From Defluviitaleaceae bacterium (GTDB taxonomy: Bacteria > Bacillota > Clostridia > Lachnospirales > WQUN01), in contig WQRX01000004.1 of NCBI GenBank assembly GCA_009786535.1, positions 1 through 64,000 of the forward strand: a stretch of DNA of 64,000 bases. The letters are read 5' to 3'. The notes below the pieces were generated by a model, which was given only the letters and a program-made list of their open reading frames with translations, searched no databases and was not told where the DNA came from. A program made the position numbers and the translations under genes. Numbering within the stretch: the first letter of the stretch is position 1; every line of letters starts with the position of its first letter. Below are positions 1-64,000 of the stretch, one piece after another.

Positions 1-266
1 CAAATCGCGCAAGTACCGCCACGCGCGTAAATATAAACGGCGCTTGCTTGGTTTTGACAAATCAAAAACATGGTTATCCTATGCCCGAAGGCGGGGTAAG
101 CCGCGGGGGAATCAGTCCGTGCAAAGGGCAAACACTGTAGTTGCGCGCAGAGGCGTTGCTATCGCTTGTCGGCAGAGCTGTGATGCGCTTTTCAGGCATG
201 TGCCCGTTGGCTCGCGCGTAGTATACATTACGCTTTTTGACATTTCCTAAGATTTTGTCACTGCTT
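1..266. other. Left-edge region with no recognised gene
   Basis: A plus-strand frame stays open from base 2 to 250. Its arginine-rich product matches no family I know, and no Shine-Dalgarno site precedes its internal ATG/TTG codons. It could be the tail of a gene starting left of the window, or non-coding DNA downstream of leuS. No tRNA, SRP RNA, RNase P RNA or tmRNA signature was found. Confidence 0.3.
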
Positions 267-2648
267 TTACACCTTAACCACAAAATTAACAATCCGCCCC
301 GGCACATAAATTTCCTTCACGATATTTGCGTTGGCAAGTTTATCTGCCAGTGCTTCGCGCGCTTGCTTTAACACATCTTCTTTTGCCGCGTTGGTTTGCA
401 CTGTCAAGTTGCCGCGCAGCTTGCCGTTAATTTGCATGGCAAGCTCTTGGGTGTCGGTTTTAAGCATTGCAGGGTCGTAGCACGGCCATTTTTGGGTAAA
501 AACGGATTCGCTATGCCCCAGGGTTTCCCATATTTCTTCCGCAATGTGGGGGGCAAAGGGAGAAAGTAAAATTGCAATTGTTTCCAAGGTTTCTTTACAT
601 AACCCCTCGGCGGCGGTGGATTGTAAGTGGTTCACATGCTCCATAAAACCGCTCACCACCGTGTTTAGGGACAGGTTCTCCAACCGCGTGGTAATGTCGT
701 GGATTAATTTGTGGCGGTGACGTATGTGCGCTTCGGTGGGGGAGACAAACTTTGCGCTGTCTACCAGCCGCCATAATTTGTTTAAAAAGCGGGAAACGCC
801 TTCTATTCCGCTGTCGTCCCACTCGCAGTCCATTTCCGGCGGGGCAATAAACATTTCGTACAGGCGTAGGGCGTCGCAGCCGTATTTGGGCAAAATATCA
901 TCGGGCGAAACGCCGTACCCCTCGCCCTTGGACATTTTTTTACCTTTATAATTAATCATGCCAATGTTAAACAAGGTGGTAAAAGGCTCCTCAAACTTAA
1001 CGACGCCAATATCGTACAGAAACTTTGTATAAAAACGCGCGTATAAGAGGTGAAGCACAGCGTGTTCAATACCGCCTACGTAGTAATCTACGGGCAGCCA
1101 GTCGTTAAGCGCCTGCGTGCCGGCTAAGAAATTGTCGTTGTCTATATCGGGATAGCGCAGGAAATACCACGACGAACCCGCCCATTGCGGCATGGTATTT
1201 GTTTCCCGCTTGGCGGGGGCATTGCATTTGGGGCAGGGGGTATTCACCCAATCTGCGATGGCGGCAAGGGGCGATTCGCCCGTGTCCGTAGGTTCATAGG
1301 AGGCTACATCGGGCAAAAGTACAGGAAGCTGCTCGTCGGGGACGACTACCGGTCCGCATGTGTCGCAATGCACGATGGGAATCGGCTCGCCCCAATAGCG
1401 CTGGCGCGAGAAAACCCAGTCCCGCAATTTATAGTTGATGGTCGCTTTACCGCGCCCCGTTTTTTCTAAGAAATCGTTTACGGCTTTTTTCGCCGCTTCT
1501 ACGCTGAGCCCGTTAAATTCGCCGGAATTAACCAGCAATCCGTCCCCCGTGTAGGCTTGGGTAAACTCGTCAAAAATTTCGCCGTTGGGGGCAATAACTT
1601 GTTTAATGGGCAGGTTAAATTTCGTGGCAAATTCAAAGTCGCGTTCGTCATGCCCCGGTACGCACATAATGGCGCCTGTGCCGTAGTCGGCGAGTACGTA
1701 ATCGGCTACCCAAACGGGCATTTTTTCTCTGTTCAATGGGTTTTCCACATAATGACCGATGAAAACGCCCGTTTTTTCCTTATCCTGCATACGGTCAACT
1801 GCGGAACGTGCCGCCGCGCGTTGCACGTAGGCTTCCACGGCTGCTTTACACTCGGGGGTTGTGAGTTTCTCCACCAGCGGGTGTTCGGGCGCAAGCACCA
1901 TAAAGGTAGCCCCGCACAGTGTATCCGGGCGCGTGGTAAACGCCGTAATGCCGTTGAAGTCAATTTCTGCGCCGTGGCTTTTGCCAATCCAGTCGCTTTG
2001 CATTTTCTTTACTTTTTCGGGCCATTGCAGGCCTTGCAGGTCGTTAAGCAGACGCTCCCCGTATGCCGTAATTTTAAGCATCCATTGGCGTAAATTCTTC
2101 TTGGTTGCGGGGTTGTGGCAGCGTTCGCACACGCCGCCTACCGCTTCTTCGTTGGCGAGTACCACTTTACAAGTCGGACACCAGTTTAGCGGCATCTCTT
2201 GTTCATATGCCAAGCCCTTCTCAAACATGCGGGCAAAAATCCATTGTGTCCATTTGTAATAGGCGGGGTCGGTGGTGTTAATTTCGTCCTTCCAGTCGTA
2301 AATTGTACTCATGTCGATGAGCTGTTTTTTCATGGTTTTTATGTTTTCCGCCACGGAAACAGAGGGGTGTTTCTTCTGTTTAATGGCGTTATTTTCCGCG
2401 GCAAGACCAAAGGCGTCCCAGCCCATGGGGTGCAGTACGTGGTAGCCTTGCAGAATTTTATGACGGCTAAGCACGTCGCTAAGCACGTACCCGCGCCAAT
2501 GCCCCACATGCAGTGCCGAACCCGAGGGGTAGGGGAACATGTCTAAACAATAGTATTTTGGCTTGCTTGCGGTATTTTGCTGTACGGGCGTTTCTTCCCA
2601 GCGCTGCCGCCATTTTTTTTCGATGTTATTAAAATCATATTTCGGCAT
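267..2648 (-). CDS. leuS: Leucyl-tRNA synthetase
   Basis: Charges tRNA-Leu with leucine in the cytoplasm. The 793-residue length fits bacterial class Ia LeuRS. The HIGH signature appears as HVGH at residues 47-50, the CP1 editing domain shows the T-rich FTTRPDT motif, a CxxC zinc pair occurs near residue 157 (CPTC), and the second ATP signature is KMSKG at 571-575, where most LeuRS have KMSKS. The ATG is preceded by CCGGAGG at good spacing. It lies 75 bp downstream of a minus-strand secreted-protein gene, with a terminator hairpin between them. No T-box leader fits in that gap, so leucine-responsive control is not evident here. Confidence 0.97.
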   Translation of the reverse strand: MPKYDFNNIEKKWRQRWEETPVQQNTASKPKYYCLDMFPYPSGSALHVGHWRGYVLSDVLSRHKILQGYHVLHPMGWDAFGLAAENNAIKQKKHPSVSVAENIKTMKKQLIDMSTIYDWKDEINTTDPAYYKWTQWIFARMFEKGLAYEQEMPLNWCPTCKVVLANEEAVGGVCERCHNPATKKNLRQWMLKITAYGERLLNDLQGLQWPEKVKKMQSDWIGKSHGAEIDFNGITAFTTRPDTLCGATFMVLAPEHPLVEKLTTPECKAAVEAYVQRAAARSAVDRMQDKEKTGVFIGHYVENPLNREKMPVWVADYVLADYGTGAIMCVPGHDERDFEFATKFNLPIKQVIAPNGEIFDEFTQAYTGDGLLVNSGEFNGLSVEAAKKAVNDFLEKTGRGKATINYKLRDWVFSRQRYWGEPIPIVHCDTCGPVVVPDEQLPVLLPDVASYEPTDTGESPLAAIADWVNTPCPKCNAPAKRETNTMPQWAGSSWYFLRYPDIDNDNFLAGTQALNDWLPVDYYVGGIEHAVLHLLYARFYTKFLYDIGVVKFEEPFTTLFNIGMINYKGKKMSKGEGYGVSPDDILPKYGCDALRLYEMFIAPPEMDCEWDDSGIEGVSRFLNKLWRLVDSAKFVSPTEAHIRHRHKLIHDITTRLENLSLNTVVSGFMEHVNHLQSTAAEGLCKETLETIAILLSPFAPHIAEEIWETLGHSESVFTQKWPCYDPAMLKTDTQELAMQINGKLRGNLTVQTNAAKEDVLKQAREALADKLANANIVKEIYVPGRIVNFVVKV

Positions 2649-2663
2649 AAAAACCTCCGGTTA

Positions 2664-2707
2664 GAAAAAGTCAAAAAATGAAGCCCGTGGACTCCGCCCA
2701 CGGGCTT
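2664..2707 (-). terminator. Rho-independent terminator of the secreted-protein gene
   Basis: A perfect 10-bp stem (AAGCCCGTGG at 2681-2690 with CCACGGGCTT at 2698-2707) and a 7-nt loop. On the minus strand it is followed by a T-rich run (CATTTTTTGACTTTTTC). It ends the upstream minus-strand gene just before the leuS ribosome-binding site. Confidence 0.8.
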
Positions 2708-2723
2708 ATCATTTAATGTTCCA

Positions 2724-4367
2724 TTAATTCATCACAGGTACGCTAATCGCGGGGGCGGGTATCCAAGCGGAAGTGCCTCGCCGTATATCAATGTTCAACA
2801 AAACGGAATTTGCGCCCGTGGGTACGATGGGTATGATGTTTGACACCGTCCATATACGGGTATTGTTCGCGCCTTCTACAAAGTTGGTGACAGGATGTGT
2901 GAGCATGGCGCCGCTTGCATCGCGCACGCGTACTTCGGTCACATCGTTTGCGGTGGTAAAGGTTGCGGTAATGGGCCAAAACATATCGCGGCTAAGGTGC
3001 GCAGGGTTAAAGGAAGCGTTCCAAACAATGCCCTGCTGCCCTTGATGAACATGCGTCATTACGCCGCCTACACCCGTAAGGGATGCATGCACGTCATTCC
3101 CCGTGCCTGTAAAAATATTGCTCCAGTCGTTGGCGCGGATATGAATGGGTACGTTTTCTGCAAAATTGCCGATGGCAATGGTTTGGTCCCAAATGCGGGT
3201 GTTGCCCGAAATGGTGTGCTGGGTAAGCTGTAATTCCGAATGCCCGCCCGAACGCACCCAAAGGTCGGTCGCGTATAGGTTTGTATGAACAACAATGCGA
3301 ACGCCCGTGCGTGCGCCCGCCGCGGCACCTGCAGGTACCCACTGGGCAGAAGCGTGGCTAATACTTACACGGGTTTGTGATGCTTCAATCCATACATTGC
3401 GGGTAATTGCCCCCGTGGGTGTGTCGGTTGCATTGGCGTGTACCACTACATTGCCCGTGGTAGAAGGGGTAATTACCGCGGTCCAGTTGCGCGGTCCGGT
3501 TGCGGCAGTGCCTACGCGGGTCGCATTTACGCGCGTGTTGCCTACCATAACCCATACGTGGTTTACATCGGCATTGGTGGTTACATTAATGGTGGTATTA
3601 CCGCCGAATACAACGGTGCTTGGGTTGGCGGTTGCGTTTGCAATCATGGGAACGGCAGGGGCTACAAAGGGCGCGGCGTTGGTAATCGTGTGGTTGCGGT
3701 TGGTTGCGCCGTTTACAAAAAATCCGCGGTTAGCAGAAACTTGAATGGTTTGCAGTAAGGGGTTTAAGCCCGCTAATTCCAAGTGCCATGTTTGCGAATT
3801 AGCCGTACTGCTTACGCGTGTAGCGCGCGGCCAGCGCGAGTTATTGTTAATAGAAGCCCAAACCTCGGTAACGTCTACGCCTGTGATAATTTCCAAGCGC
3901 ACGGTATTAGCACGCAGTGCCGTAATTTCCGTTACGCTGGCAATTGCCATCGGTCCTGCGGGTACGGCTGTGCCGGGCTGGTTGGGCTGCTGCGGTGCCG
4001 TTCCCGTTACGGTAATGGGAATGGACAACGCAACCGCGCCTACCGTTGTGTTGGAAGTGTTGGCGAAAATATCCACCCTTGTTGCCCCGGCAGGGGGCGC
4101 AACGGTGATTGTCCAAACACGAACGCCTGCGGCGGTGGTTTGTGCAATTACACCTTGGGTGCGAATACCGCCAATTTCGGCAAAAACGTGGCTTGTTTGT
4201 GCCGATGTGTTTACGGTAATTACTACAGTTTGCCCCGGGGCTACGGTGGTCCTATCCATATGGAAGGACGTAACCGATGCGGCGGCTTGTGCCGCTACGG
4301 GGGTTGCCAGCATAAATGCGAAGGCAAGAGTTACGGCGATTAATGCACGTTTAAACATCTTGTTCAA
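2724..4367 (-). CDS. Secreted Ig-like repeat protein, lysine- and cysteine-free
   Basis: Unrecognised exported protein of about 547 residues. It starts with a classical signal peptide: basic MFKRA, a hydrophobic stretch, then an Ala-rich region ending AAQAA. The mature part is built from about five diverged repeats of roughly 90-110 residues with alternating Val/Thr/Asn and a recurring TRxW[TD] motif, the pattern of beta-sandwich Ig-like domains. The mature chain has no Lys and no Cys, and all its basic residues are Arg or His. AGGAGAGG lies 6 nt before a TTG codon at 4367 but 15 nt before the ATG at 4358, so TTG is the better start. No sortase motif or SLH domain was seen. An extracellular structural or adhesive role is only an inference. 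Confidence 0.75.
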   Translation of the reverse strand: MNKMFKRALIAVTLAFAFMLATPVAAQAAASVTSFHMDRTTVAPGQTVVITVNTSAQTSHVFAEIGGIRTQGVIAQTTAAGVRVWTITVAPPAGATRVDIFANTSNTTVGAVALSIPITVTGTAPQQPNQPGTAVPAGPMAIASVTEITALRANTVRLEIITGVDVTEVWASINNNSRWPRATRVSSTANSQTWHLELAGLNPLLQTIQVSANRGFFVNGATNRNHTITNAAPFVAPAVPMIANATANPSTVVFGGNTTINVTTNADVNHVWVMVGNTRVNATRVGTAATGPRNWTAVITPSTTGNVVVHANATDTPTGAITRNVWIEASQTRVSISHASAQWVPAGAAAGARTGVRIVVHTNLYATDLWVRSGGHSELQLTQHTISGNTRIWDQTIAIGNFAENVPIHIRANDWSNIFTGTGNDVHASLTGVGGVMTHVHQGQQGIVWNASFNPAHLSRDMFWPITATFTTANDVTEVRVRDASGAMLTHPVTNFVEGANNTRIWTVSNIIPIVPTGANSVLLNIDIRRGTSAWIPAPAISVPVMN

Positions 4368-4487
4368 GTGAATCCTCTCCTCTTTTACGATTGTTATTAT
4401 TGAATCTTTGTATGAATAAGTATATAGTACCATAAAACGCTACAAAAAACCCACCTTTTTACACTTTTACGGGAGAATGTAACATAA

Positions 4488-5801
4488 ATGAAATTTCACG
4501 TACGCAATTACGGTTGCCAAATGAACGAACGCGACGCAGAAAAACTGCGCGCATTATTCACACAGCTGGGTTATGAACTTGTTAAGACGCAGGAAGAAGC
4601 GCAAATGCTTGTCCTCAACACCTGCTGTGTGCGCGAAAGTGCCGAAACCAAAATCTTCGGGCATTTATCCCATATAAAAACCCGCAAAGCCGCCGACGCG
4701 CGGCTTTTTATCGTTGTATGCGGCTGTATGACCCAGCGCGAAGAAATTGCCGAAACCTTCCGCGCCAAGCACAAATACATCAACGTTGTATGCGGTACAG
4801 CCAACCGTCACCGCCTGCCCGAAATGATTCGCCGGTCGCTGGAAACGGGGGCGCAAATCATTGACATTCATGAAGACGAAGGCCTGCCCGAAATTACGGA
4901 CATTCCTGTAACGGAACGCGAATTCCCCCACAAGGCGGGGGTAAATATAATGTACGGCTGTGATAATTATTGCTCGTTTTGCATCGTACCCTACGTGCGC
5001 GGGCGCGAAAAAAGCCGCCCACCCGCCGATATTTTGGCGGAAATTCACGCTCTTGCCAATGACGGCGTGCGCGAAATTATGCTTTTGGGACAAAACGTAA
5101 ACTCCTACCTTGGGGCGGAGTTGGACTTCCCGAGCCTTCTGCGCGAAGTGCATGAAATTGAGGGCATACAGCGCATTCGGTTTATGACGTCGCACCCCAA
5201 AGATTTGTCGGACGGGCTAATCGCCGCACTGCGCGACTTGCCTAAGCTGTGCAAGACCATTCACCTGCCCCTGCAATCGGGCAGTACGCGCATTTTAGAA
5301 GATATGAACCGTAAGTATACGCAGCAGCAGTACCTTGAATTGTGCGAAAAGCTAAAAAAAGCCGTGCCCGGCATCGGCATTACGACCGACATCATCGTCG
5401 GCTACCCGGGGGAAACGGAGGAAGACTTCGATGCCACGCTGGAAGTGGTACGGCAGGTACGCTTCTCGGGTGCGTTTACGTTCATCTACTCGAAGCGAAG
5501 CGGCACGCCCGCCGCTTTACGCACCGACTTAGTACCGCGCGAAATTGTTACCGACCGCTTCGAACGCCTCACCGCCCTTGTTTACCCCATTATGCAAGCC
5601 CGCAACGAAGCCCGTATAGGAGAAGCGTTCCCCATGATGGTGGAAGAATTGGACGAAAAAGGCGGCAAAGGGCGTTTGGACGATAATGCGCTGGTGCATT
5701 TTACGCACGGCGCAGGCGTGCTCGCACTCGGCGGCATTTACCCTGTACGTATTACCGCAGCGAGGTCGTTTTATGTGAATGGCGCGGTGGAATGCCCATG
5801 A
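4488..5801 (+). CDS. miaB: tRNA-2-methylthio-N6-dimethylallyladenosine synthase
   Basis: Radical-SAM methylthiotransferase that converts i6A37 to ms2i6A37 in tRNAs reading UNN codons. The N-terminal UPF0004 domain supplies three cysteines for one 4Fe-4S cluster (C10, C46 or C47, C80). The radical-SAM CX3CX2C triad is at C158, C162 and C165 in the motif YGCDNYCSFC. A TRAM-like RNA-binding tail follows. The 437-residue length is normal. It is transcribed divergently from the secreted-protein gene and overlaps the next gene by 10 bp, which suggests a shared transcript. MiaB is favoured over MtaB/RimO by overall sequence flavour (NTCCVRESAE, QMNERD). Confidence 0.95.
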   Translation: MKFHVRNYGCQMNERDAEKLRALFTQLGYELVKTQEEAQMLVLNTCCVRESAETKIFGHLSHIKTRKAADARLFIVVCGCMTQREEIAETFRAKHKYINVVCGTANRHRLPEMIRRSLETGAQIIDIHEDEGLPEITDIPVTEREFPHKAGVNIMYGCDNYCSFCIVPYVRGREKSRPPADILAEIHALANDGVREIMLLGQNVNSYLGAELDFPSLLREVHEIEGIQRIRFMTSHPKDLSDGLIAALRDLPKLCKTIHLPLQSGSTRILEDMNRKYTQQQYLELCEKLKKAVPGIGITTDIIVGYPGETEEDFDATLEVVRQVRFSGAFTFIYSKRSGTPAALRTDLVPREIVTDRFERLTALVYPIMQARNEARIGEAFPMMVEELDEKGGKGRLDDNALVHFTHGAGVLALGGIYPVRITAARSFYVNGAVECP

Positions 5802-6328
5802 CTGCGTTGCAAGCCGTAAAAGCCCGCACCAGCTACCGCGGCGAATATTCGCCTACCCCCGTCCCCCGCGAGGATTTGATGAAAATAATGGATGCGGGGC
5901 TTTGCGCACCATCGGGGTGCAACAAGCAAACTACCTCGCTAATCGCCGTAAACGACGCCGCTTTGCTCGCCCAACTTCACGCTGTCATTCACCCGCCGGT
6001 CGCGCAAACCGCACCCGCAATTATCTGTGTGCTTACGCAAAAAATCATCGCCTACCGCGATAAATGCTTCAATGTGCAGGATTACTCCGCCGCAATTCAA
6101 AATATGCTGCTTGCCATCGTTGAACTGGGCTACCAAAGCTGCTGGTACGAAGGACATATCACCGATACAGATGCCATTGGGCGAAAAATGGCAAATATAC
6201 TCGGCGTACCTAGTGATTATGACTTAGTGTGCCTTCTTCCCGTTGGTATCGCCGCACAAGCCGTAAAGCCCGCAGAAAAAAAGCCCTTCGCCCAACGTGC
6301 ATGGTTTAACGGGTTTAATATTAATTAG
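5792..6328 (+). CDS. Nitroreductase-family protein
   Basis: Small FMN-dependent oxidoreductase of the nitroreductase fold (178 residues). Family marks are an N-terminal arginine-containing KARTSYRGEY segment, the APSGCNKQ motif around residue 40 that lines the flavin phosphate site, and a C-terminal half with the helix typical of dimeric nitroreductases (GYQSCWYEGH). The start overlaps the end of miaB. A second ATG two codons on is equally possible. The substrate is unknown. These enzymes reduce nitro compounds, quinones or flavins with NAD(P)H. Confidence 0.8.
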   Translation: MPMTALQAVKARTSYRGEYSPTPVPREDLMKIMDAGLCAPSGCNKQTTSLIAVNDAALLAQLHAVIHPPVAQTAPAIICVLTQKIIAYRDKCFNVQDYSAAIQNMLLAIVELGYQSCWYEGHITDTDAIGRKMANILGVPSDYDLVCLLPVGIAAQAVKPAEKKPFAQRAWFNGFNIN

Positions 6329-6345
6329 CAGAGGAGCGTAACCCA

Positions 6346-6825
6346 ATGCCCATTCGAAGCACTGCAAAAGCCATTATTCAAAGGGAAAACAAAATCCTGC
6401 TAAACAAATGCACCAACAAAATAGGTGATTATTATGAATTACCCGGCGGCGGGCAAAACCAATACGAAACCCTGCACGAAGCCATTAAGCGCGAATGCTT
6501 GGAAGAAACGGGCTACGCTGTAACACCCATACGTTTTGCGGCATTATGCGAAACCATCCACACAAACGAAGCCTTCAAACAGCAATACCCCGAATATATG
6601 CACATGATATTCCACATTTTTATCTGCCGACTCCTTGACGATGCACCCACCACCCCCACGGAAAAAGACCTTTCGCAAACAGGCTGTGAATGGGTGGACA
6701 TAAATTTAATCAACACGCCAAACCACCCACCGCTTTTCCCAACCGCGGTGGGTGATAATATTAAATCAATCATTGCAAGCGAAACGCCTGTGTTTTTGGG
6801 CTCTGCTTATAATGATTTATTTTAA
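6346..6825 (+). CDS. NUDIX hydrolase (tandem paralogue 1)
   Basis: Mg-dependent nucleoside-diphosphate-X hydrolase of 159 residues. The Nudix box GX5EX7REUXEEXGU is present at about residues 37-59, with the REC-EETG core (catalytic glutamates intact). GAGGAG lies 9 nt before the ATG. It is clearly paralogous to the gene at 7889: both begin [PS]IRST-KAII, share TPIR-AALCETI in the middle and end near FLGS-YN. The substrate cannot be told from sequence. Confidence 0.9.
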   Translation: MPIRSTAKAIIQRENKILLNKCTNKIGDYYELPGGGQNQYETLHEAIKRECLEETGYAVTPIRFAALCETIHTNEAFKQQYPEYMHMIFHIFICRLLDDAPTTPTEKDLSQTGCEWVDINLINTPNHPPLFPTAVGDNIKSIIASETPVFLGSAYNDLF

Positions 6826-6897
6826 CGGCGGATAGGCCGATGTAGCCGATTCGCAATTTTATAGAGAATTATAATAAAATACCGTTTGGAGAAAATT

Positions 6898-7368
6898 ATG
6901 ATAACCTACAGAATCGCCACCCTTGATGATTGTGCAACGCTAACCCAAATTCGCATGGATAACATAAATAAATACTTGCAAAATGCAACAGAAGATGAAA
7001 TGGAAACACTGCGCAAAAATATATATCAACATTTTACACACGATATGAATGAAGGTACGCTAATCACCTATGTTGCTTGCGACGGAGATAAAATAGTAGG
7101 CACATGTGGGCTTACATTTTTTAATGCAACGCCGTCCCCCACAAATATAACGGGAAAACAAGGCTATATAACAAACATGTATACCGACCCCGAATACCGT
7201 GGGCGCGGCGTGGGAACGAAGCTATTTGCATTAACCAAGGAAGCCGCAATCGCACGCAACTGTGGTAGGTTGGTTCTATACAAAACAAAAATGGCAGAGG
7301 GGATATATAAAAAATTTGGCTTTGAAGATTCGATTGGTTATATGACATGGAGCGAAGTACATACGTAA
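6898..7368 (+). CDS. GNAT-family N-acetyltransferase
   Basis: Transfers an acetyl group from acetyl-CoA to an unknown acceptor. The 156-residue protein has the GNAT motif A loop YRGRGVGTKLF, preceded by the beta strand ITNMYTDPE, and a C-terminal YKKFGFEDS motif. An upstream in-frame TTG exists, but TTGGAGAA sits just before the ATG at 6898, which I take as the start. The DNA is AT-richer than miaB, like the other small genes between the two NUDIX paralogues. Confidence 0.85.
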   Translation: MITYRIATLDDCATLTQIRMDNINKYLQNATEDEMETLRKNIYQHFTHDMNEGTLITYVACDGDKIVGTCGLTFFNATPSPTNITGKQGYITNMYTDPEYRGRGVGTKLFALTKEAAIARNCGRLVLYKTKMAEGIYKKFGFEDSIGYMTWSEVHT

Positions 7369-7393
7369 AGCTAGTAAACCCTCAATGCCGCGA

Positions 7394-7410
7394 CAATTGC
7401 TTCGCAATTG
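7394..7410. repeat. Short palindromic repeat (CAATTGC-TTC-GCAATTG)
   Basis: A perfect 7-bp stem with a TTC loop, flanked by GCGA and CGC. Near-identical hairpins occur at 56867-56887 and 56936-56956, so it belongs to a dispersed family of palindromes. It overlaps the -35 region of the hicBA promoter. Confidence 0.7.
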
Positions 7411-7425
7411 CGCGTATGCTACACT
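7397..7425 (+). promoter_or_regulatory. Candidate extended -10 promoter for hicBA
   Basis: TTGCTT, then 17 bp, then TGC-TACACT. The TG two bases upstream makes an extended -10. The 15-mer TATGCTACACTCTTA recurs before thrS at 8411-8425, supporting a real shared promoter element. Confidence 0.5.
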
Positions 7426-7454
7426 CTTATTAAATATCAGGGAGTGAAACGCAA

Positions 7455-7664
7455 ATGAAAAATGAAATTATCTTCACCGTAACCGAATCCTTGGACGGCG
7501 GTTACGAGGCACAAGCCCTAGGTCACGCCATTTTCACCCAATGTGATAATTACAACGAATTGGGTGAAACCCTGCGTGACGCCGTTCAATGCCATTTTGA
7601 TGAAATTGAAATGCCAAAAATAATCCGCATACACTTTACAAAAGATGAACTAATCGCCGTATGA
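7455..7664 (+). CDS. hicB: HicB-like antitoxin
   Basis: A 69-residue protein of the short HicB-like type, often mislabelled as a 2-oxoisovalerate dehydrogenase subunit. It has the partial RNase-H-like fold signature GGYEAQALGHAIFT and the tail MPKIIRIHFTKDELIAV. In this subfamily the antitoxin precedes the toxin, as here. CAGGGAG gives a good ribosome-binding site 9 nt before the ATG. It overlaps the following hicA by the ATGA tetramer, implying translational coupling. Confidence 0.8.
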   Translation: MKNEIIFTVTESLDGGYEAQALGHAIFTQCDNYNELGETLRDAVQCHFDEIEMPKIIRIHFTKDELIAV

Positions 7665-7855
7665 AAGTGCCAAGAGATGTAGACGCTTCCACGCTCATCA
7701 AATGCCTTGAATCATACGGCTATTTTTTATTCGCCAAACGGGTAGTAATTCTCAACCATAAGCCGATTAAAATTGGCACATTACAAGCGATTGTTAAAGA
7801 TGTTTGTATGTTTAACAAATTAAACGTAGTAAATTTTTATAAGCAATTAAAATAA
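7661..7855 (+). CDS. hicA: HicA-like toxin remnant with internal deletion
   Basis: HicA toxins are small dsRBD-fold mRNA interferases with a catalytic histidine in a GSH motif. The start (MKVPRDVDASTLIKCLESYGY) and the end (NHKPIKIGTL, IVKDV) match the family. The stretch between, normally about 15-20 residues carrying RQKGSHxRL, is missing in frame: SYGYFLFAKR runs straight into VVILNHKP. The 64 residues are short for the family. I infer a catalytically dead toxin kept with an intact antitoxin. The ATGA overlap with hicB shows the original operon. Confidence 0.7.
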   Translation: MKVPRDVDASTLIKCLESYGYFLFAKRVVILNHKPIKIGTLQAIVKDVCMFNKLNVVNFYKQLK

Positions 7856-7888
7856 TAAGTAATATTGTGGCAAACAAGGGGGAATTAT

Positions 7889-8368
7889 ATGAGTATCCGA
7901 AGTACCGTTAAGGCTATCATCATAAAAGACGGAAAAATCCTATTAAACCGATGCAACGATGAAAAATTTGCCGGCAACTATTTTTCACTGCCGGGCGGTG
8001 GACAACATGAATACGAAACCCTACACGATGCTGTTATCCGCGAGTGCCTCGAAGAAACGGGTTATTCTGTAACCCCTATCCGATTGGCGGCACTGTGCGA
8101 AACCATCTTCACCGACGAGGAATTTAGAAAACAAAACCCCGATTGTACACATAGGGTATATCATGTTTTTTTATGCGAATTATCCAAAGAGGAAAGAATA
8201 ATACCCACAGAAAAAGATGAAATGCAAGTTAGCAGTGAATGGGTAGATATAGGTACAATTCAAGCAGAGAATACGATTCGCCTATTCCCAACGGCGGTGC
8301 GCGATAACCTTTGTGCAATTTTAAACGAAACGTCACCCTTGTTTTTGGGTTCAAATTATAATGAATAA
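7889..8368 (+). CDS. NUDIX hydrolase (tandem paralogue 2)
   Basis: A 159-residue NUDIX hydrolase roughly half identical to the protein at 6346. The Nudix box is intact: GGGQHEYETLHDAVIRECLE followed by ETGY. AAGGGGGAATT precedes the ATG at 7889. An upstream in-frame GTG/TTG region is rejected for lack of such a site. Duplication of this gene around the GNAT and hicBA genes suggests local amplification. The substrate is unknown. Confidence 0.9.
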   Translation: MSIRSTVKAIIIKDGKILLNRCNDEKFAGNYFSLPGGGQHEYETLHDAVIRECLEETGYSVTPIRLAALCETIFTDEEFRKQNPDCTHRVYHVFLCELSKEERIIPTEKDEMQVSSEWVDIGTIQAENTIRLFPTAVRDNLCAILNETSPLFLGSNYNE

Positions 8369-8412
8369 ACTGTACTAAAAAATAAGTGTGAGTGGCGATT
8401 CCCCAAGTCTTA

Positions 8413-8421
8413 TGCTACACT
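8413..8421 (+). promoter_or_regulatory. Extended -10 of the thrS promoter
   Basis: TGC-TACACT, within the 15-mer TATGCTACACTCTTA shared with the hicBA promoter. The -35 region (TGGCGA) is poor. The thrS ATG is 37 bp downstream, so the leader is too short for a T-box riboswitch. Confidence 0.4.
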
Positions 8422-8458
8422 CTTAGAAAATGCCCCAATTTTCTAAGGAGATGTTCCC

Positions 8459-10228
8459 ATGCAAAATTCACAAAATAACGCACAAAATCCCCCCGTAATA
8501 GACCTACAAGCCCTACGCCACACCACTGCCCACGTCCTAGCCCAAGCGGTAAAACGCCTATACCCGACGGTTACCCTCGCCATTGGCCCGGCGATAGCCG
8601 ACGGGTTTTATTATGACTTCGACGTAGAAACCCCCTTCACGCCAGAGGACTTGGCAAAAATTGAAAAAGAGATGAAAAAAATCATCAAGGAGAATTTGCC
8701 GCTGGAGCAATTCTCCCATAATGGCGAGGACGCGTTAAAATTCGTAGACGCGCAAAAAGAACCCTACAAGCGCGAACTCATAGAGGATTTACTCACCCCC
8801 AAAGACCCCGCAAAGCCCGCCGCTACAGAATTCTCCTTCTACAAGCAAGGCGAATTTGTAGACCTTTGCGCAGGCCCGCATTTGGACAAAACAGGCCGCA
8901 TCAAGGCATTCAAGCTTACCAGCACCGCAGGCGCGTACTGGCGCGGGGACGAAAAACGCCCCATGCTCTCCCGCATTTACGGCACGGCGTTCCCCACGAA
9001 GGACGAGCTTGCCGCCCATTTGGAGCGCATCGAAGAAGCGAAAAAACGCGACCACCGCAAACTGGGCCGCGAAATGAAACTTTTCGCATTCATGGATGAA
9101 GCCCCGGGGATGCCCTTCTACCTGCCCAAGGGGCTAATCCTCAAAAATCGCCTTATCGAATACTGGCGCAAGGTGCATAAACGCTACGGTTATCAGGAAA
9201 TTTCCACCCCGCAAATTATGATGGGCAAGCTGTGGGAACGGAGCGGCCACACAGGTTACTATGTAGACAATATGTTCTCATCCATGATAGACGAATCGCT
9301 GTATTATGTGAAGCCAATGAACTGCCCCGGTGGGATGCTCGCCTACGGCACAGAACTGCACAGCTACAAGGAATTTCCCCTGCGGGTAGCGGAGCTGGGG
9401 TTGATTCACCGCTACGAATTGTCGGGCGCACTGCACGGGCTAATGCGCACCCGCCAATTCACCCAGGACGACGCCCACATTTTCATGATGGAATCGCAAG
9501 TGAAGGAAGAAGCGAAAAACGTCATCCGCCTGTACGAGGATGTGTACGCCGCCTTTGGGCTAAATGACTTCTCCTTCGAGCTTTCCACCCGCCCCGAAAA
9601 TTCCATTGGTTCGGACGAAGGCTGGGAAAAATCCACCGCCGCCCTGCGGGAAGCACTGGAAGAAATGGGGCGCGAATACGTGATTAACGAAGGGGACGGC
9701 GCCTTCTACGGCCCCAAAATTGACTTCCAAATACGCGACAGCCTTGGGCGCAGTTGGCAATGCGGCACCATCCAGTGCGATATGCAGCTTCCCGAGCGTT
9801 TCGACCTCACTTATGTAGGCGTGGACGGCGCAAAACACCGCCCCGTAATGATACACCGCACCTGTTTCGGCTCTATCGAACGTTTCATCGGCGTACTCAC
9901 CGAGCATTGCGCAGGGGCGTTCCCCTTCTGGCTCACCCCCGTGCAAGCCGTAATTATCCCCATCTCCGAGAAGCACCACGAAGCCGCCCGCGGCGTGCTT
10001 GCCCAACTGGAAGAAGCGGGCATCCGCGCCGAACTGGACGACCGCAACGAGAAAATGGGCTTCAAAATCCGCGAAGCACAGCTACAAAAAATTCCCATGA
10101 TGCTGGTCTTAGGCGACAAGGAAGTGGAGGAAAACAAGGTAGCCCTGCGTAGCCGCGAGCATGGGGACGAGGGCTCCCACGACCTTGCTGTGTTGATTGA
10201 GAAATGGAAGAAGGATTCGGATTTTTAA
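8459..10228 (+). CDS. thrS: Threonyl-tRNA synthetase, TGS-less form
   Basis: Class II synthetase that charges tRNA-Thr. The 589-residue protein lacks the usual N-terminal TGS domain and begins almost directly with the N2 editing domain (HTTAHVLAQ, later CAGPHL). The catalytic core has MNCPGG, the motif-2 region RYELSGALHGL-RTRQFTQDDAH and motif 3 GSIERFIG. The zinc ligands Cys and His are in place. A C-terminal anticodon-binding domain ends the protein. AAGGAGATG precedes the ATG. It heads a long run of closely spaced plus-strand genes. Confidence 0.96.
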   Translation: MQNSQNNAQNPPVIDLQALRHTTAHVLAQAVKRLYPTVTLAIGPAIADGFYYDFDVETPFTPEDLAKIEKEMKKIIKENLPLEQFSHNGEDALKFVDAQKEPYKRELIEDLLTPKDPAKPAATEFSFYKQGEFVDLCAGPHLDKTGRIKAFKLTSTAGAYWRGDEKRPMLSRIYGTAFPTKDELAAHLERIEEAKKRDHRKLGREMKLFAFMDEAPGMPFYLPKGLILKNRLIEYWRKVHKRYGYQEISTPQIMMGKLWERSGHTGYYVDNMFSSMIDESLYYVKPMNCPGGMLAYGTELHSYKEFPLRVAELGLIHRYELSGALHGLMRTRQFTQDDAHIFMMESQVKEEAKNVIRLYEDVYAAFGLNDFSFELSTRPENSIGSDEGWEKSTAALREALEEMGREYVINEGDGAFYGPKIDFQIRDSLGRSWQCGTIQCDMQLPERFDLTYVGVDGAKHRPVMIHRTCFGSIERFIGVLTEHCAGAFPFWLTPVQAVIIPISEKHHEAARGVLAQLEEAGIRAELDDRNEKMGFKIREAQLQKIPMMLVLGDKEVEENKVALRSREHGDEGSHDLAVLIEKWKKDSDF

Positions 10229-10229
10229 C

Positions 10230-10727
10230 ATGAACCCCGAACCCAAGACCTTCCCCACCCACATTGTAGCCGCTACGGGCTATGTTTTTGATGCCAATGA
10301 TAACCTTCTGCTGGTTAAAACCCACCACCGAGGGTGGGACGCAACAGGGGGGCAAATTGAAAACGGCGAATCGTTGGAAGAAGGCGTGCTTCGTGAGATA
10401 TTGGAGGAAAGCGGCATAACCGCTAGGGTGCGGTGTTTGGTAGGGGTGTATTCCAATGTGGGCCAGCATGTTGGGCATGATGGTGTTTCCCACATTCCCA
10501 CCAAGGTAATTTTTGAATTTATGTGCGATTATGTAGGGGGAATACCCACCCCTTCCGACGAAACCAGTGAGGTAAAATGGGTGCCACGCAAGGAAGTTAT
10601 GTCTTTTCTGACACAGCCTGTGGTACAATTCCGCTTCGAAAAGATGCTGAACTTTACGGGGCAAGTGAATTACGGCGCGTATGTGACGAAGCCCGCGTTT
10701 ACCGTGCTTTCGGATAGGGTGGTGTAA
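10230..10727 (+). CDS. NUDIX hydrolase
   Basis: A 165-residue NUDIX hydrolase starting 1 bp after the thrS stop. The Nudix box GGQIENGESLEEGVLREILE followed by ESGI is intact. The ATG at 10230 is preceded by AAGGATTCGG, a modest ribosome site, so translation may depend on coupling to thrS. It is not close to the 6346/7889 pair. Substrate unknown. Confidence 0.88.
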   Translation: MNPEPKTFPTHIVAATGYVFDANDNLLLVKTHHRGWDATGGQIENGESLEEGVLREILEESGITARVRCLVGVYSNVGQHVGHDGVSHIPTKVIFEFMCDYVGGIPTPSDETSEVKWVPRKEVMSFLTQPVVQFRFEKMLNFTGQVNYGAYVTKPAFTVLSDRVV

Positions 10728-10728
10728 A

Positions 10729-11373
10729 ATGAAGAATAAATCCTTCATACAATGGTGCGGCTTGCTGGGTTTTGTGAGCTTTTTTTCTTATGCATTGGCG
10801 GTGGTTTTTGCGCCCCGCGCTTACCCGAATTATTTATGGATGCAACGCGCCGTTAGCGATTTATCGGCGGCAGATGCACCTTCTTTTGTGCTGTGGACGC
10901 GCCTTGCTGGGCTGTATGGCATAACGGGCATTACGTGTTTAATGATGGCGTGCGTGGCTATACGCGGCAAGTTAAATAAGCCTTTGCGGTTGGGAATTTA
11001 TCTATTTACCGCTATGTTTTGGGTGTCTGTTGCGGGGTATGCGGCGTTTCCCCTTTCACAAAGCGGCGGGCAGGGAAATACGCCCCAGGATATAATGCAT
11101 TTGGTGGTTACGGGCATTGTTGTGGTGCTTTCCATTGTGTCTCTGGTGCTGATTATGGTGGGAAGTTTCCGTAAAAAATACAAAGCTTCCCTTGGGGTTT
11201 GCGCCGCCGTGGCACTTTTTTTAATGTGTGTTGGGGCGGTGGGTACAGGGGTTGCCCCCGATGAGCTATTTGGCGTGTTCCAACGGTTTAGCAATTTAAT
11301 TGCTGTAAATGGATTTTTGGTAGTGTTGGGGATGTATTTATTTTTTGGGAAATTGGAGGGGGAAGTATGCTAA
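10729..11373 (+). CDS. DUF998 membrane protein
   Basis: A 214-residue integral membrane protein with about six hydrophobic segments. It shows the DUF998 signature: RAVSDLSAADAPS after the first membrane segment, and a conserved Ser/Asp-rich loop. The function of the family is not established. It follows the NUDIX gene by 1 bp and overlaps the Dabb gene by 7 bp. Confidence 0.8.
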   Translation: MKNKSFIQWCGLLGFVSFFSYALAVVFAPRAYPNYLWMQRAVSDLSAADAPSFVLWTRLAGLYGITGITCLMMACVAIRGKLNKPLRLGIYLFTAMFWVSVAGYAAFPLSQSGGQGNTPQDIMHLVVTGIVVVLSIVSLVLIMVGSFRKKYKASLGVCAAVALFLMCVGAVGTGVAPDELFGVFQRFSNLIAVNGFLVVLGMYLFFGKLEGEVC

Positions 11374-11666
11374 AACACATCGTTATGTGGAATTTTAACG
11401 AAAATTTATCTAATTCGGAAAAACAAGTTGCAGGGGAAAAGGTGAAAGCAGACCTGGAAGCGTTGAAGGCAATTATCCCCGAAATTGTTGAAATTAGGGT
11501 TCATATCAATGAAATTTCTAGTAGTAATATGGATATTTTATTGGACAGTACCTTTGAAAATGAGGCGACCATGGCGGCGTATAAAATACACCCTGCCCAT
11601 GTGGCGGTTTCGGATTATATTGGTACGGTTTTGTGTAACCGTGTGGTGTTGGATTATTTCACATAA
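11367..11666 (+). CDS. Dabb (stress-responsive A/B barrel) family protein
   Basis: A 99-residue dimeric alpha-beta barrel protein. The N-terminus MLKHIVMWNF and the middle DILLDSTFENEATMAAY, followed by HPAHVAV, are typical of the Dabb family. Role unknown: bacterial members are small, usually uncharacterised proteins. GGAGGGGG lies just upstream of the ATG. It is translationally overlapped with the DUF998 gene. Confidence 0.85.
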   Translation: MLKHIVMWNFNENLSNSEKQVAGEKVKADLEALKAIIPEIVEIRVHINEISSSNMDILLDSTFENEATMAAYKIHPAHVAVSDYIGTVLCNRVVLDYFT

Positions 11667-11825
11667 ACCCCAAGTACAATATCGCTTCGCGGGTTGTGAC
11701 GGCTGGGGTTGCGTCAGCTACGGTTTTTCTATACAATAAAAAAACATCAGCGGTTTAATATCCGCGTTCCCAATGAAATGCCCTTTTATGGGCGTTTTTT
11801 ATTTCCCAGCGAGGGGCATGAGAAG

Positions 11826-12410
11826 ATGAACCTACAAACACCGAAACCTATCATTCCAAACATCTCAACAGGGTGTTTTACACGGGGGTATAATTTTGGG
11901 GTGGCGCACACCTTTTTATTTGTGTTGCTTACGATGATGATTGATGGCGTAACGGCGGTGCAAGTGACAGCGGCGTGGGTGCATATGTTGTTTGGCGAAA
12001 ATTTGCATCTTACAATAGAAATACCGGTAACGGTAATTTCGGGTTTAGGTTTGTTTTTTGCAATAATTATCGTCCACGAATTGCTTCATATCCTCTGCTT
12101 CCCACGATTTTGGGCAAAGGGGAATTTGCAAATTATTATGACCTTCAACAAGGGGATTATGGTGAATAATCGTGGCGTAACGATGACTAAATTGCGTACG
12201 ATTTTTTGCGCAGCATTTCCCTTTTTGGTGCTTTCTGTGGGTTTGCTTGTAATTTCCATATATACAACAAGCAGGATTTTCACCTCTTTTTTACGACTGA
12301 TTGTATTGCTTAATTTTCTGGCATCTTCTTTTGATTTACGTACGATTTTTTATTTACTCAAACTTCCCAAAAATGCGTTGATTATTGACGGTAACTACAT
12401 ATTGAAATGA
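11826..12410 (+). CDS. DUF3267-type membrane metalloprotease-like protein
   Basis: A 194-residue membrane protein with an HExxH-type zinc motif, HELLH, inside a hydrophobic segment (IIIVHELLHILCFP), as in DUF3267 proteins related to site-2-protease-like peptidases. Four to five membrane segments are visible. The ATG at 11826 has GAGGGG 9 nt upstream. An in-frame extension to 11709 has no ribosome site. The substrate is unknown. Confidence 0.75.
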   Translation: MNLQTPKPIIPNISTGCFTRGYNFGVAHTFLFVLLTMMIDGVTAVQVTAAWVHMLFGENLHLTIEIPVTVISGLGLFFAIIIVHELLHILCFPRFWAKGNLQIIMTFNKGIMVNNRGVTMTKLRTIFCAAFPFLVLSVGLLVISIYTTSRIFTSFLRLIVLLNFLASSFDLRTIFYLLKLPKNALIIDGNYILK

Positions 12411-12420
12411 GGTATTGCAC

Positions 12421-13272
12421 ATGACTACCATCGAAAAAATCCTTGCCATTGCAAACGCCGACGAGCGTATTCGTGGCGTAATGCTAAGCGGTTCGCGCGC
12501 CAACCCTGATGCGCCTGTGGACGAATATCAAGATTATGATGTTTCCTTTGCCGTTACCGATATAGTACCGTTTTATAACAATCCCGCGTGGTTTGAGGCG
12601 CAATTTGGTAAGCCTGCCATTATGCAAATGCCCGAATTGCTGCGTGGGGCGGCGAATGACGGTAATTTTTTTTATCTCGCGTTGTTTCCCGATGGAGTGC
12701 GGATAGATTTGAGCTTTACCTTCGATGAGCCGTATATCGACGATGGCGAGCCTGTGCGCGTTTTGTTGGACAAGGACGGGGGGCGGGGTTTCTTTCCGCC
12801 GATAAAAGTGGACGAAAAGTATTGGCACGATAAGCCGCCCACGGCGCTGTGTTATCGCTCTTCCACCAGCAACTTTTGGTGGTGCTTGCAGAATGTCGCC
12901 AAGGGCATTAACCGCGACGAGCTGCCCTACGCCATGGAAATGCTCCACGAGGTGCGTAGCTGCTTGCAAGAAATGCTTGTGTGGTACATTGGCGTACAGC
13001 ACGGGTTTAACCTGTCTGCGGGCAAGTACGGGAAGTATTTTAAGCGGCATTTGCCTGCGCCTATGTACGCACAGTACGCGGCGACCTTTTGTATGAACGA
13101 TTATTACGATTTATGGGAAGGGATGAAAACCATGTGCGACCTTTTCCATACGGCGGCGGTGGCGGTTGGGGCACATTTTTCCTACGAATACAGGCAGGAC
13201 GAAGAGGACGCCATACGTCAACATTTGCATACAATACGCACTAAATTCATCGAAGGGGTAGATAAGGTATGA
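12421..13272 (+). CDS. Aminoglycoside 6-adenylyltransferase-like protein
   Basis: A 283-residue nucleotidyltransferase of the AadE/ANT(6) family, which adenylates streptomycin-type aminoglycosides using ATP. The nucleotidyltransferase motif is SGSRANPDA followed by DYDV, and later DLSF supplies a further acidic residue. The family C-terminal helical half is present at normal length. GAGG lies 8 nt before the ATG at 12421. Codon use matches its neighbours and no mobile element is near, so this may be a chromosomal homologue and not an acquired resistance gene. Whether it confers resistance is unknown. Confidence 0.8.
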   Translation: MTTIEKILAIANADERIRGVMLSGSRANPDAPVDEYQDYDVSFAVTDIVPFYNNPAWFEAQFGKPAIMQMPELLRGAANDGNFFYLALFPDGVRIDLSFTFDEPYIDDGEPVRVLLDKDGGRGFFPPIKVDEKYWHDKPPTALCYRSSTSNFWWCLQNVAKGINRDELPYAMEMLHEVRSCLQEMLVWYIGVQHGFNLSAGKYGKYFKRHLPAPMYAQYAATFCMNDYYDLWEGMKTMCDLFHTAAVAVGAHFSYEYRQDEEDAIRQHLHTIRTKFIEGVDKV

Positions 13273-13730
13273 AAATGGGGACCCTTTGTTATGTAGAAAA
13301 GGACAATCGGTATCTGATGCTTCACCGCACAAAAAAGGAAAATGACATGCACAAGGGGCTGTGGGTGGGGCTCGGCGGCAAGTTTGAAGCGGGCGAATCC
13401 CCCGAGGAGTGCGTAATCCGCGAGGTATACGAGGAGAGCGGGCTGCGCGTAGAAAACCCCAAATTGCGGGGTGTTTTAACCTTCCCTGCCTTTGACATGC
13501 ATGACGATTGGTATGTTTTCTTATTCCACGCAACGGAATTTTCGGGCACGGTTAAGCCCTGCCAAGAGGGGGAGCTGGCGTGGATAGATAAAAACGACCT
13601 CGCCCAACTACCCATGCACAAGGGCGACTACCACTTCATAAAAAAATTAGACGAGCCCTGCGGGGTGTTTACCGCTAAATTTTTGTATGAAAATGGCGCG
13701 TATAAAAGCCACACAATAACCGTTCATTAG
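13269..13730 (+). CDS. NUDIX hydrolase, MutT/8-oxo-dGTP diphosphatase-like
   Basis: A 153-residue NUDIX protein starting with the ATGA overlap at the end of the adenylyltransferase gene. The Nudix box GGKFEAGESPEECVIREVYE followed by ESGL is intact. The preceding TLCYVEKDNRYLMLHR and the LWVGLGGK core resemble the MTH1/MutT group that cleans oxidised nucleotides. The specific substrate is an inference. CDS length is normal. Confidence 0.88.
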   Translation: MKMGTLCYVEKDNRYLMLHRTKKENDMHKGLWVGLGGKFEAGESPEECVIREVYEESGLRVENPKLRGVLTFPAFDMHDDWYVFLFHATEFSGTVKPCQEGELAWIDKNDLAQLPMHKGDYHFIKKLDEPCGVFTAKFLYENGAYKSHTITVH

Positions 13731-13738
13731 GGTGCTTT

Positions 13739-14422
13739 ATGTACACTTATTTGCAAAATAATCCCCTCGCCTTTATGGACTTCCTTACCCCCATTAAACG
13801 CGGCACGGCGAAAATCCTGCATTCCTGCGAAAATGGGGTGTGCCTGCTGGAGGAAAAAAGCGGCGCCTACATGGCATCGGCAGGGACGCGGCAGGCGGGG
13901 GAAACTATATTAAAATTACTTCCCCCGCGGGGGGTATTTTCATTTCACCAGCGGTGGATGGCGGAGGAAATGCAACGGCGGGCGCGTTTTGATACCTTCA
14001 CGGAGAATGTACAGGTGGTGTATGATGGGCCAATGCCCCTTCCCGCGTCAACAACGCTCGTGTTAAAACCGCTGGATATTAGCCACCTTCCCACGGTGCT
14101 GGAAAATTACGACGTAGCCGTTGGCGCGGATTATTTGCGCCAAACCCTAGCGGACGGTCGGTTATTCGGCGGGTATTACGGGGGGCGGCTGGTGGGCTTT
14201 GGGGGCATTCATGCCGAGGGCAGCATTGGCTTGCTGAAGGTCTTTGCGCCTTTTCAAAATAAGGGCTACGGCACAGCGCTGGTACGGCTGCTTACGGATT
14301 TTCAATTGTCCCAAAATGCCGTGCCCTTCGCCCAAATTGAGGTGAGGAATGCCGCTTCCCTTGCGGTTTTTGCGAAGGCGGGTTATGCCCTTTCCCCGGA
14401 AAAAATATACTGGTTGTTTTGA
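13739..14422 (+). CDS. GNAT-family acetyltransferase (two-domain)
   Basis: A 227-residue protein. The C-terminal half (about 140-227) has a GNAT core with motif A as FQNKGYGTALVRLL and a late EVRNAASLAVFAKAGY motif. The N-terminal half is a second, degenerate domain with no clear signature. Acceptor unknown. It follows the NUDIX gene by 8 bp. Confidence 0.8.
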   Translation: MYTYLQNNPLAFMDFLTPIKRGTAKILHSCENGVCLLEEKSGAYMASAGTRQAGETILKLLPPRGVFSFHQRWMAEEMQRRARFDTFTENVQVVYDGPMPLPASTTLVLKPLDISHLPTVLENYDVAVGADYLRQTLADGRLFGGYYGGRLVGFGGIHAEGSIGLLKVFAPFQNKGYGTALVRLLTDFQLSQNAVPFAQIEVRNAASLAVFAKAGYALSPEKIYWLF

Positions 14423-14451
14423 ATCAAACTACATTTGACAAGGTGAACCTT

Positions 14452-15783
14452 ATGCCCCCTATCCTCCCCAAATCCTTTTTAACCCAAATGCGCGCCCAAT
14501 TGGGCGATGAAAATGACCTTTTTTTAGCCTCATTTTCCGACCCTGCGTGGCGTGGAATTCGCTTAAACACGATAAAAAATGTGGATGCGAACATTTTCAA
14601 CCGATTACAATCTGTAATCAGTTGCCCTAACCCCCACTGCCCAAATGCCTTCGCTTTTCGCGCCGAGCATAAGCTGGGGCAAACCCTTGCGTATCTTGCG
14701 GGGTTGTTTTACATACAGGAGCCCAGCGCCATGGTCCCTGCCTTTTTGCTGGGCGCGTTGCCCGGGGAGCGGGTGTTGGATTTGTGCGCGGCACCCGGGG
14801 GAAAGTCCACCCAAATCGCGACTTCCTTGCAGGGGCGGGGCTTGCTCATTGCCAACGATGCGTCCCCAACGCGTGCCCAGGCGTTGGTGCGCAACATAGA
14901 ACGGGCGGGGGTGCGCAACGCCATTATAACCATGGAGCAGCCCCATAAGCTTGCGGCGCGGTTTGGGGAATTTTTTGACCGCGTTTTGGTGGACGCCCCT
15001 TGCTCGGGGGAGGGCATGTTTCGCCGCGATGCAGAGGTGCTAAAGGCGTATACCGCAAATAAGCCCGAGGTTTGCGCTGCCATTCAGTCGGATATTCTAC
15101 GGAATGCGGCGCTAATGGTACGGCGGGGTGGGAGGCTCGTGTATTCGACTTGTACGTTTAACACGGTGGAGAATGAGGGAATTGTTGAGGCTTTTATAAA
15201 GAAGCACCATGATTTTTCAGTAAAAGAAATGAAGCGCATTTGGCCCCACAGGGATATAGGTGAGGGGCATTTTGTGGCAGTGCTGGAGAGGGGGGGCGGT
15301 CAAGGTCAAGGGAATAACACCGTGGGGGTGCTACCCCCACCCCCCCGCAAGCCTTTAAAAAGGCTTGACCCAAATTTTATATTTGGGGAGTTTTGTGAAA
15401 AGACACTATATAACACAACCAGTGGTTACCAAGTGCTGCATAAGAACAATTTGTACATTCAACCCGAAGCAATTGATTTGCAGGGCTTACGCATAGCGCG
15501 CAGCGGTTGGCATGTGGGGGAAATTTCCAAGGAGCGGTTTGTGCCTTCTCAAGCGTTGGCGATGGCGTTGCGCAAAGAGGACGCGCGCTTTGCGGTGGAC
15601 TTGCCCGAAGCCGACGCGTGGCGTTATATTCGCGGCGAATCCTTAGACTTTCCCATGCATGTAACCGCCCCAGCTACGCAAAAGCCGTGGGTGCTTATCA
15701 CCTATGAAAATCACCCCCTGGGCTGGGCGCGGCTGGTGCAGGGGCGGTTAAAAAACCAGCTTCCCGTAGGGTGGGTGCGTTAA
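14452..15783 (+). CDS. rsmF: 16S rRNA m5C methyltransferase, RsmF/NSUN-type
   Basis: SAM-dependent RNA cytosine-C5 methyltransferase of the RsmB/RsmF (Sun/NOP2) family, about 443 residues. Motif I is VLDLCAAPGGKSTQ, motif IV is DAPCSGEGMFRRD and motif VI STCTFN, so both catalytic cysteines are there. A PUA-like C-terminal domain follows. AAGGTGA lies 5 nt before the ATG at 14452. An upstream TTG at 14419 overlaps the GNAT stop but has no site. Between the two domains the gene carries three perfect hairpins (15322-15387) that read in frame as a Pro/Lys/Arg-rich linker. RsmF is favoured over RsmB by length and C-terminal domain. Confidence 0.88.
   Translation: MPPILPKSFLTQMRAQLGDENDLFLASFSDPAWRGIRLNTIKNVDANIFNRLQSVISCPNPHCPNAFAFRAEHKLGQTLAYLAGLFYIQEPSAMVPAFLLGALPGERVLDLCAAPGGKSTQIATSLQGRGLLIANDASPTRAQALVRNIERAGVRNAIITMEQPHKLAARFGEFFDRVLVDAPCSGEGMFRRDAEVLKAYTANKPEVCAAIQSDILRNAALMVRRGGRLVYSTCTFNTVENEGIVEAFIKKHHDFSVKEMKRIWPHRDIGEGHFVAVLERGGGQGQGNNTVGVLPPPPRKPLKRLDPNFIFGEFCEKTLYNTTSGYQVLHKNNLYIQPEAIDLQGLRIARSGWHVGEISKERFVPSQALAMALRKEDARFAVDLPEADAWRYIRGESLDFPMHVTAPATQKPWVLITYENHPLGWARLVQGRLKNQLPVGWVR
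15322..15387. repeat. Three-hairpin palindromic block inside rsmF
   Basis: Three consecutive perfect inverted repeats: GTGGGGGT/ACCCCCAC (15322-15340), AAGCCTTT/AAAGGCTT (15349-15366) and CCCAAAT/ATTTGGG (15369-15387). The block is in frame with the gene and encodes a linker between the methyltransferase core and the C-terminal domain. The first hairpin resembles the intergenic GTTGGGG/CCCCAAC hairpin near 49015. Confidence 0.8.
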
Positions 15784-15846
15784 TGAAATTCATATTTCCC
15801 CTGTGTGTGCATATATTGGTTTAAAAGTACACGAGGGGAATTTTTT

Positions 15847-16230
15847 ATGAACAATCAGGAAATGAAGCATGCCGTTAAGCATTTGGTTATTGGCGTGCTG
15901 ATGGGCTTTGCTATTACTGCCATTGTTTTTTTGGGCTATGCCATGCTTATTACCTACACCGACATGAGCGAACGCAGCCTGCATACCGTTGTGGTAGTAA
16001 CGACTGTACTTTCTGTGCTGGTTGCGGGCTTTGATGCGGCGCGCGCAGCGCCTTACAAAGGCTGGTTATGGGGCATGGGCGCGGGTTTCTTATATATTGC
16101 CGTGCTTGCGTTAATTATGGTTATCATGCTTCCCAATATTGCGATTGACGGGCGCACCATTCTTACTCTTGCCCTTGCTATCCTTGGAGGCGGGCTTGGT
16201 GGTATACTGGGGATAAATTTGAAGAAATAG
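15847..16230 (+). CDS. TIGR04086-family membrane protein
   Basis: A 127-residue protein with four hydrophobic segments, a pattern and length typical of the TIGR04086/YrzE-like family of Firmicute membrane proteins of unknown function. The C-terminus ends GGGLGGILGINLKK. AGGGGAA lies 6 nt before the ATG at 15847, which I prefer over an in-frame upstream start. It is 10 bp upstream of uppP. Confidence 0.7.
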   Translation: MNNQEMKHAVKHLVIGVLMGFAITAIVFLGYAMLITYTDMSERSLHTVVVVTTVLSVLVAGFDAARAAPYKGWLWGMGAGFLYIAVLALIMVIMLPNIAIDGRTILTLALAILGGGLGGILGINLKK

Positions 16231-16240
16231 GACGTGAAGC

Positions 16241-17056
16241 ATGAGCGTATTTCAAGCAATAATCCTTGGTATTGTGCAAGGAATTACGGAATTTTTGCCC
16301 GTTAGCTCGTCGGGGCATTTGGTGATTATGCAGCGGGTTTTCGGCATGGAAGAGCCTAAGCTTACCTTTGATATCGTCGTACACCTTGGCACACTGGTGT
16401 CTATCCTCGTGTTTTTTTGGAAGGACATTTGGGCGCTTTTGAAAAATCCCTTCTCCAAGATGACGGGCTTGCTCATTGTTGCTACTTTACCGCTGGTGGT
16501 GGTGGGCTTCTTTTTTCGAGATGTGGTAGAGCATCAATTGCGCGGCTCACTTTTCCTCGCGTTTGCCTTCATTGTCACGGGCTTGCTGATGGTTGCCGCG
16601 GATTATTTCGCTTCCGGGAAGGGACCGAAAATCCGCGTGCGCTACGACCGCGAGCTAACCTATGTGGACGCCCTCGCCATCGGCGCTATGCAGGCGCTTG
16701 CCCTGCCGCCGGGAATTTCCCGTTCGGGAACGACCCTCGCCGCAGCTTTGGGGCGCGGCATTAACCGCGACACCGCGACGCGTTTTATTTTCTTCATTGG
16801 CGCGATAGCCATTTTCGGTGCGGGCGCAATGGATGCGCTGGGCTTTGCCCGCGGCGATATCACGATGTATGACATAGGCGTTGCGCCGTTGCCGCTCATT
16901 GTCGGCTTTATTGTTTCTGCTGTTGTGGGCTATTTTTCGATAGGCATTCTGCTGCGCTTATTAAAAGCGACGAAGCTGCGCTATTTTTCCTATTATGTAT
17001 GGGCGCTTGCGGCGTTTATATTCGTGGATATGCTGGTGCTGAATTTATTTTTTTAG
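16241..17056 (+). CDS. uppP: Undecaprenyl-diphosphatase
   Basis: Membrane enzyme of the BacA family that recycles undecaprenyl pyrophosphate to the monophosphate lipid carrier for peptidoglycan and other glycans. It also gives bacitracin tolerance. The 271-residue length is normal. The two family signatures are GITEFLPVSSSGHL near residue 14 and PPGISRSGTT near residue 150, both with their catalytic Glu, Ser and Arg. About eight membrane segments are visible. Confidence 0.95.
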   Translation: MSVFQAIILGIVQGITEFLPVSSSGHLVIMQRVFGMEEPKLTFDIVVHLGTLVSILVFFWKDIWALLKNPFSKMTGLLIVATLPLVVVGFFFRDVVEHQLRGSLFLAFAFIVTGLLMVAADYFASGKGPKIRVRYDRELTYVDALAIGAMQALALPPGISRSGTTLAAALGRGINRDTATRFIFFIGAIAIFGAGAMDALGFARGDITMYDIGVAPLPLIVGFIVSAVVGYFSIGILLRLLKATKLRYFSYYVWALAAFIFVDMLVLNLFF

Positions 17057-17080
17057 AAGATTAAACCTTCGGAGGCGTAT

Positions 17081-17344
17081 ATGGCACGTATGTATGACCT
17101 ACGGCAGAAGGAAATAATAAATACAAAAGACGGCGTGCGTTTTGGTTTTGTCAGCGACTTAGTGCTGGACGTAGAAGAAGGGCGGATTACCGCACTCATC
17201 GTGCCGGGGCCCGGGCGGGTGCTTGGGGTATTTGGGCGCGACCAGGAGTATCGCATTCCGTGGAAGGATATAACAAAAATCGGTGAGGATATTATTCTGG
17301 TGGAATGTGACAGCGAAAAAGCGCTGATTGAAAGCGAAGAATAA
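17081..17344 (+). CDS. YlmC/YmxH-family sporulation protein
   Basis: An 87-residue PRC-barrel protein. MYDLRQKEIINTKDG followed by RFGFVSD is the YlmC/YmxH signature, found in spore formers. Exact role unknown. CGGAGG precedes the ATG. The stop lies just before a bidirectional terminator shared with the convergent lgt gene. Confidence 0.85.
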   Translation: MARMYDLRQKEIINTKDGVRFGFVSDLVLDVEEGRITALIVPGPGRVLGVFGRDQEYRIPWKDITKIGEDIILVECDSEKALIESEE

Positions 17345-17381
17345 AAAAACGCAGGCACATTATCGGCGCCTGCGTTTTTTT
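17343..17381. terminator. Bidirectional terminator between ylmC and lgt
   Basis: A 14-bp stem of AAAAAAACGCAGGC (17343-17356) with GCCTGCGTTTTTTT (17368-17381) and an 11-nt loop. T tracts face both ways, so it serves the plus-strand ylmC and the minus-strand lgt. The lgt stop codon (17360-17362) lies in the loop, and one stem arm encodes the last residues of Lgt. Confidence 0.9.
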
Positions 17382-18262
17382 GTTGGCGCGGGCTTGCGCG
17401 CCTGTAAATAGCCGAGAATAAGCGCCGTAAGCGAAACGGCGACAAAAGCAACAGAGACTACTTGGCTTGCGGCAAGTCCCGTGCCAAAAAATTTCAATTG
17501 GTCGGTGCGCAAGCCTTCTATAAAGAAGCGCGCAACACCGTAGCCCAGGAAATAAAGCCACAAAATTTCCCCATCAAAGCGCTTATGCGGGCGGTAAAAC
17601 AGAAGGATAAGCATCCAAACAAGGTTAAATGCTGCTTCGTAGAAAAATGTGGGGTGTACTTGAATATAGGTTGCGCCGTTGGCGTGTACGGCGCGCTCAA
17701 GCAGGTCGGGGGTGGTGTACGCGGCGCGGTCTACGCGAATGCGCATGGCGAAAAGGTTGTCGGTATAAGAGCCGAAGGCTTCTGCATTAAAAAAGTTACC
17801 AAAACGCCCGATAATTTGCCCCAAAAGCATGGACGGCGCGCCTGTGTCGGCTAATAGGAAAAATGGTACGCGCCGCCGCCAAGAGATAAACATGGCAGCC
17901 AGCGCCGCGCCAATAATGCCGCCGTAAATAGCCAAGCCGCCGCCGCGAATGTCGAAGGCAATTTCAAACCAAGGGCGCCCGCGAAAGGCGTCCCAGTTAA
18001 AAACAACAAAATACGTGCGCAAGCCTATAAATGCAAAGACAAGGCCCACCAGCAATAATTCGTAGTAATGGTCAACATTTTGCCCCGTTTTGCCCGCCCA
18101 CCAAAAGGCAAGCAGCGCAGCCATGGCTATGCCGAATACAATAATTACCGCATACCAATAAATGGCGAAACCGCCGACATTTAACGCGTGCTGGGGTACA
18201 CGTTCGAAGTAAAAACCAAGGTTGGGAAACCAAATTTCGGGGGTTACGTGGTCGGGGGGCAT
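17360..18262 (-). CDS. lgt: Prolipoprotein diacylglyceryl transferase
   Basis: Membrane enzyme that moves diacylglycerol from phosphatidylglycerol to the lipobox cysteine of prolipoproteins, the first step of lipoprotein maturation. The 300-residue protein has about seven membrane segments, the GGLAIYGGIIG motif and the Lgt signature GRFGNFFNAEAFG. AAGGAG lies 7 nt before the ATG at 18262. The in-frame extension to 18319 crosses the promoter and is rejected. The C-terminus is a basic KKRRRR tail encoded by the terminator stem. Likely clients in this window are the lipoproteins at 18377, 39373 and 59991. Confidence 0.95.
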   Translation of the reverse strand: MPPDHVTPEIWFPNLGFYFERVPQHALNVGGFAIYWYAVIIVFGIAMAALLAFWWAGKTGQNVDHYYELLLVGLVFAFIGLRTYFVVFNWDAFRGRPWFEIAFDIRGGGLAIYGGIIGAALAAMFISWRRRVPFFLLADTGAPSMLLGQIIGRFGNFFNAEAFGSYTDNLFAMRIRVDRAAYTTPDLLERAVHANGATYIQVHPTFFYEAAFNLVWMLILLFYRPHKRFDGEILWLYFLGYGVARFFIEGLRTDQLKFFGTGLAASQVVSVAFVAVSLTALILGYLQARKPAPTKKRRRR

Positions 18263-18296
18263 ATTGTACTCCTTATTTGGATATATTTGGGTGCGC

Positions 18297-18326
18297 AGTA
18301 TAGCATGAGCATGTACCACTTTACAA
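18297..18326 (-). promoter_or_regulatory. lgt promoter
   Basis: On the minus strand TTGTAA, 18 bp, then TATACT with an extended TG (TGC-TATACT). Its -35 overlaps the -35 of the divergent lipoprotein promoter. Confidence 0.55.
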
Positions 18327-18348
18327 TCACGCTTGGCGGGGTTAATAT
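18320..18348 (+). promoter_or_regulatory. Promoter of the solute-binding lipoprotein gene
   Basis: TTTACA, 17 bp, TAATAT, ending 28 bp before the ATG at 18377. The -35 hexamer shares five bases with the divergent lgt -35, so the two promoters may compete. Confidence 0.5.
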
Positions 18349-18376
18349 TTAATATGTACGAAAGGAATGAACGACC

Positions 18377-19732
18377 ATGAAAAATACTGCTTACTTATTA
18401 CTGGCATTCATAGTTATCTTACTCGGGTTAAGTGCGTGCGGGGGTAACGGAAATGACGGGTCTGTACCCACGCGCTACCAGCCCACGCCTGCGCCGCCGC
18501 GTTTGCAAGGTGCGTTGGCGCACCCTGTGCCTACACCCACCCCCACGCCGGAACCTACAGGTACGCCAATACTCGGCTTTTTCCCGGACGACCGCGAATA
18601 TGTGGAGATTGAGTTGTGGCATATTTTATCAGGCACACGACGCATGTACTTAATGGAGTTAATCTACGCCTTCCACGACGCACAGCCCTATGTGCGCATC
18701 TACGATATGTACCACGGCAACCACGATTATTTGCGCCATAACACACAAGTGGCGGACGCGGCGGGTATTTTACCGCATATTTCGCAAGCATCAATTGTTG
18801 ACATGACGCGTTACCGCAATGCGCGTATGCTGCTTTCCCTTGCGCCGTTTATGGACGACCCGAATGTGGGCTTGTCTAATCAGTGTATAAACGATATTCT
18901 GCCCGTTTTTCATAATAATCTAACGGTTGGCGGGCAATGGTTTGCTGCGCCTTTTTTCATGGGTGTGCGAACGTTGTTTTATAACGCGGAAGCGCTGCGC
19001 GACAATAATATATCCCCGCCCGAAACGTGGGAAGAAGTGGAGGGCATCGCCGCCGCTCGTTTGGGTATTGGCGTAACCGATGCATTGGACTGGGAGTGGG
19101 CGTCCTTGTTGCGCTTGTATGGCGGCGCGTATATCACCGAAGCGGCTAACCGTGCGGATTTTGCCTCTTACGAAGGCATAGACGCGCTGATTTTGCTTGC
19201 CGACTTAATGAATGGCGGAAACGTTCGGCTTGCAACGCCCGAATGCTTTGCCCGCGGTGAAGTTGCGCTGCTTTTTGCATGTTCCGGTGATGTGGTGGAA
19301 ATTAAGGAAGCGGTGGGCGATAATTTCCCCCTAAGCGCCGTGCCCGTGCCTTCTTTTGAGGACCAACGTGCCGCAGAATTAACGGGCGATGTGCTGGTTC
19401 TCTTCGAAAATGTGCGCCATTCCACCAACGAGCGTGTAGGCGCGTGGGAATTTCTTCGCTTTACATTTGACACAGAAAATGCGGCAAACTGGGCAGTAAA
19501 TACGGGCTTTTTACCTCAGCGCGCCTCCATATTTTATACCGAAACTCCTATACAGTATGCGATATACGCATCTTTGCCCCATGCTTTTGTGCGCACGTTG
19601 CACCCGCAAGCGCATAGCGTGCGGGCATTATTACTGGAAGAATTTGCGCAAATCCCCTATACCGAGGAAAGCCCCGAGGTCATTCTTACCCGTGCAGAAT
19701 TGCGCGCAAACGACCTGCTTGCAGGGCGGTAA
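18377..19732 (+). CDS. ABC-type extracellular solute-binding lipoprotein
   Basis: A 451-residue exported lipoprotein: signal peptide with lipobox LSAC (Cys at about 21), a Pro/Thr-rich linker (PTPTPTPEPTGTP), then a family-1 extracellular solute-binding domain. The domain marks include ELWHILSGT, NNLTVGGQWFAAPFFMGVRTLFYN followed by ETWEEVEGIAAA. Such proteins usually deliver sugars to an ABC permease, but none is encoded nearby. It is an orphan binding protein of unknown ligand, beside lgt, which would lipidate it. AAAGGAATG precedes the start. Confidence 0.82.
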   Translation: MKNTAYLLLAFIVILLGLSACGGNGNDGSVPTRYQPTPAPPRLQGALAHPVPTPTPTPEPTGTPILGFFPDDREYVEIELWHILSGTRRMYLMELIYAFHDAQPYVRIYDMYHGNHDYLRHNTQVADAAGILPHISQASIVDMTRYRNARMLLSLAPFMDDPNVGLSNQCINDILPVFHNNLTVGGQWFAAPFFMGVRTLFYNAEALRDNNISPPETWEEVEGIAAARLGIGVTDALDWEWASLLRLYGGAYITEAANRADFASYEGIDALILLADLMNGGNVRLATPECFARGEVALLFACSGDVVEIKEAVGDNFPLSAVPVPSFEDQRAAELTGDVLVLFENVRHSTNERVGAWEFLRFTFDTENAANWAVNTGFLPQRASIFYTETPIQYAIYASLPHAFVRTLHPQAHSVRALLLEEFAQIPYTEESPEVILTRAELRANDLLAGR

Positions 19733-19752
19733 ACGCGGAATGAATAAATAAT

Positions 19753-19781
19753 TTGACGAAGTGCCGCATTACCTGTATAAT
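19753..19781 (+). promoter_or_regulatory. rplS operon promoter
   Basis: TTGACG, 17 bp, TATAAT: near-consensus housekeeping promoter 46 bp before the rplS ATG. No obvious leader hairpin. Confidence 0.75.
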
Positions 19782-19827
19782 CCCGCTTTGCGAATATAAA
19801 TGCTTTATATAAAGGAGATGTAGTTCC

Positions 19828-20199
19828 ATGCACAGCATGATTAAACAACTGGAAGGCGAACAGTTGAAAGCCGAAACGCCGAAGTTTAGCATCGGCGACA
19901 CCGTTCGGGTACACGCCAAAATTGTTGAAGGTTCAAAAGAACGCGTACAGGTATTTGAAGGCGTTGTGTTAAAGCGCCGCCATGGCGGTCTGCGCGAAAC
20001 GTTTACCGTGCGTCGTATTTCCTACGGCGTAGGGGTGGAAAAAACATGGCCCTTGCATTCCCCTCGCGTGGAAAAAGTAGAAGTTGTGCGCCGTGGTATT
20101 GTGCGCCGCGCCAAGTTATTCTACCTGCGCGACAGGATTGGTAAAGCCGCTAAAGTAAAAGAGGCCATCTTCCAAAAACCCAAAAAAGAAAATGCTTAA
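19828..20199 (+). CDS. rplS: 50S ribosomal protein L19
   Basis: Ribosomal protein at the 30S-50S interface. The 123-residue length is normal. Diagnostic stretches are [36 protein letters not shown] and [27 protein letters not shown] precedes the ATG at good spacing. It leads the conserved Firmicute order rplS-lepB-rbgA and overlaps lepB by 8 bp. Confidence 0.98.
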
Positions 20200-20737
20200 A
20201 AACAAAATCGCCAACCCTTATCTCAGAGGTCTTGTTGAATGGCTTCTTGCCATAGGGTTGGCGCTTTTATTTTTGTTTGTCATGCGCAATTATACCTTTC
20301 GTATGGCGCATGTAACGGGCAGCTCTATGGAGCCTACGCTGTATGATGGCGATATGGTGGTGCTTAACCGCGCGGGGTGGCTCATTTCCGGACCGCGCAT
20401 TGGCGATATTGTTGCCTTCCCGTATCGGTTAGACCCGAGCGAGAACTATATCAAGCGTATTATTGCCATAGGCGGCGACACGGTAGACTTGTACGACGGC
20501 GCATTCTACGTAAATGACCTGCGATTAGATGACGATTTTTCCCACGAACGCGTGATACGCCCGGGGGACGAAAATTTTCCCCTTACCGTACCCGATGGTA
20601 CGATTTTTGTGTTGGGGGATAACCGAAATAATAGCAAGGACAGCCGCTTTACCGCCGTTGGGAGCGTTCCCTATACAGACGTAGTAGGTCGCGTTTCTGT
20701 GCGGGTTTGGCCCTTCGGCAGCTTGGGCAGACCGTGA
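20192..20737 (+). CDS. lepB: Type I signal peptidase
   Basis: Membrane-bound serine protease that removes signal peptides from exported proteins. The 181-residue protein has one N-terminal membrane segment, the catalytic serine in TGSSMEPTL (Ser45), the catalytic lysine in [11 protein letters not shown] (Lys88) and the late box [11 protein letters not shown]. The size fits the short SipS type of Gram-positive bacteria. It is embedded in the rplS operon and its stop overlaps the GTG start of rbgA. Confidence 0.96.
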
Positions 20738-21654
20738 TAGTTCAATGGTACCCCGGGCATATGACCAAAACCCGCCGCATGATGGAAGCCCACATGAAGC
20801 AGGTGGATTTGGTAATGGAGCTACTGGATGCACGCATCCCCAACGCCAGCCAAAATCCTGATATCCTTACCCTTACGGCAAATAAACCGCGAATAATGAT
20901 ACTTACAAAGGCAGACATTGCCGACCCTAATATTACGGCCCGTTGGGCGGAACATTTCCGCAAAATGGGCCGCTTTACGTTGCCCATGGATTTGAAGGCA
21001 GGCAAGCAAAAGGCGGGTATTCCCAAGCTCCTCACCTTGGTGCAGCAAATTATGGCGGAGAAATTGGAACGCCAGCGCAAAAAAGGACGCCTCGCCATGC
21101 CCATACGCGCCATGGTTGCGGGCATTCCCAATGTAGGCAAGTCCACCTTCATTAACCTGCTTGCAGGCAAGGCCGTTGCCGCCGTTGCCGACAAACCGGG
21201 CGTAACCCGCGGGCGGCAATGGATAGCCGTACGCCCTCAGGGCAAGCCCCCCGCAGGGGGCAACTTCGGCGGCTTTGACCTGATGGATACCCCGGGCGTA
21301 TTATGGCCAAAATTCGAGGACCCCGAGGTAGGGCTGCGCCTTGCTGTTACGGGGGCGGTATCGGACACCATTCTGGATAAAATTACGCTGGCGGAGCATC
21401 TCATTGAAATGCTAAGTAATACCGCACCTACGGCGATTTATACGCGGTTTAAATTAGCGGCTCCTTCTTTAGCCAACGCCGCTTCCGCTTTACGCGAAGA
21501 AAAAAAAGAACCCCGTGCCATGCTAACCCATATAGGCGCGGCACGCGGGTACAAGATGAAAGGCGACGTCGTTGACCTGGAACGCACCGCCATTATGCTG
21601 CTGGACGAGTTCCGCGGCGGTAAGCTGGGGCGGATAACCCTGGAAATGCCGTAA
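20734..21654 (+). CDS. rbgA: Ribosome biogenesis GTPase A
   Basis: Circularly permuted GTPase (YlqF/RbgA) needed for late 50S assembly, including incorporation of L16. The order of motifs is permuted as expected: G4 as TKAD, then G1 GIPNVGKST, then G3 DTPG with ILWPKFED. The N-terminus [15 protein letters not shown] aligns with the B. subtilis start if the GTG at 20734 is used, giving a 306-residue protein and a GTGA overlap with lepB. A TTG at 20707 would add nine residues and looks less likely. Confidence 0.95.
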   Translation: MIVQWYPGHMTKTRRMMEAHMKQVDLVMELLDARIPNASQNPDILTLTANKPRIMILTKADIADPNITARWAEHFRKMGRFTLPMDLKAGKQKAGIPKLLTLVQQIMAEKLERQRKKGRLAMPIRAMVAGIPNVGKSTFINLLAGKAVAAVADKPGVTRGRQWIAVRPQGKPPAGGNFGGFDLMDTPGVLWPKFEDPEVGLRLAVTGAVSDTILDKITLAEHLIEMLSNTAPTAIYTRFKLAAPSLANAASALREEKKEPRAMLTHIGAARGYKMKGDVVDLERTAIMLLDEFRGGKLGRITLEMP

Positions 21655-21680
21655 GCAGGGCGAAGAATGATTCAAGATTA

Positions 21681-21716
21681 TGACCTTGGAAGCGCAAAAC
21701 GCCCAAGGTTTTTTTT
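21681..21716 (+). terminator. Terminator of the rplS-lepB-rbgA operon
   Basis: Stem ACCTTGG (21683-21689) with CCAAGGT (21703-21709), an inner GCG/CGC pairing, and a run of eight T residues. It lies 26 bp after the rbgA stop. Confidence 0.85.
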
Positions 21717-21733
21717 ACGCATTAATAAAAGTA

Positions 21734-21762
21734 TTGACATCTATTACGCCAGCCGATATAAT
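21734..21762 (+). promoter_or_regulatory. Consensus sigma-A promoter of the padR operon
   Basis: Perfect TTGACA, 17-bp spacer, perfect TATAAT. Such strength suggests that the gene is held down by a repressor, plausibly PadR itself. Confidence 0.85.
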
Positions 21763-21776
21763 TGTATTGCGTCAGA

Positions 21777-21786
21777 CGATATATCG
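21777..21786. promoter_or_regulatory. Palindrome at the padR transcription start region
   Basis: CGATATATCG, a perfect 10-bp palindrome about 15 bp past the -10. A candidate operator for autorepression, though it does not match the ATGTA-N8-TACAT form of studied PadR sites. Confidence 0.3.
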
Positions 21787-21818
21787 AACAACGACACATT
21801 CGAAAGGAGCGGCGTCCA

Positions 21819-22154
21819 ATGAGCGAAAAATCCGAGCATAGCGCTCTTACGGAAGGCGTCTATCTCATCTTAATTTCCTTGCAAGTACCACGCCATGGTT
21901 ATGCCGTTATGCAAAATATCGAAGGACTAACGGCTGGGCGGGTAATTCTTGGTGCGGGTACGCTGTATGGCGCCATTAATTCCTTATTGGATAAAGGTTG
22001 GATAAGTGCCATTGGGCATGATTCGACTTCGCGGAAAAAGGAATATGTAATTACGCCCATGGGCAAAACCGTGCTTCATAACGAAATAAAGCGCTTGGAA
22101 GCATTGGTAAAAATCGGTCAAGAGGAAAGGTTAGGTGTGGGAAATGAAAATTAA
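21819..22154 (+). CDS. PadR-family transcriptional regulator
   Basis: A 111-residue winged-helix repressor. The PadR signature is clear: LTEGVYLILISL, HGYAVMQNIE, GAGTLYGAINSLLDKGWI and a final KKEYVITPMGK. AAAGGAG lies 10 nt before the ATG at 21819. It overlaps the DUF2812 gene by 11 bp. PadR/DUF2812 pairs are common in Firmicutes, with the membrane protein presumed to be the regulated partner. Confidence 0.92.
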   Translation: MSEKSEHSALTEGVYLILISLQVPRHGYAVMQNIEGLTAGRVILGAGTLYGAINSLLDKGWISAIGHDSTSRKKEYVITPMGKTVLHNEIKRLEALVKIGQEERLGVGNEN

Positions 22155-22737
22155 ATTATGGCGATTTGTAATCGACGTGGAAAAAACCGAGGAATGGTTA
22201 AACAGGCTAGCCGCCGAGGGCTTGCATTGTGTGGGTTTCGGCTTTATTGCGTACCGTTATTATTTTGAACAAGGAGAAGCGGGAGCATATACCTACCGCA
22301 TCGCTATGCTTGAAGAAAGTATCGGACACCCCAAATCCATTCAATATATAGCGTTTTTAAAAGAAAACGGCGTTGAATGTATAGGGCATGTGCTGGGGCA
22401 TGTATTTTTACGTAAACGGACGGCGGATGGTGCATTTACGTTATTTACGGACAGGGCATCACAAATTAACAATTACAGGAACATGCTCAAGGAACGAAAA
22501 ATAGGAATAATGGTTTTGCTTGTTTCCGCGTTATTTTACCTGTATGCATTAATTGCGGGGAACATAAACATGGCGGCGGGTATTGGGTTTATTTCTTCGC
22601 ATTTTCACCCCATTGTGATTATGTTTTATGCCTGTGGCTTGCTGCTTGTGGGAACGGTTTATTCCTACATTCGGCAATGGCGACGGTATTCTGCACGGAT
22701 AAAAGAGCTGCAACAGGAAGGCGCGCTGTACGAATAA
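22144..22737 (+). CDS. DUF2812 membrane protein
   Basis: A 197-residue protein. The N-terminal DUF2812 domain (KLWRFVIDVEKTEEWLN, LAAEGLHCVGFGF, YRYYFEQGEAG) is followed by two membrane segments near residues 120 and 150 and a cytoplasmic tail. The function is unknown. Translation is probably coupled to padR. The start may be the ATG at 22144 or an in-frame GTG at 22135. Confidence 0.85.
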   Translation: MKIKLWRFVIDVEKTEEWLNRLAAEGLHCVGFGFIAYRYYFEQGEAGAYTYRIAMLEESIGHPKSIQYIAFLKENGVECIGHVLGHVFLRKRTADGAFTLFTDRASQINNYRNMLKERKIGIMVLLVSALFYLYALIAGNINMAAGIGFISSHFHPIVIMFYACGLLLVGTVYSYIRQWRRYSARIKELQQEGALYE

Positions 22738-22759
22738 TATACGAAAAACGGAGGCAACT

Positions 22760-23584
22760 ATGAATAAAACAGGCTGGGAAGTTGAAAACCGCGTACACTT
22801 CGATGAAATTGTTACCAACTACGATAAATTTCGTTGGGCGTATCCCCAAGCAATGTTTGACGATATTTTTGCCTGCGCAGGGGCAAGCGCGGGTAAAAAT
22901 GCGCTGGAAATTGGCGCAGGCACGGGCAAAGCCACCGCACCAATACTCAGCGCGGGGTACAATGTCACCGCCATTGAGCTGGGCGAGAATATGGCGCAAT
23001 TTATCGCGGAAAAATTCAAAGGAAATAATAATTTCAGCGTAATTGTCGCCCCCTTCGAAGAAGCACCCCTCCCCGAAAATACCTACGACTTAATCTACGC
23101 CGCGTCTGCCTTCCATTGGATAAACGCGGAAATAGGTTGCCCCAAGGTTTTTCGCCTGTTAAAGCAAGGTGCGGTGTTTGCTCTACTCCGCAACAACGTG
23201 TACACCGCAGACGGCGACCCCCTGTACGAAGCCTTACAAACCGCCTACCAAAAGCATTACTACACCCATTACACCAATAAAAAAAGGTGGTCGCGTAACA
23301 ACCACCATGATTTACAAACGCCCCATGGCATTAAAGTGGGTTTTGGCTTCGAATGCCTAACGCCCTATGGGTTTTGCGACGTTCAAATAAATTTCTACGA
23401 AGAAAGACGCAGCTACACCGCAAACGAATACGTAGCCCTGATGGACACAATGGCAGACCATCGCAACCTGCCCGACGGGCATAAAAACGCGCTGTACGCC
23501 GCCATGAAGGAAGCCATTAACGCCCACGGCGGCACATTTAGCCAAAATACCGTTTTTACGCTGTACATGGGGCGGAAGGGATAA
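22760..23584 (+). CDS. Class I SAM-dependent methyltransferase
   Basis: A 274-residue methyltransferase of the Methyltransf_11 type. Motif I is LEIGAGTGKAT (about residues 50-60), the acidic end of strand 2 is IELGENMA, and motif IV is YDLIYAASAFHWI. CGGAGG precedes the ATG. The acceptor is unknown, and the N-terminus (FDEIVTNYDKFRWAYP) resembles small-molecule methyltransferases. It is convergent with the next gene, with only 9 bp between the stops. Confidence 0.88.
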   Translation: MNKTGWEVENRVHFDEIVTNYDKFRWAYPQAMFDDIFACAGASAGKNALEIGAGTGKATAPILSAGYNVTAIELGENMAQFIAEKFKGNNNFSVIVAPFEEAPLPENTYDLIYAASAFHWINAEIGCPKVFRLLKQGAVFALLRNNVYTADGDPLYEALQTAYQKHYYTHYTNKKRWSRNNHHDLQTPHGIKVGFGFECLTPYGFCDVQINFYEERRSYTANEYVALMDTMADHRNLPDGHKNALYAAMKEAINAHGGTFSQNTVFTLYMGRKG

Positions 23585-23593
23585 TTTATCCGT

Positions 23594-24244
23594 TCAATTT
23601 TCTAATTCGTTTAGCTTCTCCCGTACATATTCAATGATATGGTTGCCTGTTGCAGGGTCGCGGAAGGTGTGTATCGCCGCCTGTGCCAGCAGGTCGTCCA
23701 GCTTTTGCTCGTCTTTATTCTGCGCATAAATATCGGCGGCAAGTTTGTATGTACCGCGAAACTCCGACCCTAAGGTTAGCGTATGCTCCAGCACCATAAG
23801 TGCGTCCTTTTCGTTGCCCCTTGCGCTTAGCGATTCCGCCCATTTGGTAAGGGCGCGCAGGTACTCGTTAAAATTTTCTTCGTAGTGGGCAAGGTATTCC
23901 AGCTGTAGGCGTCCGTAGCGGTTTTTTAATTCCACGTTGGAAATGGGGTTTAGGAAGCGTATCATCTTACGGCTCGCGGCGCGCAGTACCTTGTGCGGGT
24001 CGCCCTCGGGTACTGCGGGTAATACAGAAAGGTCGGCAGTGAAGAATAATTCGTCCTCCAGGGGGCGTTTTTTTACGGTGTTTGCCGCTTCTTCGTCTAC
24101 CAGAAAGCGCTGTATCATTGCGTCGTGTTTTTTCCGTGCCTGCGAGGACCGCACTGCAACGTAGATAATTGTCCAAAGCAGTAGCACAATAAGCCCCCAC
24201 GTAAACGGCGAAAAAATTTGCATGATTAAAAGATGCGTAACCAT
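23594..24244 (-). CDS. Membrane-anchored TPR-like protein
   Basis: Unrecognised 216-residue protein: one N-terminal membrane segment (FTWGLIVLLLWTIIYVAV), a basic stop-transfer end, then an all-helical region of TPR-like helix pairs (YLRALTKWAESLSARGNEKDA, LEHTLTLGSEFRGTYKLAADI). The topology puts the repeats in the cytoplasm. AAAGGAG lies about 11 nt before the chosen ATG. A scaffold role is only a guess from the fold. Confidence 0.6.
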   Translation of the reverse strand: MVTHLLIMQIFSPFTWGLIVLLLWTIIYVAVRSSQARKKHDAMIQRFLVDEEAANTVKKRPLEDELFFTADLSVLPAVPEGDPHKVLRAASRKMIRFLNPISNVELKNRYGRLQLEYLAHYEENFNEYLRALTKWAESLSARGNEKDALMVLEHTLTLGSEFRGTYKLAADIYAQNKDEQKLDDLLAQAAIHTFRDPATGNHIIEYVREKLNELEN

Positions 24245-24371
24245 GGTAAAATCGACTCCTTTCATTCCAAAGAAGTATAACACATACCTTGTAGGATTTG
24301 CGCGTTTAGAGTATGATGTTTATTAATTAGAAATGAAACCATAGAAAATAACGCATAAGGGGCTTTTTACC

Positions 24372-25451
24372 ATGGCTGAAGTGAAGAAGACACTGTTCCT
24401 TATTGATGACGATTTAACGAATTTAAACATAGGAAGCACGGCACTCTCCCCCCATTATCACGTGGTTACGTTTAATTCCGGCGCGCGTTTACTTAAGGCA
24501 TTGCAAAAAAAGCTGCCCGATTTAATTCTGCTGGACATAGATATGCCCGAAATGGACGGCTTTACCACGCTCAAGCGCGTGCGCGAAATTGAAGCAGCCA
24601 GCAAAATCCCCGTTATATTCCTAACTGCTAAAACCGACAGCAACTCCGAGCTTGAGGGGCTTTCTCTTGGTGCAATTGATTATATTCACAAGCCCTTTAC
24701 CCCTGCGCTGTTGTGTAAGCGCATCGAGGTTCACCTTACGGTTGAATCGCAGCGCATTGCGTTGGTCGATTTTAATGCAAACCTGCAAAAAATGGTGGAC
24801 GAAAAAACAAAAACCGTTATTGAGCTGCAAAACGCCATCATCAAAACCATGGGCGAATTGGTAGACGTCCGTGACAACATTACAGGCAGCCACATAGAAC
24901 GTACACAAAGCTACTTACGCATTCTGGTTACCGAAATGCGCGACCGAAATGTCTATGCAAAAGAGGTGGGGTCATGGGATTTGGAGCTTGTTGTGCAGTC
25001 TGCCCAATTGCACGACGTAGGCAAAATTGCCATTGCGGATAGTATTCTGCACAAGCCCGGGCGTCTGCTGCCCGACGAATTTGATAAAATCAAATATCAT
25101 ACTACGTTTGGCAAGCAAATTATTTCAAAAATTAAGGAAAATACAACGGATAAAGATTTTCTGGAATATGCGGAAATTCTTGCCTATACCCACCACGAGA
25201 AATGGAACGGCAAGGGCTATCCGCAAGGGCTTTCGGGGGAAGATATTCCCTTGCTTGGGCGGATAATGGCAATTGCCGATGTATACGATGCGCTGGTTAG
25301 CGAGCGCCCGTATAAAAAACCCTTCACCCACGAACAAGCGGTGGAAATTATAAAAAAAGACAGCGGATGGCATTTTGACCCTACGTTGGTGGAATTATTT
25401 TTAGACGTAGCCGACCAATTTGACCAATTCTTTAAGGGGGTAAGAGCATGA
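24372..25451 (+). CDS. Response regulator with HD-GYP phosphodiesterase domain
   Basis: A 359-residue RpfG-like protein: receiver domain (residues 8-125; phosphoacceptor in LLDIDMPEMDG, Lys in IHKPF), a short coiled coil, then an HD-GYP domain (HDVGKIAIAD, HHEKWNGKGYPQGLSGEDIP, DVYDALVSERPYK). HD-GYP enzymes hydrolyse cyclic di-GMP, and some act on other cyclic dinucleotides. All metal-binding motifs look intact. It overlaps the next gene by ATGA, so the pair is probably one signalling unit. No histidine kinase is nearby. Confidence 0.92.
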   Translation: MAEVKKTLFLIDDDLTNLNIGSTALSPHYHVVTFNSGARLLKALQKKLPDLILLDIDMPEMDGFTTLKRVREIEAASKIPVIFLTAKTDSNSELEGLSLGAIDYIHKPFTPALLCKRIEVHLTVESQRIALVDFNANLQKMVDEKTKTVIELQNAIIKTMGELVDVRDNITGSHIERTQSYLRILVTEMRDRNVYAKEVGSWDLELVVQSAQLHDVGKIAIADSILHKPGRLLPDEFDKIKYHTTFGKQIISKIKENTTDKDFLEYAEILAYTHHEKWNGKGYPQGLSGEDIPLLGRIMAIADVYDALVSERPYKKPFTHEQAVEIIKKDSGWHFDPTLVELFLDVADQFDQFFKGVRA

Positions 25452-26422
25452 GCAGCGCACGTGTGCTGGTTGTAGATGACGTAATGACCAACCTAAAAGT
25501 GTTGGAAGGCTTGTTACAGTCCTACGGCTTATTGGTAGACTTGTGCGACAGCGGGCTAAAAGCGCTGGACAAAGTATACGAACAAGACTATCACATCATT
25601 TTTATGGATTATTTAATGCCCGATATGGACGGGGCAGAAGTAACCGCACGTATGCGCAAAACAGGCGTAAACGTACCTATTATCGCCGTTACGGCTGCAG
25701 GCCACGCCCAAGCAAAGGAACTTTATATCAAAAAAGGCTTTAGTGACTTTTTGCCCAAACCCGTTGATATAAATGAAATGGACGGTATTTTGCGCAAATG
25801 GCTTCCTGGTATAACGTTACAAACGCCGCAAGCAATAAAGCAAGAGGCATTCTCCGTGGTGATAAGCGGCGTGGATACGTCCCGAGGGGTTTCCATGTCG
25901 GGCGGGACAATCGACAGCTACTACAATACGTTGCTCATCTTCCATGACGAAATTCGCGCAAAGCTTACCGACATTAAAAATGCCTTGGAAAAAAAAGATA
26001 TCCCCTTGTTTACCGTGTATATACACGCAATTAAAAGCGCGTCCTCTAACATTGGGGCGATGGAAATCTCCAAAGAAGCCGCGTTTTTAGAGGCTGCAGG
26101 CACGCGGGGCGACACAGATGCAATTAAACGGCAAATCTCGCAGTTTTTTACCGATTTGGATGCATTGCTAAACGAAATTTATGCCATTATATCGGCGCGT
26201 GCCGTACAAAGTACCCCGGTGGCAGAGGCGGATATTCTAAGCCACTTAACCCAAATTAAGGAGGCAATGGATAATTTTGATACCGAGCAAATTAACGAAA
26301 TAGCGGATATCTTACAAAATTTTGTGCATGACAACACACACGGTGCAATAATTAAGAAAATATTACAACACAAATTGGCTGGGGAATATGACGAAGCCAT
26401 TGAGTTAATTGATGCAGTATAA
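25448..26422 (+). CDS. Receiver-HPt signalling protein
   Basis: A 324-residue protein with an N-terminal receiver (DDVMTN, phosphoacceptor in FMDYLMPDMDG, Lys in LPKPVD) and a histidine phosphotransfer domain from about residue 165 (YIHAIKSASSNIGA, His at the expected site). A final helical segment follows. Without a kinase in the operon it probably relays phosphate between an unlinked kinase and the HD-GYP regulator. That route is inference from the pairing and the ATGA overlap. Confidence 0.85.
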   Translation: MSSARVLVVDDVMTNLKVLEGLLQSYGLLVDLCDSGLKALDKVYEQDYHIIFMDYLMPDMDGAEVTARMRKTGVNVPIIAVTAAGHAQAKELYIKKGFSDFLPKPVDINEMDGILRKWLPGITLQTPQAIKQEAFSVVISGVDTSRGVSMSGGTIDSYYNTLLIFHDEIRAKLTDIKNALEKKDIPLFTVYIHAIKSASSNIGAMEISKEAAFLEAAGTRGDTDAIKRQISQFFTDLDALLNEIYAIISARAVQSTPVAEADILSHLTQIKEAMDNFDTEQINEIADILQNFVHDNTHGAIIKKILQHKLAGEYDEAIELIDAV

Positions 26423-27734
26423 TTGTAGCGGGCAATGCAGCCAATGCACCGTGCATAAAGACGGCGGCACCTGCCCAAAAATAACGGACATGCACATTGT
26501 ACAATCCTATGTTCTACCGTTTCCCGTTGCTTGTGACAGCAATAAAGCGGGACTGGGTTTTGTTGTTGATATTGGCACAACCACCATTAGCCTTGCCTTG
26601 CTTGATTTAAAAACGGGTAAAACGCTTTCCACTTTTTCCGCCGTTAATAGCCAGCGTATTTATGGTATTGACGTGATAACGCGCATAAACTCCGCCGTCC
26701 AAGGCAAACAAGAAGAGCTGCATACGCTAATTAACGATGACTTGCGCCGCGGTATGCGGCATATATTAAAAACGACAGGGCATTTGGCAGAGGACGTAAC
26801 TCGTATGGTTGTCACAGGCAATACCACCATGCTGCATCTGCTGCATAATTTGCCGTGCAATACATTGGGCGTTGCACCCTTTACGCCTGTGGATATTACG
26901 CGCCGCACCAGTCAATTCGACATGCTGCCCAATTGCGAAGTGCTTACACTACCTAGTGTTTCTACCTTTATTGGGGCAGACATTGTAGCGGGCATTACCT
27001 GCATCGGCGGTTTTGAAGCATCGGAAACCCGCTTGTTGGTAGACCTTGGCACAAACGGCGAAATGGCGCTGCTGCACAACGGCAGGCTGTGGGTTACGGC
27101 AACGGCGGCAGGACCCGCCTTTGAAGCGGGCAATATTTCCCAAGGGGTTGCGTCTATTCCCGGGGCAATAACGTCGGTACAATTTGCGCACCCCATCTCG
27201 TTTATCGACTACGAAACGATTGGCAACGCGCCCCCCGTGGGTATTTGCGGCACAGGCGTTATTGAAATTGTGGCGGAACTTGTGCGCAACCAAATGATAG
27301 ACGAAACAGGAAAACTCGATCCCCGTTTTGACCACAGTGTAGAGATTACAGCGGGCATAAACTTCACCCAAGGCGATATCCGCGAGGTACAGCTTGCCAA
27401 GGCAGCCATACGCGCGGGCATAGAAATTCTGTTGGAAAAAGCCGAATGCACCCAAAACGATATTTTTTGCGTATATTTAGCCGGGGGCTTTGGTAATCAT
27501 CTTGTGCCGGACAATGCCGCAACCCTTGGTATGTTTCCCGCACAGCTTGCGGGTAAAATACGCGCGGTGGGGAATACTGCCTTTGGCGGCGCGGTAATGG
27601 CGTTAATAAATGCTTCTGCGGCGGCACACATGGATGAAATAGCGGCAAAGGCAACCGAGGTAAGCCTTGCTGCGCACCCAAAGTTTAACGATATGTTTAC
27701 CGATTTTATCGGCTTCCCCGAATCGGAGTGTTAA
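26412..27734 (+). CDS. RACo-like ASKHA ATPase with N-terminal cysteine cluster
   Basis: A 440-residue protein of the DUF4445/RACo group (reductive activators of corrinoid proteins). The ASKHA core is complete: VDIGTTTISLALLD, VVTGNTTMLHLL, LVDLGTNGEMAL, AGPAFEAGN, GICGTGVIE and AGGFGNHL. Usual members have a plant-type 2Fe-2S ferredoxin domain and a linker before this core. Here only a short cysteine-rich head remains (C5, C9, C12, C21; CX3CX2CX8C). It overlaps the HPt gene by 11 bp. No corrinoid methyltransferase is present, so its partner is unknown. Confidence 0.8.
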   Translation: MQYNCSGQCSQCTVHKDGGTCPKITDMHIVQSYVLPFPVACDSNKAGLGFVVDIGTTTISLALLDLKTGKTLSTFSAVNSQRIYGIDVITRINSAVQGKQEELHTLINDDLRRGMRHILKTTGHLAEDVTRMVVTGNTTMLHLLHNLPCNTLGVAPFTPVDITRRTSQFDMLPNCEVLTLPSVSTFIGADIVAGITCIGGFEASETRLLVDLGTNGEMALLHNGRLWVTATAAGPAFEAGNISQGVASIPGAITSVQFAHPISFIDYETIGNAPPVGICGTGVIEIVAELVRNQMIDETGKLDPRFDHSVEITAGINFTQGDIREVQLAKAAIRAGIEILLEKAECTQNDIFCVYLAGGFGNHLVPDNAATLGMFPAQLAGKIRAVGNTAFGGAVMALINASAAAHMDEIAAKATEVSLAAHPKFNDMFTDFIGFPESEC

Positions 27735-27764
27735 TAACATTCCAATTAATTGGAGGGATAAACC

Positions 27765-28304
27765 ATGTCTGATATCCGCGAAACGCTCTTCAACATCACA
27801 AAAAACGCGAGCAAAACCACAGGCGATTTAATCAAGTCCGCCAAGCTAAACATGGCGCTGGGCAACGAACAAGCGGCGTTAAAAAATTTGTACACCGAAA
27901 TTGGCAAAAAAGTACACGAAATTTATCAATACGGCGGGTCGCTTGGCAAATTTTTTGACGATAAATACCTGGAGTTAGAAAATACCGAACGTAAAATAGC
28001 CGAAATAAAAGAAGAAATTAGCATCATCAAGGGCGTACGCGAATGCATAAAATGCGGTAAAGCCGTAGAGCGCAACGCCGAGTTTTGCCCAAAATGCGGC
28101 ATTCGGTTAGAGGGCAACGGCACGGCGGTTACAGCGGAAGCACCTGCGGCAGATGTTTCCGCCCCGGTAACGCCACCTGCGGTTGAGCCGCCCCCCGTAC
28201 CTGTAGCACCGCCTGCACCCGCGGGCGTAGTATGCCGTGTTTGCCACGCTTCCAACGATGCGGGCACAAAATTTTGCCTTTCCTGCGGGCGAATGCTCGA
28301 CTAA
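27765..28304 (+). CDS. Coiled-coil protein with two zinc ribbons
   Basis: A 179-residue protein with no known function. An N-terminal helical/coiled-coil part (residues 1-90), one zinc ribbon (CIKCG...CPKCG), a Pro/Ala/Val linker, and a second ribbon at the C-terminus (CRVCH...CLSCG). It sits 23 bp upstream of mcsA, in the place usually held by ctsR, but it is not CtsR-like: no winged helix is visible. TTGGAGGG precedes the ATG. Confidence 0.75.
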   Translation: MSDIRETLFNITKNASKTTGDLIKSAKLNMALGNEQAALKNLYTEIGKKVHEIYQYGGSLGKFFDDKYLELENTERKIAEIKEEISIIKGVRECIKCGKAVERNAEFCPKCGIRLEGNGTAVTAEAPAADVSAPVTPPAVEPPPVPVAPPAPAGVVCRVCHASNDAGTKFCLSCGRMLD

Positions 28305-28327
28305 TTCACGTACAAAGAGGGAATGCT

Positions 28328-28846
28328 ATGTTATGCGAAAAGTGTAAAAAAAATCCCGCGACGGTGCATATGCAACAATTTGTCGGCGGAAGTAAAACCG
28401 AGATGCACCTATGCCAGGAGTGTTCCTCAATTAAAATGGATATGCCTATTTCATTTGAAAATATTTTTCAAGGATTCCTCACGTCCTTGCAATCGATGAC
28501 GGCTAACCGCCCCATGACGTCCCCATCCGCGCCCTGCGCACGGTGCGGTATGACGGTAGAGCAATTCAAAAAAACGGGCAAATTGGGGTGCGAGGCGTGT
28601 TACCAAGCCTTCGCAAAGGAAATTGAAGCCCTGTTTAAAAACGTACAAAACGCCACCCGCCACGAAGGGAAATTTCCCCGCCGTATGGGCGTGGATATGC
28701 GTGTACGGCGCGAAGCCGACGCCCTGCGCAAGCAATTAAAAGAAGCGGTAGATGCGGAAAATTACGAAGACGCCGCCCACTTGCGCGACCAATTACGCGC
28801 CATCCAAAACGAAGCGCAAGCCGAAACGCAAGAGGCTGTGCAATGA
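28328..28846 (+). CDS. mcsA: McsA, activator of the protein arginine kinase
   Basis: A 172-residue zinc protein that binds and activates McsB. Paired CxxC motifs are visible (CEKCKKNPATVHM, LCQECS, CARCGMT, CEACYQAF), followed by a C-terminal UVR motif (LKEAVDAENYEDAAHLRDQ). AGAGGGA precedes the ATG at 28328, and an in-frame upstream extension into the previous gene is rejected. It overlaps mcsB by ATGA. No CtsR-type heptad-repeat operator was seen upstream. Confidence 0.92.
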   Translation: MLCEKCKKNPATVHMQQFVGGSKTEMHLCQECSSIKMDMPISFENIFQGFLTSLQSMTANRPMTSPSAPCARCGMTVEQFKKTGKLGCEACYQAFAKEIEALFKNVQNATRHEGKFPRRMGVDMRVRREADALRKQLKEAVDAENYEDAAHLRDQLRAIQNEAQAETQEAVQ

Positions 28847-29850
28847 GCGCGCCTTGGTTTACCCGGGCAGTGACAGATGAAAGTCCCATTCTCTCTTCGC
28901 GCGTGCGTTTGGCGCGTAATTTGCGCAGGTATCCTTTTCAGCAAAAATTAAATGCGCCGAATGCAGCGGCAATGGTACAGGAAATACAAGCCATCGGCAC
29001 GCATTTTCATAAGATGGACATGCAGCATCTTTCCGACGCCGAGCAAAAGGTCTTCCTTGAAAAGCACATCGTATCGCCCGAATTTCTTCGCGGAAAACTG
29101 CCCCGCGGGTTAATGATAAGCGACGACCAAAACCTAAGCGTAATGCTAAACGAAGAAGACCATGTACGCATACAATCCGTACAAGCGGGTGATGCATTGC
29201 CCGAGGCGCTGCTCGCAGCCAACCAAGTAGACGACCTCATTGAGGAGACCCACGAATACGCCTTTAACGCCGAACACGGCTACTTAACCGCTTGCCCAAC
29301 CAATACGGGTACGGGCTTGCGCGCTTCGTACATGATTCACCTCCCATTCCTGGAGCGTACCGACAAATTTAAGTCTTTACTCCCCGCCATTACCAAGCTG
29401 GGGATTACTTTGCGCGGCATTTACGGCGAAGGTACGGAATCTATGGGAAGCATTTACCAAATCTCTAACCAGACCACGTTGGGCAAAACAGAGGAAGAAA
29501 TTATCCATGCGTTGCAAAAAACCACCCAGCAGGTCATGGAGCACGAGGCACAGGCACGCGATACGATGTTAATCACACACCGCCCCGACCAAGAAAATAT
29601 GATTTACCGTGCATACGGCGTACTTGCCTATAGTCGAAAAATCACCGCAAAAGAGGCGATGGACCTGCTCTCAGAAATTCGCATCGGTTACCTATACAGC
29701 ATTTTAGATAAACCTAAGCCCGAGAAGCAAATCTACCAAATTATGATGGAAATTCAGCCCGGTCATTTGCAACGCGTAGCGGGTCGCGAGATGAACGAGT
29801 TGGAGCGCGATTACGCACGAGCGGAGTATTTGCGGGAGATTTTTTGTTAG
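28843..29850 (+). CDS. mcsB: Protein arginine kinase
   Basis: Phosphorylates arginine residues of damaged or regulatory proteins, tagging them for ClpC-ClpP. The 335-residue phosphagen-kinase-like protein has SSRVRLARNLRRYPF at the N-terminus, TACPTNTGTGLRASYMIHLP in the centre and GIYGEGTESMGSIYQISNQ in the nucleotide-binding half. The length is normal. In most Firmicutes it is followed at once by clpC. Here a 1.4-kb cassette lies between. Confidence 0.95.
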   Translation: MSAPWFTRAVTDESPILSSRVRLARNLRRYPFQQKLNAPNAAAMVQEIQAIGTHFHKMDMQHLSDAEQKVFLEKHIVSPEFLRGKLPRGLMISDDQNLSVMLNEEDHVRIQSVQAGDALPEALLAANQVDDLIEETHEYAFNAEHGYLTACPTNTGTGLRASYMIHLPFLERTDKFKSLLPAITKLGITLRGIYGEGTESMGSIYQISNQTTLGKTEEEIIHALQKTTQQVMEHEAQARDTMLITHRPDQENMIYRAYGVLAYSRKITAKEAMDLLSEIRIGYLYSILDKPKPEKQIYQIMMEIQPGHLQRVAGREMNELERDYARAEYLREIFC

Positions 29851-29878
29851 AAGCATAATAAACAAAGGAGCATAAAAA

Positions 29879-30328
29879 GTGAACGACAAAAATATCGAAC
29901 AAAAAATGTTTGATGAAGCGGTTAAACTTATCAATAATCGTTATCCCAAAGGATGGGGCGGGGCGGGCGTTATACGAACCGAAGACGATATGTATTTCAC
30001 AAGCGTTTACCTGGAAGCCATGGCAGACGTTGCACTCTGCATTGAAGCGGGCGCAATGTGCGAAGCCCACAAACACAACACACGGGTAACACACAGCCTT
30101 TGCGTTGTACGCAACGAAGAAAATAACGAATACGAAATTCTTACACCCTGCGGTGTATGCCAAGAAAGGTTAAGATTTTGGGGCGACAGTGTAATGGTGG
30201 GTATAACAACCCCCGAAAAAGCCATTAAATTTGTTTCACTTTCAACACTTCAACCCTACCATTGGACAACTGCCGTCCCCGCTGAAGAACTTGAAAATTA
30301 TGATTATTTCCATTTGAAAGAAGCGTAA
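29879..30328 (+). CDS. Cytidine deaminase-fold protein
   Basis: A 149-residue zinc deaminase-like protein. The zinc/catalytic motifs are C54-I-E56 (LCIEAGAMCEAHK) and PCGVC (C91, C94), the CxE...PCxxC pattern of cytidine/blasticidin-type deaminases. AAAGGAG lies before the GTG start at 29879. The substrate is unknown, as the sequence differs from housekeeping Cdd. The DNA is AT-richer than mcsB and clpC, so it may be a late arrival in the operon. Confidence 0.75.
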   Translation: MNDKNIEQKMFDEAVKLINNRYPKGWGGAGVIRTEDDMYFTSVYLEAMADVALCIEAGAMCEAHKHNTRVTHSLCVVRNEENNEYEILTPCGVCQERLRFWGDSVMVGITTPEKAIKFVSLSTLQPYHWTTAVPAEELENYDYFHLKEA

Positions 30329-30333
30329 ATTAT

Positions 30334-30819
30334 ATGAGAAAGTTGCGATTGTATTTAGACACCTCAACGATTAGTCATTTGCTCGCAGACGATGCGCCGG
30401 ATAAAATGCGCGACACTAATCTTTTATGGGAAGATGTAGTAAATGGCAAGCATGACATCTTCATCTCACCCGTTGTTATTGATGAAATAGAAAACTGCGA
30501 TGAACCCAAACGCAGTCATATGTTTGAGCGGTTGGGACAAATCCCATTTCAAATCCTCGCAAGGACGGATAAAATTGTACGCCTGGCGGATGAATATATT
30601 ACAGGGGGTGTGTTAAAAGAAAAAAGTTACGCCGACTGCTTACACATTGCATTTGCGGTAGTATATAATTGCGATATAATTATTTCTTGGAATTTTAAGC
30701 ACCTTGTAAATTATAAGACTATCAACAAAGTGAAAATTGTAAACGCCATTAACCATTATAAAGAAATTAGTATTATGCCCCCATCAATGCTACTGGAGGA
30801 GGTTGAGTTAAATGACTGA
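30334..30819 (+). CDS. PIN-domain protein, VapC-like
   Basis: A 161-residue PIN-domain ribonuclease-like protein. Acidic residues sit at the expected points: LYLDTSTISHL (first Asp), VVIDEIE (Glu), YADCLHIAFAV (Asp) and IISWNFKHL near the end. This is the longer type often paired with a tiny antitoxin downstream. The following gene overlaps it by 8 bp and fits that role. Toxin activity is inferred from the family only. Confidence 0.8.
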   Translation: MRKLRLYLDTSTISHLLADDAPDKMRDTNLLWEDVVNGKHDIFISPVVIDEIENCDEPKRSHMFERLGQIPFQILARTDKIVRLADEYITGGVLKEKSYADCLHIAFAVVYNCDIIISWNFKHLVNYKTINKVKIVNAINHYKEISIMPPSMLLEEVELND

Positions 30820-30988
30820 GAGCATAGCAATGTTGGAAATCCGTAAAATTAAGAATGAAAACTCCTTACGCTACCGCAAAATGTCACATGAGGAATTAAC
30901 GAAAGAATTTGACGAAACCACCCAAAAATTTATCAAGCGATTGGGGAAAAATATTGAAATAGTCACATTAGCTACTACACAAAACTAA
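30812..30988 (+). CDS. Small putative antitoxin of the PIN protein
   Basis: A 58-residue charged helical protein starting MTESIAMLEIRKIKN. Its ATG (GGAGGAGGTT upstream) lies 8 bp inside the PIN gene. Size, overlap and position suggest the antitoxin, though no known DNA-binding fold is evident. The stop is TAA at 30986-30988. Confidence 0.6.
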   Translation: MTESIAMLEIRKIKNENSLRYRKMSHEELTKEFDETTQKFIKRLGKNIEIVTLATTQN

Positions 30989-31011
30989 CCTTATACCGAA
31001 GGGTGATTTAC

Positions 31012-31242
31012 ATGAGGAAAATATATTGCGCTGTATGCAACACACCCGACCCGACAATAAAAAAAGTTCATGGTTATGAAAGAAAAAGCACGGGTCGCCG
31101 TGTTCTTGAATGGATTTTATTTTTAATTCCCGTAGTCGGCAACTTTTTTTTCGTCGGCGAAATCGTTACAGATTTGAAAAAATATCCCGTTGCGCAATGT
31201 AACAAATGCAATCATAAATGGGAAGTAAAAAAGCACGCATAA
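31012..31242 (+). CDS. Small zinc-ribbon membrane protein
   Basis: A 76-residue protein. CAVC near the N-terminus and CNKC near the C-terminus can form one zinc ribbon, with a single hydrophobic segment between (VLEWILFLIPVVGNFFFVGE). The ATG at 31012 follows GGGTGA. Function unknown. The protein at 56977 has a similar size and a CPMC/CHKC pair but the opposite order of membrane segment and ribbon. Confidence 0.65.
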   Translation: MRKIYCAVCNTPDPTIKKVHGYERKSTGRRVLEWILFLIPVVGNFFFVGEIVTDLKKYPVAQCNKCNHKWEVKKHA

Positions 31243-31273
31243 TCATAACAATGTATTTCGGAGGTAAGCATAC

Positions 31274-33739
31274 ATGAAAGGTCCATTTACAGAAAAAGCA
31301 CGGCGCGCTATACAAAATTCGCAGGACGCGGCGGTTGCCATGGGGCAAAGCTATGTGGGTACGGAGCATATTTTGCTGGGTTTGGCGCAAACCCATGACG
31401 GTATTGCCGCCAAAGCATTACAAAACCAAGGCGTTAGTGCGGACGATATTAAAAAACGCATAGAAGGCGCAACGGCAATGCAAAGTGCGCCGGGGACAAC
31501 GCCGCAGGATTTTACGCCAAGGGCAAAGAAAATTCTGGAAATGAGTCAGCAGGAAGCCACAAGAATGCATACGGGGTATATCGGCACGGAGCATCTGCTC
31601 ATTTCGCTTTTAAAGGAGCAGGAGGGCGCGGCACTGCGCATTTTAGCCGACCTTTCCTGCAATATACAAAAGCTGTACGATGATATGATGTACATGCTTG
31701 GCGGCGGGCAGCAGCACGCGGCAGGGCAGGGGGGTATCCCCTTCCCAATGAACCCGGGGGCAATGAAGCCCGGGAACAGTTCAACCCCAACGTTGGACAG
31801 GTTTAGCCGCGATTTTACTAAGCTGGCGCAGGAAAATAAGTTTGACCCTATCGTTGGGCGCACCAAGGAAACGGAACGCGTGATTCAAATTTTAACACGA
31901 CGTACCAAGAATAATCCCTGTTTGGTGGGCGACCCCGGGGTGGGTAAGACGGCAATTGCGGAAGGGCTTGCACAGCGCATTGTTTCCGGCGATGTGCCCG
32001 AGCCTGTGAAGAATAAGCGCGTGGTTTCCTTGGACCTACCCGGCATGGTGGCGGGTACGAAGTACCGCGGCGAATTTGAAGAACGCATTAAACGCGTGGT
32101 GCAGGAAGTGACAAGCGACCCAAATGTCGTGCTTTTTATCGACGAGTTGCATACCTTAATCGGCGCGGGTGGCGCAGAAGGTGCGCTGGACGCGGCTAAT
32201 ATTCTAAAGCCCTCTCTCGCACGGGGTGAGATGCAGGTAATCGGCGCAACCACGCTGGACGAATACCGCAAGCATATCGAAAAGGACGCGGCACTGGAAC
32301 GGCGCTTCCAGCCCGTAATGGTGGACGAACCCGGCGAAGAAGAAGCCATTGAAATTTTGCGCGGTATCCGCGATAAATACGAAGCACACCATAGCGTAAA
32401 AATTTCGGACGAAGCGCTGGTTGCTGCGGTACGGCTTAGCGCGCGCTATGTTTCCGACCGCTATTTGCCCGACAAAGCAATTGATATTTTGGATGAAACC
32501 TGCTCTAAGGTGCGCTTGCGTTCCTATACCGCGCCGCCAAACATTAAGGCGCTGCAAGAGCAAATTAATGAACTGGAAGCGGAAAAAGAAGCCGCGATTA
32601 AAGTAGAAGAGTTCGAAAAAGCGGGCATTCTCAAGCAACGCCAAAACGAGGTTAAGAAAAATCTTGAACTTGCCCAAGCCGATTGGAAGGCAGCCAACAC
32701 CAAATCCCACCATGAGGTAACGGCGGACGAAATTGCCGATGTGCTTGCCGCAACCACGGGCATTCCCGTTAAGCGCCTGCAAGAAGAAGAGGGCAAGCGT
32801 CTGATGGAAATGGAGGCGACACTGCATAAGCGCATTATCGGGCAGGACGCGGCGGTAACAACCGTATCGAAGGCGATACGGCGCGGGCGCGTTGGGCTTA
32901 AAAACCCGAACCGCCCCATTGGGTCCTTCCTTTTCCTTGGGCCTACGGGTGTGGGTAAAACCCATTTATGCCGCGCATTGGCGGAAATTCTTTTTGGGGA
33001 CGAAGGCGCGATTATCCGCGTGGATATGTCGGAATTTATGGAAAAGCACACTGTATCGCGCCTAATCGGCTCGCCGCCCGGGTATGTCGGGTATGACGAG
33101 GGGGGGCAGCTTTCCGAGCGCGTGCGTCGTAAGCCCTATTCTGTAATACTTTTCGATGAAGTGGAAAAAGCACACCCCGATGTGTTTAACGTGCTGCTTC
33201 AAGTGTTGGATGAAGGGCATATCACCGATGCGCAGGGGCGTAAGATTAATTTCAAAAACACGGTAATTATCATGACATCCAACCTTGGTGCACGGCAAAT
33301 TGTATCGCCAAAGACGCTGGGTTTTGTGCAAAACGAGGACAAAACCCGCAGCTACGAGGATATGAAAAAGCGCGTAATGGACGAGGTGAAAAACCTGTTC
33401 CGCCCCGAATTTATTAATCGTTTAGATGATATCATCGTCTTCCACCCGCTGGATAAAGAGGACGTGCAAAAAATTACGCGCCTCATGTTAGACGAAACCG
33501 TAAAACGCGTGGAAGAAAACATGGGTATTTCCATGAAGTATAGCGACGCACTGGTGGAACACATCGCCGCAGACGGCTATGACCAAGTATATGGTGCGCG
33601 CCCCTTGCGCCGCGCGATTCAAAACAAAATTGAGGACGAGCTGGCGGAAGCGATTCTGCGCGGGAGATTTAAAGAAGGCGATAATTTAACCGCTGACTTC
33701 TACGAAGAAAAAGTGCATCTGCGGGGCAACCACGCATGA
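31274..33739 (+). CDS. clpC: AAA+ ATPase ClpC
   Basis: Hsp100 unfoldase that feeds McsB-tagged proteins to ClpP. The 821-residue protein shows two N-domain repeats, a first AAA module ([20 protein letters not shown]), a middle UVR-like coiled coil ([17 protein letters not shown]) and a second AAA module ([27 protein letters not shown]). CGGAGG precedes the ATG. The stop overlaps the start of a glycosyltransferase gene, so clpC and the envelope-glycan genes appear to share a transcript. Confidence 0.97.
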
Positions 33740-34683
33740 TGCCTATTTTCTCCGTAATTATTCCCGTGTATAACGAAGAAGCGGTGATCACCGAGTCGTA
33801 TAACCGCCTAACCCGCGTGATGCAGGGCATGGGCGAGCCGTATGAATTGGTTTTTGTAAATGACGGCAGTCGTGACGCAACCGCACATATTATTGCGGGC
33901 TTCTGTGAAAATGACGCAAGCGTGCGGTTGATAAATTTCTCCCGTAATTTTGGGCATATGCCCGCGATAACGGCGGGTATGGATAACGCGCGCGGCAATG
34001 CCGTTATCGTTATCGACGCCGACTTGCAGGACCCGCCCGAGGTGCTGCCGCAAATGGCGGCAAAATGGCGCGAAGGGTATGACGTGGTGTACGGCAAGCG
34101 CAGTAAACGCAAGGGCGAATCCTTTTTTAAAAAGGCTTCCGCAAAATTTTTTTACCGATTTTTACAATCCATGACCAACGTAAATTTACCGCTGGATACG
34201 GGCGAATTTCGCCTTATTGACCGCCGCGTATGCGATGCGGTAAACGCCTTGCCCGAGAAAAATCGTTACATGCGCGGGCTGGTGAGTTGGGTAGGCTTTA
34301 AACAAATTGCCGTGGAGTATGAACGGCAGGAGCGCTTCGCGGGGGAAACGAAATATCCCCTGCGCAAAATGCTTGCGTTTGCCATGGACGCCATTGCCGC
34401 CTTTTCTTACAAGCCGTTACGGTTGGCGACGACGCTGGGCTTTATTATGTCGCTGGTGGGTTTTGTGTATATGCTTGTGGTCTTATTCCAAGCGTTGTTT
34501 ACCGAGCGGATTATCACGGGGTGGGCGTCTACCATGGTAGTTATTTTGCTTTCGCAGGGGATTGTGCTAATGATTTTGGGAATGATGGGGGAATACATTG
34601 GGCGCATTTACGAAGAATTAAAAGGCCGTCCGTCTTACATCATTCAAGAAATAGTTGAAAAAGAAATGAGCAAACCCGAATGA
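33736..34683 (+). CDS. Family 2 glycosyltransferase, GtrB/DPMS-like
   Basis: A 315-residue membrane glycosyltransferase that typically moves a sugar from a nucleotide donor to polyprenyl phosphate. Motifs: VIIPVYNEEA, FVNDGSRDAT, DADLQDPPEVLPQM and the two C-terminal membrane segments of GtrB proteins. The ATGA overlap with both clpC and the next gene suggests coupled translation. The sugar is unknown. Confidence 0.88.
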   Translation: MMPIFSVIIPVYNEEAVITESYNRLTRVMQGMGEPYELVFVNDGSRDATAHIIAGFCENDASVRLINFSRNFGHMPAITAGMDNARGNAVIVIDADLQDPPEVLPQMAAKWREGYDVVYGKRSKRKGESFFKKASAKFFYRFLQSMTNVNLPLDTGEFRLIDRRVCDAVNALPEKNRYMRGLVSWVGFKQIAVEYERQERFAGETKYPLRKMLAFAMDAIAAFSYKPLRLATTLGFIMSLVGFVYMLVVLFQALFTERIITGWASTMVVILLSQGIVLMILGMMGEYIGRIYEELKGRPSYIIQEIVEKEMSKPE

Positions 34684-35672
34684 TATTTGTCATCGCCTTT
34701 GCCGTTGCCATAGGCATAACGCTTGCGCTTATACCGCTTTTTGTTAAGCTGGCGTTTAAATATGACTTTACAGACAAACCCACCGAGCGTAAAAGACATA
34801 CCGTTCCCGTACCCCTTGTGGGCGGGATAGCTATGTTTTTTTCCTTTACTGTGGGTTTTATTATATTTGTCGCCGTTATTGGTGTGGAGAATTACTATAT
34901 GGGCGATGAGATAGGCGTACTGGGCATTGTTGCTGTGCTTGCGGGCGCATTATTGGTTGCGGGCATTGGATTTATTGACGATTTTTCCAAGACGCGGTTT
35001 AAAGAATTTCCCATTTGGCCGCGTATTCTTGTAAAAATTACGGCGGCGGGGCTTGCCTTTGCCGCGGGCATTCGCTTTACGGGTTTTACAAATCCTTTTT
35101 CGGAAACTTACGTCGTGTTCCCAATTTGGTTGCAGCTTGTACTTACTGTGTTGTGGTTTGTTGGGCTTATCACCGTTTTTAATTTTATGGACGGGTTAGA
35201 CGGGCTTGCGGGGTCGTTAGCTATTTTACCGGGGGCGACGCTGTTTTTAGTGGCTATGTATATGGGGCAGTCCGATTCGGCACTTATGGCGGTTTTATTC
35301 CTTGGCGTGGTTGCGGGCTTTCTGCGGTATAATTTGCGCGGTAAGGTATGGATGGGCGACAGCGGCGCGTATTTGCTTGGCTATTTGCTTGCCGTTATTT
35401 CCCTGCACGGGATATTTAAGCAAGCCACGCTGGTTTCTATGTTTATCCCTATGCTTGCCCTTGCCGTACCCATTTTAGACAGCATTCGCGTTGTGGTAAA
35501 ACGCATTCTTGCCCGTAAGCCTGCGTATGAAGCCGACACAACGGGCGCGACCACACACCTGCACTATCGCCTAACCCGCGCAGGCTTACGCCCCAAATTT
35601 GCCGTAGCCATGATTTTTTTACTTAGCGCGTGTTTGAACTTAATGGCAATTATTGTAATGCTGGTGGTGTGA
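34680..35672 (+). CDS. MraY/WecA-family sugar-phosphate transferase
   Basis: A 330-residue membrane enzyme that links a sugar-1-phosphate to undecaprenyl phosphate (TagO/WecA group). About ten membrane segments. Catalytic loops: GFIDDFSKTRF, NFMDGLDGLAG, MGDSGAYLLG and the late THLHYRL. It is not MraY itself, which is longer and has other loop residues. It likely starts a teichoic-acid-like or other surface glycan. UppP (16241) would recycle the same lipid. Confidence 0.9.
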   Translation: MIFVIAFAVAIGITLALIPLFVKLAFKYDFTDKPTERKRHTVPVPLVGGIAMFFSFTVGFIIFVAVIGVENYYMGDEIGVLGIVAVLAGALLVAGIGFIDDFSKTRFKEFPIWPRILVKITAAGLAFAAGIRFTGFTNPFSETYVVFPIWLQLVLTVLWFVGLITVFNFMDGLDGLAGSLAILPGATLFLVAMYMGQSDSALMAVLFLGVVAGFLRYNLRGKVWMGDSGAYLLGYLLAVISLHGIFKQATLVSMFIPMLALAVPILDSIRVVVKRILARKPAYEADTTGATTHLHYRLTRAGLRPKFAVAMIFLLSACLNLMAIIVMLVV

Positions 35673-35677
35673 AAAAC

Positions 35678-36685
35678 ATGAAACCCCGCGCCGCCATAGT
35701 CGGGCTTGGCGGAATATACCCGATGCATACAAAGTCGCTGCAAACGCTGGGCATTCCCGTTACTGCCGTGTGTGATAAGGACGCCGCCAAAGCGCAAAAA
35801 GCGGCGCAGGAATTAGATGCACAGGCGTTCACTTGTTATAAAGAAATGCTGAGGGCGGGAGGTTTTGAAGTGTTACATATTTGTTTGCCCCACTTTTTAC
35901 ACGCACAAGCCGCGATTTGCGCGCTGGAAACGGGCGTACATGTGCTGTGCGAAAAACCCATGGCAACCACCCTTGAAGATGCAACGCGAATGGCGAAAGC
36001 TGCGCAAAAAAGCGGCAAAGCGCTGGGTATTGTTTTTCAAAATAGGTATAACACCGGTGTGCTGCTCATTAAAAATGCGCTGGATTCGGGTGCGCTTGGG
36101 GCAATTACGGGCGGTTATTTCCGCGTAACGTGGCACAGGAAGGCTTCGTATTACACCAATAGCGATTGGCGCGGGCGTTGGGCTACCGAGGGCGGCGGTG
36201 CGGTGATTAACCAAGCGATTCACATTTTTGACCTGTTTAATTATTTTTTTGGCGCGTTTCACCACGTAAAGGCGGCAATTGCCAACCGCGCCCACCCCGA
36301 AATTGAAGTAGAGGACGTAGCCGACGGCATTATTTTTTACGGCGAAAAGGGCGATATCCCCATTTCTTTTTTTGTGAACACCTACCACCCCCACGACGCG
36401 CCCATTACCTTGGAAATTATTGGCGAAAAAGGCCACGCAAAACTAACGGGCGAAGACGCGGAGATTCATTTCAATGACGGCACAATCCAAACTGCAGGCG
36501 CAGACATAGACGCCCAGCGTAAATATGAAATGAAGAGCTATTGGGGTGTTTCGCACATTAAACAAATAACGGCGTTTTACAAGGCACTGGAAACAGGCGA
36601 AGCCCGCGGCTTTACCGATAAAACCGCATTAGATACGCAACGCTTAGTGAATGAAATTTATGGGCGGGGCGCGTTGACGCAGTGA
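35678..36685 (+). CDS. Gfo/Idh/MocA-family oxidoreductase
   Basis: A 335-residue NAD(P)-dependent sugar oxidoreductase. The N-terminal Rossmann start AAIVGLGGIYPMHTKSL, the EKPMATT motif and the C-terminal alpha-beta domain (WRGRWATEGGGAVINQAIH) are classic. The ATG at 35678 lies 5 bp after the previous stop. Context suggests it makes or modifies a sugar for the adjacent transferases. Substrate unknown. Confidence 0.9.
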   Translation: MKPRAAIVGLGGIYPMHTKSLQTLGIPVTAVCDKDAAKAQKAAQELDAQAFTCYKEMLRAGGFEVLHICLPHFLHAQAAICALETGVHVLCEKPMATTLEDATRMAKAAQKSGKALGIVFQNRYNTGVLLIKNALDSGALGAITGGYFRVTWHRKASYYTNSDWRGRWATEGGGAVINQAIHIFDLFNYFFGAFHHVKAAIANRAHPEIEVEDVADGIIFYGEKGDIPISFFVNTYHPHDAPITLEIIGEKGHAKLTGEDAEIHFNDGTIQTAGADIDAQRKYEMKSYWGVSHIKQITAFYKALETGEARGFTDKTALDTQRLVNEIYGRGALTQ

Positions 36686-36755
36686 AATATGTCCACATGA
36701 CTTTAAGTGAATAGCGTAACGAATTTATATTACTCACGTGCTGGGAGGTTCCATC

Positions 36756-37526
36756 ATGGTTCAATACATTAAACGCGGTCATGTACAACTCTTTCTATTG
36801 TTCATCGTATTAATGGTGTTATCATCGTTGCTGTTAGTTACGGGCAATATTTTTACTCCACTTCATGATGGAATTATTTTGTTTGTTTTGCTTGCGCCAA
36901 TTATTGCTTTTACCGTTATTGCTGTGCAAAAATCTAACGACAAGGCTAGCTTTTTGCCTGCGATTTTACCGCCACTGGCGGGTGGTATTATGCCGCTGTT
37001 ATTGTTAGCTGTATCGATGAGTTTTATTACAAGATTCTGGTTGTTTTTAGTTATGGCAGCATGTAGCATGATTGTGTTTTTCGTTTGTGTAAGGCGTTTA
37101 CAGCAGCGATGGATGAATAAAGTTATCAGCGTTGTATATCTTTTGGCAGTATTTATATGTGGAATCATAATATTTTACGGCACTCTTTTTATTAGTGTGT
37201 CAAGTGTTAGGGTAGAACATGAGGCAATATTATCGCCTAACGGTAGATATGCTGCCGAAGTTGGAACTGCCGTTTCGGTTATTGACACGCTTCCTGTGGT
37301 CACTATTCGTCGCAGTAACAACGTAAACTTAGGCATAGGACGTATTATGCCCCGCGGACAAATGATTTGGGGTGGCGTACCAATACGAGGCAGTAGTTCG
37401 GCAGACATTCAGTCATTGGAATGGATAAGTGACGATGTTTTTATCGTAACTTATTACGGTACTCGTGGGCAATGGATAATTAGGCGTGACGAGGATACGT
37501 GGAGGACGGAGCATCGAAGCCGGTAA
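36756..37526 (+). CDS. Membrane protein with extracytoplasmic C-terminal domain
   Basis: Unrecognised 256-residue protein. Five hydrophobic segments fill residues 1-150, followed by a soluble part containing LSPNGRYAAEVG, resembling one blade of a beta-propeller or WD-like repeat, and ending WIIRRDEDTW. TGGGAGG precedes the ATG at 36756. No enzyme motif seen. Confidence 0.65.
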   Translation: MVQYIKRGHVQLFLLFIVLMVLSSLLLVTGNIFTPLHDGIILFVLLAPIIAFTVIAVQKSNDKASFLPAILPPLAGGIMPLLLLAVSMSFITRFWLFLVMAACSMIVFFVCVRRLQQRWMNKVISVVYLLAVFICGIIIFYGTLFISVSSVRVEHEAILSPNGRYAAEVGTAVSVIDTLPVVTIRRSNNVNLGIGRIMPRGQMIWGGVPIRGSSSADIQSLEWISDDVFIVTYYGTRGQWIIRRDEDTWRTEHRSR

Positions 37527-37577
37527 TCTGCGACCCATTCGCAGTATAAGCGATTAGTAGTAATTTTCCCCGTTGTT

Positions 37578-37606
37578 TTGACTTTCCCGTTAGCCTGTGC
37601 TAGCAT
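37578..37606 (+). promoter_or_regulatory. Promoter of the feoA-like operon
   Basis: TTGACT, 17 bp, TAGCAT, 38 bp before the ATG at 37644. Two similar dyads overlap its spacer, -10 and start site. Confidence 0.55.
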
Positions 37607-37625
37607 ACCGTTAGCCAGCACTAAC
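37589..37625. promoter_or_regulatory. Tandem GTTAG-N6-CTA(A/G)C operator
   Basis: GTTAG-CCTGTG-CTAGC (37589-37604) and GTTAG-CCAGCA-CTAAC (37610-37625), spaced 21 bp centre to centre, two helical turns. They cover the -10 and the start site, as expected for a repressor. GTTAG/CTAAC half-sites recall DtxR/IdeR-type metal boxes, which would fit an iron-linked gene. That assignment is inference. Confidence 0.5.
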
Positions 37626-37643
37626 ATTAATGCGGGGGTAAGC

Positions 37644-37871
37644 ATGAAAACGAATTTGTACGCGGCGGAAAAAGGTCGTTCGTTGACGGTTACATATGTG
37701 CCGAGCATTGGGTTGCTGCACAATATGGGACTGAGGGCGGGTTCGCAGGTAATAGTACAAAGCAAGTACATATGGGGCGGACCTGTGCTGCTGCGGGTGG
37801 AAGACGCGTACAGCATTGCGCTGGGCAAGGATATTGCCGTGCAAATTGGAGTATCGTATGTGGGTCACTAG
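37644..37871 (+). CDS. FeoA-like small protein
   Basis: A 75-residue SH3-like beta-barrel protein of the FeoA group (about 75 residues is normal). Motifs: the MGLRAGSQVIVQS turn, the middle GPVLLRVEDAYSIALGKDIA and the final strand IQIGV-like. FeoA domains accompany the ferrous transporter FeoB or act as regulatory domains. No FeoB is in this window. GGGGTAAGC precedes the ATG at 37644. It overlaps the next gene by 14 bp. Confidence 0.75.
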   Translation: MKTNLYAAEKGRSLTVTYVPSIGLLHNMGLRAGSQVIVQSKYIWGGPVLLRVEDAYSIALGKDIAVQIGVSYVGH

Positions 37872-38424
37872 GCTTACGCAAAAAATTGAAGCTTGGGCGG
37901 CTAGGAATAGCGCCGTATACAAGCTGGCAGAAGGCTACTACCGCGATGTAGTGCAAAAAGAAGTTGCCCTTGCCAATATAAACGAGGGCGACCATATCTT
38001 GTGTATTGGCGGGGGTTTTTGCCCGTTTAGCGCCATTTTATTGCACCGAGAAACAGGCGCACGGGTAACGGTGATTGATAATTGTAACGACTGTGTTCTG
38101 TTGGCTCAGCAAATGATACGCCGTATGGGATTGGAAAAATTCATTCACGTGCGGTTGCAGGACGGCGCAAGTACACCCATCGGCGACTATACAGTGGTAC
38201 ATTTTGCGTTACAGGTTTTCCCAATGGAATGTGTATTTAACCACGTAAAAAGCCAAGCAGCGCCGGGTACGCGCTTTCTCATACGCCGCCCCAAGGACGG
38301 GTTGCGCAGTTTGTACAGCAAAATTTCAAACAAGGTGAAGCATATGCTAAATCAATGCCCCTTTGCGGTGCATAATAATGCGCGTAACATTGGCAAAACG
38401 CTACTTTACGTAAAGGTTGCGTAG
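37858..38424 (+). CDS. SAM methyltransferase-like protein, possibly nicotianamine-synthase-like
   Basis: A 188-residue class I methyltransferase-fold protein. Glycine-rich motif I is CIGGGFCPFSAILL, strand 2 ends VTVIDNCND, and further on come AQQMIRRMGL and VHFALQVFP. The motif I form GGGxCPxSAI and the ALQV segment resemble nicotianamine synthase-like proteins that use SAM as an aminopropyl donor for metallophores. That is a tentative reading. GGAG lies 6 nt before the ATG, inside feoA. The gene end overlaps the convergent 4Fe-4S gene by 24 bp. Confidence 0.65.
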   Translation: MWVTRLTQKIEAWAARNSAVYKLAEGYYRDVVQKEVALANINEGDHILCIGGGFCPFSAILLHRETGARVTVIDNCNDCVLLAQQMIRRMGLEKFIHVRLQDGASTPIGDYTVVHFALQVFPMECVFNHVKSQAAPGTRFLIRRPKDGLRSLYSKISNKVKHMLNQCPFAVHNNARNIGKTLLYVKVA

Positions 38425-39240
38425 CTTAAGCGCTTTTTGCGCACAGGATGAAGCGCATTTACCGCATCGGAAGCATTCTGCTGCATTGGGTTGCTTCGCG
38501 GGCTCTAGTTGAATATGACATGATGCTGCACAGCCGCCGCAGGTTGTGCATTTTTCTTTGTCGCAGTGCATGTGCAGTACGGAAATGCGGTTAAAAAGCG
38601 AATATATTGCCCCCAGCGGGCAAAGCACTCGGCAGAAGATACGCAATATAAACACCGACAAGATTAAAATCCCCAGTAATATCGCCAGCTTAATGAAGAA
38701 TTGCAAGCCGATAAGGGGGCGTAAAAAACTATGTGCCGCCAATATTGGCAACGCGCCAAATAGCGTTCCCGAAGGGCATATGTAGGCGCAAAACCACATT
38801 TGCCCAAGCCCGGAAACACCATGCCGTATCACCAGCGGTAAAATAACAACAAATAAGGCAAGCACCCCGTATTTTACATAGCGTAAAAACCGTAAGCGTA
38901 CAATAATTTTTGGCGTTTTTAGGCGGTACAGCAAATCTTGTACCAGCCCAAAGGGGCATACAAAGCCGCAAATAAACCGCCCAAACAGTATGCCTATCGC
39001 AAGCAAAAATCCCGTAACGTACAGGCTGATGCTATAGCGCGCACCCGCAAAAAAGGACTGCAATGCCCCCATGGGGCAGGAAAATGCCGCCGCAGGGCAG
39101 GCATGGCAATGCAGCCCGGGGGTGCAAAAATACTTCGACCGTCCTTGAAAAATACGTCCGTTTATAAAGTTATGTAAAAAGGGGTTTTGCGCGATGAAGA
39201 ACCCGATTTGTATGAGCAAGCGTTTTTTACCCAATGCCAA
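38401..39240 (-). CDS. 4Fe-4S polyferredoxin membrane protein (NapH/YccM-like)
   Basis: A 279-residue membrane redox protein. Five to six membrane segments carry two CxxxCP motifs (CGFVCPFG and CRVLCPLGAIYSL). The tail holds two ferredoxin-type clusters (CTTCGGCAASC, CFRCGKCASSC). A first Cys-rich loop CHACPAAAFSCPMGAL lies near residue 50. The TTG start at 39240 lies inside the CD1871A gene with GGAG 4 nt upstream. It probably passes electrons across the membrane to the partner TlpA protein. Confidence 0.88.
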   Translation of the reverse strand: MALGKKRLLIQIGFFIAQNPFLHNFINGRIFQGRSKYFCTPGLHCHACPAAAFSCPMGALQSFFAGARYSISLYVTGFLLAIGILFGRFICGFVCPFGLVQDLLYRLKTPKIIVRLRFLRYVKYGVLALFVVILPLVIRHGVSGLGQMWFCAYICPSGTLFGALPILAAHSFLRPLIGLQFFIKLAILLGILILSVFILRIFCRVLCPLGAIYSLFNRISVLHMHCDKEKCTTCGGCAASCHIQLEPAKQPNAAECFRCGKCASSCAQKALKLRNLYVK

Positions 39241-39376
39241 TACACTCCAAGCAAATGACAGTGGTGCGGTTAAAAATTTCCAGCGCTTCGCCGCGTAAAA
39301 TGCCCGCCGTGATTAGCCCTACGCCCAGCAGAAACAGTAAGGCTTGCACAAAACGCTTTGCGGGGGGTTGCGTCAT
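39227..39376 (-). CDS. CD1871A-family CXXC-motif peptide
   Basis: A 49-residue single-span membrane peptide, starting MTQPPAKRFVQALLF and ending with the family hallmark CLECIGIG (CxxC). It overlaps tlpA by ATGA on one side and the 4Fe-4S gene by 14 bp on the other, so the three genes form one unit. The function is unknown. The arrangement suggests a redox relay between membrane ferredoxin and extracytoplasmic thioredoxin. Confidence 0.85.
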   Translation of the reverse strand: MTQPPAKRFVQALLFLLGVGLITAGILRGEALEIFNRTTVICLECIGIG

Positions 39377-39915
39377 GGCAGTGCGTCCTCAATTGCCTCA
39401 CGCAGGCGGTCGGTATTTGCGCCGATTATCATGCCGCCAATAGCGTTGCCGTTTGCATCAAGCACTACGCTGGTGGGGACAAAGCCCGAATTTAATAACG
39501 CCATCAGCTCGATAAAATCCTCATTCCGTGCATCAAGCGTGATAAAGGGCGCGCCCGCGTCTTGCAAAATACGTTTTGCCGCATCGCCGTTTGTTTGAAA
39601 GTCCCCAAGCAGCGACAGGACGCCTACGCGGTTGTCAAATTCCTGCGCCAGCGTTACGATGCCCGGCATTCCCCGTACACAGGCGGGGCAGGTGGTTGTC
39701 CAAAAATACACGAAGAATATTTCAAATTCGCCTAAGCTTTGCTCGGTTATCGCGTTGCCGTACAGGTCGTAGGCTGTAAAGGGGAAGGGGAAAGAGAAGG
39801 TATTTTCCGCAACGGGTGCGGGCGCTTGCGGGGGTGCTTCTTCCGCGTCGGCACACGCGCTAAGCGCAAATAATAATATAAGGCTTATTGCCAACAGTTT
39901 TTTTATGTGCCGCAT
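39373..39915 (-). CDS. TlpA-like thioredoxin-fold lipoprotein
   Basis: A 180-residue exported lipoprotein: signal peptide with lipobox LSAC, an Ala/Pro linker, then a TlpA/ResA thioredoxin domain. The active site is TTTCPACVRGMP (CPAC), followed by the cis-Pro region FVPTSVVLDANG. It would reduce or oxidise extracytoplasmic disulfides, with electrons from the co-encoded membrane proteins. It is first in its operon. Confidence 0.88.
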   Translation of the reverse strand: MRHIKKLLAISLILLFALSACADAEEAPPQAPAPVAENTFSFPFPFTAYDLYGNAITEQSLGEFEIFFVYFWTTTCPACVRGMPGIVTLAQEFDNRVGVLSLLGDFQTNGDAAKRILQDAGAPFITLDARNEDFIELMALLNSGFVPTSVVLDANGNAIGGMIIGANTDRLREAIEDALP

Positions 39916-39944
39916 AATGCACCCCTTGACATTTTATCAATTGC

Positions 39945-39970
39945 AAAAAGAGCCGTATCGGCTCTTTTTT
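39945..39970. terminator. Bidirectional terminator
   Basis: AAAAAGAGCCG/CGGCTCTTTTT with a TAT loop. On the minus strand it lies just after the YeaQ-like gene and before tlpA. Confidence 0.8.
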
Positions 39971-39976
39971 GTGTGC

Positions 39977-40246
39977 TTAGATTTTTAAAATTTTAAGGAT
40001 GTAGATGATGATGCAAGCGCCAAGTACGGCAAATGCGGCGCCGATAATCCAGCCGATTAAGCCCGTGCCGCCAATCCCTAAGAAGCCTTGGATAATACCG
40101 CCTATAAAGCCGCCAAGGATACCGCAAATAATGCTGCGTAACAGACCGCCTTTGCCGCCCATAATGTTGCCGGCAACAATACCTACAAGCGCACCTACAA
40201 CAAGCGTAATGAGCAGACCAACGATATCGAAATTAAAACTCCCCAT
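39977..40246 (-). CDS. GlsB/YeaQ/YmgE-family membrane protein
   Basis: An 89-residue, glycine-rich protein with three membrane segments. The motif GALVGIVAGNIMGGKGG followed by GILGGFIGG is the transglycosylase-associated (YeaQ/GlsB) signature. The function is unclear, and members are often stress-linked. AAAGGAGG precedes the ATG at 40246. The longer in-frame reading is rejected. Confidence 0.85.
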   Translation of the reverse strand: MGSFNFDIVGLLITLVVGALVGIVAGNIMGGKGGLLRSIICGILGGFIGGIIQGFLGIGGTGLIGWIIGAAFAVLGACIIIYILKILKI

Positions 40247-40311
40247 GACAAACGCCTCCTTTCCTAGAAGTTGGTAGCGTATAGCGTACCATAAAATAAA
40301 TAATTTTTCTA

Positions 40312-40728
40312 TCACATTTTTCCAATTTTTAAACGAGTGATTACGGCTTCATGTACACGCTTTGCGCTATTTATGCCGCGGGTTGCTATGGCTGCGTCAA
40401 TTGTAAGTGTAAAATCGGGATATTTTACATTCCAAAATGTGTTTAACCACAGGCAATGATTTATTATACGGTCATTTGTAAAATAAGTGTCAATCGCTTC
40501 ACACGCGCGCAGTAGTTCGTCCCGTTTGTGCGTGAAAGGGTAGCTTCCGATTTGTTGCAGCAAGAATGCTTTAAGCGATTTTTCGGCGCATTGGTGGCAA
40601 TGGTGCAAGATAATTTCATACGGGCGCAACCTTGGATTGCGGGTTGCATTCATTTCGCGCCGGGCTACGGACAGGTCATTATTTGCGTATTTAAGCCATG
40701 CGTTAACATCTTTTTTAAGGGGTTGCAT
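40312..40728 (-). CDS. HEPN-domain protein
   Basis: A 138-residue all-helical protein of the HEPN family (Pfam HEPN type): DVNAWLKYANNDLSVARREM, the CHQCAEKSLKAFLLQ helix and THKRDELLRACEAID. It overlaps the upstream MNT gene by 14 bp. HEPN/MNT pairs act as toxin-antitoxin systems in which the nucleotidyltransferase modifies and silences the HEPN RNase. The usual late RYP motif appears as VKYPDF, so RNase activity is uncertain. Confidence 0.82.
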   Translation of the reverse strand: MQPLKKDVNAWLKYANNDLSVARREMNATRNPRLRPYEIILHHCHQCAEKSLKAFLLQQIGSYPFTHKRDELLRACEAIDTYFTNDRIINHCLWLNTFWNVKYPDFTLTIDAAIATRGINSAKRVHEAVITRLKIGKM

Positions 40729-41038
40729 ACAATACTACCCCCTTTTCTTTGATGGTACGTTGAAACAATGATTCTTCCGAAGCTTTTGTAAAATCGGATA
40801 TCCGATTTACGGCAATATCGGAAGGCAGCTGTTTTTGCCGAAACAGGGCTTTGTTTATGGTAAATGCGGTGCGTATGGGGCATAGATGGTCTTTTACGAT
40901 GACCATTAAATCCAAATCACTGTTGGCAGTTGGATTGCCATAAACGTATGAACCAAATAAATATATTTCCAGCACGCCTTCAATAGAAGAAATGTGTTTT
41001 ACATAGTTATTTAATTCTTGTTTCACGCGGTCTGTCAT
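40715..41038 (-). CDS. MNT-type nucleotidyltransferase
   Basis: A 107-residue minimal nucleotidyltransferase. Motif GSYVYGNPTANSDLDLMV holds the GSx10DxD pattern (here SDLDL), and a third acid follows in SDIAV. The ATG at 41038 has GGGTG 6 nt upstream; a start four codons earlier is possible. It probably adenylylates the co-encoded HEPN protein as antitoxin (inference from the family). It is divergent from spoIIIAA. Confidence 0.85.
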   Translation of the reverse strand: MTDRVKQELNNYVKHISSIEGVLEIYLFGSYVYGNPTANSDLDLMVIVKDHLCPIRTAFTINKALFRQKQLPSDIAVNRISDFTKASEESLFQRTIKEKGVVLYATP

Positions 41039-41060
41039 ACGTTCACCCACTTTTTTGTTA

Positions 41061-41090
41061 GTTATAGCATAAACAAGTAATACTTGTCAT
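41061..41090 (-). promoter_or_regulatory. MNT-HEPN promoter with 15-bp palindrome in the spacer
   Basis: Minus-strand ATGACA, 18 bp, TATAAC with an extended TG. The spacer holds the perfect palindrome ACAAGTA-A-TACTTGT (41073-41087), a likely autoregulatory operator. Confidence 0.5.
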
Positions 41091-41095
41091 ATATT
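41066..41095 (+). promoter_or_regulatory. Candidate sigma-E-type promoter of the spoIIIA operon
   Basis: AGCATAAA, 14 bp, CATATATT, close to the mother-cell sigma-E form (ATA-type -35 and CATACAnT-type -10). It overlaps the divergent MNT-HEPN promoter and the 15-bp palindrome. Confidence 0.45.
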
Positions 41096-41112
41096 TTTCC
41101 AAAGGCTTGTAC

Positions 41113-42000
41113 ATGGGGGTAAATATGGCGCATACAAAAGACAAAACGGCGCAGGTATGTTCGTTTTTGGGTGTGCAGGCGGCGCGGCGGGTGCTTGCGC
41201 TTCCTGCGGATAAGCGCGAAGGGCTAACGGAAATTCGCTTGCGCATTGGCAAGCCCATGCAATTGCGCGTAAACGGACAAAATTTTAACGCAGAGGACTT
41301 TCTGCCCGCGCAGGGTGACATCACCGAAACGCTGGAACGCATTAGCCGTCATTCGTACTATGCTTTCGAGGCGGAATTGGCGCAGGGGTATATCACGTTA
41401 TCCGGCGGGCACCGCGTTGGCGTGGCGGGGCAAGTGGTGTGCGAAGGCGGCATTGTAAGGGCGTTTCGGCATATCAGCGGGCTTTGTGTGCGCATTGCCC
41501 ACAGCGTTGAAGGCTGTGCAGACAAGGTGCTTCCTAAAATATATGACGGGGGAAGTTTTTGTAACACAATCATTATTTCCCCCCCGGGATTTGGGAAAAC
41601 AACGCTACTGCGCGATATTGTGCGGCAGGTTTCCAACGCAGGCGAAACGGTTGGCGTCGTAGACGAACGCAGTGAAATTGCAGGCTGCTACGAAGGCATC
41701 GCCCAAAACGACGTGGGTTTATTCACTGATGTACTGGACGCTTGCCCAAAGGCAGAGGGTATGGTCATGCTTTTGCGCGCCATGTCGCCCCGCATTATTG
41801 CGGTGGACGAGCTGGGCGGCGAAAAAGACGCCGCCGCCGTAGCACAGGCATTAAATGCGGGCGTTAAGCTGCTTTGCTCTGCCCATGGCTACGAAGTAGG
41901 GGACATACCCGAAAATTTACGGATTTTTGACCGCTACATTGTGCTGGACGCGCCCGCACGCATAAAGGGCGTATACGATGCGGGAGGTGCGCTATGTTAG
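41113..42000 (+). CDS. spoIIIAA: Stage III sporulation protein AA
   Basis: Secretion-type ATPase of the SpoIIIA-SpoIIQ channel linking mother cell and forespore. About 295 residues. Walker A is PPGFGKTTLLRDI, and the Walker B region is RIIAVDELGGEKD. The N-terminal LTEIRLRIGKPMQLRVNG is diagnostic. The ATG at 41113 (AAAGG upstream) or the one at 41125 (GGGGGTA upstream) may be used. It starts an eight-gene operon with short gaps and overlaps. Confidence 0.95.
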   Translation: MGVNMAHTKDKTAQVCSFLGVQAARRVLALPADKREGLTEIRLRIGKPMQLRVNGQNFNAEDFLPAQGDITETLERISRHSYYAFEAELAQGYITLSGGHRVGVAGQVVCEGGIVRAFRHISGLCVRIAHSVEGCADKVLPKIYDGGSFCNTIIISPPGFGKTTLLRDIVRQVSNAGETVGVVDERSEIAGCYEGIAQNDVGLFTDVLDACPKAEGMVMLLRAMSPRIIAVDELGGEKDAAAVAQALNAGVKLLCSAHGYEVGDIPENLRIFDRYIVLDAPARIKGVYDAGGALC

Positions 42001-42515
42001 TCCGTTTAATCGGCGCTATGGTGGTGATTGGCGCGTCCTGTGCGCTGGGCTTCCACTACGCCGCGCAAGAAACACAGCGCGTAAAGGATTTGCTTTCCCT
42101 AAAAAAGGCGCTGCTCATTTTAGCGTCGGAAATCGAATATATGCGTACGGCGCTGCCTGCGGCTTCCCTAAACATTGGCAAGCGTGTAGGGGGCTGGGTG
42201 GGCGAAATGTTTACCCATTTCGGCGAAAAACTGGCAAGCAGCGAAGGCGAAACGACCTACCAGCTATGGGCGCAAGTCCTTTCCGCCGCGAAAGAAAATG
42301 CCCAACTCGCCGATGAAGACTGGCGCGTAGTGGAGGACTTTGGCAAGACGCTGGGTTATTTAGATATAACCATGCAAAAAAACGCCATCAACTACGCCGT
42401 GGAATATATAGACGAAAAAGCCGCATCGCTTCAAATACAGGCAGACAAAAACAAAAAAATGTACCGTAGCTTAGGCGTTATATGCGGGTTATTGCTTGCG
42501 GTTGTGATGTGGTAA
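41994..42515 (+). CDS. spoIIIAB: Stage III sporulation protein AB
   Basis: A 173-residue protein with one membrane segment at each end and a cytosolic helical domain like GspF. LLSLKKALLILASEIEYMRTALP and the C-terminal RSLGVICGLLLAVVMW are typical. Overlaps spoIIIAA by 7 bp. Part of the mother-cell channel complex. Confidence 0.93.
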   Translation: MLVRLIGAMVVIGASCALGFHYAAQETQRVKDLLSLKKALLILASEIEYMRTALPAASLNIGKRVGGWVGEMFTHFGEKLASSEGETTYQLWAQVLSAAKENAQLADEDWRVVEDFGKTLGYLDITMQKNAINYAVEYIDEKAASLQIQADKNKKMYRSLGVICGLLLAVVMW

Positions 42516-42533
42516 CACAAAGGAGGAAAATGT

Positions 42534-42728
42534 ATGGACATAAGCGTGGTATTTCAAATTGCGGCGGTGGGTATTTTGGTGGCGGTACTTGTGCAGGTGC
42601 TACACCGCGCAGGGCGCGAGGAGCAAGCAATGATGACCAGCTTAGCGGGCTTGCTTGTGGTGCTTTTTTGGGTAATACAGCACGTGAGCGAGTTGTTTAC
42701 CGAAGTGCAAGTGATTTTTAATTTATAG
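42534..42728 (+). CDS. spoIIIAC: Stage III sporulation protein AC
   Basis: A 64-residue protein with two membrane segments. LVQVLHRAGREEQAMMTSLAG is the family core. AAAGGAGG lies before the ATG. The size is normal for SpoIIIAC. Confidence 0.93.
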   Translation: MDISVVFQIAAVGILVAVLVQVLHRAGREEQAMMTSLAGLLVVLFWVIQHVSELFTEVQVIFNL

Positions 42729-42730
42729 CC

Positions 42731-43117
42731 ATGGCGATTTTACAAATAATCGCAACGGGGATTTTGTGCGCGGTGCTTGCGTTGACGTTAAAAAAGCAAA
42801 ACCCGGAGATTGCACTGCTTATCACCATCGCTTCCAGTGTGCTGTTATTTTTGATGATTTTGCCCGAACTTGCCATTGCCATGGGCGCGCTTTCCCAATT
42901 GGGGGAAATGTTTGAAGGCGGTGCGCGTTATGTTTCGCTGGTGCTTCGCGTAATTGGGGTTGCGTATATGGCGGAGCTTGGGGCTTCTGTTTGTACCGAC
43001 GCAGGCGAAAGCGCCATTGCTATGAAAATTGATATGGCGGGGCGTGTAATTATTTTGGTAATGGCGCTACCCATTATTATTGATATCGTGGGCATTGTCA
43101 CGGGGCTGCTTGTATGA
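42731..43117 (+). CDS. spoIIIAD: Stage III sporulation protein AD
   Basis: A 128-residue membrane protein. It begins ILQIIATGILCAVLALTLKK and has the core VLRVIGVAYMAELGASVCTDAGE. SpoIIIAC and AD resemble each other and act with AE in the channel. The ATG follows the AC stop by 2 bp and the end overlaps AE by ATGA. Confidence 0.94.
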   Translation: MAILQIIATGILCAVLALTLKKQNPEIALLITIASSVLLFLMILPELAIAMGALSQLGEMFEGGARYVSLVLRVIGVAYMAELGASVCTDAGESAIAMKIDMAGRVIILVMALPIIIDIVGIVTGLLV

Positions 43118-44157
43118 ACGCCCGGGAGTTTAACGCATTTGATGCGCTTAATCTGGAACGCTATGACCTACAGCCGCTGGACGTATCAGGCTTGCCGCGT
43201 TTTTTAGACCTTGCACGGCAAGCCGTGCGCGGCGAACTCGACTTGTCTATGTCAAGCATTCTTACTGCGGGGGCAAATTTAATTTTTGCGGAATTTTTTA
43301 CGAACGGGGAAATTATTCGGCAGTTGCTCTTGGTCGCCATTCTCGGCGCGCTGCTGCGGTGCTTGACCCTTGCGTTTTCCCACAAGTCGGCGGGGGAAGC
43401 GGGCTTTTATGTTACCTATTTAATGACAGTACTGCTTGCGATATCGTCCTTCCGCGTTTCCGTAGATATTCTCACATCGCTGGTTGCCGTGGTAAACGGC
43501 ATGATGCTTGCCGCAACGCCCGTGATGGTTGCGTTAATGCTCATCAGCGGGCGCGTTGCACATGCGGCGGGCTTTCATCCCTTATTGTTTTTTGCGCTTC
43601 AATTAATTACGGGGTTTATTACGGCTGTGTTTATTCCGCTGGTGCTGGCGGGCGCGGCGTTAGACATTGTAAACCAGCTAAACCGCGAAAATAAGTTGGA
43701 CAAGCTTGCCGCGCTGGTACGCAGGATTGCAGACTACACGCTGCGCGCCATTATTGGTGTATTCATGTTTTTGCTCACTTTGCAGCGTATTTCCGCCCCT
43801 ATTTTAAATAACGTTGCCTTGCGCACCACGCGCAGCGCGGCGGGGGCGGTACCCGTGGTGGGGAATGCCTTAACCGCAGCAATGGATACGGTAATCCACT
43901 TTTCCCAAGCGGCACGAAGCGGCGTGCTTGTGGCACTGGTACTTGTATTGTGTGCGGCAATGCTTGCACCCTTGCTAAAAATCCTCACCCTTTCGTGGGT
44001 GTACCGTATCACCGCCGCCATCATGCAGCCCATCGCCGACGAACGCTTAACCGCGTGTATGGACAGTGCGGGGAAAGCCATGGGGCAACTGTTTTCCGCT
44101 GCAGCGCTGCTGGGGGTAATGTCCATTTACACTGTGGTGATATTGCTCTCATTTTAA
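43114..44157 (+). CDS. spoIIIAE: Stage III sporulation protein AE
   Basis: Polytopic membrane protein of the SpoIIIA channel, 347 residues, about seven membrane segments. Family stretches: LLRCLTLAFSHKS, YVTYLMTVLLAISSFRV and LQRISAPILNNVALRTTRSAAG. Most homologues are near 390-400 residues and begin with a signal peptide. This one starts with a soluble stretch (NAREFNAFDALNLERYD) and no such peptide. The start is fixed by the overlap with spoIIIAD. Confidence 0.92.
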   Translation: MNAREFNAFDALNLERYDLQPLDVSGLPRFLDLARQAVRGELDLSMSSILTAGANLIFAEFFTNGEIIRQLLLVAILGALLRCLTLAFSHKSAGEAGFYVTYLMTVLLAISSFRVSVDILTSLVAVVNGMMLAATPVMVALMLISGRVAHAAGFHPLLFFALQLITGFITAVFIPLVLAGAALDIVNQLNRENKLDKLAALVRRIADYTLRAIIGVFMFLLTLQRISAPILNNVALRTTRSAAGAVPVVGNALTAAMDTVIHFSQAARSGVLVALVLVLCAAMLAPLLKILTLSWVYRITAAIMQPIADERLTACMDSAGKAMGQLFSAAALLGVMSIYTVVILLSF

Positions 44158-44177
44158 CTTTTAAAGGAGTGCGATAT

Positions 44178-44747
44178 ATGGTTGCATTTTTTAGCTATCT
44201 TTCGAATATAACATACTATCTCCTGTTTGCGGGGGTTGCCAACATGCTTGCCCCTGCAGGCAAGTACAGGAAGCTTGTTGCGCTGGTCACGGGGCTTGTG
44301 CTTGTGGTCATTATTATTGCCCCCGTGCGTAATATTGGACAGCAGTTTAATGCGCCGGATTTCTTCGCAAGCATGGCAAATGCGCCCGCAATGCAGGGAG
44401 GAGAAGCTACGGGACTGTATTATACGACTAATACAGTCCTCGCCGCGGCGTTTAGCGAGCAGCTTTCCTTCCAATTGGAAGGAATGCTTGAGCGCAACGG
44501 CTTTAAACTGCATCAAGCGTCCCTTACGCATACCGATGATTTTGCCCAAATTACAGGCATTTGGGCGGAGGTAAGCAGGGTGGAAGAGACGCGGCGCGTC
44601 CCCTTCATTCGTATCGAACCTGTGCAGGTAAACCGCAATGCCGTAGCCGACGAAGCCGACCCGCTGGTGCGGGAAGTAAAAAATTTAATTTCGGACTTCT
44701 ATAACCTTTCACATGCGCATATACATGTGATTATACAGAAGAGGTGA
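44178..44747 (+). CDS. spoIIIAF: Stage III sporulation protein AF
   Basis: A 189-residue protein with two N-terminal membrane segments (FFSYLSNITYYLLFAGVANML, KLVALVTGLVLVVIIIAPV) and a soluble ring-building-motif domain that ends ISDFYNLSHAHIHVII. AAAGGAG precedes the ATG. An in-frame extension into spoIIIAE is rejected. Confidence 0.9.
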   Translation: MVAFFSYLSNITYYLLFAGVANMLAPAGKYRKLVALVTGLVLVVIIIAPVRNIGQQFNAPDFFASMANAPAMQGGEATGLYYTTNTVLAAAFSEQLSFQLEGMLERNGFKLHQASLTHTDDFAQITGIWAEVSRVEETRRVPFIRIEPVQVNRNAVADEADPLVREVKNLISDFYNLSHAHIHVIIQKR

Positions 44748-44751
44748 AGCC

Positions 44752-45306
44752 ATGCTGCCAAAGAATAAGAAAGCCCTGTTTATCGCGTTGCTTGCAGTGG
44801 GTGCGCTGCTTATGCTGCTTGGGCGGCTGTATACCCCAACCGCGCGCGAGGAAATACAGGATGAAGCTGCCCTGCATACCGCCCACGCGCCCCCGGCGCA
44901 TGAAACGACGGACATTTACGCCGCCGAAGCACGGCTGCAAGAATTTTTCTCTCTTGTAGAAGGTGCAGGGCGTGTACGTGTAATGGTTGGCATTTCGGCA
45001 CGGCGGGAAACGGTCTTCGCCGTGGATACCAATAAAAATGAGACCTTTACCCAAGAAGAAGACGCCCAAGGCGGCACGCGTGAAACGCGCACAAGCGCAA
45101 ATTCGCAGCAAACGGTGCTAATCCCCGACCGCAACGGCACAAGCCGCCCGCTGGTACTGCGGGAAACCGAGCCGGCCATCGAAGGGATTGTCATTATCGC
45201 CGAGGGAGGGGATAACCCGCTTGTTAGGGCAGAGCTGACTCGTGCCGCACAGGCTGTACTGGGCATTGACGCCCACCGCATTCAGGTATTAACTATGCAA
45301 CGCTAA
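44752..45306 (+). CDS. spoIIIAG: Stage III sporulation protein AG
   Basis: A 184-residue protein with one N-terminal membrane segment and an extracytoplasmic ring-building domain that forms a large ring in the intermembrane space. VEGAGRVRVMVGI and the C-terminal ALTRAAQAVLGIDAHRIQVL (here AELTRAAQ...) are typical. AGAGGTGAAG precedes the ATG. Confidence 0.93.
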   Translation: MLPKNKKALFIALLAVGALLMLLGRLYTPTAREEIQDEAALHTAHAPPAHETTDIYAAEARLQEFFSLVEGAGRVRVMVGISARRETVFAVDTNKNETFTQEEDAQGGTRETRTSANSQQTVLIPDRNGTSRPLVLRETEPAIEGIVIIAEGGDNPLVRAELTRAAQAVLGIDAHRIQVLTMQR

Positions 45307-45325
45307 ATAATAAGGAGGTTCTTCC

Positions 45326-46063
45326 ATGAAAGAACGCAGATTTAAAGCCCCAAGCGACATCTTTGTACTAAAGCGTAACCAAATCATCATCACCGCCCTT
45401 GTCATTATGATAGCCATTGCAGGCTACCTTACATGGCTGGACTCGCGGCCCGACGATGACCACATTGGCTACCGTATGGTAGACGGCGAAATTGCCGCCC
45501 TTATCAGCCCGACAGGCGCCATCGTAGGCGTAACCCATGAAGAAGCCGACCCTTGGGCGACCACCCATTCCACCACCATTTACACCATGGCAGACGACGT
45601 GACATGGCCCAGCTTCGGCGACCTTGACCTGTCCCAAATCCTTGCCTTGCCCACCAACGAAGACAACATAACCGAAGCGGGCGAAGCCATTTTTGTAGAC
45701 GGTCGCAGCCAAACGCCCTTCTTTGTACAGGCGCGCCTTAACCGCGAGCAGCACCGCTCGGGCTTACGCGCTACCCTTACAGAAATTATCAATAACGACA
45801 ATGTTTCCGACGCACAGCGCACCCAAGCGGTAGAAGATAAATTAGAAATTCAACGCCGCGTAGAGCGTGAATCGGGCGTAGAATCGCTCTTAGAATCCAA
45901 GGGCTTCTCCGAAGTGTATGTACGCATTTCCGACAACGGTGTGGACATTATCGTAGGCAAAGAAACCCTCACCAGCTCCGAACTGGCAATTATCCTAGAA
46001 GCCGCAATGCGCAAAACAGGCCTAAATGCAAATCAAGTTTTCGTTAGCCCAATGAGGCGATAA
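45326..46063 (+). CDS. spoIIIAH: Stage III sporulation protein AH
   Basis: A 245-residue membrane-anchored protein that binds forespore SpoIIQ across the intermembrane space. One N-terminal membrane segment (RNQIIITALVIMIAIAGYLTW), a long linker, then the YscJ/FliF-like domain (VESLLESKGFSEVYVRI, VGKETLTSSELAIILEAAMR). Longer than many homologues by its linker. AAGGAGG precedes the ATG. Last gene of the operon. Confidence 0.93.
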   Translation: MKERRFKAPSDIFVLKRNQIIITALVIMIAIAGYLTWLDSRPDDDHIGYRMVDGEIAALISPTGAIVGVTHEEADPWATTHSTTIYTMADDVTWPSFGDLDLSQILALPTNEDNITEAGEAIFVDGRSQTPFFVQARLNREQHRSGLRATLTEIINNDNVSDAQRTQAVEDKLEIQRRVERESGVESLLESKGFSEVYVRISDNGVDIIVGKETLTSSELAIILEAAMRKTGLNANQVFVSPMRR

Positions 46064-46079
46064 ACTTAAACCTATTATC

Positions 46080-46111
46080 AGACTGCCGCTAACTCAGGGC
46101 AGTCTTTTTTT
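46080..46111 (+). terminator. spoIIIA operon terminator
   Basis: Stem AGACTGCC (46080-46087) with GGCAGTCT (46098-46105), 10-nt loop, followed by a run of seven to eight T residues. Confidence 0.85.
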
Positions 46112-46200
46112 ATTTAACCAAAAAACATTTAACGCTATCGTTGGGACCGTGTTTGTGCTATCCTCAAAGTACGCAAATAAACTGAAAGAAGGTAACTAAA

Positions 46201-46380
46201 TGAATCAAATATATTGGGTTTCTGCATGGGCAAAATATAGTGCATTAAATGACATGGGCGAAGTCAAAATTTGGTCGTGTAGACAACAGAGAGCGAAATG
46301 AATCGGACTATGATGAACATCTATATATAACCGAAAGCATGGATTTTTCACTGCTTGGGCTTGATGGCATCACTGGGATT
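46201..46380 (+). pseudogene. Broken small gene at the island edge
   Basis: An ATG with AAGAAGG 7 nt upstream opens MNQIYWVSAWAKYSALND, which stops after 33 residues. A +1 frame then stays open across ESDYDEHLYITESMDFSLLG before running into the 3' end of the serine-recombinase gene. This looks like a frameshifted gene, cut by insertion of the recombinase element. I do not recognise the protein. Confidence 0.35.
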
Positions 46381-48081
46381 TTGGGGAGTGCAAATATTGA
46401 CCCAAGTCCATACCAAAAATCGGTTATGAACTGCGGTAAAAATCCGTAGCGCATAGCCGATTTTAAATACCATGTAGCCGTAAGTGCGCGTGAACGTTGC
46501 GCCTGTGTTTAAGCGAATTTCTAGGTTCAAAGTCATGTTGGTAGTGGTGTCGTTTGTTACATAAATTTTATCGATTAGGGTATTTATGATACCGGGGGTG
46601 AGTTCACCTGTGTTTGCATTGAAGTAACGACGCAGTTCTTTTTTGAAGTGGTGCAATTTTGTGCTGTAGCTTGATTGGTCTTTTTGTTGGATTTGTAATT
46701 TTTTTAATGTACGTTCCAGTGCGGTAATTTCATCGTTGGCGGCATTGTTGCGTTGTTCAAATTCGGCGTTGGATAAGCGGTCTTCCACCGCTAAGTCGAT
46801 GAGTTTATTTTTGCGCACGGTGATTTTGGCTAGGTCAGTTTTTAAAGTTTTAATTTGCGCGTCTGTTTGCGTATTATTGTTTGCACTTTCCAGGAGGGCA
46901 ATGTACTTCGCAACCAATGTATCAAAATTGCTGGATAGGTCAGCTAGGACTTCCAGCAGAATTTCGGTGAGTTCGCTTTCTTTTATTCCGAAGGTGGGGC
47001 AGCTTTCTTTTCCGTTTTTCATGCGGTGGCTGCATACCCATGTGGGGTTTGCTTCTTGGGCGCGGACGCGCCTTGCTTTCATGTAAAAAGGAACGCCATG
47101 TTCGGCGCAGATAATTTTACCCGTGAATAGGTTGTTTGTTTTGAATGAACTGCGGCGGCTTTTTACCTCGGTGCTTCTGGCCGTGAAAATAGCATTTGCC
47201 CGCTCCCACAATTCTTCGCTTACGATGGGGGGCACTTTGTCAGGGTCGGGGTAGAGTTCCCATTCCGATTCGTCTAGAAATTTTTGTTTTTTGGTAAACA
47301 TATCAATAACTTTTACTTTGTTGCCACAGTAATAACCTTTATATTTTGGGTTAGTGATAATTTTGCGTAGTACATTGCGGTTAATAATACCACCTTTGAA
47401 ATTACGATAGCCTTTTTCGCATAAGATATTTTCAATTTTGGGCGTGGAATAATCTCCTGTGGCGTAAAGTTCATACACCATGCGCACCATTTCTGCTTCG
47501 GATTCGTTGATGATTAGCTTGCCTGCGGATTTTTCATAACCGTATATACGCGAATTGCCCATCACCGTGCCTTTTTTTATGGCTTCGTTGTGGCCGAAGC
47601 GGATGTGGCTCGATAACCGGCGGCTTTCCTCTTGGGCAAGGCTGGACATAATGGCAAGGCGCATTTCGCTGTCATCGTCAATTGTGTTAATACTGTCTTG
47701 CTGAAACCAAACGGCTACGCCATGACTTAACAATTCCCGCGTGTATTGGATGCTGTCTAGCGTGTTTCTTGCAAAGCGGCTGATTTCTTTTGTTATAATG
47801 AAGTCAAATTTATCTGTTTTTGCGTCAGCAATCATGGTGTGGAAGTTTTCACGGTTTTTAGTGGTGATGCCGCTTAATCCCTCGTCAATATAGTTACCCA
47901 CTAACTGCCAGTTTTGGTTGGCGGTGATGAAATCTTCATAATAAGAACGCTGGTTACCCAATGAGTTGAGCTGTTCGTCTTTGTCGGTGGAAACACGGGC
48001 ATAATACACCACCCGCAACGGCATATCCGAGAGGGTTTTCCCTATGGTTTTCATTTGGTTACGGATTTGGTATATATCCAT
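46348..48081 (-). CDS. Large serine recombinase
   Basis: A 577-residue site-specific recombinase. Resolvase domain with the catalytic serine in YYARVSTDKDEQ (Ser31) and the arginines in ISRFARNTLD and QEESRRLSSH. Recombinase domain near residues 180-290, a zinc ribbon (CAEHG...CSHR...CPTFG), then a coiled coil and a C-terminal DNA-binding end. GAGGTGA precedes the ATG. Such enzymes insert and excise elements without long repeats. The 3' end runs into the disrupted gene, so the last residues may be encoded by flanking DNA. Confidence 0.93.
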   Translation of the reverse strand: MDIYQIRNQMKTIGKTLSDMPLRVVYYARVSTDKDEQLNSLGNQRSYYEDFITANQNWQLVGNYIDEGLSGITTKNRENFHTMIADAKTDKFDFIITKEISRFARNTLDSIQYTRELLSHGVAVWFQQDSINTIDDDSEMRLAIMSSLAQEESRRLSSHIRFGHNEAIKKGTVMGNSRIYGYEKSAGKLIINESEAEMVRMVYELYATGDYSTPKIENILCEKGYRNFKGGIINRNVLRKIITNPKYKGYYCGNKVKVIDMFTKKQKFLDESEWELYPDPDKVPPIVSEELWERANAIFTARSTEVKSRRSSFKTNNLFTGKIICAEHGVPFYMKARRVRAQEANPTWVCSHRMKNGKESCPTFGIKESELTEILLEVLADLSSNFDTLVAKYIALLESANNNTQTDAQIKTLKTDLAKITVRKNKLIDLAVEDRLSNAEFEQRNNAANDEITALERTLKKLQIQQKDQSSYSTKLHHFKKELRRYFNANTGELTPGIINTLIDKIYVTNDTTTNMTLNLEIRLNTGATFTRTYGYMVFKIGYALRIFTAVHNRFLVWTWVNICTPQNPSDAIKPKQ

Positions 48082-48145
48082 GTGTCACCTCGCAGAATCA
48101 TTAAATCCATTGTAGCGAAGTTGCGCAGAAGCGCAAGCGCGCGTG

Positions 48146-48292
48146 TTAGCTTGCCCATATTTGCCGTTCGAGTGTTTCTTTTGTTTCTTGGGTGATTAAC
48201 CCTTGTGAAAAGGCTATGTTATTAAGCCTTAGCAACTGCAATTTGTCGTATTGCGCACGGTCATTTTTTCCAGCATATGGTTGCTTTTCCAT
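48146..48292 (-). CDS. Small SHOCT-like protein upstream of the recombinase
   Basis: A 48-residue protein (starts MEKQPYAGKNDRAQYDKLQL, ends ERQIWAS). Short SHOCT-like proteins of this type (a helix ending in LITQETKETLERQI) often lie just upstream of serine recombinases. AGAGGTG precedes the ATG at 48292. Same strand as the recombinase, 64 bp upstream. Possibly a recombination directionality or accessory factor; that is inference. Confidence 0.6.
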   Translation of the reverse strand: MEKQPYAGKNDRAQYDKLQLLRLNNIAFSQGLITQETKETLERQIWAS

Positions 48293-48410
48293 TAAAACAC
48301 CTCTGCTGATACTCTTTACATTTGACTTTATTTTTATACCCGCGATGTTCTCCCTCCATTCAATTTTCGGGCATTGTGTGCGTGGTTTAATTATGATATT
48401 CTTTTATTAG

Positions 48411-48475
48411 CACGTTCACTTTGGCACACATTCGATGTGAACGTCTCGCAATGATGCACCACCACATTGAACGTG
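48411..48475. promoter_or_regulatory. Three-copy TGAACGT operator
   Basis: CACGTTCA (48411-48418, inverted), TGAACGT (48438-48444) and TGAACGTG (48468-48475) lie between the minus-strand small gene and the XRE gene. Outer copies face each other. Probable binding sites of the XRE regulator for divergent control of the recombinase side and itself. Confidence 0.5.
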
Positions 48476-48488
48476 TCAAGGAGAATAT

Positions 48489-48962
48489 ATGGCTATTTTT
48501 GCAAAACGATTAAAGGAGCAACGCAAGGCACAGGGCATAACCCAAAAAGCGGTCGCTACCCATCTTGGCATAACTGAACAAGCATACCAAAAATACGAAT
48601 ACGCCATGCGCGAACCCGACCACAAAACAACCATCCACCTCGCGGAGTTTTTTCAAACATCGGTAGATTATTTGTTGGGGCGTTCAAACAATTCGGCTAT
48701 GTTTAATTATGAAAAAATTACCCAAGTCTTGTCAGATGAGCGATTGAAAATAGAAACGAAGGGGTCATATGCGCTTCTGCTCCAGTGTATAATAGGAAAC
48801 CGTGCAATCATCTTTAATGAAAAATTATTTTTACAAACTCATAGCCTCGAAAAAAATGACTTCGAGCGTATGTTGCAAGACTTGGAAAATTTGCAATATA
48901 TCCATATAATAGACAATAGCAATGATGACATCACGAACGAGCGGCATTTTGTGTTGCTGTAA
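48489..48962 (+). CDS. XRE-family regulator
   Basis: A 157-residue regulator with an N-terminal HTH_3 domain (RLKEQRKAQGITQKAVATHL, EQAYQKYEYAMREPD, LAEFFQTSVDYLLG) and a helical C-terminal domain without a known signature. AAGGAG precedes the ATG. It likely controls the island via the TGAACGT repeats directly upstream. Confidence 0.88.
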   Translation: MAIFAKRLKEQRKAQGITQKAVATHLGITEQAYQKYEYAMREPDHKTTIHLAEFFQTSVDYLLGRSNNSAMFNYEKITQVLSDERLKIETKGSYALLLQCIIGNRAIIFNEKLFLQTHSLEKNDFERMLQDLENLQYIHIIDNSNDDITNERHFVLL

Positions 48963-49014
48963 TATACCCTTTGCAAGCAATGAATCATGGGCCCAAATTG
49001 CCCAAGATTCGCTT

Positions 49015-49032
49015 GTTGGGGTAACCCCCAAC
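49015..49032. repeat. Short hairpin before the dam-type gene
   Basis: GTTGGGG/CCCCAAC with a short loop. It lacks a T tract, so it is not a clear terminator, and it resembles the first hairpin of the block inside rsmF. Confidence 0.4.
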
Positions 49033-49084
49033 CCTCATAAAATTAAGCCGCTTCGCGTCTGCTGAAAAACGAAAGGAGCCACCC

Positions 49085-49990
49085 ATGTCTACCCTACATA
49101 TCCAAAACAACGCCAAGCCCTTCATAAAGTGGGCAGGGGGGAAGTCGCAAATATTGAACGACATCCGCGCCCAATACCCAAGGGAACTAGGGCGCGGAAT
49201 AAAAAAATACGCCGAGCCTTTTGTGGGTGGCGGCGCAGTATTGTTTGACATATTAAACCGTTTCGATATGGAAGAGGTATACATTAGCGATATTAACCGT
49301 GAGCTTATCCATTCCTACACTTCCATTAAAAATGATGTCGCTTCTTTAATAGCATCATTAAAGGCATTGGAAGAAACATACCTCCACGCTGATGACGCAC
49401 AACGGAAGGAAATTTATTATATAAACCGTGACCGATTTAATATGTTAAAGCAACACAATGATATTTCCGTAGAGTTAGCTTCATTATTTATTTTTTTAAA
49501 TCGTACATGTTTTAATGGACTATACCGCGTAAATAGTAAGGGTGGTTATAACGTCCCGCAAGGCAATTATAAAAATCCGTGTATTTGTGATGTGCAAAAT
49601 CTCCATGCCGTTTCGGACAAATTGCAAAGGGTAATTATCACCCACGCAGATTATCAACACTCCCGCAATTTTATTGACCGCGATACATTCTGCTACTTCG
49701 ACCCACCCTATCGACCGCTAACAGAAACTGCAAATTTTAACGCTTACGCACAAGATGGATTTGATGATAATGCACAGGCCAACCTCGCCCAATTCATTGA
49801 TGAAATGAGCGAGTGCGGGGCACATGTGGTTGCTAGCAATTCTGACCCTACCAATGTGGATTTGAACGATAATTTTTTTGACGCGCTGTATGCACGGCAC
49901 AGGATTTTCAGAATCGAAGCCAACCGCGCCATCAATTCCGTGGGAAGCGGGCGGGGCAAAATACGGGAATTGCTTATCGCCAACGGCTAG
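49085..49990 (+). CDS. DNA adenine methylase, Dam/DpnM type
   Basis: A 301-residue class alpha N6-adenine DNA methyltransferase, most like enzymes that modify GATC. Motif I is FIKWAGGKSQIL (about residue 14), motif IV DPPY is in FCYFDPPYRPL (about residue 200) and the late motif is VVASNSDPTNV. AAAGGAG precedes the ATG. It is 9 bp upstream of a MutH/Sau3AI-like nuclease gene, the layout of a restriction-modification pair. GATC specificity is inferred from the family. Confidence 0.9.
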   Translation: MSTLHIQNNAKPFIKWAGGKSQILNDIRAQYPRELGRGIKKYAEPFVGGGAVLFDILNRFDMEEVYISDINRELIHSYTSIKNDVASLIASLKALEETYLHADDAQRKEIYYINRDRFNMLKQHNDISVELASLFIFLNRTCFNGLYRVNSKGGYNVPQGNYKNPCICDVQNLHAVSDKLQRVIITHADYQHSRNFIDRDTFCYFDPPYRPLTETANFNAYAQDGFDDNAQANLAQFIDEMSECGAHVVASNSDPTNVDLNDNFFDALYARHRIFRIEANRAINSVGSGRGKIRELLIANG

Positions 49991-49999
49991 GAGGATATC

Positions 50000-50623
50000 A
50001 TGCATAGAGATGAAGCGGTGCGCAGATTACAAGCATTAGAAGGACGTAATTTACATGAACTAGCACAAGAATTCAACATAACCGTTATGTCGGCTAATAA
50101 CAAAGTGAATAAAGGTTGGGCAGGGCATGTATGTGAACGATACCTAGGCTTGCCGATAAACTCTGGGCAAAGCCCTAATTTTGGTTCGTGGGAATTGAAA
50201 AGCATTCCATTAAAACGTCTTCGCAACGGAACACTCGCATTCAAAGAAACGATGGCGATTACTATGATTGACCCGTATAACGTACAACGCACATCTTTTG
50301 AAGAAAGTCATTTATTGATGAAGCTGCGTAAAGCTGTAATTGTGGCACGGGTAGTAGGTGCAACTTATGGTAAACCTTCATTTGTACACACGGTAACGTC
50401 GTTTGATTTGGATGGCGAATTGTTGGAAGCCGTTCGTACTGATTATGAATTGGTGCAGGCTTGTTTGAATGACCCTGTCCGTGGGTTTTCTGCTCTAACG
50501 GGGCATATGGGGCATTATATTCAACCGCGCACTAAGGGTAAGGGGCATGGGAGTGTATCGCGGGCTTTTTACGCTCGCACTAGATTTTTGGCAGAATTTA
50601 TAGATTTGACTGAACCTACATGA
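50000..50623 (+). CDS. MutH/Sau3AI-family endonuclease-like protein
   Basis: A 207-residue protein of the MutH/Sau3AI fold, whose members cut at GATC. Visible marks: NKGWAGHVCERYLG (Glu46), the ExK motif in WELKSIP (Glu65, Lys67), and FEESHLLMKLRKAVIVARV. In MutH and Sau3AI a catalytic Asp precedes ExK in a PDF-like context. Here the aligned segment reads SPNFGSWELK, with Asn60. Cleavage activity is therefore uncertain. AGGAGG precedes the ATG. The pairing with the Dam-type gene supports a restriction role. Confidence 0.8.
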   Translation: MHRDEAVRRLQALEGRNLHELAQEFNITVMSANNKVNKGWAGHVCERYLGLPINSGQSPNFGSWELKSIPLKRLRNGTLAFKETMAITMIDPYNVQRTSFEESHLLMKLRKAVIVARVVGATYGKPSFVHTVTSFDLDGELLEAVRTDYELVQACLNDPVRGFSALTGHMGHYIQPRTKGKGHGSVSRAFYARTRFLAEFIDLTEPT

Positions 50624-50706
50624 ATGTTCTAATATGCATATATGCTTGCATGTTAAGCAATTATGAGCCTATTTTGGCTCGAAATAAATTATTTTTAACA
50701 AAACTA

Positions 50707-50735
50707 TTGACATAATTTCAAAAAACGCCTATTAT
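50707..50735 (+). promoter_or_regulatory. Promoter of the DUF5986-ImmA pair
   Basis: TTGACA, 17 bp, TATTAT: near-consensus, 28 bp before the chosen TTG start. Confidence 0.7.
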
Positions 50736-50763
50736 GAATGAAAAATAATCGGAGGTGCGTTTT

Positions 50764-51528
50764 TTGTTTAACTCAAGAGATATTCCTTATACGGATGAAA
50801 AAAAGGCGGCCATTATACGCTGTATTCAATACGGCGTAGGTGATGGTATTATCGAGGCAACAGCAGGTTATGTAACAGACAATGGGCGCATAGGAACAAT
50901 TTGGGATTTAATAAACAAAGAACTATTTAACAAGCTAATAATTTTAGATTGTATGGTTGGGAAAACAAAACGAGGTGCGAATTGGAAAATTATGAGCGTT
51001 TTTGACGTTAAATCTGGTTATATTTGTCATGTGGTTCGGGAAGAACGATTGAAAAGTTTATTTTCATCATGGAAACGCGGAAATGAAATATATCATTATT
51101 TACGGTGTTCGTCTTATATCTTTAATAATGGACAAAAACCTAAATTTGAACAGGGGACAATATTTGACAGTAATCCATCCGAGTTTGAAATAAATAACAT
51201 AACTAAAACAACAGACCAAATCATAAATGACTTGAAAATAAATGAAAGTGATGTAAAAGGTCATTTCATTGTTCCGTTTAAACACAAGGGAGGAATTTTC
51301 AAGGTTCGCGCTATAGGCCTTAATGAAAAAATGGAAATAATAGCTGATGAATGTTGGAATCATTTAATTAATGTGAATGATAGCATTTCTGTGGAGCTAG
51401 CATCAGATTATTCTGATGCGGCAAATAATCCAAGCCGTAATCTTGAATTAACTGATAAAGCACTAAGGAGAACGAAGAGAGATTTAATAACAGATACACC
51501 TACAGAAGAAAAAAATAATATTTCATAG
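50764..51528 (+). CDS. DUF5986-like protein
   Basis: A 254-residue protein, apparently of the DUF5986 family: IEATAGYVTDNGRIGTIWDL, a KRGANWKIMSVFD segment and REERLKSLFSSW are its marks. The function is unknown. Members often sit beside XRE-ImmA/IrrE genes in mobile or defence contexts, as here. GGAGGT lies 6 nt before the TTG at 50764. A GTG nine bases earlier overlaps the ribosome site. Confidence 0.65.
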   Translation: MFNSRDIPYTDEKKAAIIRCIQYGVGDGIIEATAGYVTDNGRIGTIWDLINKELFNKLIILDCMVGKTKRGANWKIMSVFDVKSGYICHVVREERLKSLFSSWKRGNEIYHYLRCSSYIFNNGQKPKFEQGTIFDSNPSEFEINNITKTTDQIINDLKINESDVKGHFIVPFKHKGGIFKVRAIGLNEKMEIIADECWNHLINVNDSISVELASDYSDAANNPSRNLELTDKALRRTKRDLITDTPTEEKNNIS

Positions 51529-51555
51529 TAATAAACATGAAAGGAAAATCTTTTT

Positions 51556-52764
51556 ATGTATTTAAGAACATCTAACGGAAGAAGGCTTGAAAAATCATTT
51601 AACGGAAGCCGACTTGAACTAGCTCGAATATATAACGGTTATACGATAAAAGACTTGTCCGAAAAAGTTGGGCATCCTCGACAGACTCTTTCCGCATATG
51701 AAAATGGAAAAGAAGCAAACCCTAGTCCTTTTATTATACAAAAAATTTCAGAAGTGCTAGGGTTTCCAATTACATTTTTTTACGAAAAAACCACACCTGT
51801 AAAAGTGGGTTCAACTTATTTTAGAGCATTAAGAACAACAAGCAAAAAGTATCGAGACCAACAAAGACAAAAAATGTCAATTTTATCTAGTATTTATACA
51901 TTCATAAGTGAATATATTCGATTTCCTGTTTTTGACCCATTGGCATTAAAAAATATTTCATCGGACGATCCAGAACATGCCGCCGATTCGCTTCGGCAAC
52001 ATTGGCAATTGGGAATAAAACCGATTGAAAATATTATTTTTACTGTTGAAGAAAATGGAATCCCGATAACCAGCTATGAGACATCTACTGATGCAATTGA
52101 TGCCTTTAGTCAAATGATAGATATAGAAAATCGAAACATATATTTAATTGGATATTCAAGTAATAAAACTTCTGCCGCTAGAATCCACTTTGATATTGCC
52201 CATGAGCTAGGACATATTATTATGCACGAATGGAGCGAGGATGTAGAAGCCCTTACGAAAGACGAATTTAAAGAAAGAGAAAACGAAGCGCACGCTTTTG
52301 CATCAGCTTTTTTGATGCCCAAAGACAGTTTTCTTTATGACATTAAGAATTGCCATCTCAACATCCCTATGTACATTCAGTTAAAGAAAAAATGGAAAGT
52401 TTCAATAGCTGCAATGGCAAGGAGAGCATATACACTCGGAGTTACCACATATGACGATTATCAAAACATGATGCGTTTATTACAACGTCGCGGCATCAGA
52501 AAAGACGAGCCATTAGATGACGTGTTGGTTACATCTAAACCCACATTATTAAAAATGGCTATTCAAATGCTTTTAGACGAACGTATTTTTACCCCAAAAG
52601 AATTTATTAATGAACTAGCATATAATAATAACATGAGTTTAAATAGTCAAATTATTGAGGAACTTTTAGGCCTTCCTCAAAATACGCTAGTAGATGTAGC
52701 TCCTACCCACAAACTTTCGGTGAAAAACAAACCGTCACTTGGTATAGCGAATTTAAAAATTTAA
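51556..52764 (+). CDS. XRE-HTH / ImmA-IrrE metallopeptidase fusion
   Basis: A 402-residue protein. The N-terminal HTH_3 domain spans about residues 18-75 (ELARIYNGYTIKDLSEKVG, TLSAYENGKEA). A peptidase domain has the zinc motif HELGH at 216-220 (FDIAHELGHIIMHEW) and a downstream ENEAHAFASAFLMP with the third ligand Glu. A helical tail follows. ImmA-type proteins cleave repressors to switch on mobile elements, or act in toxin-antitoxin pairs. The target may be the XRE regulator at 48489 or the DUF5986 partner. Confidence 0.88.
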   Translation: MYLRTSNGRRLEKSFNGSRLELARIYNGYTIKDLSEKVGHPRQTLSAYENGKEANPSPFIIQKISEVLGFPITFFYEKTTPVKVGSTYFRALRTTSKKYRDQQRQKMSILSSIYTFISEYIRFPVFDPLALKNISSDDPEHAADSLRQHWQLGIKPIENIIFTVEENGIPITSYETSTDAIDAFSQMIDIENRNIYLIGYSSNKTSAARIHFDIAHELGHIIMHEWSEDVEALTKDEFKERENEAHAFASAFLMPKDSFLYDIKNCHLNIPMYIQLKKKWKVSIAAMARRAYTLGVTTYDDYQNMMRLLQRRGIRKDEPLDDVLVTSKPTLLKMAIQMLLDERIFTPKEFINELAYNNNMSLNSQIIEELLGLPQNTLVDVAPTHKLSVKNKPSLGIANLKI

Positions 52765-52992
52765 TAAGTTCACTTTAATTAAAATGGATAATGCATCATA
52801 TCTTGCAACAACATCTTAATTAATTTAATAAAATGCATTTATATATATACCCCACCTCTACCGCCGGCAGGTTCCGCATCCCCTCTCGGCGAGTGAAGGT
52901 TTTTTTTCGGGCGGGTGAGGCAGGGAAGCATTCCATCCTTTCCATGTGTCGTTCTGGCTCTATGGTTAATAGGGTGCGTATAGTTTAATTAT
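52765..52992. other. Gap at the right edge of the island
   Basis: AT-rich sequence to about 52850, then a GC-rich stretch (52860-52930) with CCGCCGGCAGG and a run of eight T. No gene or clear hairpin with a T tract was found for either side. It may be chromosomal DNA outside the element. Confidence 0.4.
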
Positions 52993-54108
52993 TTACCCCA
53001 GCACTTCCCTCACGTTTGTATACCCCATTCCAAAGGCATGTGCCACTTCTTCATAGGTTAAATGACCGTTGTAGCAATTTACGCCGTTTGCGATGTTCAT
53101 ATCCGCGCGGGCGGCTGCTTCTAACCCCATGTTGGCAATTTTTAACCCGGGCGATAAGGTTGCGTTGGTAAGGGCAAAGGTGGACGTTCGGCTTACCGCC
53201 CCCGGCATGTTGGCTACGCCGTAGTGAATAATGCCGTCAATCACGTAAGTGGGGTCGTTGTGGTAGGTGCGGCGGGTGGTTTCGCAGCAGCCGCCTTGGT
53301 CTACAGCTACGTCTACAATAACTGCGCCCTCGCGCATGGTTTTTAAGTGGTCGCGCTTTACCAGCTTAGGTGCGGCACCGCCCGGGATTAAAACCGCACC
53401 AATAACAAGGTCGGCGTGTTTTATTGCCTTTTCAATGGCGGCAGGGGACGAGTACATAGTTTGAATTTGGTTTTGAAAAACGTCGTCAAGGTAGGTTAAG
53501 CGGTCGATGTTTGTATCTAAAATCGTTACGCTTGCGCCAAGCCCTACCGCCATTTTCATAGCGGCGGTGCCTACTACGCCGCCGCCAAGGATTACGACAT
53601 CGCCTTTGGTTACACCTACCGAACCGCCAAGTAATACGCCGCGCCCGCCCATGGGTTTTTCTAAGCAGTGTGCGCCCGCTTGTACGCTTAGCTTGCCTGC
53701 AATTTCGCTCATTGGACGCAGCAGGGGCAAGCCGCCGTGGTCGTCGGTAATGGTTTCATACGCGACGGCCTTGGTTTTTTTTGCAAGAAGCGCGTCCGTT
53801 AAATCCTTTTCCGCCGCCAGGTGCAGGTAGGTGTAAATAATTTGCCCTTCGCGGAAGTATTGAAATTCTTCCGCCAGCGGTTCTTTTACCTTAACTATCA
53901 TGTCGCAGGTTTCCCACACTTCTTTGGCGCCGACAACAAGGGTTGCGCCCGCGCGTTGATACTCCTCGTCCAAAAAGCCCGACCCTGCCCCCGCGCCTGT
54001 TTGCACATATACCTGATGTCCATGCTGTACGTAGCTCATTACGCTGCCCGGCGTAAGCCCTACCCGGTATTCATTTTGCTTTACTTCCGTTACCGTTCCT
54101 ATGCGCAT
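52993..54108 (-). CDS. ald: Alanine dehydrogenase
   Basis: NAD-dependent oxidative deamination of L-alanine to pyruvate and ammonia, also used in sporulation and germination in spore formers. The 371-residue length is normal. Marks: KEPLAEEFQYFREGQIIYTY, ETITDDHGGLPLLRPMSEIAG, the NAD fold GGGVVGTAAMKMAVGLGA and VDVAVDQGGCCETTR. AAGGAG precedes the ATG. A -10 TATAAT lies at 54149-54154 on this strand. Confidence 0.96.
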   Translation of the reverse strand: MRIGTVTEVKQNEYRVGLTPGSVMSYVQHGHQVYVQTGAGAGSGFLDEEYQRAGATLVVGAKEVWETCDMIVKVKEPLAEEFQYFREGQIIYTYLHLAAEKDLTDALLAKKTKAVAYETITDDHGGLPLLRPMSEIAGKLSVQAGAHCLEKPMGGRGVLLGGSVGVTKGDVVILGGGVVGTAAMKMAVGLGASVTILDTNIDRLTYLDDVFQNQIQTMYSSPAAIEKAIKHADLVIGAVLIPGGAAPKLVKRDHLKTMREGAVIVDVAVDQGGCCETTRRTYHNDPTYVIDGIIHYGVANMPGAVSRTSTFALTNATLSPGLKIANMGLEAAARADMNIANGVNCYNGHLTYEEVAHAFGMGYTNVREVLG

Positions 54109-54227
54109 GTAAATGCACTCCTTCGAATTTTTGATTATCTGCGACGTGATTATACATTATTTGCACCTATCCTGCCGATAAAATATAATGAAGCAACTTC
54201 ACCCATTTTGGCACAAGGAAATTGCGC

Positions 54228-55430
54228 ATGATGTTACCCGTTATCACCCGTATTCTACACGAATTTGGGGACGATGTATTCAAAAATATGCAGCGCACCA
54301 ATGCGATGCTAATGGATTTAGCCCCGACGCAAATCCGTGAGCGTATTTTGGTGCGCAATTTTATTGAAGCCGACGGGTACGAAGCATTAACGCGGGGCGA
54401 TGCCTTCCCGCTGGCAGAGCAACGCCTGCTGCAGCATTTAATCGAAGTTTTTTCCTTGGAAAAAAGCGCCGCCCTGTGGGTAATTCGCCTTTTTGGTGCC
54501 GCCCTGGGGCAAATTTCCGAAAATGAATGGACCGGGGACTCCGCTGCGGGCATTGCCGCATATTCCTTGCCGTATTTGCATGGGCAGGTGGCGCTGGGTA
54601 AAACCCACGTTGCTGCCGTTTCTACCGATGGTACGGTATTGGCGGGCGGGGCAGACGATGCCTATCAATGCAATGTTGCCTCGTGGCGCGATGTAGTCGC
54701 CGTTGCCGCAGGTGACGAGCATACGCTTGGGTTAAAAAGTGACGGCACGGTGCTTGCTGCGGGGTCAAACGCCTTCGACCAATGTGACGTGCTTCATATG
54801 AAAGATGTGGTGGGCGTGTATGCCTTTGGGCATGACAGCGTTTTCGTTTTCGCCAACGGAAAGGCGGCGGCAGCGGGGCGCAGTAAATGGGATTTGTCGT
54901 CCTTTGAAAATGTTGTCAGCATTGCCCATTACCCGGAAGGGGTGATAGGCATACGCGAGGACGGTACGCTTGCCCTCGCCTCCCGCGCGGTGGACGATGA
55001 TTTACTGCGCGAGCAGGAATGGCTTTTGGCGCAAACGGACGTGCGGCAAGTAATTTCCACCTATATAAATGGGAGCATTCTGCTTAAAAAAGACGGGCGG
55101 CTTTACAAAAGCGGCGAGCCTGATAATTATTTTGCCCAATGGCGCGATATTGTAAGCATTGCCAACGTAACCGACGGTTTTGCCGTTTTGCTGGAAGACG
55201 GCACGGTGCGCATTTTAGCCTACGACCGTGCTAAGCCTCGTATCTCTACTTATGCCGACCGTTGGGCAAACGTAAAAGCCATTTACGGCGGGTATCGCCG
55301 TATTATTGGGCTAACCCACGACGCACGCCTGCTTGCGGCGTGTACAAATCTAGGCTGGCTGTGGCACAATACCGCTATGAGTATTGACTATGTGACAGAC
55401 TGGTACCCTGTGAGTGCATATTATGGATAA
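54228..55430 (+). CDS. RCC1-like propeller protein with N-terminal helical domain (A)
   Basis: A 400-residue protein. Residues 1-95 form a helical domain (ITRILHEFGDDVFKN, LMDLAPTQIRERI, LLQHLIEVF) shared with the next gene. The rest is about seven RCC1-type repeats, for example VAAVSTDGTVLAGG followed by WRDVVAVAAGDEHTLGLKSD, enough for one beta-propeller. Some repeats are degenerate. RCC1-type propellers bind proteins or nucleotides. There is no signal peptide, so it is cytoplasmic. AAGGAA lies 9 nt before the ATG at 54228. Its place beside a TerY-P triad suggests a partner or substrate of the kinase. Confidence 0.8.
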   Translation: MMLPVITRILHEFGDDVFKNMQRTNAMLMDLAPTQIRERILVRNFIEADGYEALTRGDAFPLAEQRLLQHLIEVFSLEKSAALWVIRLFGAALGQISENEWTGDSAAGIAAYSLPYLHGQVALGKTHVAAVSTDGTVLAGGADDAYQCNVASWRDVVAVAAGDEHTLGLKSDGTVLAAGSNAFDQCDVLHMKDVVGVYAFGHDSVFVFANGKAAAAGRSKWDLSSFENVVSIAHYPEGVIGIREDGTLALASRAVDDDLLREQEWLLAQTDVRQVISTYINGSILLKKDGRLYKSGEPDNYFAQWRDIVSIANVTDGFAVLLEDGTVRILAYDRAKPRISTYADRWANVKAIYGGYRRIIGLTHDARLLAACTNLGWLWHNTAMSIDYVTDWYPVSAYYG

Positions 55431-56823
55431 TCGGATTTTAGACGCGCTTAAAGCCATACGCGATACCTATGGCGACGCGGTCTTTTACAACGTGACCACT
55501 ACGCGAAACCTGCTCGCCGACCTTGCCCCCGATTTACGCAAGGAACGTATTCAAATCACCCATTTCTTAGACATGGGGGGGTACTTTCCGTTAAAATATG
55601 CGGAAAAGGAATACGATGTAGTGCGCTCGCGCCTTGTGGAACAATTGATGGCAACCTATTCCACCATGCGCCCCATCGCGGATTGGGTGCTGGATATTTT
55701 TAGCAAGTTCCTAGGCTATAATTTGGACGAGGAAAAAGGCGCGTACAAGCCACCCGACAAGCCAACGGGCAAGCCCCTTATCGGCGACCGTATCGACCGG
55801 AAAGATAAGCCTGCGGTAATTAAAAACAGCGGGCGCATTGAGCGGTCCGTGGAAAAAAAGCCCATCACAAGCGCACTATATCCCGCACCGCCCTTGCAGC
55901 CTACGCAGCGCACCGAAGAAAAGCCAAGCAAATCCATACACGAATACAACTTTCCCACGCTGCACCTGCCCGAAAGCGCCGCAAAAAAAGACCCCACCCT
56001 ACGCATTGCGGCGGATTATCACAGCGTGGCAATTACCCGCGACGGTTTTGTAAAGGCGGTGGGCTTAAATTCCGACGGGCAGTGCAACACGATAACTTAT
56101 GACTGGCGCGATATGGCGGCGGTAAGCGCGGGGGGCTACTATACCGTGGGCTTACGTGCCGACGGCACCGTTACGAGCGCGGGGCGAAACGACTTTGGGC
56201 AGCGCGATTTCCTAGGCTGGCGCGAAGTTGTAGGCATTTCTGCAGGTGCGCGCCATACCGTGGGTTTGCGGGCAGACGGTACGCTGCTTTCCACAGGGCA
56301 AAACAAACACGGCGAATGTGATGTACGGCATTGGCGCAATATCGTTAAAGTAATTGCGGGCAACGCCTGCACCTTCGGTATAAAAAAGGACGGGCGTGTG
56401 CTGGTGAGCGGGCGCAACATTAAAGGCGACCTGCAGGCGTCCCACCTTAACGGCGTGGTAGACATTGCTTACGGCGGACCCGGGCGCGTAATTGCATTGC
56501 TCTCCGACGGGCGCATTGCCCGCGTAGGGCAGGAAAACCACATGCGCCGCAGCTTTACGCTGTACAAGGACGTAAAGCAAATCGTAGCCGCGCCCGACTA
56601 TTTTGCGGGTTTAATGGAGGACGGCACAGTAAAACTGCTCGCTTATTTTTGGACAGATTGCGGCACAGAAGCCGCCGTCACCGACTGGACAGGCATACGC
56701 GCCATCGCCGCGGGGCGTTATCATATTTTAGGCTGGCAAAACGACCGCTTAATAGGGGCGATGCTGCACCCCGATATTGGGAAGGATAAGGGACAGTTAA
56801 GTGTGACACGATGGGAGATGTAA
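55423..56823 (+). CDS. RCC1-like propeller protein with N-terminal helical domain (B)
   Basis: A 466-residue paralogue of the preceding protein, overlapping it by 8 bp. The N-terminal helical domain (residues 1-100: LLADLAPDLRKERIQITHFL) is followed by a 90-residue Pro/Lys-rich, low-complexity linker that is absent from copy A, then about six to seven RCC1 repeats of clearer form (VSAGGYYTVGLRADGTVTS, SAGARHTVGLRADGTLLSTG). The linker is rich in Ser/Thr/Lys and could be a phosphorylation target, which is speculation. Start ATG at 55423. Confidence 0.8.
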   Translation: MDNRILDALKAIRDTYGDAVFYNVTTTRNLLADLAPDLRKERIQITHFLDMGGYFPLKYAEKEYDVVRSRLVEQLMATYSTMRPIADWVLDIFSKFLGYNLDEEKGAYKPPDKPTGKPLIGDRIDRKDKPAVIKNSGRIERSVEKKPITSALYPAPPLQPTQRTEEKPSKSIHEYNFPTLHLPESAAKKDPTLRIAADYHSVAITRDGFVKAVGLNSDGQCNTITYDWRDMAAVSAGGYYTVGLRADGTVTSAGRNDFGQRDFLGWREVVGISAGARHTVGLRADGTLLSTGQNKHGECDVRHWRNIVKVIAGNACTFGIKKDGRVLVSGRNIKGDLQASHLNGVVDIAYGGPGRVIALLSDGRIARVGQENHMRRSFTLYKDVKQIVAAPDYFAGLMEDGTVKLLAYFWTDCGTEAAVTDWTGIRAIAAGRYHILGWQNDRLIGAMLHPDIGKDKGQLSVTRWEM

Positions 56824-56866
56824 GGTTAAAAGATTAAAAACAAGGCCGTGGACTCCATCCTAGCGA

Positions 56867-56956
56867 CAATTTTGCTTCGCAAAATTGCGCTTACCTGCCC
56901 GCTTTTTTGGAAAAAAGCGGGGCAAAAAACTGATGCGTAATTGCTTCGCAATTACG
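56867..56956. repeat. Cluster of three palindromes
   Basis: CAATTTTGC-TTC-GCAAAATTG (56867-56887), CCCGCTTTTTT-GG-AAAAAAGCGGG (56898-56921) and CGTAATTGC-TTC-GCAATTACG (56936-56956). The first and third match the type at 7394. The middle one is the core of the 34-base inverted repeat. Confidence 0.8.
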
Positions 56957-56976
56957 TGAGTACATGAGGTGACAGT

Positions 56977-57228
56977 ATGATGGCGATTTATGTGATTGTT
57001 GGAATTATTACGTTGTTTATTTTGGTTCAGTTTTTTATGGCTATTTACAACTCGAAAACGATTTGGGCTTGCCCAATGTGCGGAACGTCAATTACGAAAA
57101 CATGGCGGGAATTGTTTTTCAAGGTGCTTGCGGGAACAAATCATATACGTGTTGTCAAATTAACTTGCCATAAATGCAAACAAACAAGCCATTGCAAGCC
57201 TTCAATAAAAAATGACGGATATTGTTGA
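56977..57228 (+). CDS. Small zinc-ribbon membrane protein
   Basis: An 83-residue protein: one N-terminal membrane segment (YVIVGIITLFILVQFFMAIY), then CPMC and CHKC pairs that can form one zinc ribbon. Function unknown. GAGGTGA precedes the ATG. It lies within the inverted-repeat cassette. Confidence 0.65.
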   Translation: MMAIYVIVGIITLFILVQFFMAIYNSKTIWACPMCGTSITKTWRELFFKVLAGTNHIRVVKLTCHKCKQTSHCKPSIKNDGYC

Positions 57229-57263
57229 ATCTAATTAATATTATATTTGGACGGTGTGATATA

Positions 57264-57782
57264 TTGAAAATTCAAAAGAAACTGGAACTGCTAGATATAT
57301 ACGATAAATTCGGCAATAAAACAGGTAAAACAATAAAGCGAGGCGAACCCATGGCGCAGGGTGAATACTTTCTAATTGTAGACGTGTGGATAAAAAATGC
57401 TAAACACGAATTTTTAATTTCCAAACGAACCCCAACAACACAACCAGAGCCAAACAAATGGCAGCCCACAACAGGATGTGCCGTAGCCGGCGAAGATAGT
57501 CTTTCAGCGGCACTACGCGAAACAAAAGAAGAACTGGGCATTACATTAAACAACGATGGGAAACAAGTCATTCGATTTTTAGCATGGGATAAAGCAATTA
57601 TAGATGTATGGTTTTTCCAACAAGAGGTTAATACAAATGATATTATTCTACAACCACAAGAAACAGACGATGCAATGTTTGCAACAAGTACCGCCATAAA
57701 AGCGTTAGCCGAAAACGAGCAATTTCTCAGCTACGGCAGAGTACCATACATTGATGAACTACTTAAAATATGCGCAGCATAA
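57264..57782 (+). CDS. NUDIX hydrolase, IPP-isomerase/YfcD-like
   Basis: A 172-residue NUDIX protein. The N-terminus LELLDIYDKFGNKTGKTIKR is typical of the YfcD/Idi-like group. The Nudix box reads GCAVAGEDSLSAALRETKEE followed by LGI; its catalytic glutamates are present. The best start is a TTG at 57264 (GGTG 8 nt upstream). It lies in the inverted-repeat cassette, between RCC1 protein B and the kinase. Substrate unknown. Confidence 0.82.
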   Translation: MKIQKKLELLDIYDKFGNKTGKTIKRGEPMAQGEYFLIVDVWIKNAKHEFLISKRTPTTQPEPNKWQPTTGCAVAGEDSLSAALRETKEELGITLNNDGKQVIRFLAWDKAIIDVWFFQQEVNTNDIILQPQETDDAMFATSTAIKALAENEQFLSYGRVPYIDELLKICAA

Positions 57783-57800
57783 ATATACCCAAAAATAAAG

Positions 57801-57856
57801 TTTTTTGCCCCGCTTTTTTTCAAAAAAGCGGGCGGGGTGGGACAGACAGCGTCCCA
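57801..57856. repeat. Right inverted repeat of the cassette with second hairpin
   Basis: CCCGCTTTTTT/AAAAAAGCGGG (57810-57833) inside the 34-base unit, then GGGAC/GTCCC (57840-57856). The same 34-base unit occurs inverted at 56897-56930. Confidence 0.8.
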
Positions 57857-57896
57857 TGGTTTTAATCTTTAATCTTTCAAAGAAGGAGCAACCCCC

Positions 57897-59186
57897 ATGT
57901 TATACGCACTCAAAGACGGCACAAAACTCCTCTCCAAGCACCGCATGACCTACACCGTAAAGCGCTTCATCGCATCGGGTGGGCAAGGCGAAGTGTACGA
58001 AGTGGATGACAAAAAAGGGCAAGCCTACGCCCTCAAATGGTACTACCCCCACGCGGCAACGCCCTACCAGCAAAAGCTTATCGAGCGGCTTATTGAACGC
58101 GGCGCACCCGACCCATGCTTCCTGTGGCCGCTGGATATTATCGCAAGCCCGCAAAAGGGCGAAAAAGCCTTTGGCTACGTAATGCGCCTGCGAACCCCCA
58201 CGTACAAGAGCATCGTGGACCTGATGAAGCGCCGCGCCGAGCCGACTTTTAGCGCCCTGTGTATGGCGGCAATTAATTTGGCGGACGGTTATCAGAGCTT
58301 GCATTCCCAAGGGCTGTGTTATCGGGATATTTCTTTCGGCAACCTGTTTTTTAACCCCGCCGACGGGGAAGTGCTTATCTGCGACAACGACAATGTAACG
58401 GTGAACCAAGACACGGAAAGCGGCACCTACGGCACGCCACGCTTTATGGCGCCGGAGATTATTACCCTCAATAAATCGCCCTCTACAGAAACGGATTTGT
58501 ATTCCATGGCGGTGTTGCTTTTTTATATGTTTGTGCTGCACCATCCGCTGGAAGGCGCGATTGAAGCCAATATTAAATGCTTCGACGCAAAAGCCATGGA
58601 AAAAATCTACGGCCACGACCCCATCTTCATCTACGACCCCAAAAACGATAAAAACCGTCCCATCCCGGGCTACCAAGACAATGCCATAATTTTCTGGCAT
58701 ATGTACCCGCCATACCTGCGGGAAATGTTTACCCGTGCTTTTACCGATGGCTTGCGCAACGGCAACGCGCGCATTGTGGAAAAGGAATGGAAGGACGCCT
58801 TTGTGCGCTTGCGCAACAGCATCTTATACTGCCACGGCTGTGGGGCAGAGAATTTCTTTAACAAGAAGCCCACCTGTTGGAAATGCCGTGCAAATATCAC
58901 GCCGCCTCCGCGCCTAAATTTAGGGCGGCAGTTACTCATGCTTAACCATAACAGCGCGGTTTTTGCGCATCATTTGCATGAGAATTTCGACTTCTCCACC
59001 CGCGTTGGCAAAGTGTCCCAACACCCGCAAGACCCAAAACGCTGGGGCTTAACCAACGAAAGTAAAGATAGCTGGACATATACAAAAACCAGCGGCGATA
59101 CCGCCATCATTGAGCCGGGCAAAACCGCACCGCTTGCAACGGGGGCGAAGATTAATTTTGGTCCAATCGAAGGGACAATCGAATGA
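57897..59186 (+). CDS. Ser/Thr kinase-like protein with zinc ribbon (TerY-P triad kinase)
   Basis: A 429-residue protein kinase. Gly loop SGGQGEVY (28-34), Lys47 in YALKWY, catalytic loop YRDISFGNLFF (Asp144, Asn149) with YRD for HRD, metal loop CDNDN (163-165) where DFG is usual, and APE at 185-187. A zinc ribbon (C312, C315, C327, C330) follows, then a beta-rich tail (GKVSQHPQDPKRWGLTN, KINFG) that looks like a diverged FHA domain. AAGGAG precedes the ATG. With the vWA and PP2C genes downstream it makes the TerY-P triad. It overlaps the MazG-GNAT gene by ATGA. Confidence 0.88.
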   Translation: MLYALKDGTKLLSKHRMTYTVKRFIASGGQGEVYEVDDKKGQAYALKWYYPHAATPYQQKLIERLIERGAPDPCFLWPLDIIASPQKGEKAFGYVMRLRTPTYKSIVDLMKRRAEPTFSALCMAAINLADGYQSLHSQGLCYRDISFGNLFFNPADGEVLICDNDNVTVNQDTESGTYGTPRFMAPEIITLNKSPSTETDLYSMAVLLFYMFVLHHPLEGAIEANIKCFDAKAMEKIYGHDPIFIYDPKNDKNRPIPGYQDNAIIFWHMYPPYLREMFTRAFTDGLRNGNARIVEKEWKDAFVRLRNSILYCHGCGAENFFNKKPTCWKCRANITPPPRLNLGRQLLMLNHNSAVFAHHLHENFDFSTRVGKVSQHPQDPKRWGLTNESKDSWTYTKTSGDTAIIEPGKTAPLATGAKINFGPIEGTIE

Positions 59187-59974
59187 CAACCGTACAAAAA
59201 CGGGTAGGGGAATTTGTGCAACGCCATAATTTGCAAGCCCCTGCGGATATCCGCTTTATAGACCTCGTTTCCGAAATTGGCGAGCTGGGCAAGGAACTGC
59301 TAAAGGGGAGCAATTACGGCACGTATAATTTTTCCCCAACGGCAAACACGCAAAATGAGCTGGGCGATGTGGTATTTTCTTTGTGCTGCTTGGCGAATAT
59401 TTTGGACGTGGACATAGACGCGGCGCTTCAAAGTGCGCTTGATAAATATGAAGCGCGGTTTGAAAAAACGGGCGGGGTAGGAAGCGGGGATGTACCGCGT
59501 ACCGCAACTTCTTACCGAATAACAGAAGTTACCGACCCGCAGGAAAAATCCCGCATTTGCGAAGCAATTTTGTTAGCATTGCCTAACTGGTTCGGCATTC
59601 CCGAATCCACGGCGGAGTACATTGCGGGGGTGGCGGATAAGCCCTTCTATGCGGCATTTGAGGGCAGTCATGCCATTGGTTTTGTGTCTCTTCTCCCGCA
59701 TAACGCCCACACGACAGAAATTTACGTAATGGGTTTATTGGAAACCCACCACCGCAAGGGCATAGGGCGGCGGCTGGTGCAGGCGGGCGAAAGTTTTTGT
59801 CGCGAAACAATGCGGACGTTCTTTACCGTAAAAACCCTGGCCGATACCCACCCCGACGAATATTATGCAAAAACGCGGCAATTCTACACCGCCATGGGTT
59901 TTAAACCGTTAGAAGTTTTCACCGAATTATGGGGCGAAAGCAACCCCTGCTTGTTTATGGGTAAAGGCGTATAA
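59183..59974 (+). CDS. MazG-like pyrophosphohydrolase / GNAT fusion
   Basis: A 263-residue two-domain protein. Residues 1-100 are a MazG-type nucleotide pyrophosphohydrolase: LVSEIGELGKELLKG and NELGDVVFSLCCLANIL give the ExxE...ExxD metal motif. Residues 110-263 are a GNAT acetyltransferase with LLETHHRKGIGRRLVQAGE and FYTAMGFKPLEVFTE. The fusion suggests acetylation and nucleotide hydrolysis acting on one pathway. It is translationally coupled to the kinase. The substrate is unknown. Confidence 0.85.
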   Translation: MTTVQKRVGEFVQRHNLQAPADIRFIDLVSEIGELGKELLKGSNYGTYNFSPTANTQNELGDVVFSLCCLANILDVDIDAALQSALDKYEARFEKTGGVGSGDVPRTATSYRITEVTDPQEKSRICEAILLALPNWFGIPESTAEYIAGVADKPFYAAFEGSHAIGFVSLLPHNAHTTEIYVMGLLETHHRKGIGRRLVQAGESFCRETMRTFFTVKTLADTHPDEYYAKTRQFYTAMGFKPLEVFTELWGESNPCLFMGKGV

Positions 59975-59990
59975 TGAAAGGAGTGCAACC

Positions 59991-61832
59991 ATGAAAGTTT
60001 GTGTTACGTGCATAATTTTCGCTTTGCTGCTCGCCTTCACCGCTTGCGGGCGGGGCGAAAATGACGCGCCCGAGCGCCCAACGCCTATTATGCCGCAATC
60101 GCCTGCAAACGAAGGCGCTTCTGTATCGCCAATTCCCCCGCAGGGGGGCGAAGCGGTGGGAACGTACCCGCCTGCGCCAATGTTGCGCATTGCCGATATT
60201 CGCCCCAATACGGCGGGTATTCCCATACGGTGGGGCTTTAACACAACGATGTTTGATAGCCTTTTTCAAATGGAAAATGCATTTCGCGTAAACCGGCGCG
60301 GGTTTGAAGAATTAGCCATACAGGCATTTCTTAGCCGATATTTTAACGTGCAACTGGAAGGTGTGCTGGTTACAGATGAAATGCTGCATGAGGGGGACGT
60401 TCCCGACATATTTCTTGCGCCGCCTGCAAATGCTTTTTATGCAGGCATTGCGCGCGCCATTCCCGAGGAAATGATACGCCGTTACGCGCCCAACTACGCT
60501 GCGTTATTAGATGTGCATAATGGTTGGAATGTAAGCCGTGCCGCAGACGGGCAGCAAACGGCGCTTAATACATTCGACATACATTACCGCGACTTACCCA
60601 TCTTTTCGGTTTATCGGTTGGAATGGCTGGAAGAATTGGACATTGGCTTACCCTTTGGGGGTGATATTGTGCAGGTGGCTGATGGGGTGTATTTTTCCGC
60701 CGCGTCCTTTACGTATCACGATTTTTTGTGGATTATGGATGCCTTTTCGCGCCCGCTGCCTAACCCGTATCGCCACCCCGCGGGTACATGGTCGGAAAAT
60801 ATATTAGACCGTGCGCGGAACAATACCCTAAGCATGGAAATAAATTTGCTGGGCGATATTCACAGCGCCATTGCCCCCATTATGGGCATGTTTGGTGTAA
60901 ATAAAAGTATTATGGAAGAAGACGGACGGGCAATACCCTTCTTTGCAAGTACGGCGTACCGTGATGCCCTGATATTTTTAGAAAGTCTTATCGCGCGGGA
61001 TGCCGTTTTTATATACGGCGGTGGTACGCAGCATTCGACATTTGTTTGCCAATTTTTCCGCATTGGCTGGGCGGCGGTACGCACGCAAGATTTATACAAT
61101 GTCATTCACACGGCACGGAATAACGACCCATCGCGCCGTTTTCTCATTACCCCACCCGAAGATGGGGGCACAGGCTTTCGCGGTGTTGGGTTGGCGCAAA
61201 GTGCCGGTATGTTTAACCCGCAGGGGCTTTCGTGGGCGGTTTCCAATCATGTAAGCGACGATACCCTGGCGCGCATTTTAAATATTTTTGATACAATCTC
61301 GTTTGACCGCGAGTGGTTTACCCTTACAAATTTCGGGTTTTCCATTGATTCGCCCCATTACGACCCGCAGTTAAGTGCGTTTAACATGATTGGAAGCGTA
61401 GAAGGCAAGGCGCGTCTCGTTTGGGAGGGTACGCCTTATGATTCGACCGTAACCTTCCTGCGCGAACCTACTGTAGTAATACAGGAGGGCTTGTTTTCCA
61501 CAGGCATTTTTGACGGAAATACATGGGAACGGCGATTTTTCGCAGGGTTTGATGCGGTAAATAACTTTGCGCACAGCAGTGCGGGGCAGCAATTACATTT
61601 ATTGCCCGCACGGCAAGATACAGTGGGCGAGTTTACCGCACAACGCGCGTATTTGGATAATCGTTATGCACACACATTGCTGGGATTTAACGGCATTGTC
61701 AATCAATTTTTGCTTCGTGTTTTGCACAGGCAAATAGATGTGACAAGCGGTTGGGATAGTTACATTGCAACACTTAATCAACATGGGTTGCAAGAATATA
61801 TTAATTTGTTTTCACAATTTCCAATAAGATAA
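59991..61832 (+). CDS. LipO/YtcQ-like solute-binding lipoprotein
   Basis: A 613-residue exported lipoprotein: signal peptide with lipobox FTAC (Cys at about 19), Pro-rich linker, then a large type of extracellular solute-binding domain. The C-terminal GWDSYIATLNQHGLQEYINL is typical of LipO/YtcQ-like proteins. No ABC permease is nearby. Inside a kinase/phosphatase cluster it may act as an outside sensor, which is inference. GAAAGGAG precedes the ATG. Confidence 0.78.
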   Translation: MKVCVTCIIFALLLAFTACGRGENDAPERPTPIMPQSPANEGASVSPIPPQGGEAVGTYPPAPMLRIADIRPNTAGIPIRWGFNTTMFDSLFQMENAFRVNRRGFEELAIQAFLSRYFNVQLEGVLVTDEMLHEGDVPDIFLAPPANAFYAGIARAIPEEMIRRYAPNYAALLDVHNGWNVSRAADGQQTALNTFDIHYRDLPIFSVYRLEWLEELDIGLPFGGDIVQVADGVYFSAASFTYHDFLWIMDAFSRPLPNPYRHPAGTWSENILDRARNNTLSMEINLLGDIHSAIAPIMGMFGVNKSIMEEDGRAIPFFASTAYRDALIFLESLIARDAVFIYGGGTQHSTFVCQFFRIGWAAVRTQDLYNVIHTARNNDPSRRFLITPPEDGGTGFRGVGLAQSAGMFNPQGLSWAVSNHVSDDTLARILNIFDTISFDREWFTLTNFGFSIDSPHYDPQLSAFNMIGSVEGKARLVWEGTPYDSTVTFLREPTVVIQEGLFSTGIFDGNTWERRFFAGFDAVNNFAHSSAGQQLHLLPARQDTVGEFTAQRAYLDNRYAHTLLGFNGIVNQFLLRVLHRQIDVTSGWDSYIATLNQHGLQEYINLFSQFPIR

Positions 61833-61857
61833 ATCTATCCACGAAGGAGAATGAGCA

Positions 61858-62532
61858 ATGAGCGAAAGAAATTTACCCGGGGGCGAAATGTCCTCACGCA
61901 AGCTGGACTTTTTTTGGATAGCCGACTGCTCGGGCAGTATGGACGGCGAAAAAATCCAAACCCTCAACTACGCCATACGCCAAACAATCCCCGACATGCG
62001 CAAAGAGGCGGACGCGAACCCCAACGCCGACATTTTGGTGCGGGCGGTCAAGTTTTCCGACGGGGCGGCATGGCACGTAGCGGGGGCAACACCCATCGAC
62101 CAGTTTAACTGGACGGATTTATCCGCGGGTGGCGTAACCGCAATGGGCATGGCGCTGGAATTGGTGGCGGGGGAATTGCGCCAGCTCCCCGGCGACACAA
62201 AACGCCTGCCACCCGTGCTGGTACTGCTTACCGACGGGCAGCCCACCGATGATTTTAAGGGCGGCTTAGATGCACTCCTCGCAACGCCGTGGGGCAAAAA
62301 AGCGGTGCGCATTGCCATCGCCATTGGGAAGGATACGGACACCAACGTGCTTGAGCAGTTCACAGGCAACAAAGAGCTTGTGCTTGAGGCGAAAAATCCG
62401 CAATTGCTGGTTAAATTCATCAAGTGGGCATCTACCGTGGTGAAAAATGTTTCCGCACCCATGGCGGGGGCAGACGCAGTAGACACGGCTGCAATCCCCG
62501 TAGTCACCGCTGACGACGATGAAATCTGGTAA
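61858..62532 (+). CDS. TerY-like vWA-domain protein
   Basis: A 224-residue von Willebrand A protein. The MIDAS is complete: DCSGS at 23-27, the Thr in GGVTAMG, and Asp in LLTDGQPTDD. It is of the TerY type, with a C-terminal acidic tail (TADDDEIW). GGAG lies before the ATG. It overlaps the PP2C gene by 14 bp. Predicted to scaffold or sense divalent metal within the TerY-P triad. Confidence 0.9.
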   Translation: MSERNLPGGEMSSRKLDFFWIADCSGSMDGEKIQTLNYAIRQTIPDMRKEADANPNADILVRAVKFSDGAAWHVAGATPIDQFNWTDLSAGGVTAMGMALELVAGELRQLPGDTKRLPPVLVLLTDGQPTDDFKGGLDALLATPWGKKAVRIAIAIGKDTDTNVLEQFTGNKELVLEAKNPQLLVKFIKWASTVVKNVSAPMAGADAVDTAAIPVVTADDDEIW

Positions 62533-63343
62533 TATCGGTTGGGCAACGGCGGGCGCGGTGGTACAGGGCGCTACGCATATTCGGCAGGACAAAATTTGCC
62601 AAGACGCGTTGCTGCTGTGCGAAAATGGGAACGCATCTGATGGACAGGTTTTTTCCATCGCTTGCGTAGCCGATGGGCATGGCAGCGACCGTTGCCCCTT
62701 TAGCGACCAAGGCGCAAAAGCGGCGGTGCTGGTGGCTACGGATATTCTCAAAGACCTGCTTATGAATCCCGACCCCAAGGAGATGCTCGCCGCGCAAAAG
62801 GATATTCGCCTGCCCCGCCAAATTGAAGCCCGTTGGAAAGAAACGGTGCATAAAATGTACTTGGAGCAGGAAGTCGAAACGCCGGACGACATGCCCCCGT
62901 TTTCCTACGAACTTTATGGCTCTACGTTGCTTGCCCTTGCGGCGGCGTCCGGGTTTATATTTGCGTTGCAAATTGGCGACGGCGACATTGTAGCCATCGA
63001 GCCTGATGGTTTGGCGCGCTGGCTGCTGCCCCCTTGTGACCATGCAGGCAACGAAACTGAGTCCCTGTGTATGGACGAATGTTGGAAATATATCCGCACC
63101 CAGCTCATTCCCATTGACGGGGAAAGCCCCGTGCCCCTCATGTTTTTACTCTCTACCGACGGCTACGCAAATTCCTTTGTAGAAAGCGCGGGCTTCCTTA
63201 AAGTGGGCGCGGACATTTACCGTATGTGGCGCGAGCATGGGCGCGACTATGTGCAGGAAAACCTGCCCGCTTGGCTAAGCCAAACCACTACCGACGGTAG
63301 CGGGGACGATATCGCCGTGGCGATTTTAGCGAAGGAAGGGTAG
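62519..63343 (+). CDS. PP2C-family Ser/Thr phosphatase
   Basis: A 274-residue PP2C phosphatase. QGATHIRQDKICQDA (first metal-binding Asp), VADGHGSDRCP (DGHG at 52-55), LQIGDGDIVAIEPDG, LSTDGYANSF and GDDIAVAIL make the metal centre. It starts inside the vWA gene. It probably reverses phosphorylation by the triad kinase. This is the third component of the TerY-P triad. Confidence 0.9.
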   Translation: MKSGNIGWATAGAVVQGATHIRQDKICQDALLLCENGNASDGQVFSIACVADGHGSDRCPFSDQGAKAAVLVATDILKDLLMNPDPKEMLAAQKDIRLPRQIEARWKETVHKMYLEQEVETPDDMPPFSYELYGSTLLALAAASGFIFALQIGDGDIVAIEPDGLARWLLPPCDHAGNETESLCMDECWKYIRTQLIPIDGESPVPLMFLLSTDGYANSFVESAGFLKVGADIYRMWREHGRDYVQENLPAWLSQTTTDGSGDDIAVAILAKEG

Positions 63344-63345
63344 CC

Positions 63346-63666
63346 GTGATAAAAATAGAGGACATTATTACGCTATGTAGTAAAAAATTTTTACGTTGGA
63401 CAAACCACGTTCTTATCCGTTTAATTCAACGCGAAATAACCACAGACGATGTCGAAAATGCTTTGTTAAACGGCGAAATAATTGAACAATACCCCAATGA
63501 TAAACCGCACCCCAGTTGCTTGGTACTAGGAACAGCCTTAACTAATCGACAAATTCATGTGGTGTGCGGGTTGGGGGAGAATGAACTATGGTTAATTACG
63601 GCATATTACCCCAGCCCCGATGAATGGACGGCGGACTTTAAAACAAGAAGGCGGTGCGAACAATGA
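63346..63666 (+). CDS. DUF4258-type toxin-like protein
   Basis: A 106-residue protein with the DUF4258 signature: TNHVLIRLIQREITTDDVENAL, then EIIEQYPNDKPHPSCLVLG and a final LWLITAYYPS. DUF4258 proteins are BECR-fold toxin-like and are often followed by a YgiT-type zinc-finger antitoxin, as here. GTG start at 63346, 2 bp after the PP2C stop. Toxicity is inferred. Confidence 0.82.
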   Translation: MIKIEDIITLCSKKFLRWTNHVLIRLIQREITTDDVENALLNGEIIEQYPNDKPHPSCLVLGTALTNRQIHVVCGLGENELWLITAYYPSPDEWTADFKTRRRCEQ

Positions 63667-63893
63667 ATTGTTTTATGTGCAAAGGAAGCATAAAAAACGA
63701 CTTCACTACATTTATGGTAGATTTGGGTGCGTGCATTATTATTGTAAAAAACGTGCCTTCACAGGTATGCAGCCAATGCGGGGAAGCCTCTTACACCCAC
63801 GAAGTTACAAAAAAATTGGAGTCCATTGTTAGCACCTTGCGCGAATCCATCACGGAAATTGCCGTAGTTAATTACGCAAGCAAAGCGGCATAA
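63663..63893 (+). CDS. YgiT-type zinc-finger antitoxin
   Basis: A 76-residue protein with paired CxxC (CFMCKG, CSQCGE) followed by the helix THEVTKKLESIVSTLRES, the YgiT/MqsA-N type found as an antitoxin beside DUF4258 genes. ATG at 63663 overlaps the toxin stop. Confidence 0.85.
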   Translation: MNCFMCKGSIKNDFTTFMVDLGACIIIVKNVPSQVCSQCGEASYTHEVTKKLESIVSTLRESITEIAVVNYASKAA

Positions 63894-63919
63894 ATTTTAT
63901 ATATTTAAGGAGGAAACAT

Positions 63920-64000
63920 ATGAGATTAACTGAATCATATATCAAAGAATTTTTATCAAATAATGAAGGATTTACAAAGACTGTATCATATGTCGCGAAA
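63920..64000 (+). CDS. Gene cut by the right window edge
   Basis: A strong AAGGAGG site 5 nt before an ATG opens a frame that stays open to the window end (MRLTESYIKEFLSNNEGFTK). Only 27 residues are visible. Family unknown. Confidence 0.6.
   Translation, partial: MRLTESYIKEFLSNNEGFTKTVSYVAK

Follow-up and report, generated by a model that had tools for sequence, protein, structure and literature searches.

In the conjugative element ICEBs1, a separate ImmA protease, encoded beside ImmR, cleaves ImmR. RosmerTA (RmrT-RmrA) systems, which include the pneumococcal pair RipAB (Spr1630-Spr1629), are toxin-antitoxin phage defenses, and the sliding clamp has been proposed as the target of RipA (PMC10440598, PMC12795458). 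The gin element of Bacillus cereus (GirC, GirX) is 28.6 kb long, carries three recombinases, splits gerE, and needs a small excision factor (PMC5595907). The PLE islands of Vibrio cholerae, which are small and act against phage, depend on a large serine recombinase for their movement (PMC6002521).

We compared these systems with a locus from a Defluviitaleaceae bacterium, lying in what we call the window (the whole stretch of 64,000 nucleotides that was analyzed). The locus is an AT-rich block (46348-52764; G+C of 0.32 to 0.48 inside the island versus about 0.50 to 0.58 in the flanks) whose seven ORFs are all open and recognized by profile searches (Table 1). These searches confirmed the inventory of a first-pass annotation, which had listed a recombinase, a small partner, an XRE regulator with triple operators, a Dam-type methylase, a MutH-like nuclease, DUF5986, and an XRE-ImmA protein. 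Taken as a whole, the block is probably best explained as a nonconjugative, 6.5-kb serine-recombinase defense island. It resembles gin in being a nonphage serine-recombinase element of a spore former with restriction genes but differs in its 6.5-kb length, its one recombinase, and its position, which is not in a known sporulation gene, although its sister element splits one for a spore protein (PMC5595907). The window copy sits 3' of an uncharacterized gene remnant. The island is also similar to PLE, as a small anti-phage island with a large serine recombinase, but the cargo is unlike, and nothing in the window island points to phage-triggered excision (PMC6002521).

Table 1. Features of the island and its borders in the window
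Feature	Position	Strand	Evidence
Left-flank remnant of a host gene (3' portion; paralogue of a 208-aa protein)	46249-46449	+	Homology
Large serine recombinase	46348-48081	-	Pfam Resolvase 4.5e-29, Recombinase 7.1e-17, Zn_ribbon_recom 5.4e-8; PHROG integrase 1.7e-120
Inferred left crossover core, AA on +	46466-46467		Bracketing and tail-codon homology
48-aa partner, candidate directionality factor	48146-48292	-	61% identical copy in L050
Three operators (TGAACGT cores)	48412-48474	48412-48418 -, 48438-48444 +, 48468-48474 +	Repeat count and conservation
XRE repressor, 157 aa	48489-48962	+	HTH_3 4.8e-11; 58% identical copy in L050
Dam-family adenine methylase	49085-49990	+	TIGR00571 271 bits (cut-off 115)
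Single-domain MutH/Sau3AI-fold endonuclease, 207 aa	50000-50623	+	Pfam MutH 2.8e-11
Promoter-like site for the toxin-antitoxin pair, TTGACA-17-TATTAT	50707-50735	+	11/12 consensus match
DUF5986, putative RosmerTA toxin RmrT	50755-51528	+	PF19448 3.6e-29; PADLOC RmrT (PDLC03930) 6.7e-37
XRE-ImmA fusion, putative RosmerTA antitoxin RmrA	51556-52764	+	PADLOC RmrA (PDLC03944) 490 bits; Peptidase_M78 4.1e-15
Stranded recombinase C-terminal tail, 49 codons plus stop	52820-52969	-	Right end; read in the circular form
Inferred right crossover core, AA on +	52968-52969		Bracketing

A sister element shares the core and differs in cargo

A same-genus genome contains a sister element, L050, that has the recombinase (70% identity), small ORF, XRE, Dam (68%), and MutH (83%) genes in the same order (remaining identities in Table 1) and shares the right end of the window island (65 bp at 81.5%). 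L050 is 8.6 kb long with both ends intact; it splits a spore-protein (SASP) gene, and its joined flanks yield an intact SASP, as in relatives. The existence of this element supports mobility, and the earlier proposal of a compact mobile defense island gains good support from it: at another site, the recombinase, XRE, and restriction-modification (RM) genes are constant, while the defense cargo is swapped for AbiO/Nhi (AbiO, 453 bits). The recombinase, in which the Resolvase, Recombinase, and zinc-ribbon domains of a large serine recombinase are all present, would move the island, with directionality probably set by the 48-aa partner. Similar small ORFs (..LNN..F..GLI..) were seen by eye upstream of the recombinases of many relatives. 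Defense cargo would be exchanged in a slot that runs from MutH to the right end and holds RosmerTA here and AbiO/Nhi in L050, making the island a candidate minimal mobile defense unit with a fixed recombinase-regulator-RM core and an exchangeable abortive-infection slot.

The block could instead be what is left of a larger prophage or ICE, with the RM and toxin-antitoxin genes as leftovers. Large elements with related recombinases do exist; in one of them (G083:C6), the SASP halves lie about 57 kb apart, and a related recombinase is found on a 137-kb viral contig. Such a remnant is nevertheless quite improbable here, given that the sister island is as compact, has both ends intact, and carries defense-type cargo. 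In addition, the seven island genes matched no structural (virion or packaging) family in PHROG, which does not fit a prophage and bears out the first-pass statement that the block lacks structural phage genes. No transfer or conjugation module was recognized among the seven genes by profile searches, including Pfam, PADLOC, and PHROG.

Island ends and the empty-site comparison

The island had been drawn from 46201, a start that takes in host DNA: the left-flank remnant is 53% identical to a paralogous gene of the same genome (G000:C4:111907-112068), with a DNA match spanning 46249-46405. The left core is bracketed by the end of this host match (46405) and the first match to L050 (46502), and it was placed exactly by matching the tail codons to those of L050. 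The right core is bracketed by the end of the L050 match (52905) and the ald stop (52992). From these brackets we infer the crossover cores given in Table 1. The element likely spans 46466-52967 (∼6.5 kb), and therefore the 3' end of the recombinase ORF, from 46348 to about 46465 (the last ∼39 codons), is likely host DNA. The ends of the island in the window are not marked by a direct repeat. A 6-bp common run, CCATGT (46470/52942), is a less favored alternative end that loses the tail codons matching L050. A dyad-symmetry scan for att sites ranked the SASP-derived L050 core top and gave 46466/52968 in the window, but symmetry was dropped as evidence after shuffled sequences equaled the window attP symmetry in 45/200 cases and the total score in 131/200 (for L050, 182/200 and 117/200, respectively).

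The first-pass annotation had proposed comparison with relatives for finding the ends. Eight relatives inspected at spoIIIAH had no island genes there, although some stretches were short. Synteny was lost right after spoIIIAH in all eight, and only one (G004) had ald on the spoIIIAH stretch, about 10 kb off and without island genes. The relatives thus do not all carry the same genes between spoIIIAH and ald, an arrangement that had been named as grounds for rejecting the island. A clean empty site for the window island was not found, because spoIIIAH and ald are not neighbors in the relatives.

Integration would replace the recombinase tail

Sequence comparison indicates that attP in this recombinase family is inside the recombinase reading frame, which accounts for a host tail on the integrated recombinase. 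Insertion would replace the recombinase tail with host codons, as is seen for relatives in the SASP gene and is predicted for the window, and the conserved tail of the element itself would be left at the far end of the island, as the stranded tail in Table 1. That tail is open in the recombinase frame and conserved with seven others (0/500 shuffles). The circular form would accordingly encode a recombinase with the conserved element tail and the integrated form one with a host tail, while the original tail would end up fused to the N-terminal part of a host protein. Host-encoded recombinase tails in relatives consist of SASP, SpoIVA, or tyrosine-integrase codons. On one viral contig (L208), the recombinase ends in a tail resembling the element-encoded tails, a putative free form; two others (L209 and L226) have KKMI-type tails instead, and the free form is thus not seen in all viral records.

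We tentatively suggest, as a possibility somewhat short of even, that integration swaps C termini between the recombinase and its target gene and that this could serve small defense islands and prophages of spore formers as a built-in directionality switch dependent on recombination state. A tail swap, if it does control which way recombination runs, would amount to a simple genetic switch. Neither attP within a serine recombinase gene nor SASP genes as targets were described in the titles and opening lines of abstracts searched in the open-access literature.

A regulator with three operators

The XRE protein matched the RstR family at 1.9e-17, under the family cut-off. TGAACGT occurs three times in the 63 bp of the operator region versus 7.1 expected occurrences over all 64 kb, and the pattern is kept in L050. 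On the recombinase side, a promoter-like site (48479-48451, minus strand) overlaps the third operator. Given the conserved operators and gene order, XRE bound between the divergent operons would restrain the recombinase as well as the XRE-Dam-MutH operon that includes its own gene, and it is plausible that the island has its own control circuit through these elements.

A methylase paired with a MutH-like nuclease

The best solved relative of the methylase is DpnM (2dpm; 1.6e-45), which places it in the Dam/DpnM class. The predicted structure of the nuclease (pLDDT 92) aligned with MutH (VIA-align Z of 19.4) and Sau3AI (17.9). The pair thus resembles DpnII, Sau3AI, and MutH in the closeness of its methylase to DpnM and in its nuclease fold but differs in having a single 207-aa domain, an Asn at the catalytic Asp, and nuclease scores under the curated MutH and Sau3AI cut-offs. 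Of 78 homologue loci, most have a methylase immediately upstream (N6_N4_Mtase in 48/78, D12 methylase in 26/78), and N6_N4_Mtase was found in 13/33 downstream same-strand neighbors. L050 has a broken second methylase copy with in-frame stops; no second methylase was found in the window.

On the basis of family, fold, and pairing, the two genes look like a type II restriction system, and Dam and the nuclease would form a GATC-specific RM pair with predicted cleavage. GATC occurs 3 times in the window against 117 ± 10 expected. Where a full-length D12 methylase was present (four genomes), observed/expected ratios were 0 to 0.033; where it was absent (five genomes), they were 0.11 to 0.63. This split is small and phylogenetically nonindependent. 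The depletion cannot be credited to the island alone, because genomes without the module are also partially depleted.

The MutH fold and a Dam-family partner are also what methyl-directed mismatch repair would employ. That the pair serves repair and not restriction is very unlikely, however: the nuclease falls far below the MutH equivalog cut-offs (50.9 versus 243 bits for PRK05070 and 35 versus 229.9 bits for TIGR02248), its homologues pair with two unrelated methylase classes, and its gene is carried by mobile DNA and has a sparse, patchy distribution (10/295 genomes at an E value of 0.001, just 4 of them strong). It also misses the Sau3AI cut-off (NF040973; 49.1 versus 300 bits), with one domain and not two.

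The active site raises a further alternative to restriction, that the protein no longer cleaves and instead regulates or senses by binding GATC. E46, N60, E65, and K67 align with the MutH catalytic positions; alignment with both MutH and Sau3AI puts N60 in place of the Asp of the E-D-E-K set. This metal-binding Asp is Asn in 83/84 family rows, with the remaining metal and lysine positions kept. We consider loss of cleavage unlikely, since invariance of E46, E65, and K67 over 84 rows from many phyla would be needless without catalysis and the GATC depletion suggests real cutting pressure. With a restriction role still preferred, these proteins define a widespread family of single-domain MutH-like nucleases with a changed active site.

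DUF5986 and XRE-ImmA as a proposed RosmerTA pair

We put DUF5986 forward as a RosmerTA toxin. Literature searches returned no paper naming the domain and no tested function, a single-protein search found no relatives in viral contigs, no credible relative of solved structure came up for a six-member profile (best E value, 0.09), and the single-sequence structure model was useless (pLDDT 38). Its likelier start is a TTG at 50764, because GGAGG is present at 50749. The promoter-like site upstream is a consensus match only, since shuffled sequences contain comparable sites at about the same frequency.

As in RosmerTA, the toxin gene is followed by one for an XRE plus ImmA-protease antitoxin, and both halves match in PADLOC; the toxin here differs in being DUF5986, and the target proposed for RipA is not carried over (PMC10440598, PMC12795458). 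HTH_3 and Peptidase_M78 occur in one protein, as expected of RmrA, although it scored 217 bits against NCBIfam antitox_spr1629, under the cut-off of 335. An ImmA gene adjoins DUF5986 in all eight DUF5986-bearing genomes among the 295 searched.

The first-pass annotation had read this gene as an ImmA-type switch; we read it instead as a fused RosmerTA antitoxin adjoining its toxin. The switch reading would make XRE-ImmA an anti-repressor that cleaves the island XRE repressor and releases the recombinase, as with ImmA/ImmR in ICEBs1, and the two cases do have the ImmA/M78 domain in common, with a repressor and operators in the same island. We give this little credence, because the protease carries its own fused HTH, scores 490 bits as RmrA, and stands beside DUF5986 in every genome that has the latter; moreover, L050 retains XRE and its operators, and no ImmA homologue was found there. 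The seven-gene island, with no conjugation module and a fused protease, does not match the ICEBs1 arrangement. As a RosmerTA pair, DUF5986 and XRE-ImmA would stop the cell upon phage infection, a role in which trigger and toxicity are predicted from the family and the pairing.

A sister element and the exchangeable slot

The island, which lies on contig C4 of a 3.42-Mb assembly, is best read as a compact defence island of the serine-recombinase type, with a putative GATC restriction-modification core and a RosmerTA slot. Open reading frame (ORF) calls and family scans bore out all genes named in the first-pass annotation, and the block is AT-rich as described there, richer in A+T than both flanks. 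No tRNA was found within the 64-kb window. The general features of such an island are known already; what is worth experiments is the swap of recombinase tails and the Asn-type MutH family.

Among the best 80 of 244 MutH-like relatives kept, the closest that also carries the module is L050, a locus in the same-genus Defluviitaleaceae MAG G003; we take MAGs of this kind to originate from termite gut. Its gene order is that of the window: recombinase (70% identity), small ORF (61%), XRE (58%), Dam (68%), and MutH-like nuclease (83%). The three operators of the window are also present, and the right end is common to both (65 bp at 81.5%). Its cargo is unlike the window's, consisting of DUF2130 plus a helicase of the AbiO/Nhi type (453 and 449 bits), and the DUF5986 gene was not found in G003. 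Because core genes, operators, and right end are kept while cargo differs, the island consists of a constant core plus a slot for interchangeable cargo. A decayed second methylase with several in-frame stops lies between MutH and cargo (L050:9887-10642).

In the window, PADLOC matches DUF5986 to the toxin RmrT and XRE-ImmA to the antitoxin RmrA of RosmerTA, a known phage-defence family according to passages of PMC10440598; the sliding clamp is proposed as target of a pneumococcal member in part of PMC12795458. DUF5986 occurs in 8/295 genomes of the order, with an adjoining ImmA-type gene in every one (8/8), and the window's pair has a promoter-like site of its own (11 of 12). The operators are located between divergent operons, the third overlapped by a promoter-like site of the recombinase side, and XRE may repress both operons.

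Recombinase tail swap and putative island ends

In L050, a gene for the spore protein SASP is split. The N-terminal portion aligns with residues 1-49 of the 59 in SASP, and the C-terminal codons absent there close the recombinase ORF 8.6 kb away; joining the flanks gives an intact SASP reading, like the unbroken copies in relatives. In the window, the placement of the putative cores follows from an alignment of the opening tail codons to those of L050, and the cores fall within the brackets set by host and element DNA; symmetry tests supported no site. The contig also carries, ∼65 kb downstream, an intact paralogue of the left-hand gene remnant. By eye, two neighbouring genes beside ald encode an RCC1-like repeated sequence.

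Coordinates of the island and its surroundings in the window
Feature	Position	Strand
Gene remnant	46249-46449	
Recombinase	46348-48081	-
Left host DNA, matching paralogue in same genome	to at least 46405	
Left element DNA	begins no later than 46502	
Putative left core	46466-67	
Right element DNA	to at least 52905	
Stranded recombinase tail	52820-52969	-
Putative right core	52968-69	
ald end	52993	
RCC1-like genes	54222-56823	

When 295 genomes of the order were searched for the recombinase, 28 matched, giving loci from 30/31 places, and 30 loci were read. SASP C-terminal codons end the recombinase ORF in 13/30, and SASP genes are a recurrent target of the family (L146, L148, L150, L152-L160, and L162); an element of roughly 57 kb (G083:C6) is among these insertions. 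The ORF ends in an apparent SpoIVA C-terminal domain in 3/30 loci (L170, L171, and L174), with SpoIVA_C covered 76 of 76 in L170, the one of these three run against Pfam, suggesting that spoIVA may be another target gene. A tyrosine-integrase C terminus ends the ORF in one locus (L149), and in L147 and L151 the recombinase abuts SASP in opposite orientation.

At readable second junctions, the SASP N-terminal part is in frame with a short element-encoded tail. In G003, G001, and G083 the two junctions share a contig; elsewhere, tail and recombinase are linked by motif only. Eight tails were aligned (window, L175, L187, L208, L210, L214, L217, and L222), the near-identical L216 and L218 being excluded. 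Their summed pairwise score was 864 versus 494 ± 21 for shuffled tails (0/500 shuffles reached 864), or 763 versus 474 ± 18 without the window-L175 pair (0/500), and the recombinase frame scored highest of six. On the viral contig L208, the recombinase itself ends in an element-type tail, as would be expected of an uninserted form; in viral records L209 and L226 it ends without one.

GATC depletion

GATC occurs 3 times in the window versus 117 ± 10 expected from dinucleotide shuffles, the lowest of 16 palindromic tetramers. GGCC (0.16) and CCGG (0.35) also fall short of trinucleotide expectation, a hint of additional restriction pressures. Measured over 57-159 kb in each genome, observed/expected GATC was 0.033, 0.005, 0.000, and 0.013 where a full-length D12 methylase is present (the window's own genome G000, G003, G005, and G011) and 0.42, 0.35, 0.63, 0.11, and 0.13 where it is absent or a weak partial match (G001, G002, G004, G016, and G019). 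The exact one-sided p for this perfect split of nine genomes is 0.008, kinship ignored. In the first four, GATC is nearly missing, far beyond other palindromes (for example, a single site over 77 kb of G003 and no site over 60 kb of G005). G005 and G011 carry other D12 methylases and not the window-type MutH. Since avoidance strengthens with longer restriction-modification residence, as stated in sections of Rusinov et al. (PMC4687349), the strong depletion suggests long-standing GATC pressure on the lineage and not just the effect of the window insertion. The L050 element has 6 GATC sites where 24 were expected, and its flanks have 0 against 30, the contrast that arrival from a less depleted genome would leave.

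An Asn-type MutH family

The MutH-like nuclease would be the cutting partner of Dam in the putative restriction-modification pair. The MutH-like search gave 244 relatives among 254 candidate stretches; the best 80 kept span many phyla. The predicted fold is that of MutH (Z 19.4, rmsd 3.0, 197 aligned), with Sau3AI at Z 17.9 (rmsd 2.7, 181 aligned). In an alignment of 84 rows, after removal of two short ones, E46, E65, and K67 never vary. Position 60 corresponds to the catalytic Asp in MutH and in Sau3AI; 83/84 rows have Asn there and 1/84 has Asp. Asn60 is a conserved substitution and not the mark of a broken gene. Among the 78 upstream neighbours of homologues, N6_N4_Mtase is matched by 48 and the D12 class by 26. 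Next to one MutH-like gene, the upstream neighbour (1 of 78) instead matches the family named after DpnI, an enzyme that cuts at methylated GATC (alignment A1).

Follow-up and report, generated by a model that had tools for sequence, protein, structure and literature searches.

Paired RCC1 propeller proteins sharing a helical domain as a possible fourth component of a TerY-P switch

The window analysed here, the first 64 kb (64,000 nucleotides) of contig 4 in a Defluviitaleaceae genome of 3.4 Mb, contains a locus which probably encodes a TerY-P switch extended by a fourth component that has had no name until now: two RCC1 propeller proteins that would dock on the kinase–vWA–phosphatase core via a helical adaptor domain common to both. 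We regard it as an evenly balanced question whether a widespread and undescribed adaptor domain makes the TerY-P triad a modular platform in general, with the paired RCC1 propellers being this lineage's version of it.

A TerY-P locus containing two RCC1 genes

Nine genes lie on a single strand (+) at positions 54228-63343, and a DUF4258 gene then adjoins the last of them. All of the genes named in the original prediction were found where it had placed them, on the same strand; it had overlooked the small CxxC protein, the NUDIX gene, the DUF4258 gene and the FHA domain at the end of the kinase. RCC1a and RCC1b share 8 bases where the one gene ends and the other begins. A promoter scan returned fewer hits than were obtained in shuffled sequences, and the -35/-10-like pair at 54160-54189 is no evidence for a promoter.

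Genes of the locus, with window coordinates, strand and the principal evidence for each assignment.
54228..55430 (+): RCC1a, N-terminal helical adaptor domain (about 54225-54509) followed by a seven-repeat RCC1 propeller (RCC1_2, E 2e-13)
55423..56823 (+): RCC1b, N-terminal helical adaptor domain (55423-55716) followed by a seven-repeat RCC1 propeller (E 1e-28)
56977..57228 (+): small CxxC zinc-ribbon-like protein, between RCC1b and the kinase and missing at relatives' loci; bystander
57222..57782 (+): NUDIX hydrolase (E 4e-11), missing at relatives' loci; bystander
57897..59186 (+): Ser/Thr kinase, zinc ribbon, FHA (Pkinase, E 2e-17)
59183..59974 (+): MazG-GNAT fusion, found in this genome only among 61 searched; bystander
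59991..61832 (+): putative lipoprotein, no Pfam family, with a lipobox-like FTAC seen by eye near the N-terminus
61858..62532 (+): TerY-like vWA protein (Pfam VWA, E 4e-8)
62519..63343 (+): PP2C phosphatase (PP2C_2, E 7e-35)
63346-63666: DUF4258 protein, directly after PP2C

The region upstream (46348-52764) encodes a serine recombinase, an XRE regulator, a D12-class adenine methylase, a MutH/MvaI-like nuclease, a DUF5986 protein and an XRE-ImmA peptidase, and looks like a mobile restriction-modification island adjoining the locus. Further along the same contig, at about 70689-71579 (L009 8689-9579), there is an abortive-infection gene of the Abi_2 family.

The kinase, vWA protein and phosphatase

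All three members of the triad are present, namely a TerY-like vWA protein, a PP2C phosphatase and a kinase with a C-terminal zinc ribbon. Their genes span 5.5 kb here, with two probable passengers in between, and are directly adjacent to one another in many relatives. The catalytic residues of the kinase (Lys47, Asp144, Asn149 and Asp163) and the four zinc-ribbon cysteines are kept in 80-82 of 82 relatives, while the MIDAS motif of the vWA protein is complete (D23, S25, S27, T94 and D126) and is kept in at least 95% of 68 relatives; the PADLOC TerY model matches this protein weakly (E 0.012). The metal-binding aspartates of PP2C (D29, D52, D214 and D263/D264) are also conserved and, judged by these residues, the triad looks catalytically complete. 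Members of the genus share 96-97% identity in the vWA protein but only 57-70% in the product of the overlapping PP2C gene, a striking contrast in rate within one triad.

The C-terminus of the kinase is modelled by AlphaFold (pLDDT 93.4) with an FHA fold. The top row of a VIA structure comparison is the FHA domain of DgcB (Z 8.5, rmsd 2.2 over 82 residues), and FHA domains occupy every leading row with no OB-fold among them, a result which does not in itself prove that an OB-fold is absent. The canonical phosphothreonine-binding residues are not evident in our reading of an alignment of relatives. TerC and TerD are both missing from the whole genome, and with them the pair that characterises the ter tellurite-resistance cluster; their absence from the locus, as originally claimed, thus extends genome-wide.

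A Chloroflexota triad locus (L150 11014-13545) includes a second kinase, in which a canonical kinase is linked with a copy of the triad kinase that has degenerated (motifs YALSPRN and AYHDN) but keeps the zinc ribbon and an FHA-like end. The degenerate part is probably a pseudokinase.

The RCC1 pair is inherited together with the triad

RCC1a and RCC1b both open with a helical domain of ~95 residues, followed by seven repeats of 35-44 residues with DGT-type motifs at positions 136, 174, 212, 247, 291, 326 and 367 in RCC1a and at positions 210, 250, 288, 326, 365, 403 and 443 in RCC1b. Comparison of RCC1b with the PDB returned only generic RCC1 propellers (BLIP-II and UVR8). Contigs 6, 11 and 13 of the same genome encode further RCC1-repeat proteins, one of which, on contig 11, is an open frame of 2096 residues; a search of this genome for the N-terminal domain found the two window genes and no others.

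To follow these genes in relatives, 61 genomes (this one and 60 others) were searched for the kinase, the vWA protein, the MazG-GNAT fusion, the lipoprotein and the RCC1 N-terminal domain, and the surroundings of the matches were mapped. The order RCC1a-RCC1b-kinase is kept in a second genus and in all three other members of the genus that have the kinase; at one such locus (L040) the gap between RCC1b and the kinase is about 20 bases. Another genus member, G002, is missing the whole set. At locus L043, DUF2161 and NYN-domain genes precede the RCC1 genes in place of the restriction-modification island, and genes of similar size and order are seen at L040-L042 and L046.

Among 37 genomes of the family, 18 have both the kinase and the RCC1 pair, one has the kinase only, two have RCC1 only and 16 have neither (p 2e-7, a value which overstates independence because the genomes are related). 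The RCC1 pair is therefore present in 18 of the 19 family genomes with a kinase orthologue, unlinked cases included. The single kinase-only genome (G005) has the kinase and vWA-PP2C with no RCC1 pair detected, and both RCC1-only genomes are fragmentary. In genus g2 the set is often split over contigs (the RCC1 pair, the kinase and vWA-PP2C), yet it is all-or-none in each genome. Throughout the family, orthologues of these five genes are passed on as a set, including where they lie on separate contigs, which argues against simple hitch-hiking of the RCC1 pair. The proposal that the RCC1 genes are partners of the triad is in this way supported by the neighbourhoods of relatives, where they lie directly upstream of the kinase. 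The close relatives are Defluviitaleaceae metagenome-assembled genomes, and the isolate codes of several of them suggest termite-gut samples.

The remaining genes of the locus are probably passengers

The conserved order RCC1a-RCC1b-kinase indicates that the small zinc-ribbon/NUDIX and MazG-GNAT/lipoprotein pairs are insertions between old neighbours. The MazG-GNAT fusion, which had been cast as a nucleotide-processing effector of the system, is unique to this genome: it occurs at no relative's locus, and the MazG or GNAT proteins of relatives are the products of single-domain genes elsewhere (61 genomes). Its proposed partnership is refuted, and the effector role is left unsupported. The lipoprotein, previously suggested to be an outer sensor, occupies the same slot at one of the three other loci of the genus (G001) and has two off-locus copies in G004; beyond these two genomes it is absent or very weakly matched. 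A relative of it at locus L042 likewise has no Pfam family. Such sporadic occurrence within the genus, with essentially nothing beyond, largely refutes its partnership and lends no support to the sensor role. The MazG-GNAT, NUDIX and small zinc-ribbon proteins are thus passengers, as probably is the lipoprotein.

The N-terminal domain recurs beside triads across bacteria

AlphaFold confidently predicts the shared domain of RCC1b to be all-helical, with seven helices (pLDDT 97.5). A profile built from the window's family detected 57 domain-bearing open reading frames in 80 named loci, collected by kinase alone, and none in reversed sequences. These loci come from Lachnospiraceae, Chloroflexota, Nitrospina, Gammaproteobacteria, cyanobacteria, Actinomycetes, a methanogen and others. 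None of the 57 sequences matched Pfam or NCBIfam and one had a marginal PADLOC match. A Foldseek search gave no usable match (best E 2.9), which does not prove a new fold, and there was no clear solved relative by VIA (best Z 4.4, to 3fbz, followed by SRP54M-like rows), nor by comparison of the sequence profile with the PDB (best E 0.04, the level of chance). The domain thus belongs to no family in the libraries searched. None of the papers searched joins RCC1 with TerY, and an earlier mention of the domain in print, in older work on Ter systems, is possible.

Iterating the profile yielded 60 copies of the domain, distributed over 50 of the 80 kinase loci. These copies cluster tightly around the triad, with 54 of the 60 lying no more than 1.5 kb from a triad gene compared with 319 of 975 non-triad genes (hypergeometric p 2e-21). 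No domain was detected nearby at the other 30 loci, which are mainly from Streptomyces together with some relatives that have the domain on other contigs, and the domain is therefore not obligatory. Beside other triads, it is found in genes other than RCC1, including those for Sel1, DUF6273, vWA and membrane proteins. The modules fused to it include RCC1, LRR, WD40, TPR, Sel1, right-handed beta-helix and lectin-like modules, as well as FGE-sulfatase, Lcl_C, phosphonate-binding, PEGA, RDD and helicase parts. In one copy (L063 1752-2816) the partner module is a second vWA domain of the TerY-like type; neither the kinase nor the PP2C encoded in the window has the adaptor domain. Several adaptor-domain genes are found within one locus at L062 4204-6060, L063 679-4032 and L190 5009-15005.

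Co-occurrence of the domain and the kinase was also assessed in 392 genomes of the order, where 32 have both, three have the domain only, 12 have the kinase only and 345 have neither. Viewed from the domain first, the kinase is present in 32 of 35 domain genomes, and the three exceptions are 78-83% complete. Outside the window's family the corresponding numbers are 13 with both, one with the domain only, six with the kinase only and 334 with neither. Three of the 12 kinase-only genomes (G009, G024 and G051) have the domain according to a narrower profile. A sparse class-wide sample of 147 genomes contained neither domain nor kinase beyond the window's own genome. Weak matches were also seen within the window's family in proteins of ~300 residues far from triads (L117, L121, L122, L128, L129, L131 and L134); these are found with the narrow profile only and are mostly lost with the broad one.

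A plasmid search using the domain of a Marithrix protein returned a single record, the unannotated Methylomonas plasmid CP157007.1. There, kinase, vWA and PP2C genes are followed by five consecutive domain genes (L221 15054-22480), whose modules are Sel1, an unknown module, Tim44-like, ClpN and one other. That a search with the domain alone should return the triad is non-circular support for their association.

Proposed mechanism and alternatives

In the mechanism that we propose, the kinase and PP2C would set the phosphorylation state of partner proteins, with the vWA protein, whose metal site is intact, serving as an assembly or peptide-binding hub. Both RCC1 proteins would dock on this core through the ~95-residue adaptor domain, each offering its propeller as a recognition (or substrate) module that can be exchanged for others, and in other bacteria the same adaptor would bring LRR, WD40, TPR, beta-helix and lectin-like modules, among others, to this type of core. 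Something that binds the propellers would then alter phosphorylation or assembly via the core. Docking, recognition by the propellers and this direction of signalling are what we infer from the arrangement: with many modules, one core and one shared helical domain, an adaptor is the simplest reading, and the evidence favours the propellers being adaptor-borne recognition or target modules.

It is possible, and we suggest it only tentatively, that the locus is an anti-phage system in which the TerY-P core and its recognition modules sense infection, as in conflict systems based on effector-associated domains (EADs), a function compatible with the adaptor mechanism. Modules resembling TerY-P whose kinase carries an OB-fold are reported to act against phage on their own, and CoCoNuT restriction loci have TerY-P built into them (PMC11090510); comparable kinase-PP2C-vWA sets accompany conflict systems (PMC7159879). 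The surroundings point the same way, with a recombinase, D12-class methylase, MutH-like nuclease and ImmA upstream (46-53 kb) and the Abi_2 gene about 7 kb downstream of PP2C. However, the locus has no effector, and the RCC1 pair persists across species as a stable trait, unlike a fast-turnover defence cassette. A defence role is plausible.

Rather unlikely, in our estimation, is that the domain proteins serve the triad as substrates of phosphorylation or as effectors of its output instead of as sensors, with the kinase phosphorylating the adaptor or its module, PP2C resetting it and the C-terminal modules responding. Some modules are indeed enzymatic or membrane-associated (DEAD and UvrD-like helicase parts, RDD, ClpN), and the presence of multiple domain genes for a single kinase fits an arrangement of one kinase with many substrates. 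Most modules, though, are non-catalytic repeats or lectin-like and better suited to recognition than to execution, and a toxic domain is missing from the locus.

It is very improbable that the RCC1 pair came to lie beside the triad by chance or through a mobile element: several relatives do have the pair on other contigs, but the co-occurrence survives this separation, and proteins in which the same N-terminal domain is joined to other modules recur next to triads. Least credible of all is the full scheme first envisaged, in which a lipoprotein sensor, the switch, propeller targets and a MazG-GNAT effector form one system, as the tight same-strand spacing with start-stop overlaps might suggest, since no relative's locus has MazG-GNAT and the lipoprotein is missing beyond two relatives.

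The adaptor mechanism matters in that TerY-P triads are common, and the domain would provide a handle on what the switch reads by marking which neighbouring genes belong to it, where its input or substrate lies and which interaction is important. The variety of modules on a single core resembles the design of immune receptors.

Comparison with known systems

The TerY-P triad of Anantharaman et al. (2012), as outlined in PMC11090510, consists of neighbouring genes for a TerY-like vWA protein, a PP2C and a kinase with a C-terminal zinc ribbon. The same three are neighbours here, but in a genome devoid of TerC and TerD, with a kinase that ends in an FHA domain and with two adaptor-domain RCC1 proteins preceding it. 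The TerY-P-like anti-phage modules of Gao et al. (2020), as cited in PMC11090510, also combine kinase, PP2C and vWA; their kinase is fused to an OB-fold, whereas ours is fused to FHA, and defence is only a putative function in our case. CoCoNuT systems of Types II and III-A contain TerY-P (PMC11090510), whereas no McrB/McrC, helicase or nuclease was found among the genes examined next to our locus.

A parallel in organisation exists with EAD systems, in which a small helical domain is common to several proteins bearing varied repeats or lectin-like modules, alongside a regulatory core that contains vWA (PMC7159879 and PMC8195603). A shared small alpha-helical domain fused to varied modules is likewise found here. 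Comparison of 57 domain sequences with Pfam and NCBIfam, and of the predicted fold with solved structures, gave no match to a described EAD or Death-like domain. For homotypic docking, in which a core or effector protein would bear the domain as well, the vWA-fused copy at L063 is a candidate. The differences are that the domain here has no Pfam match, that the locus has no effector domain and that the core is kinase-PP2C-vWA as opposed to MoxR-vWA or a GTPase. By analogy, then, the putative adaptor principle mirrors that of the EAD systems, built around a different core.
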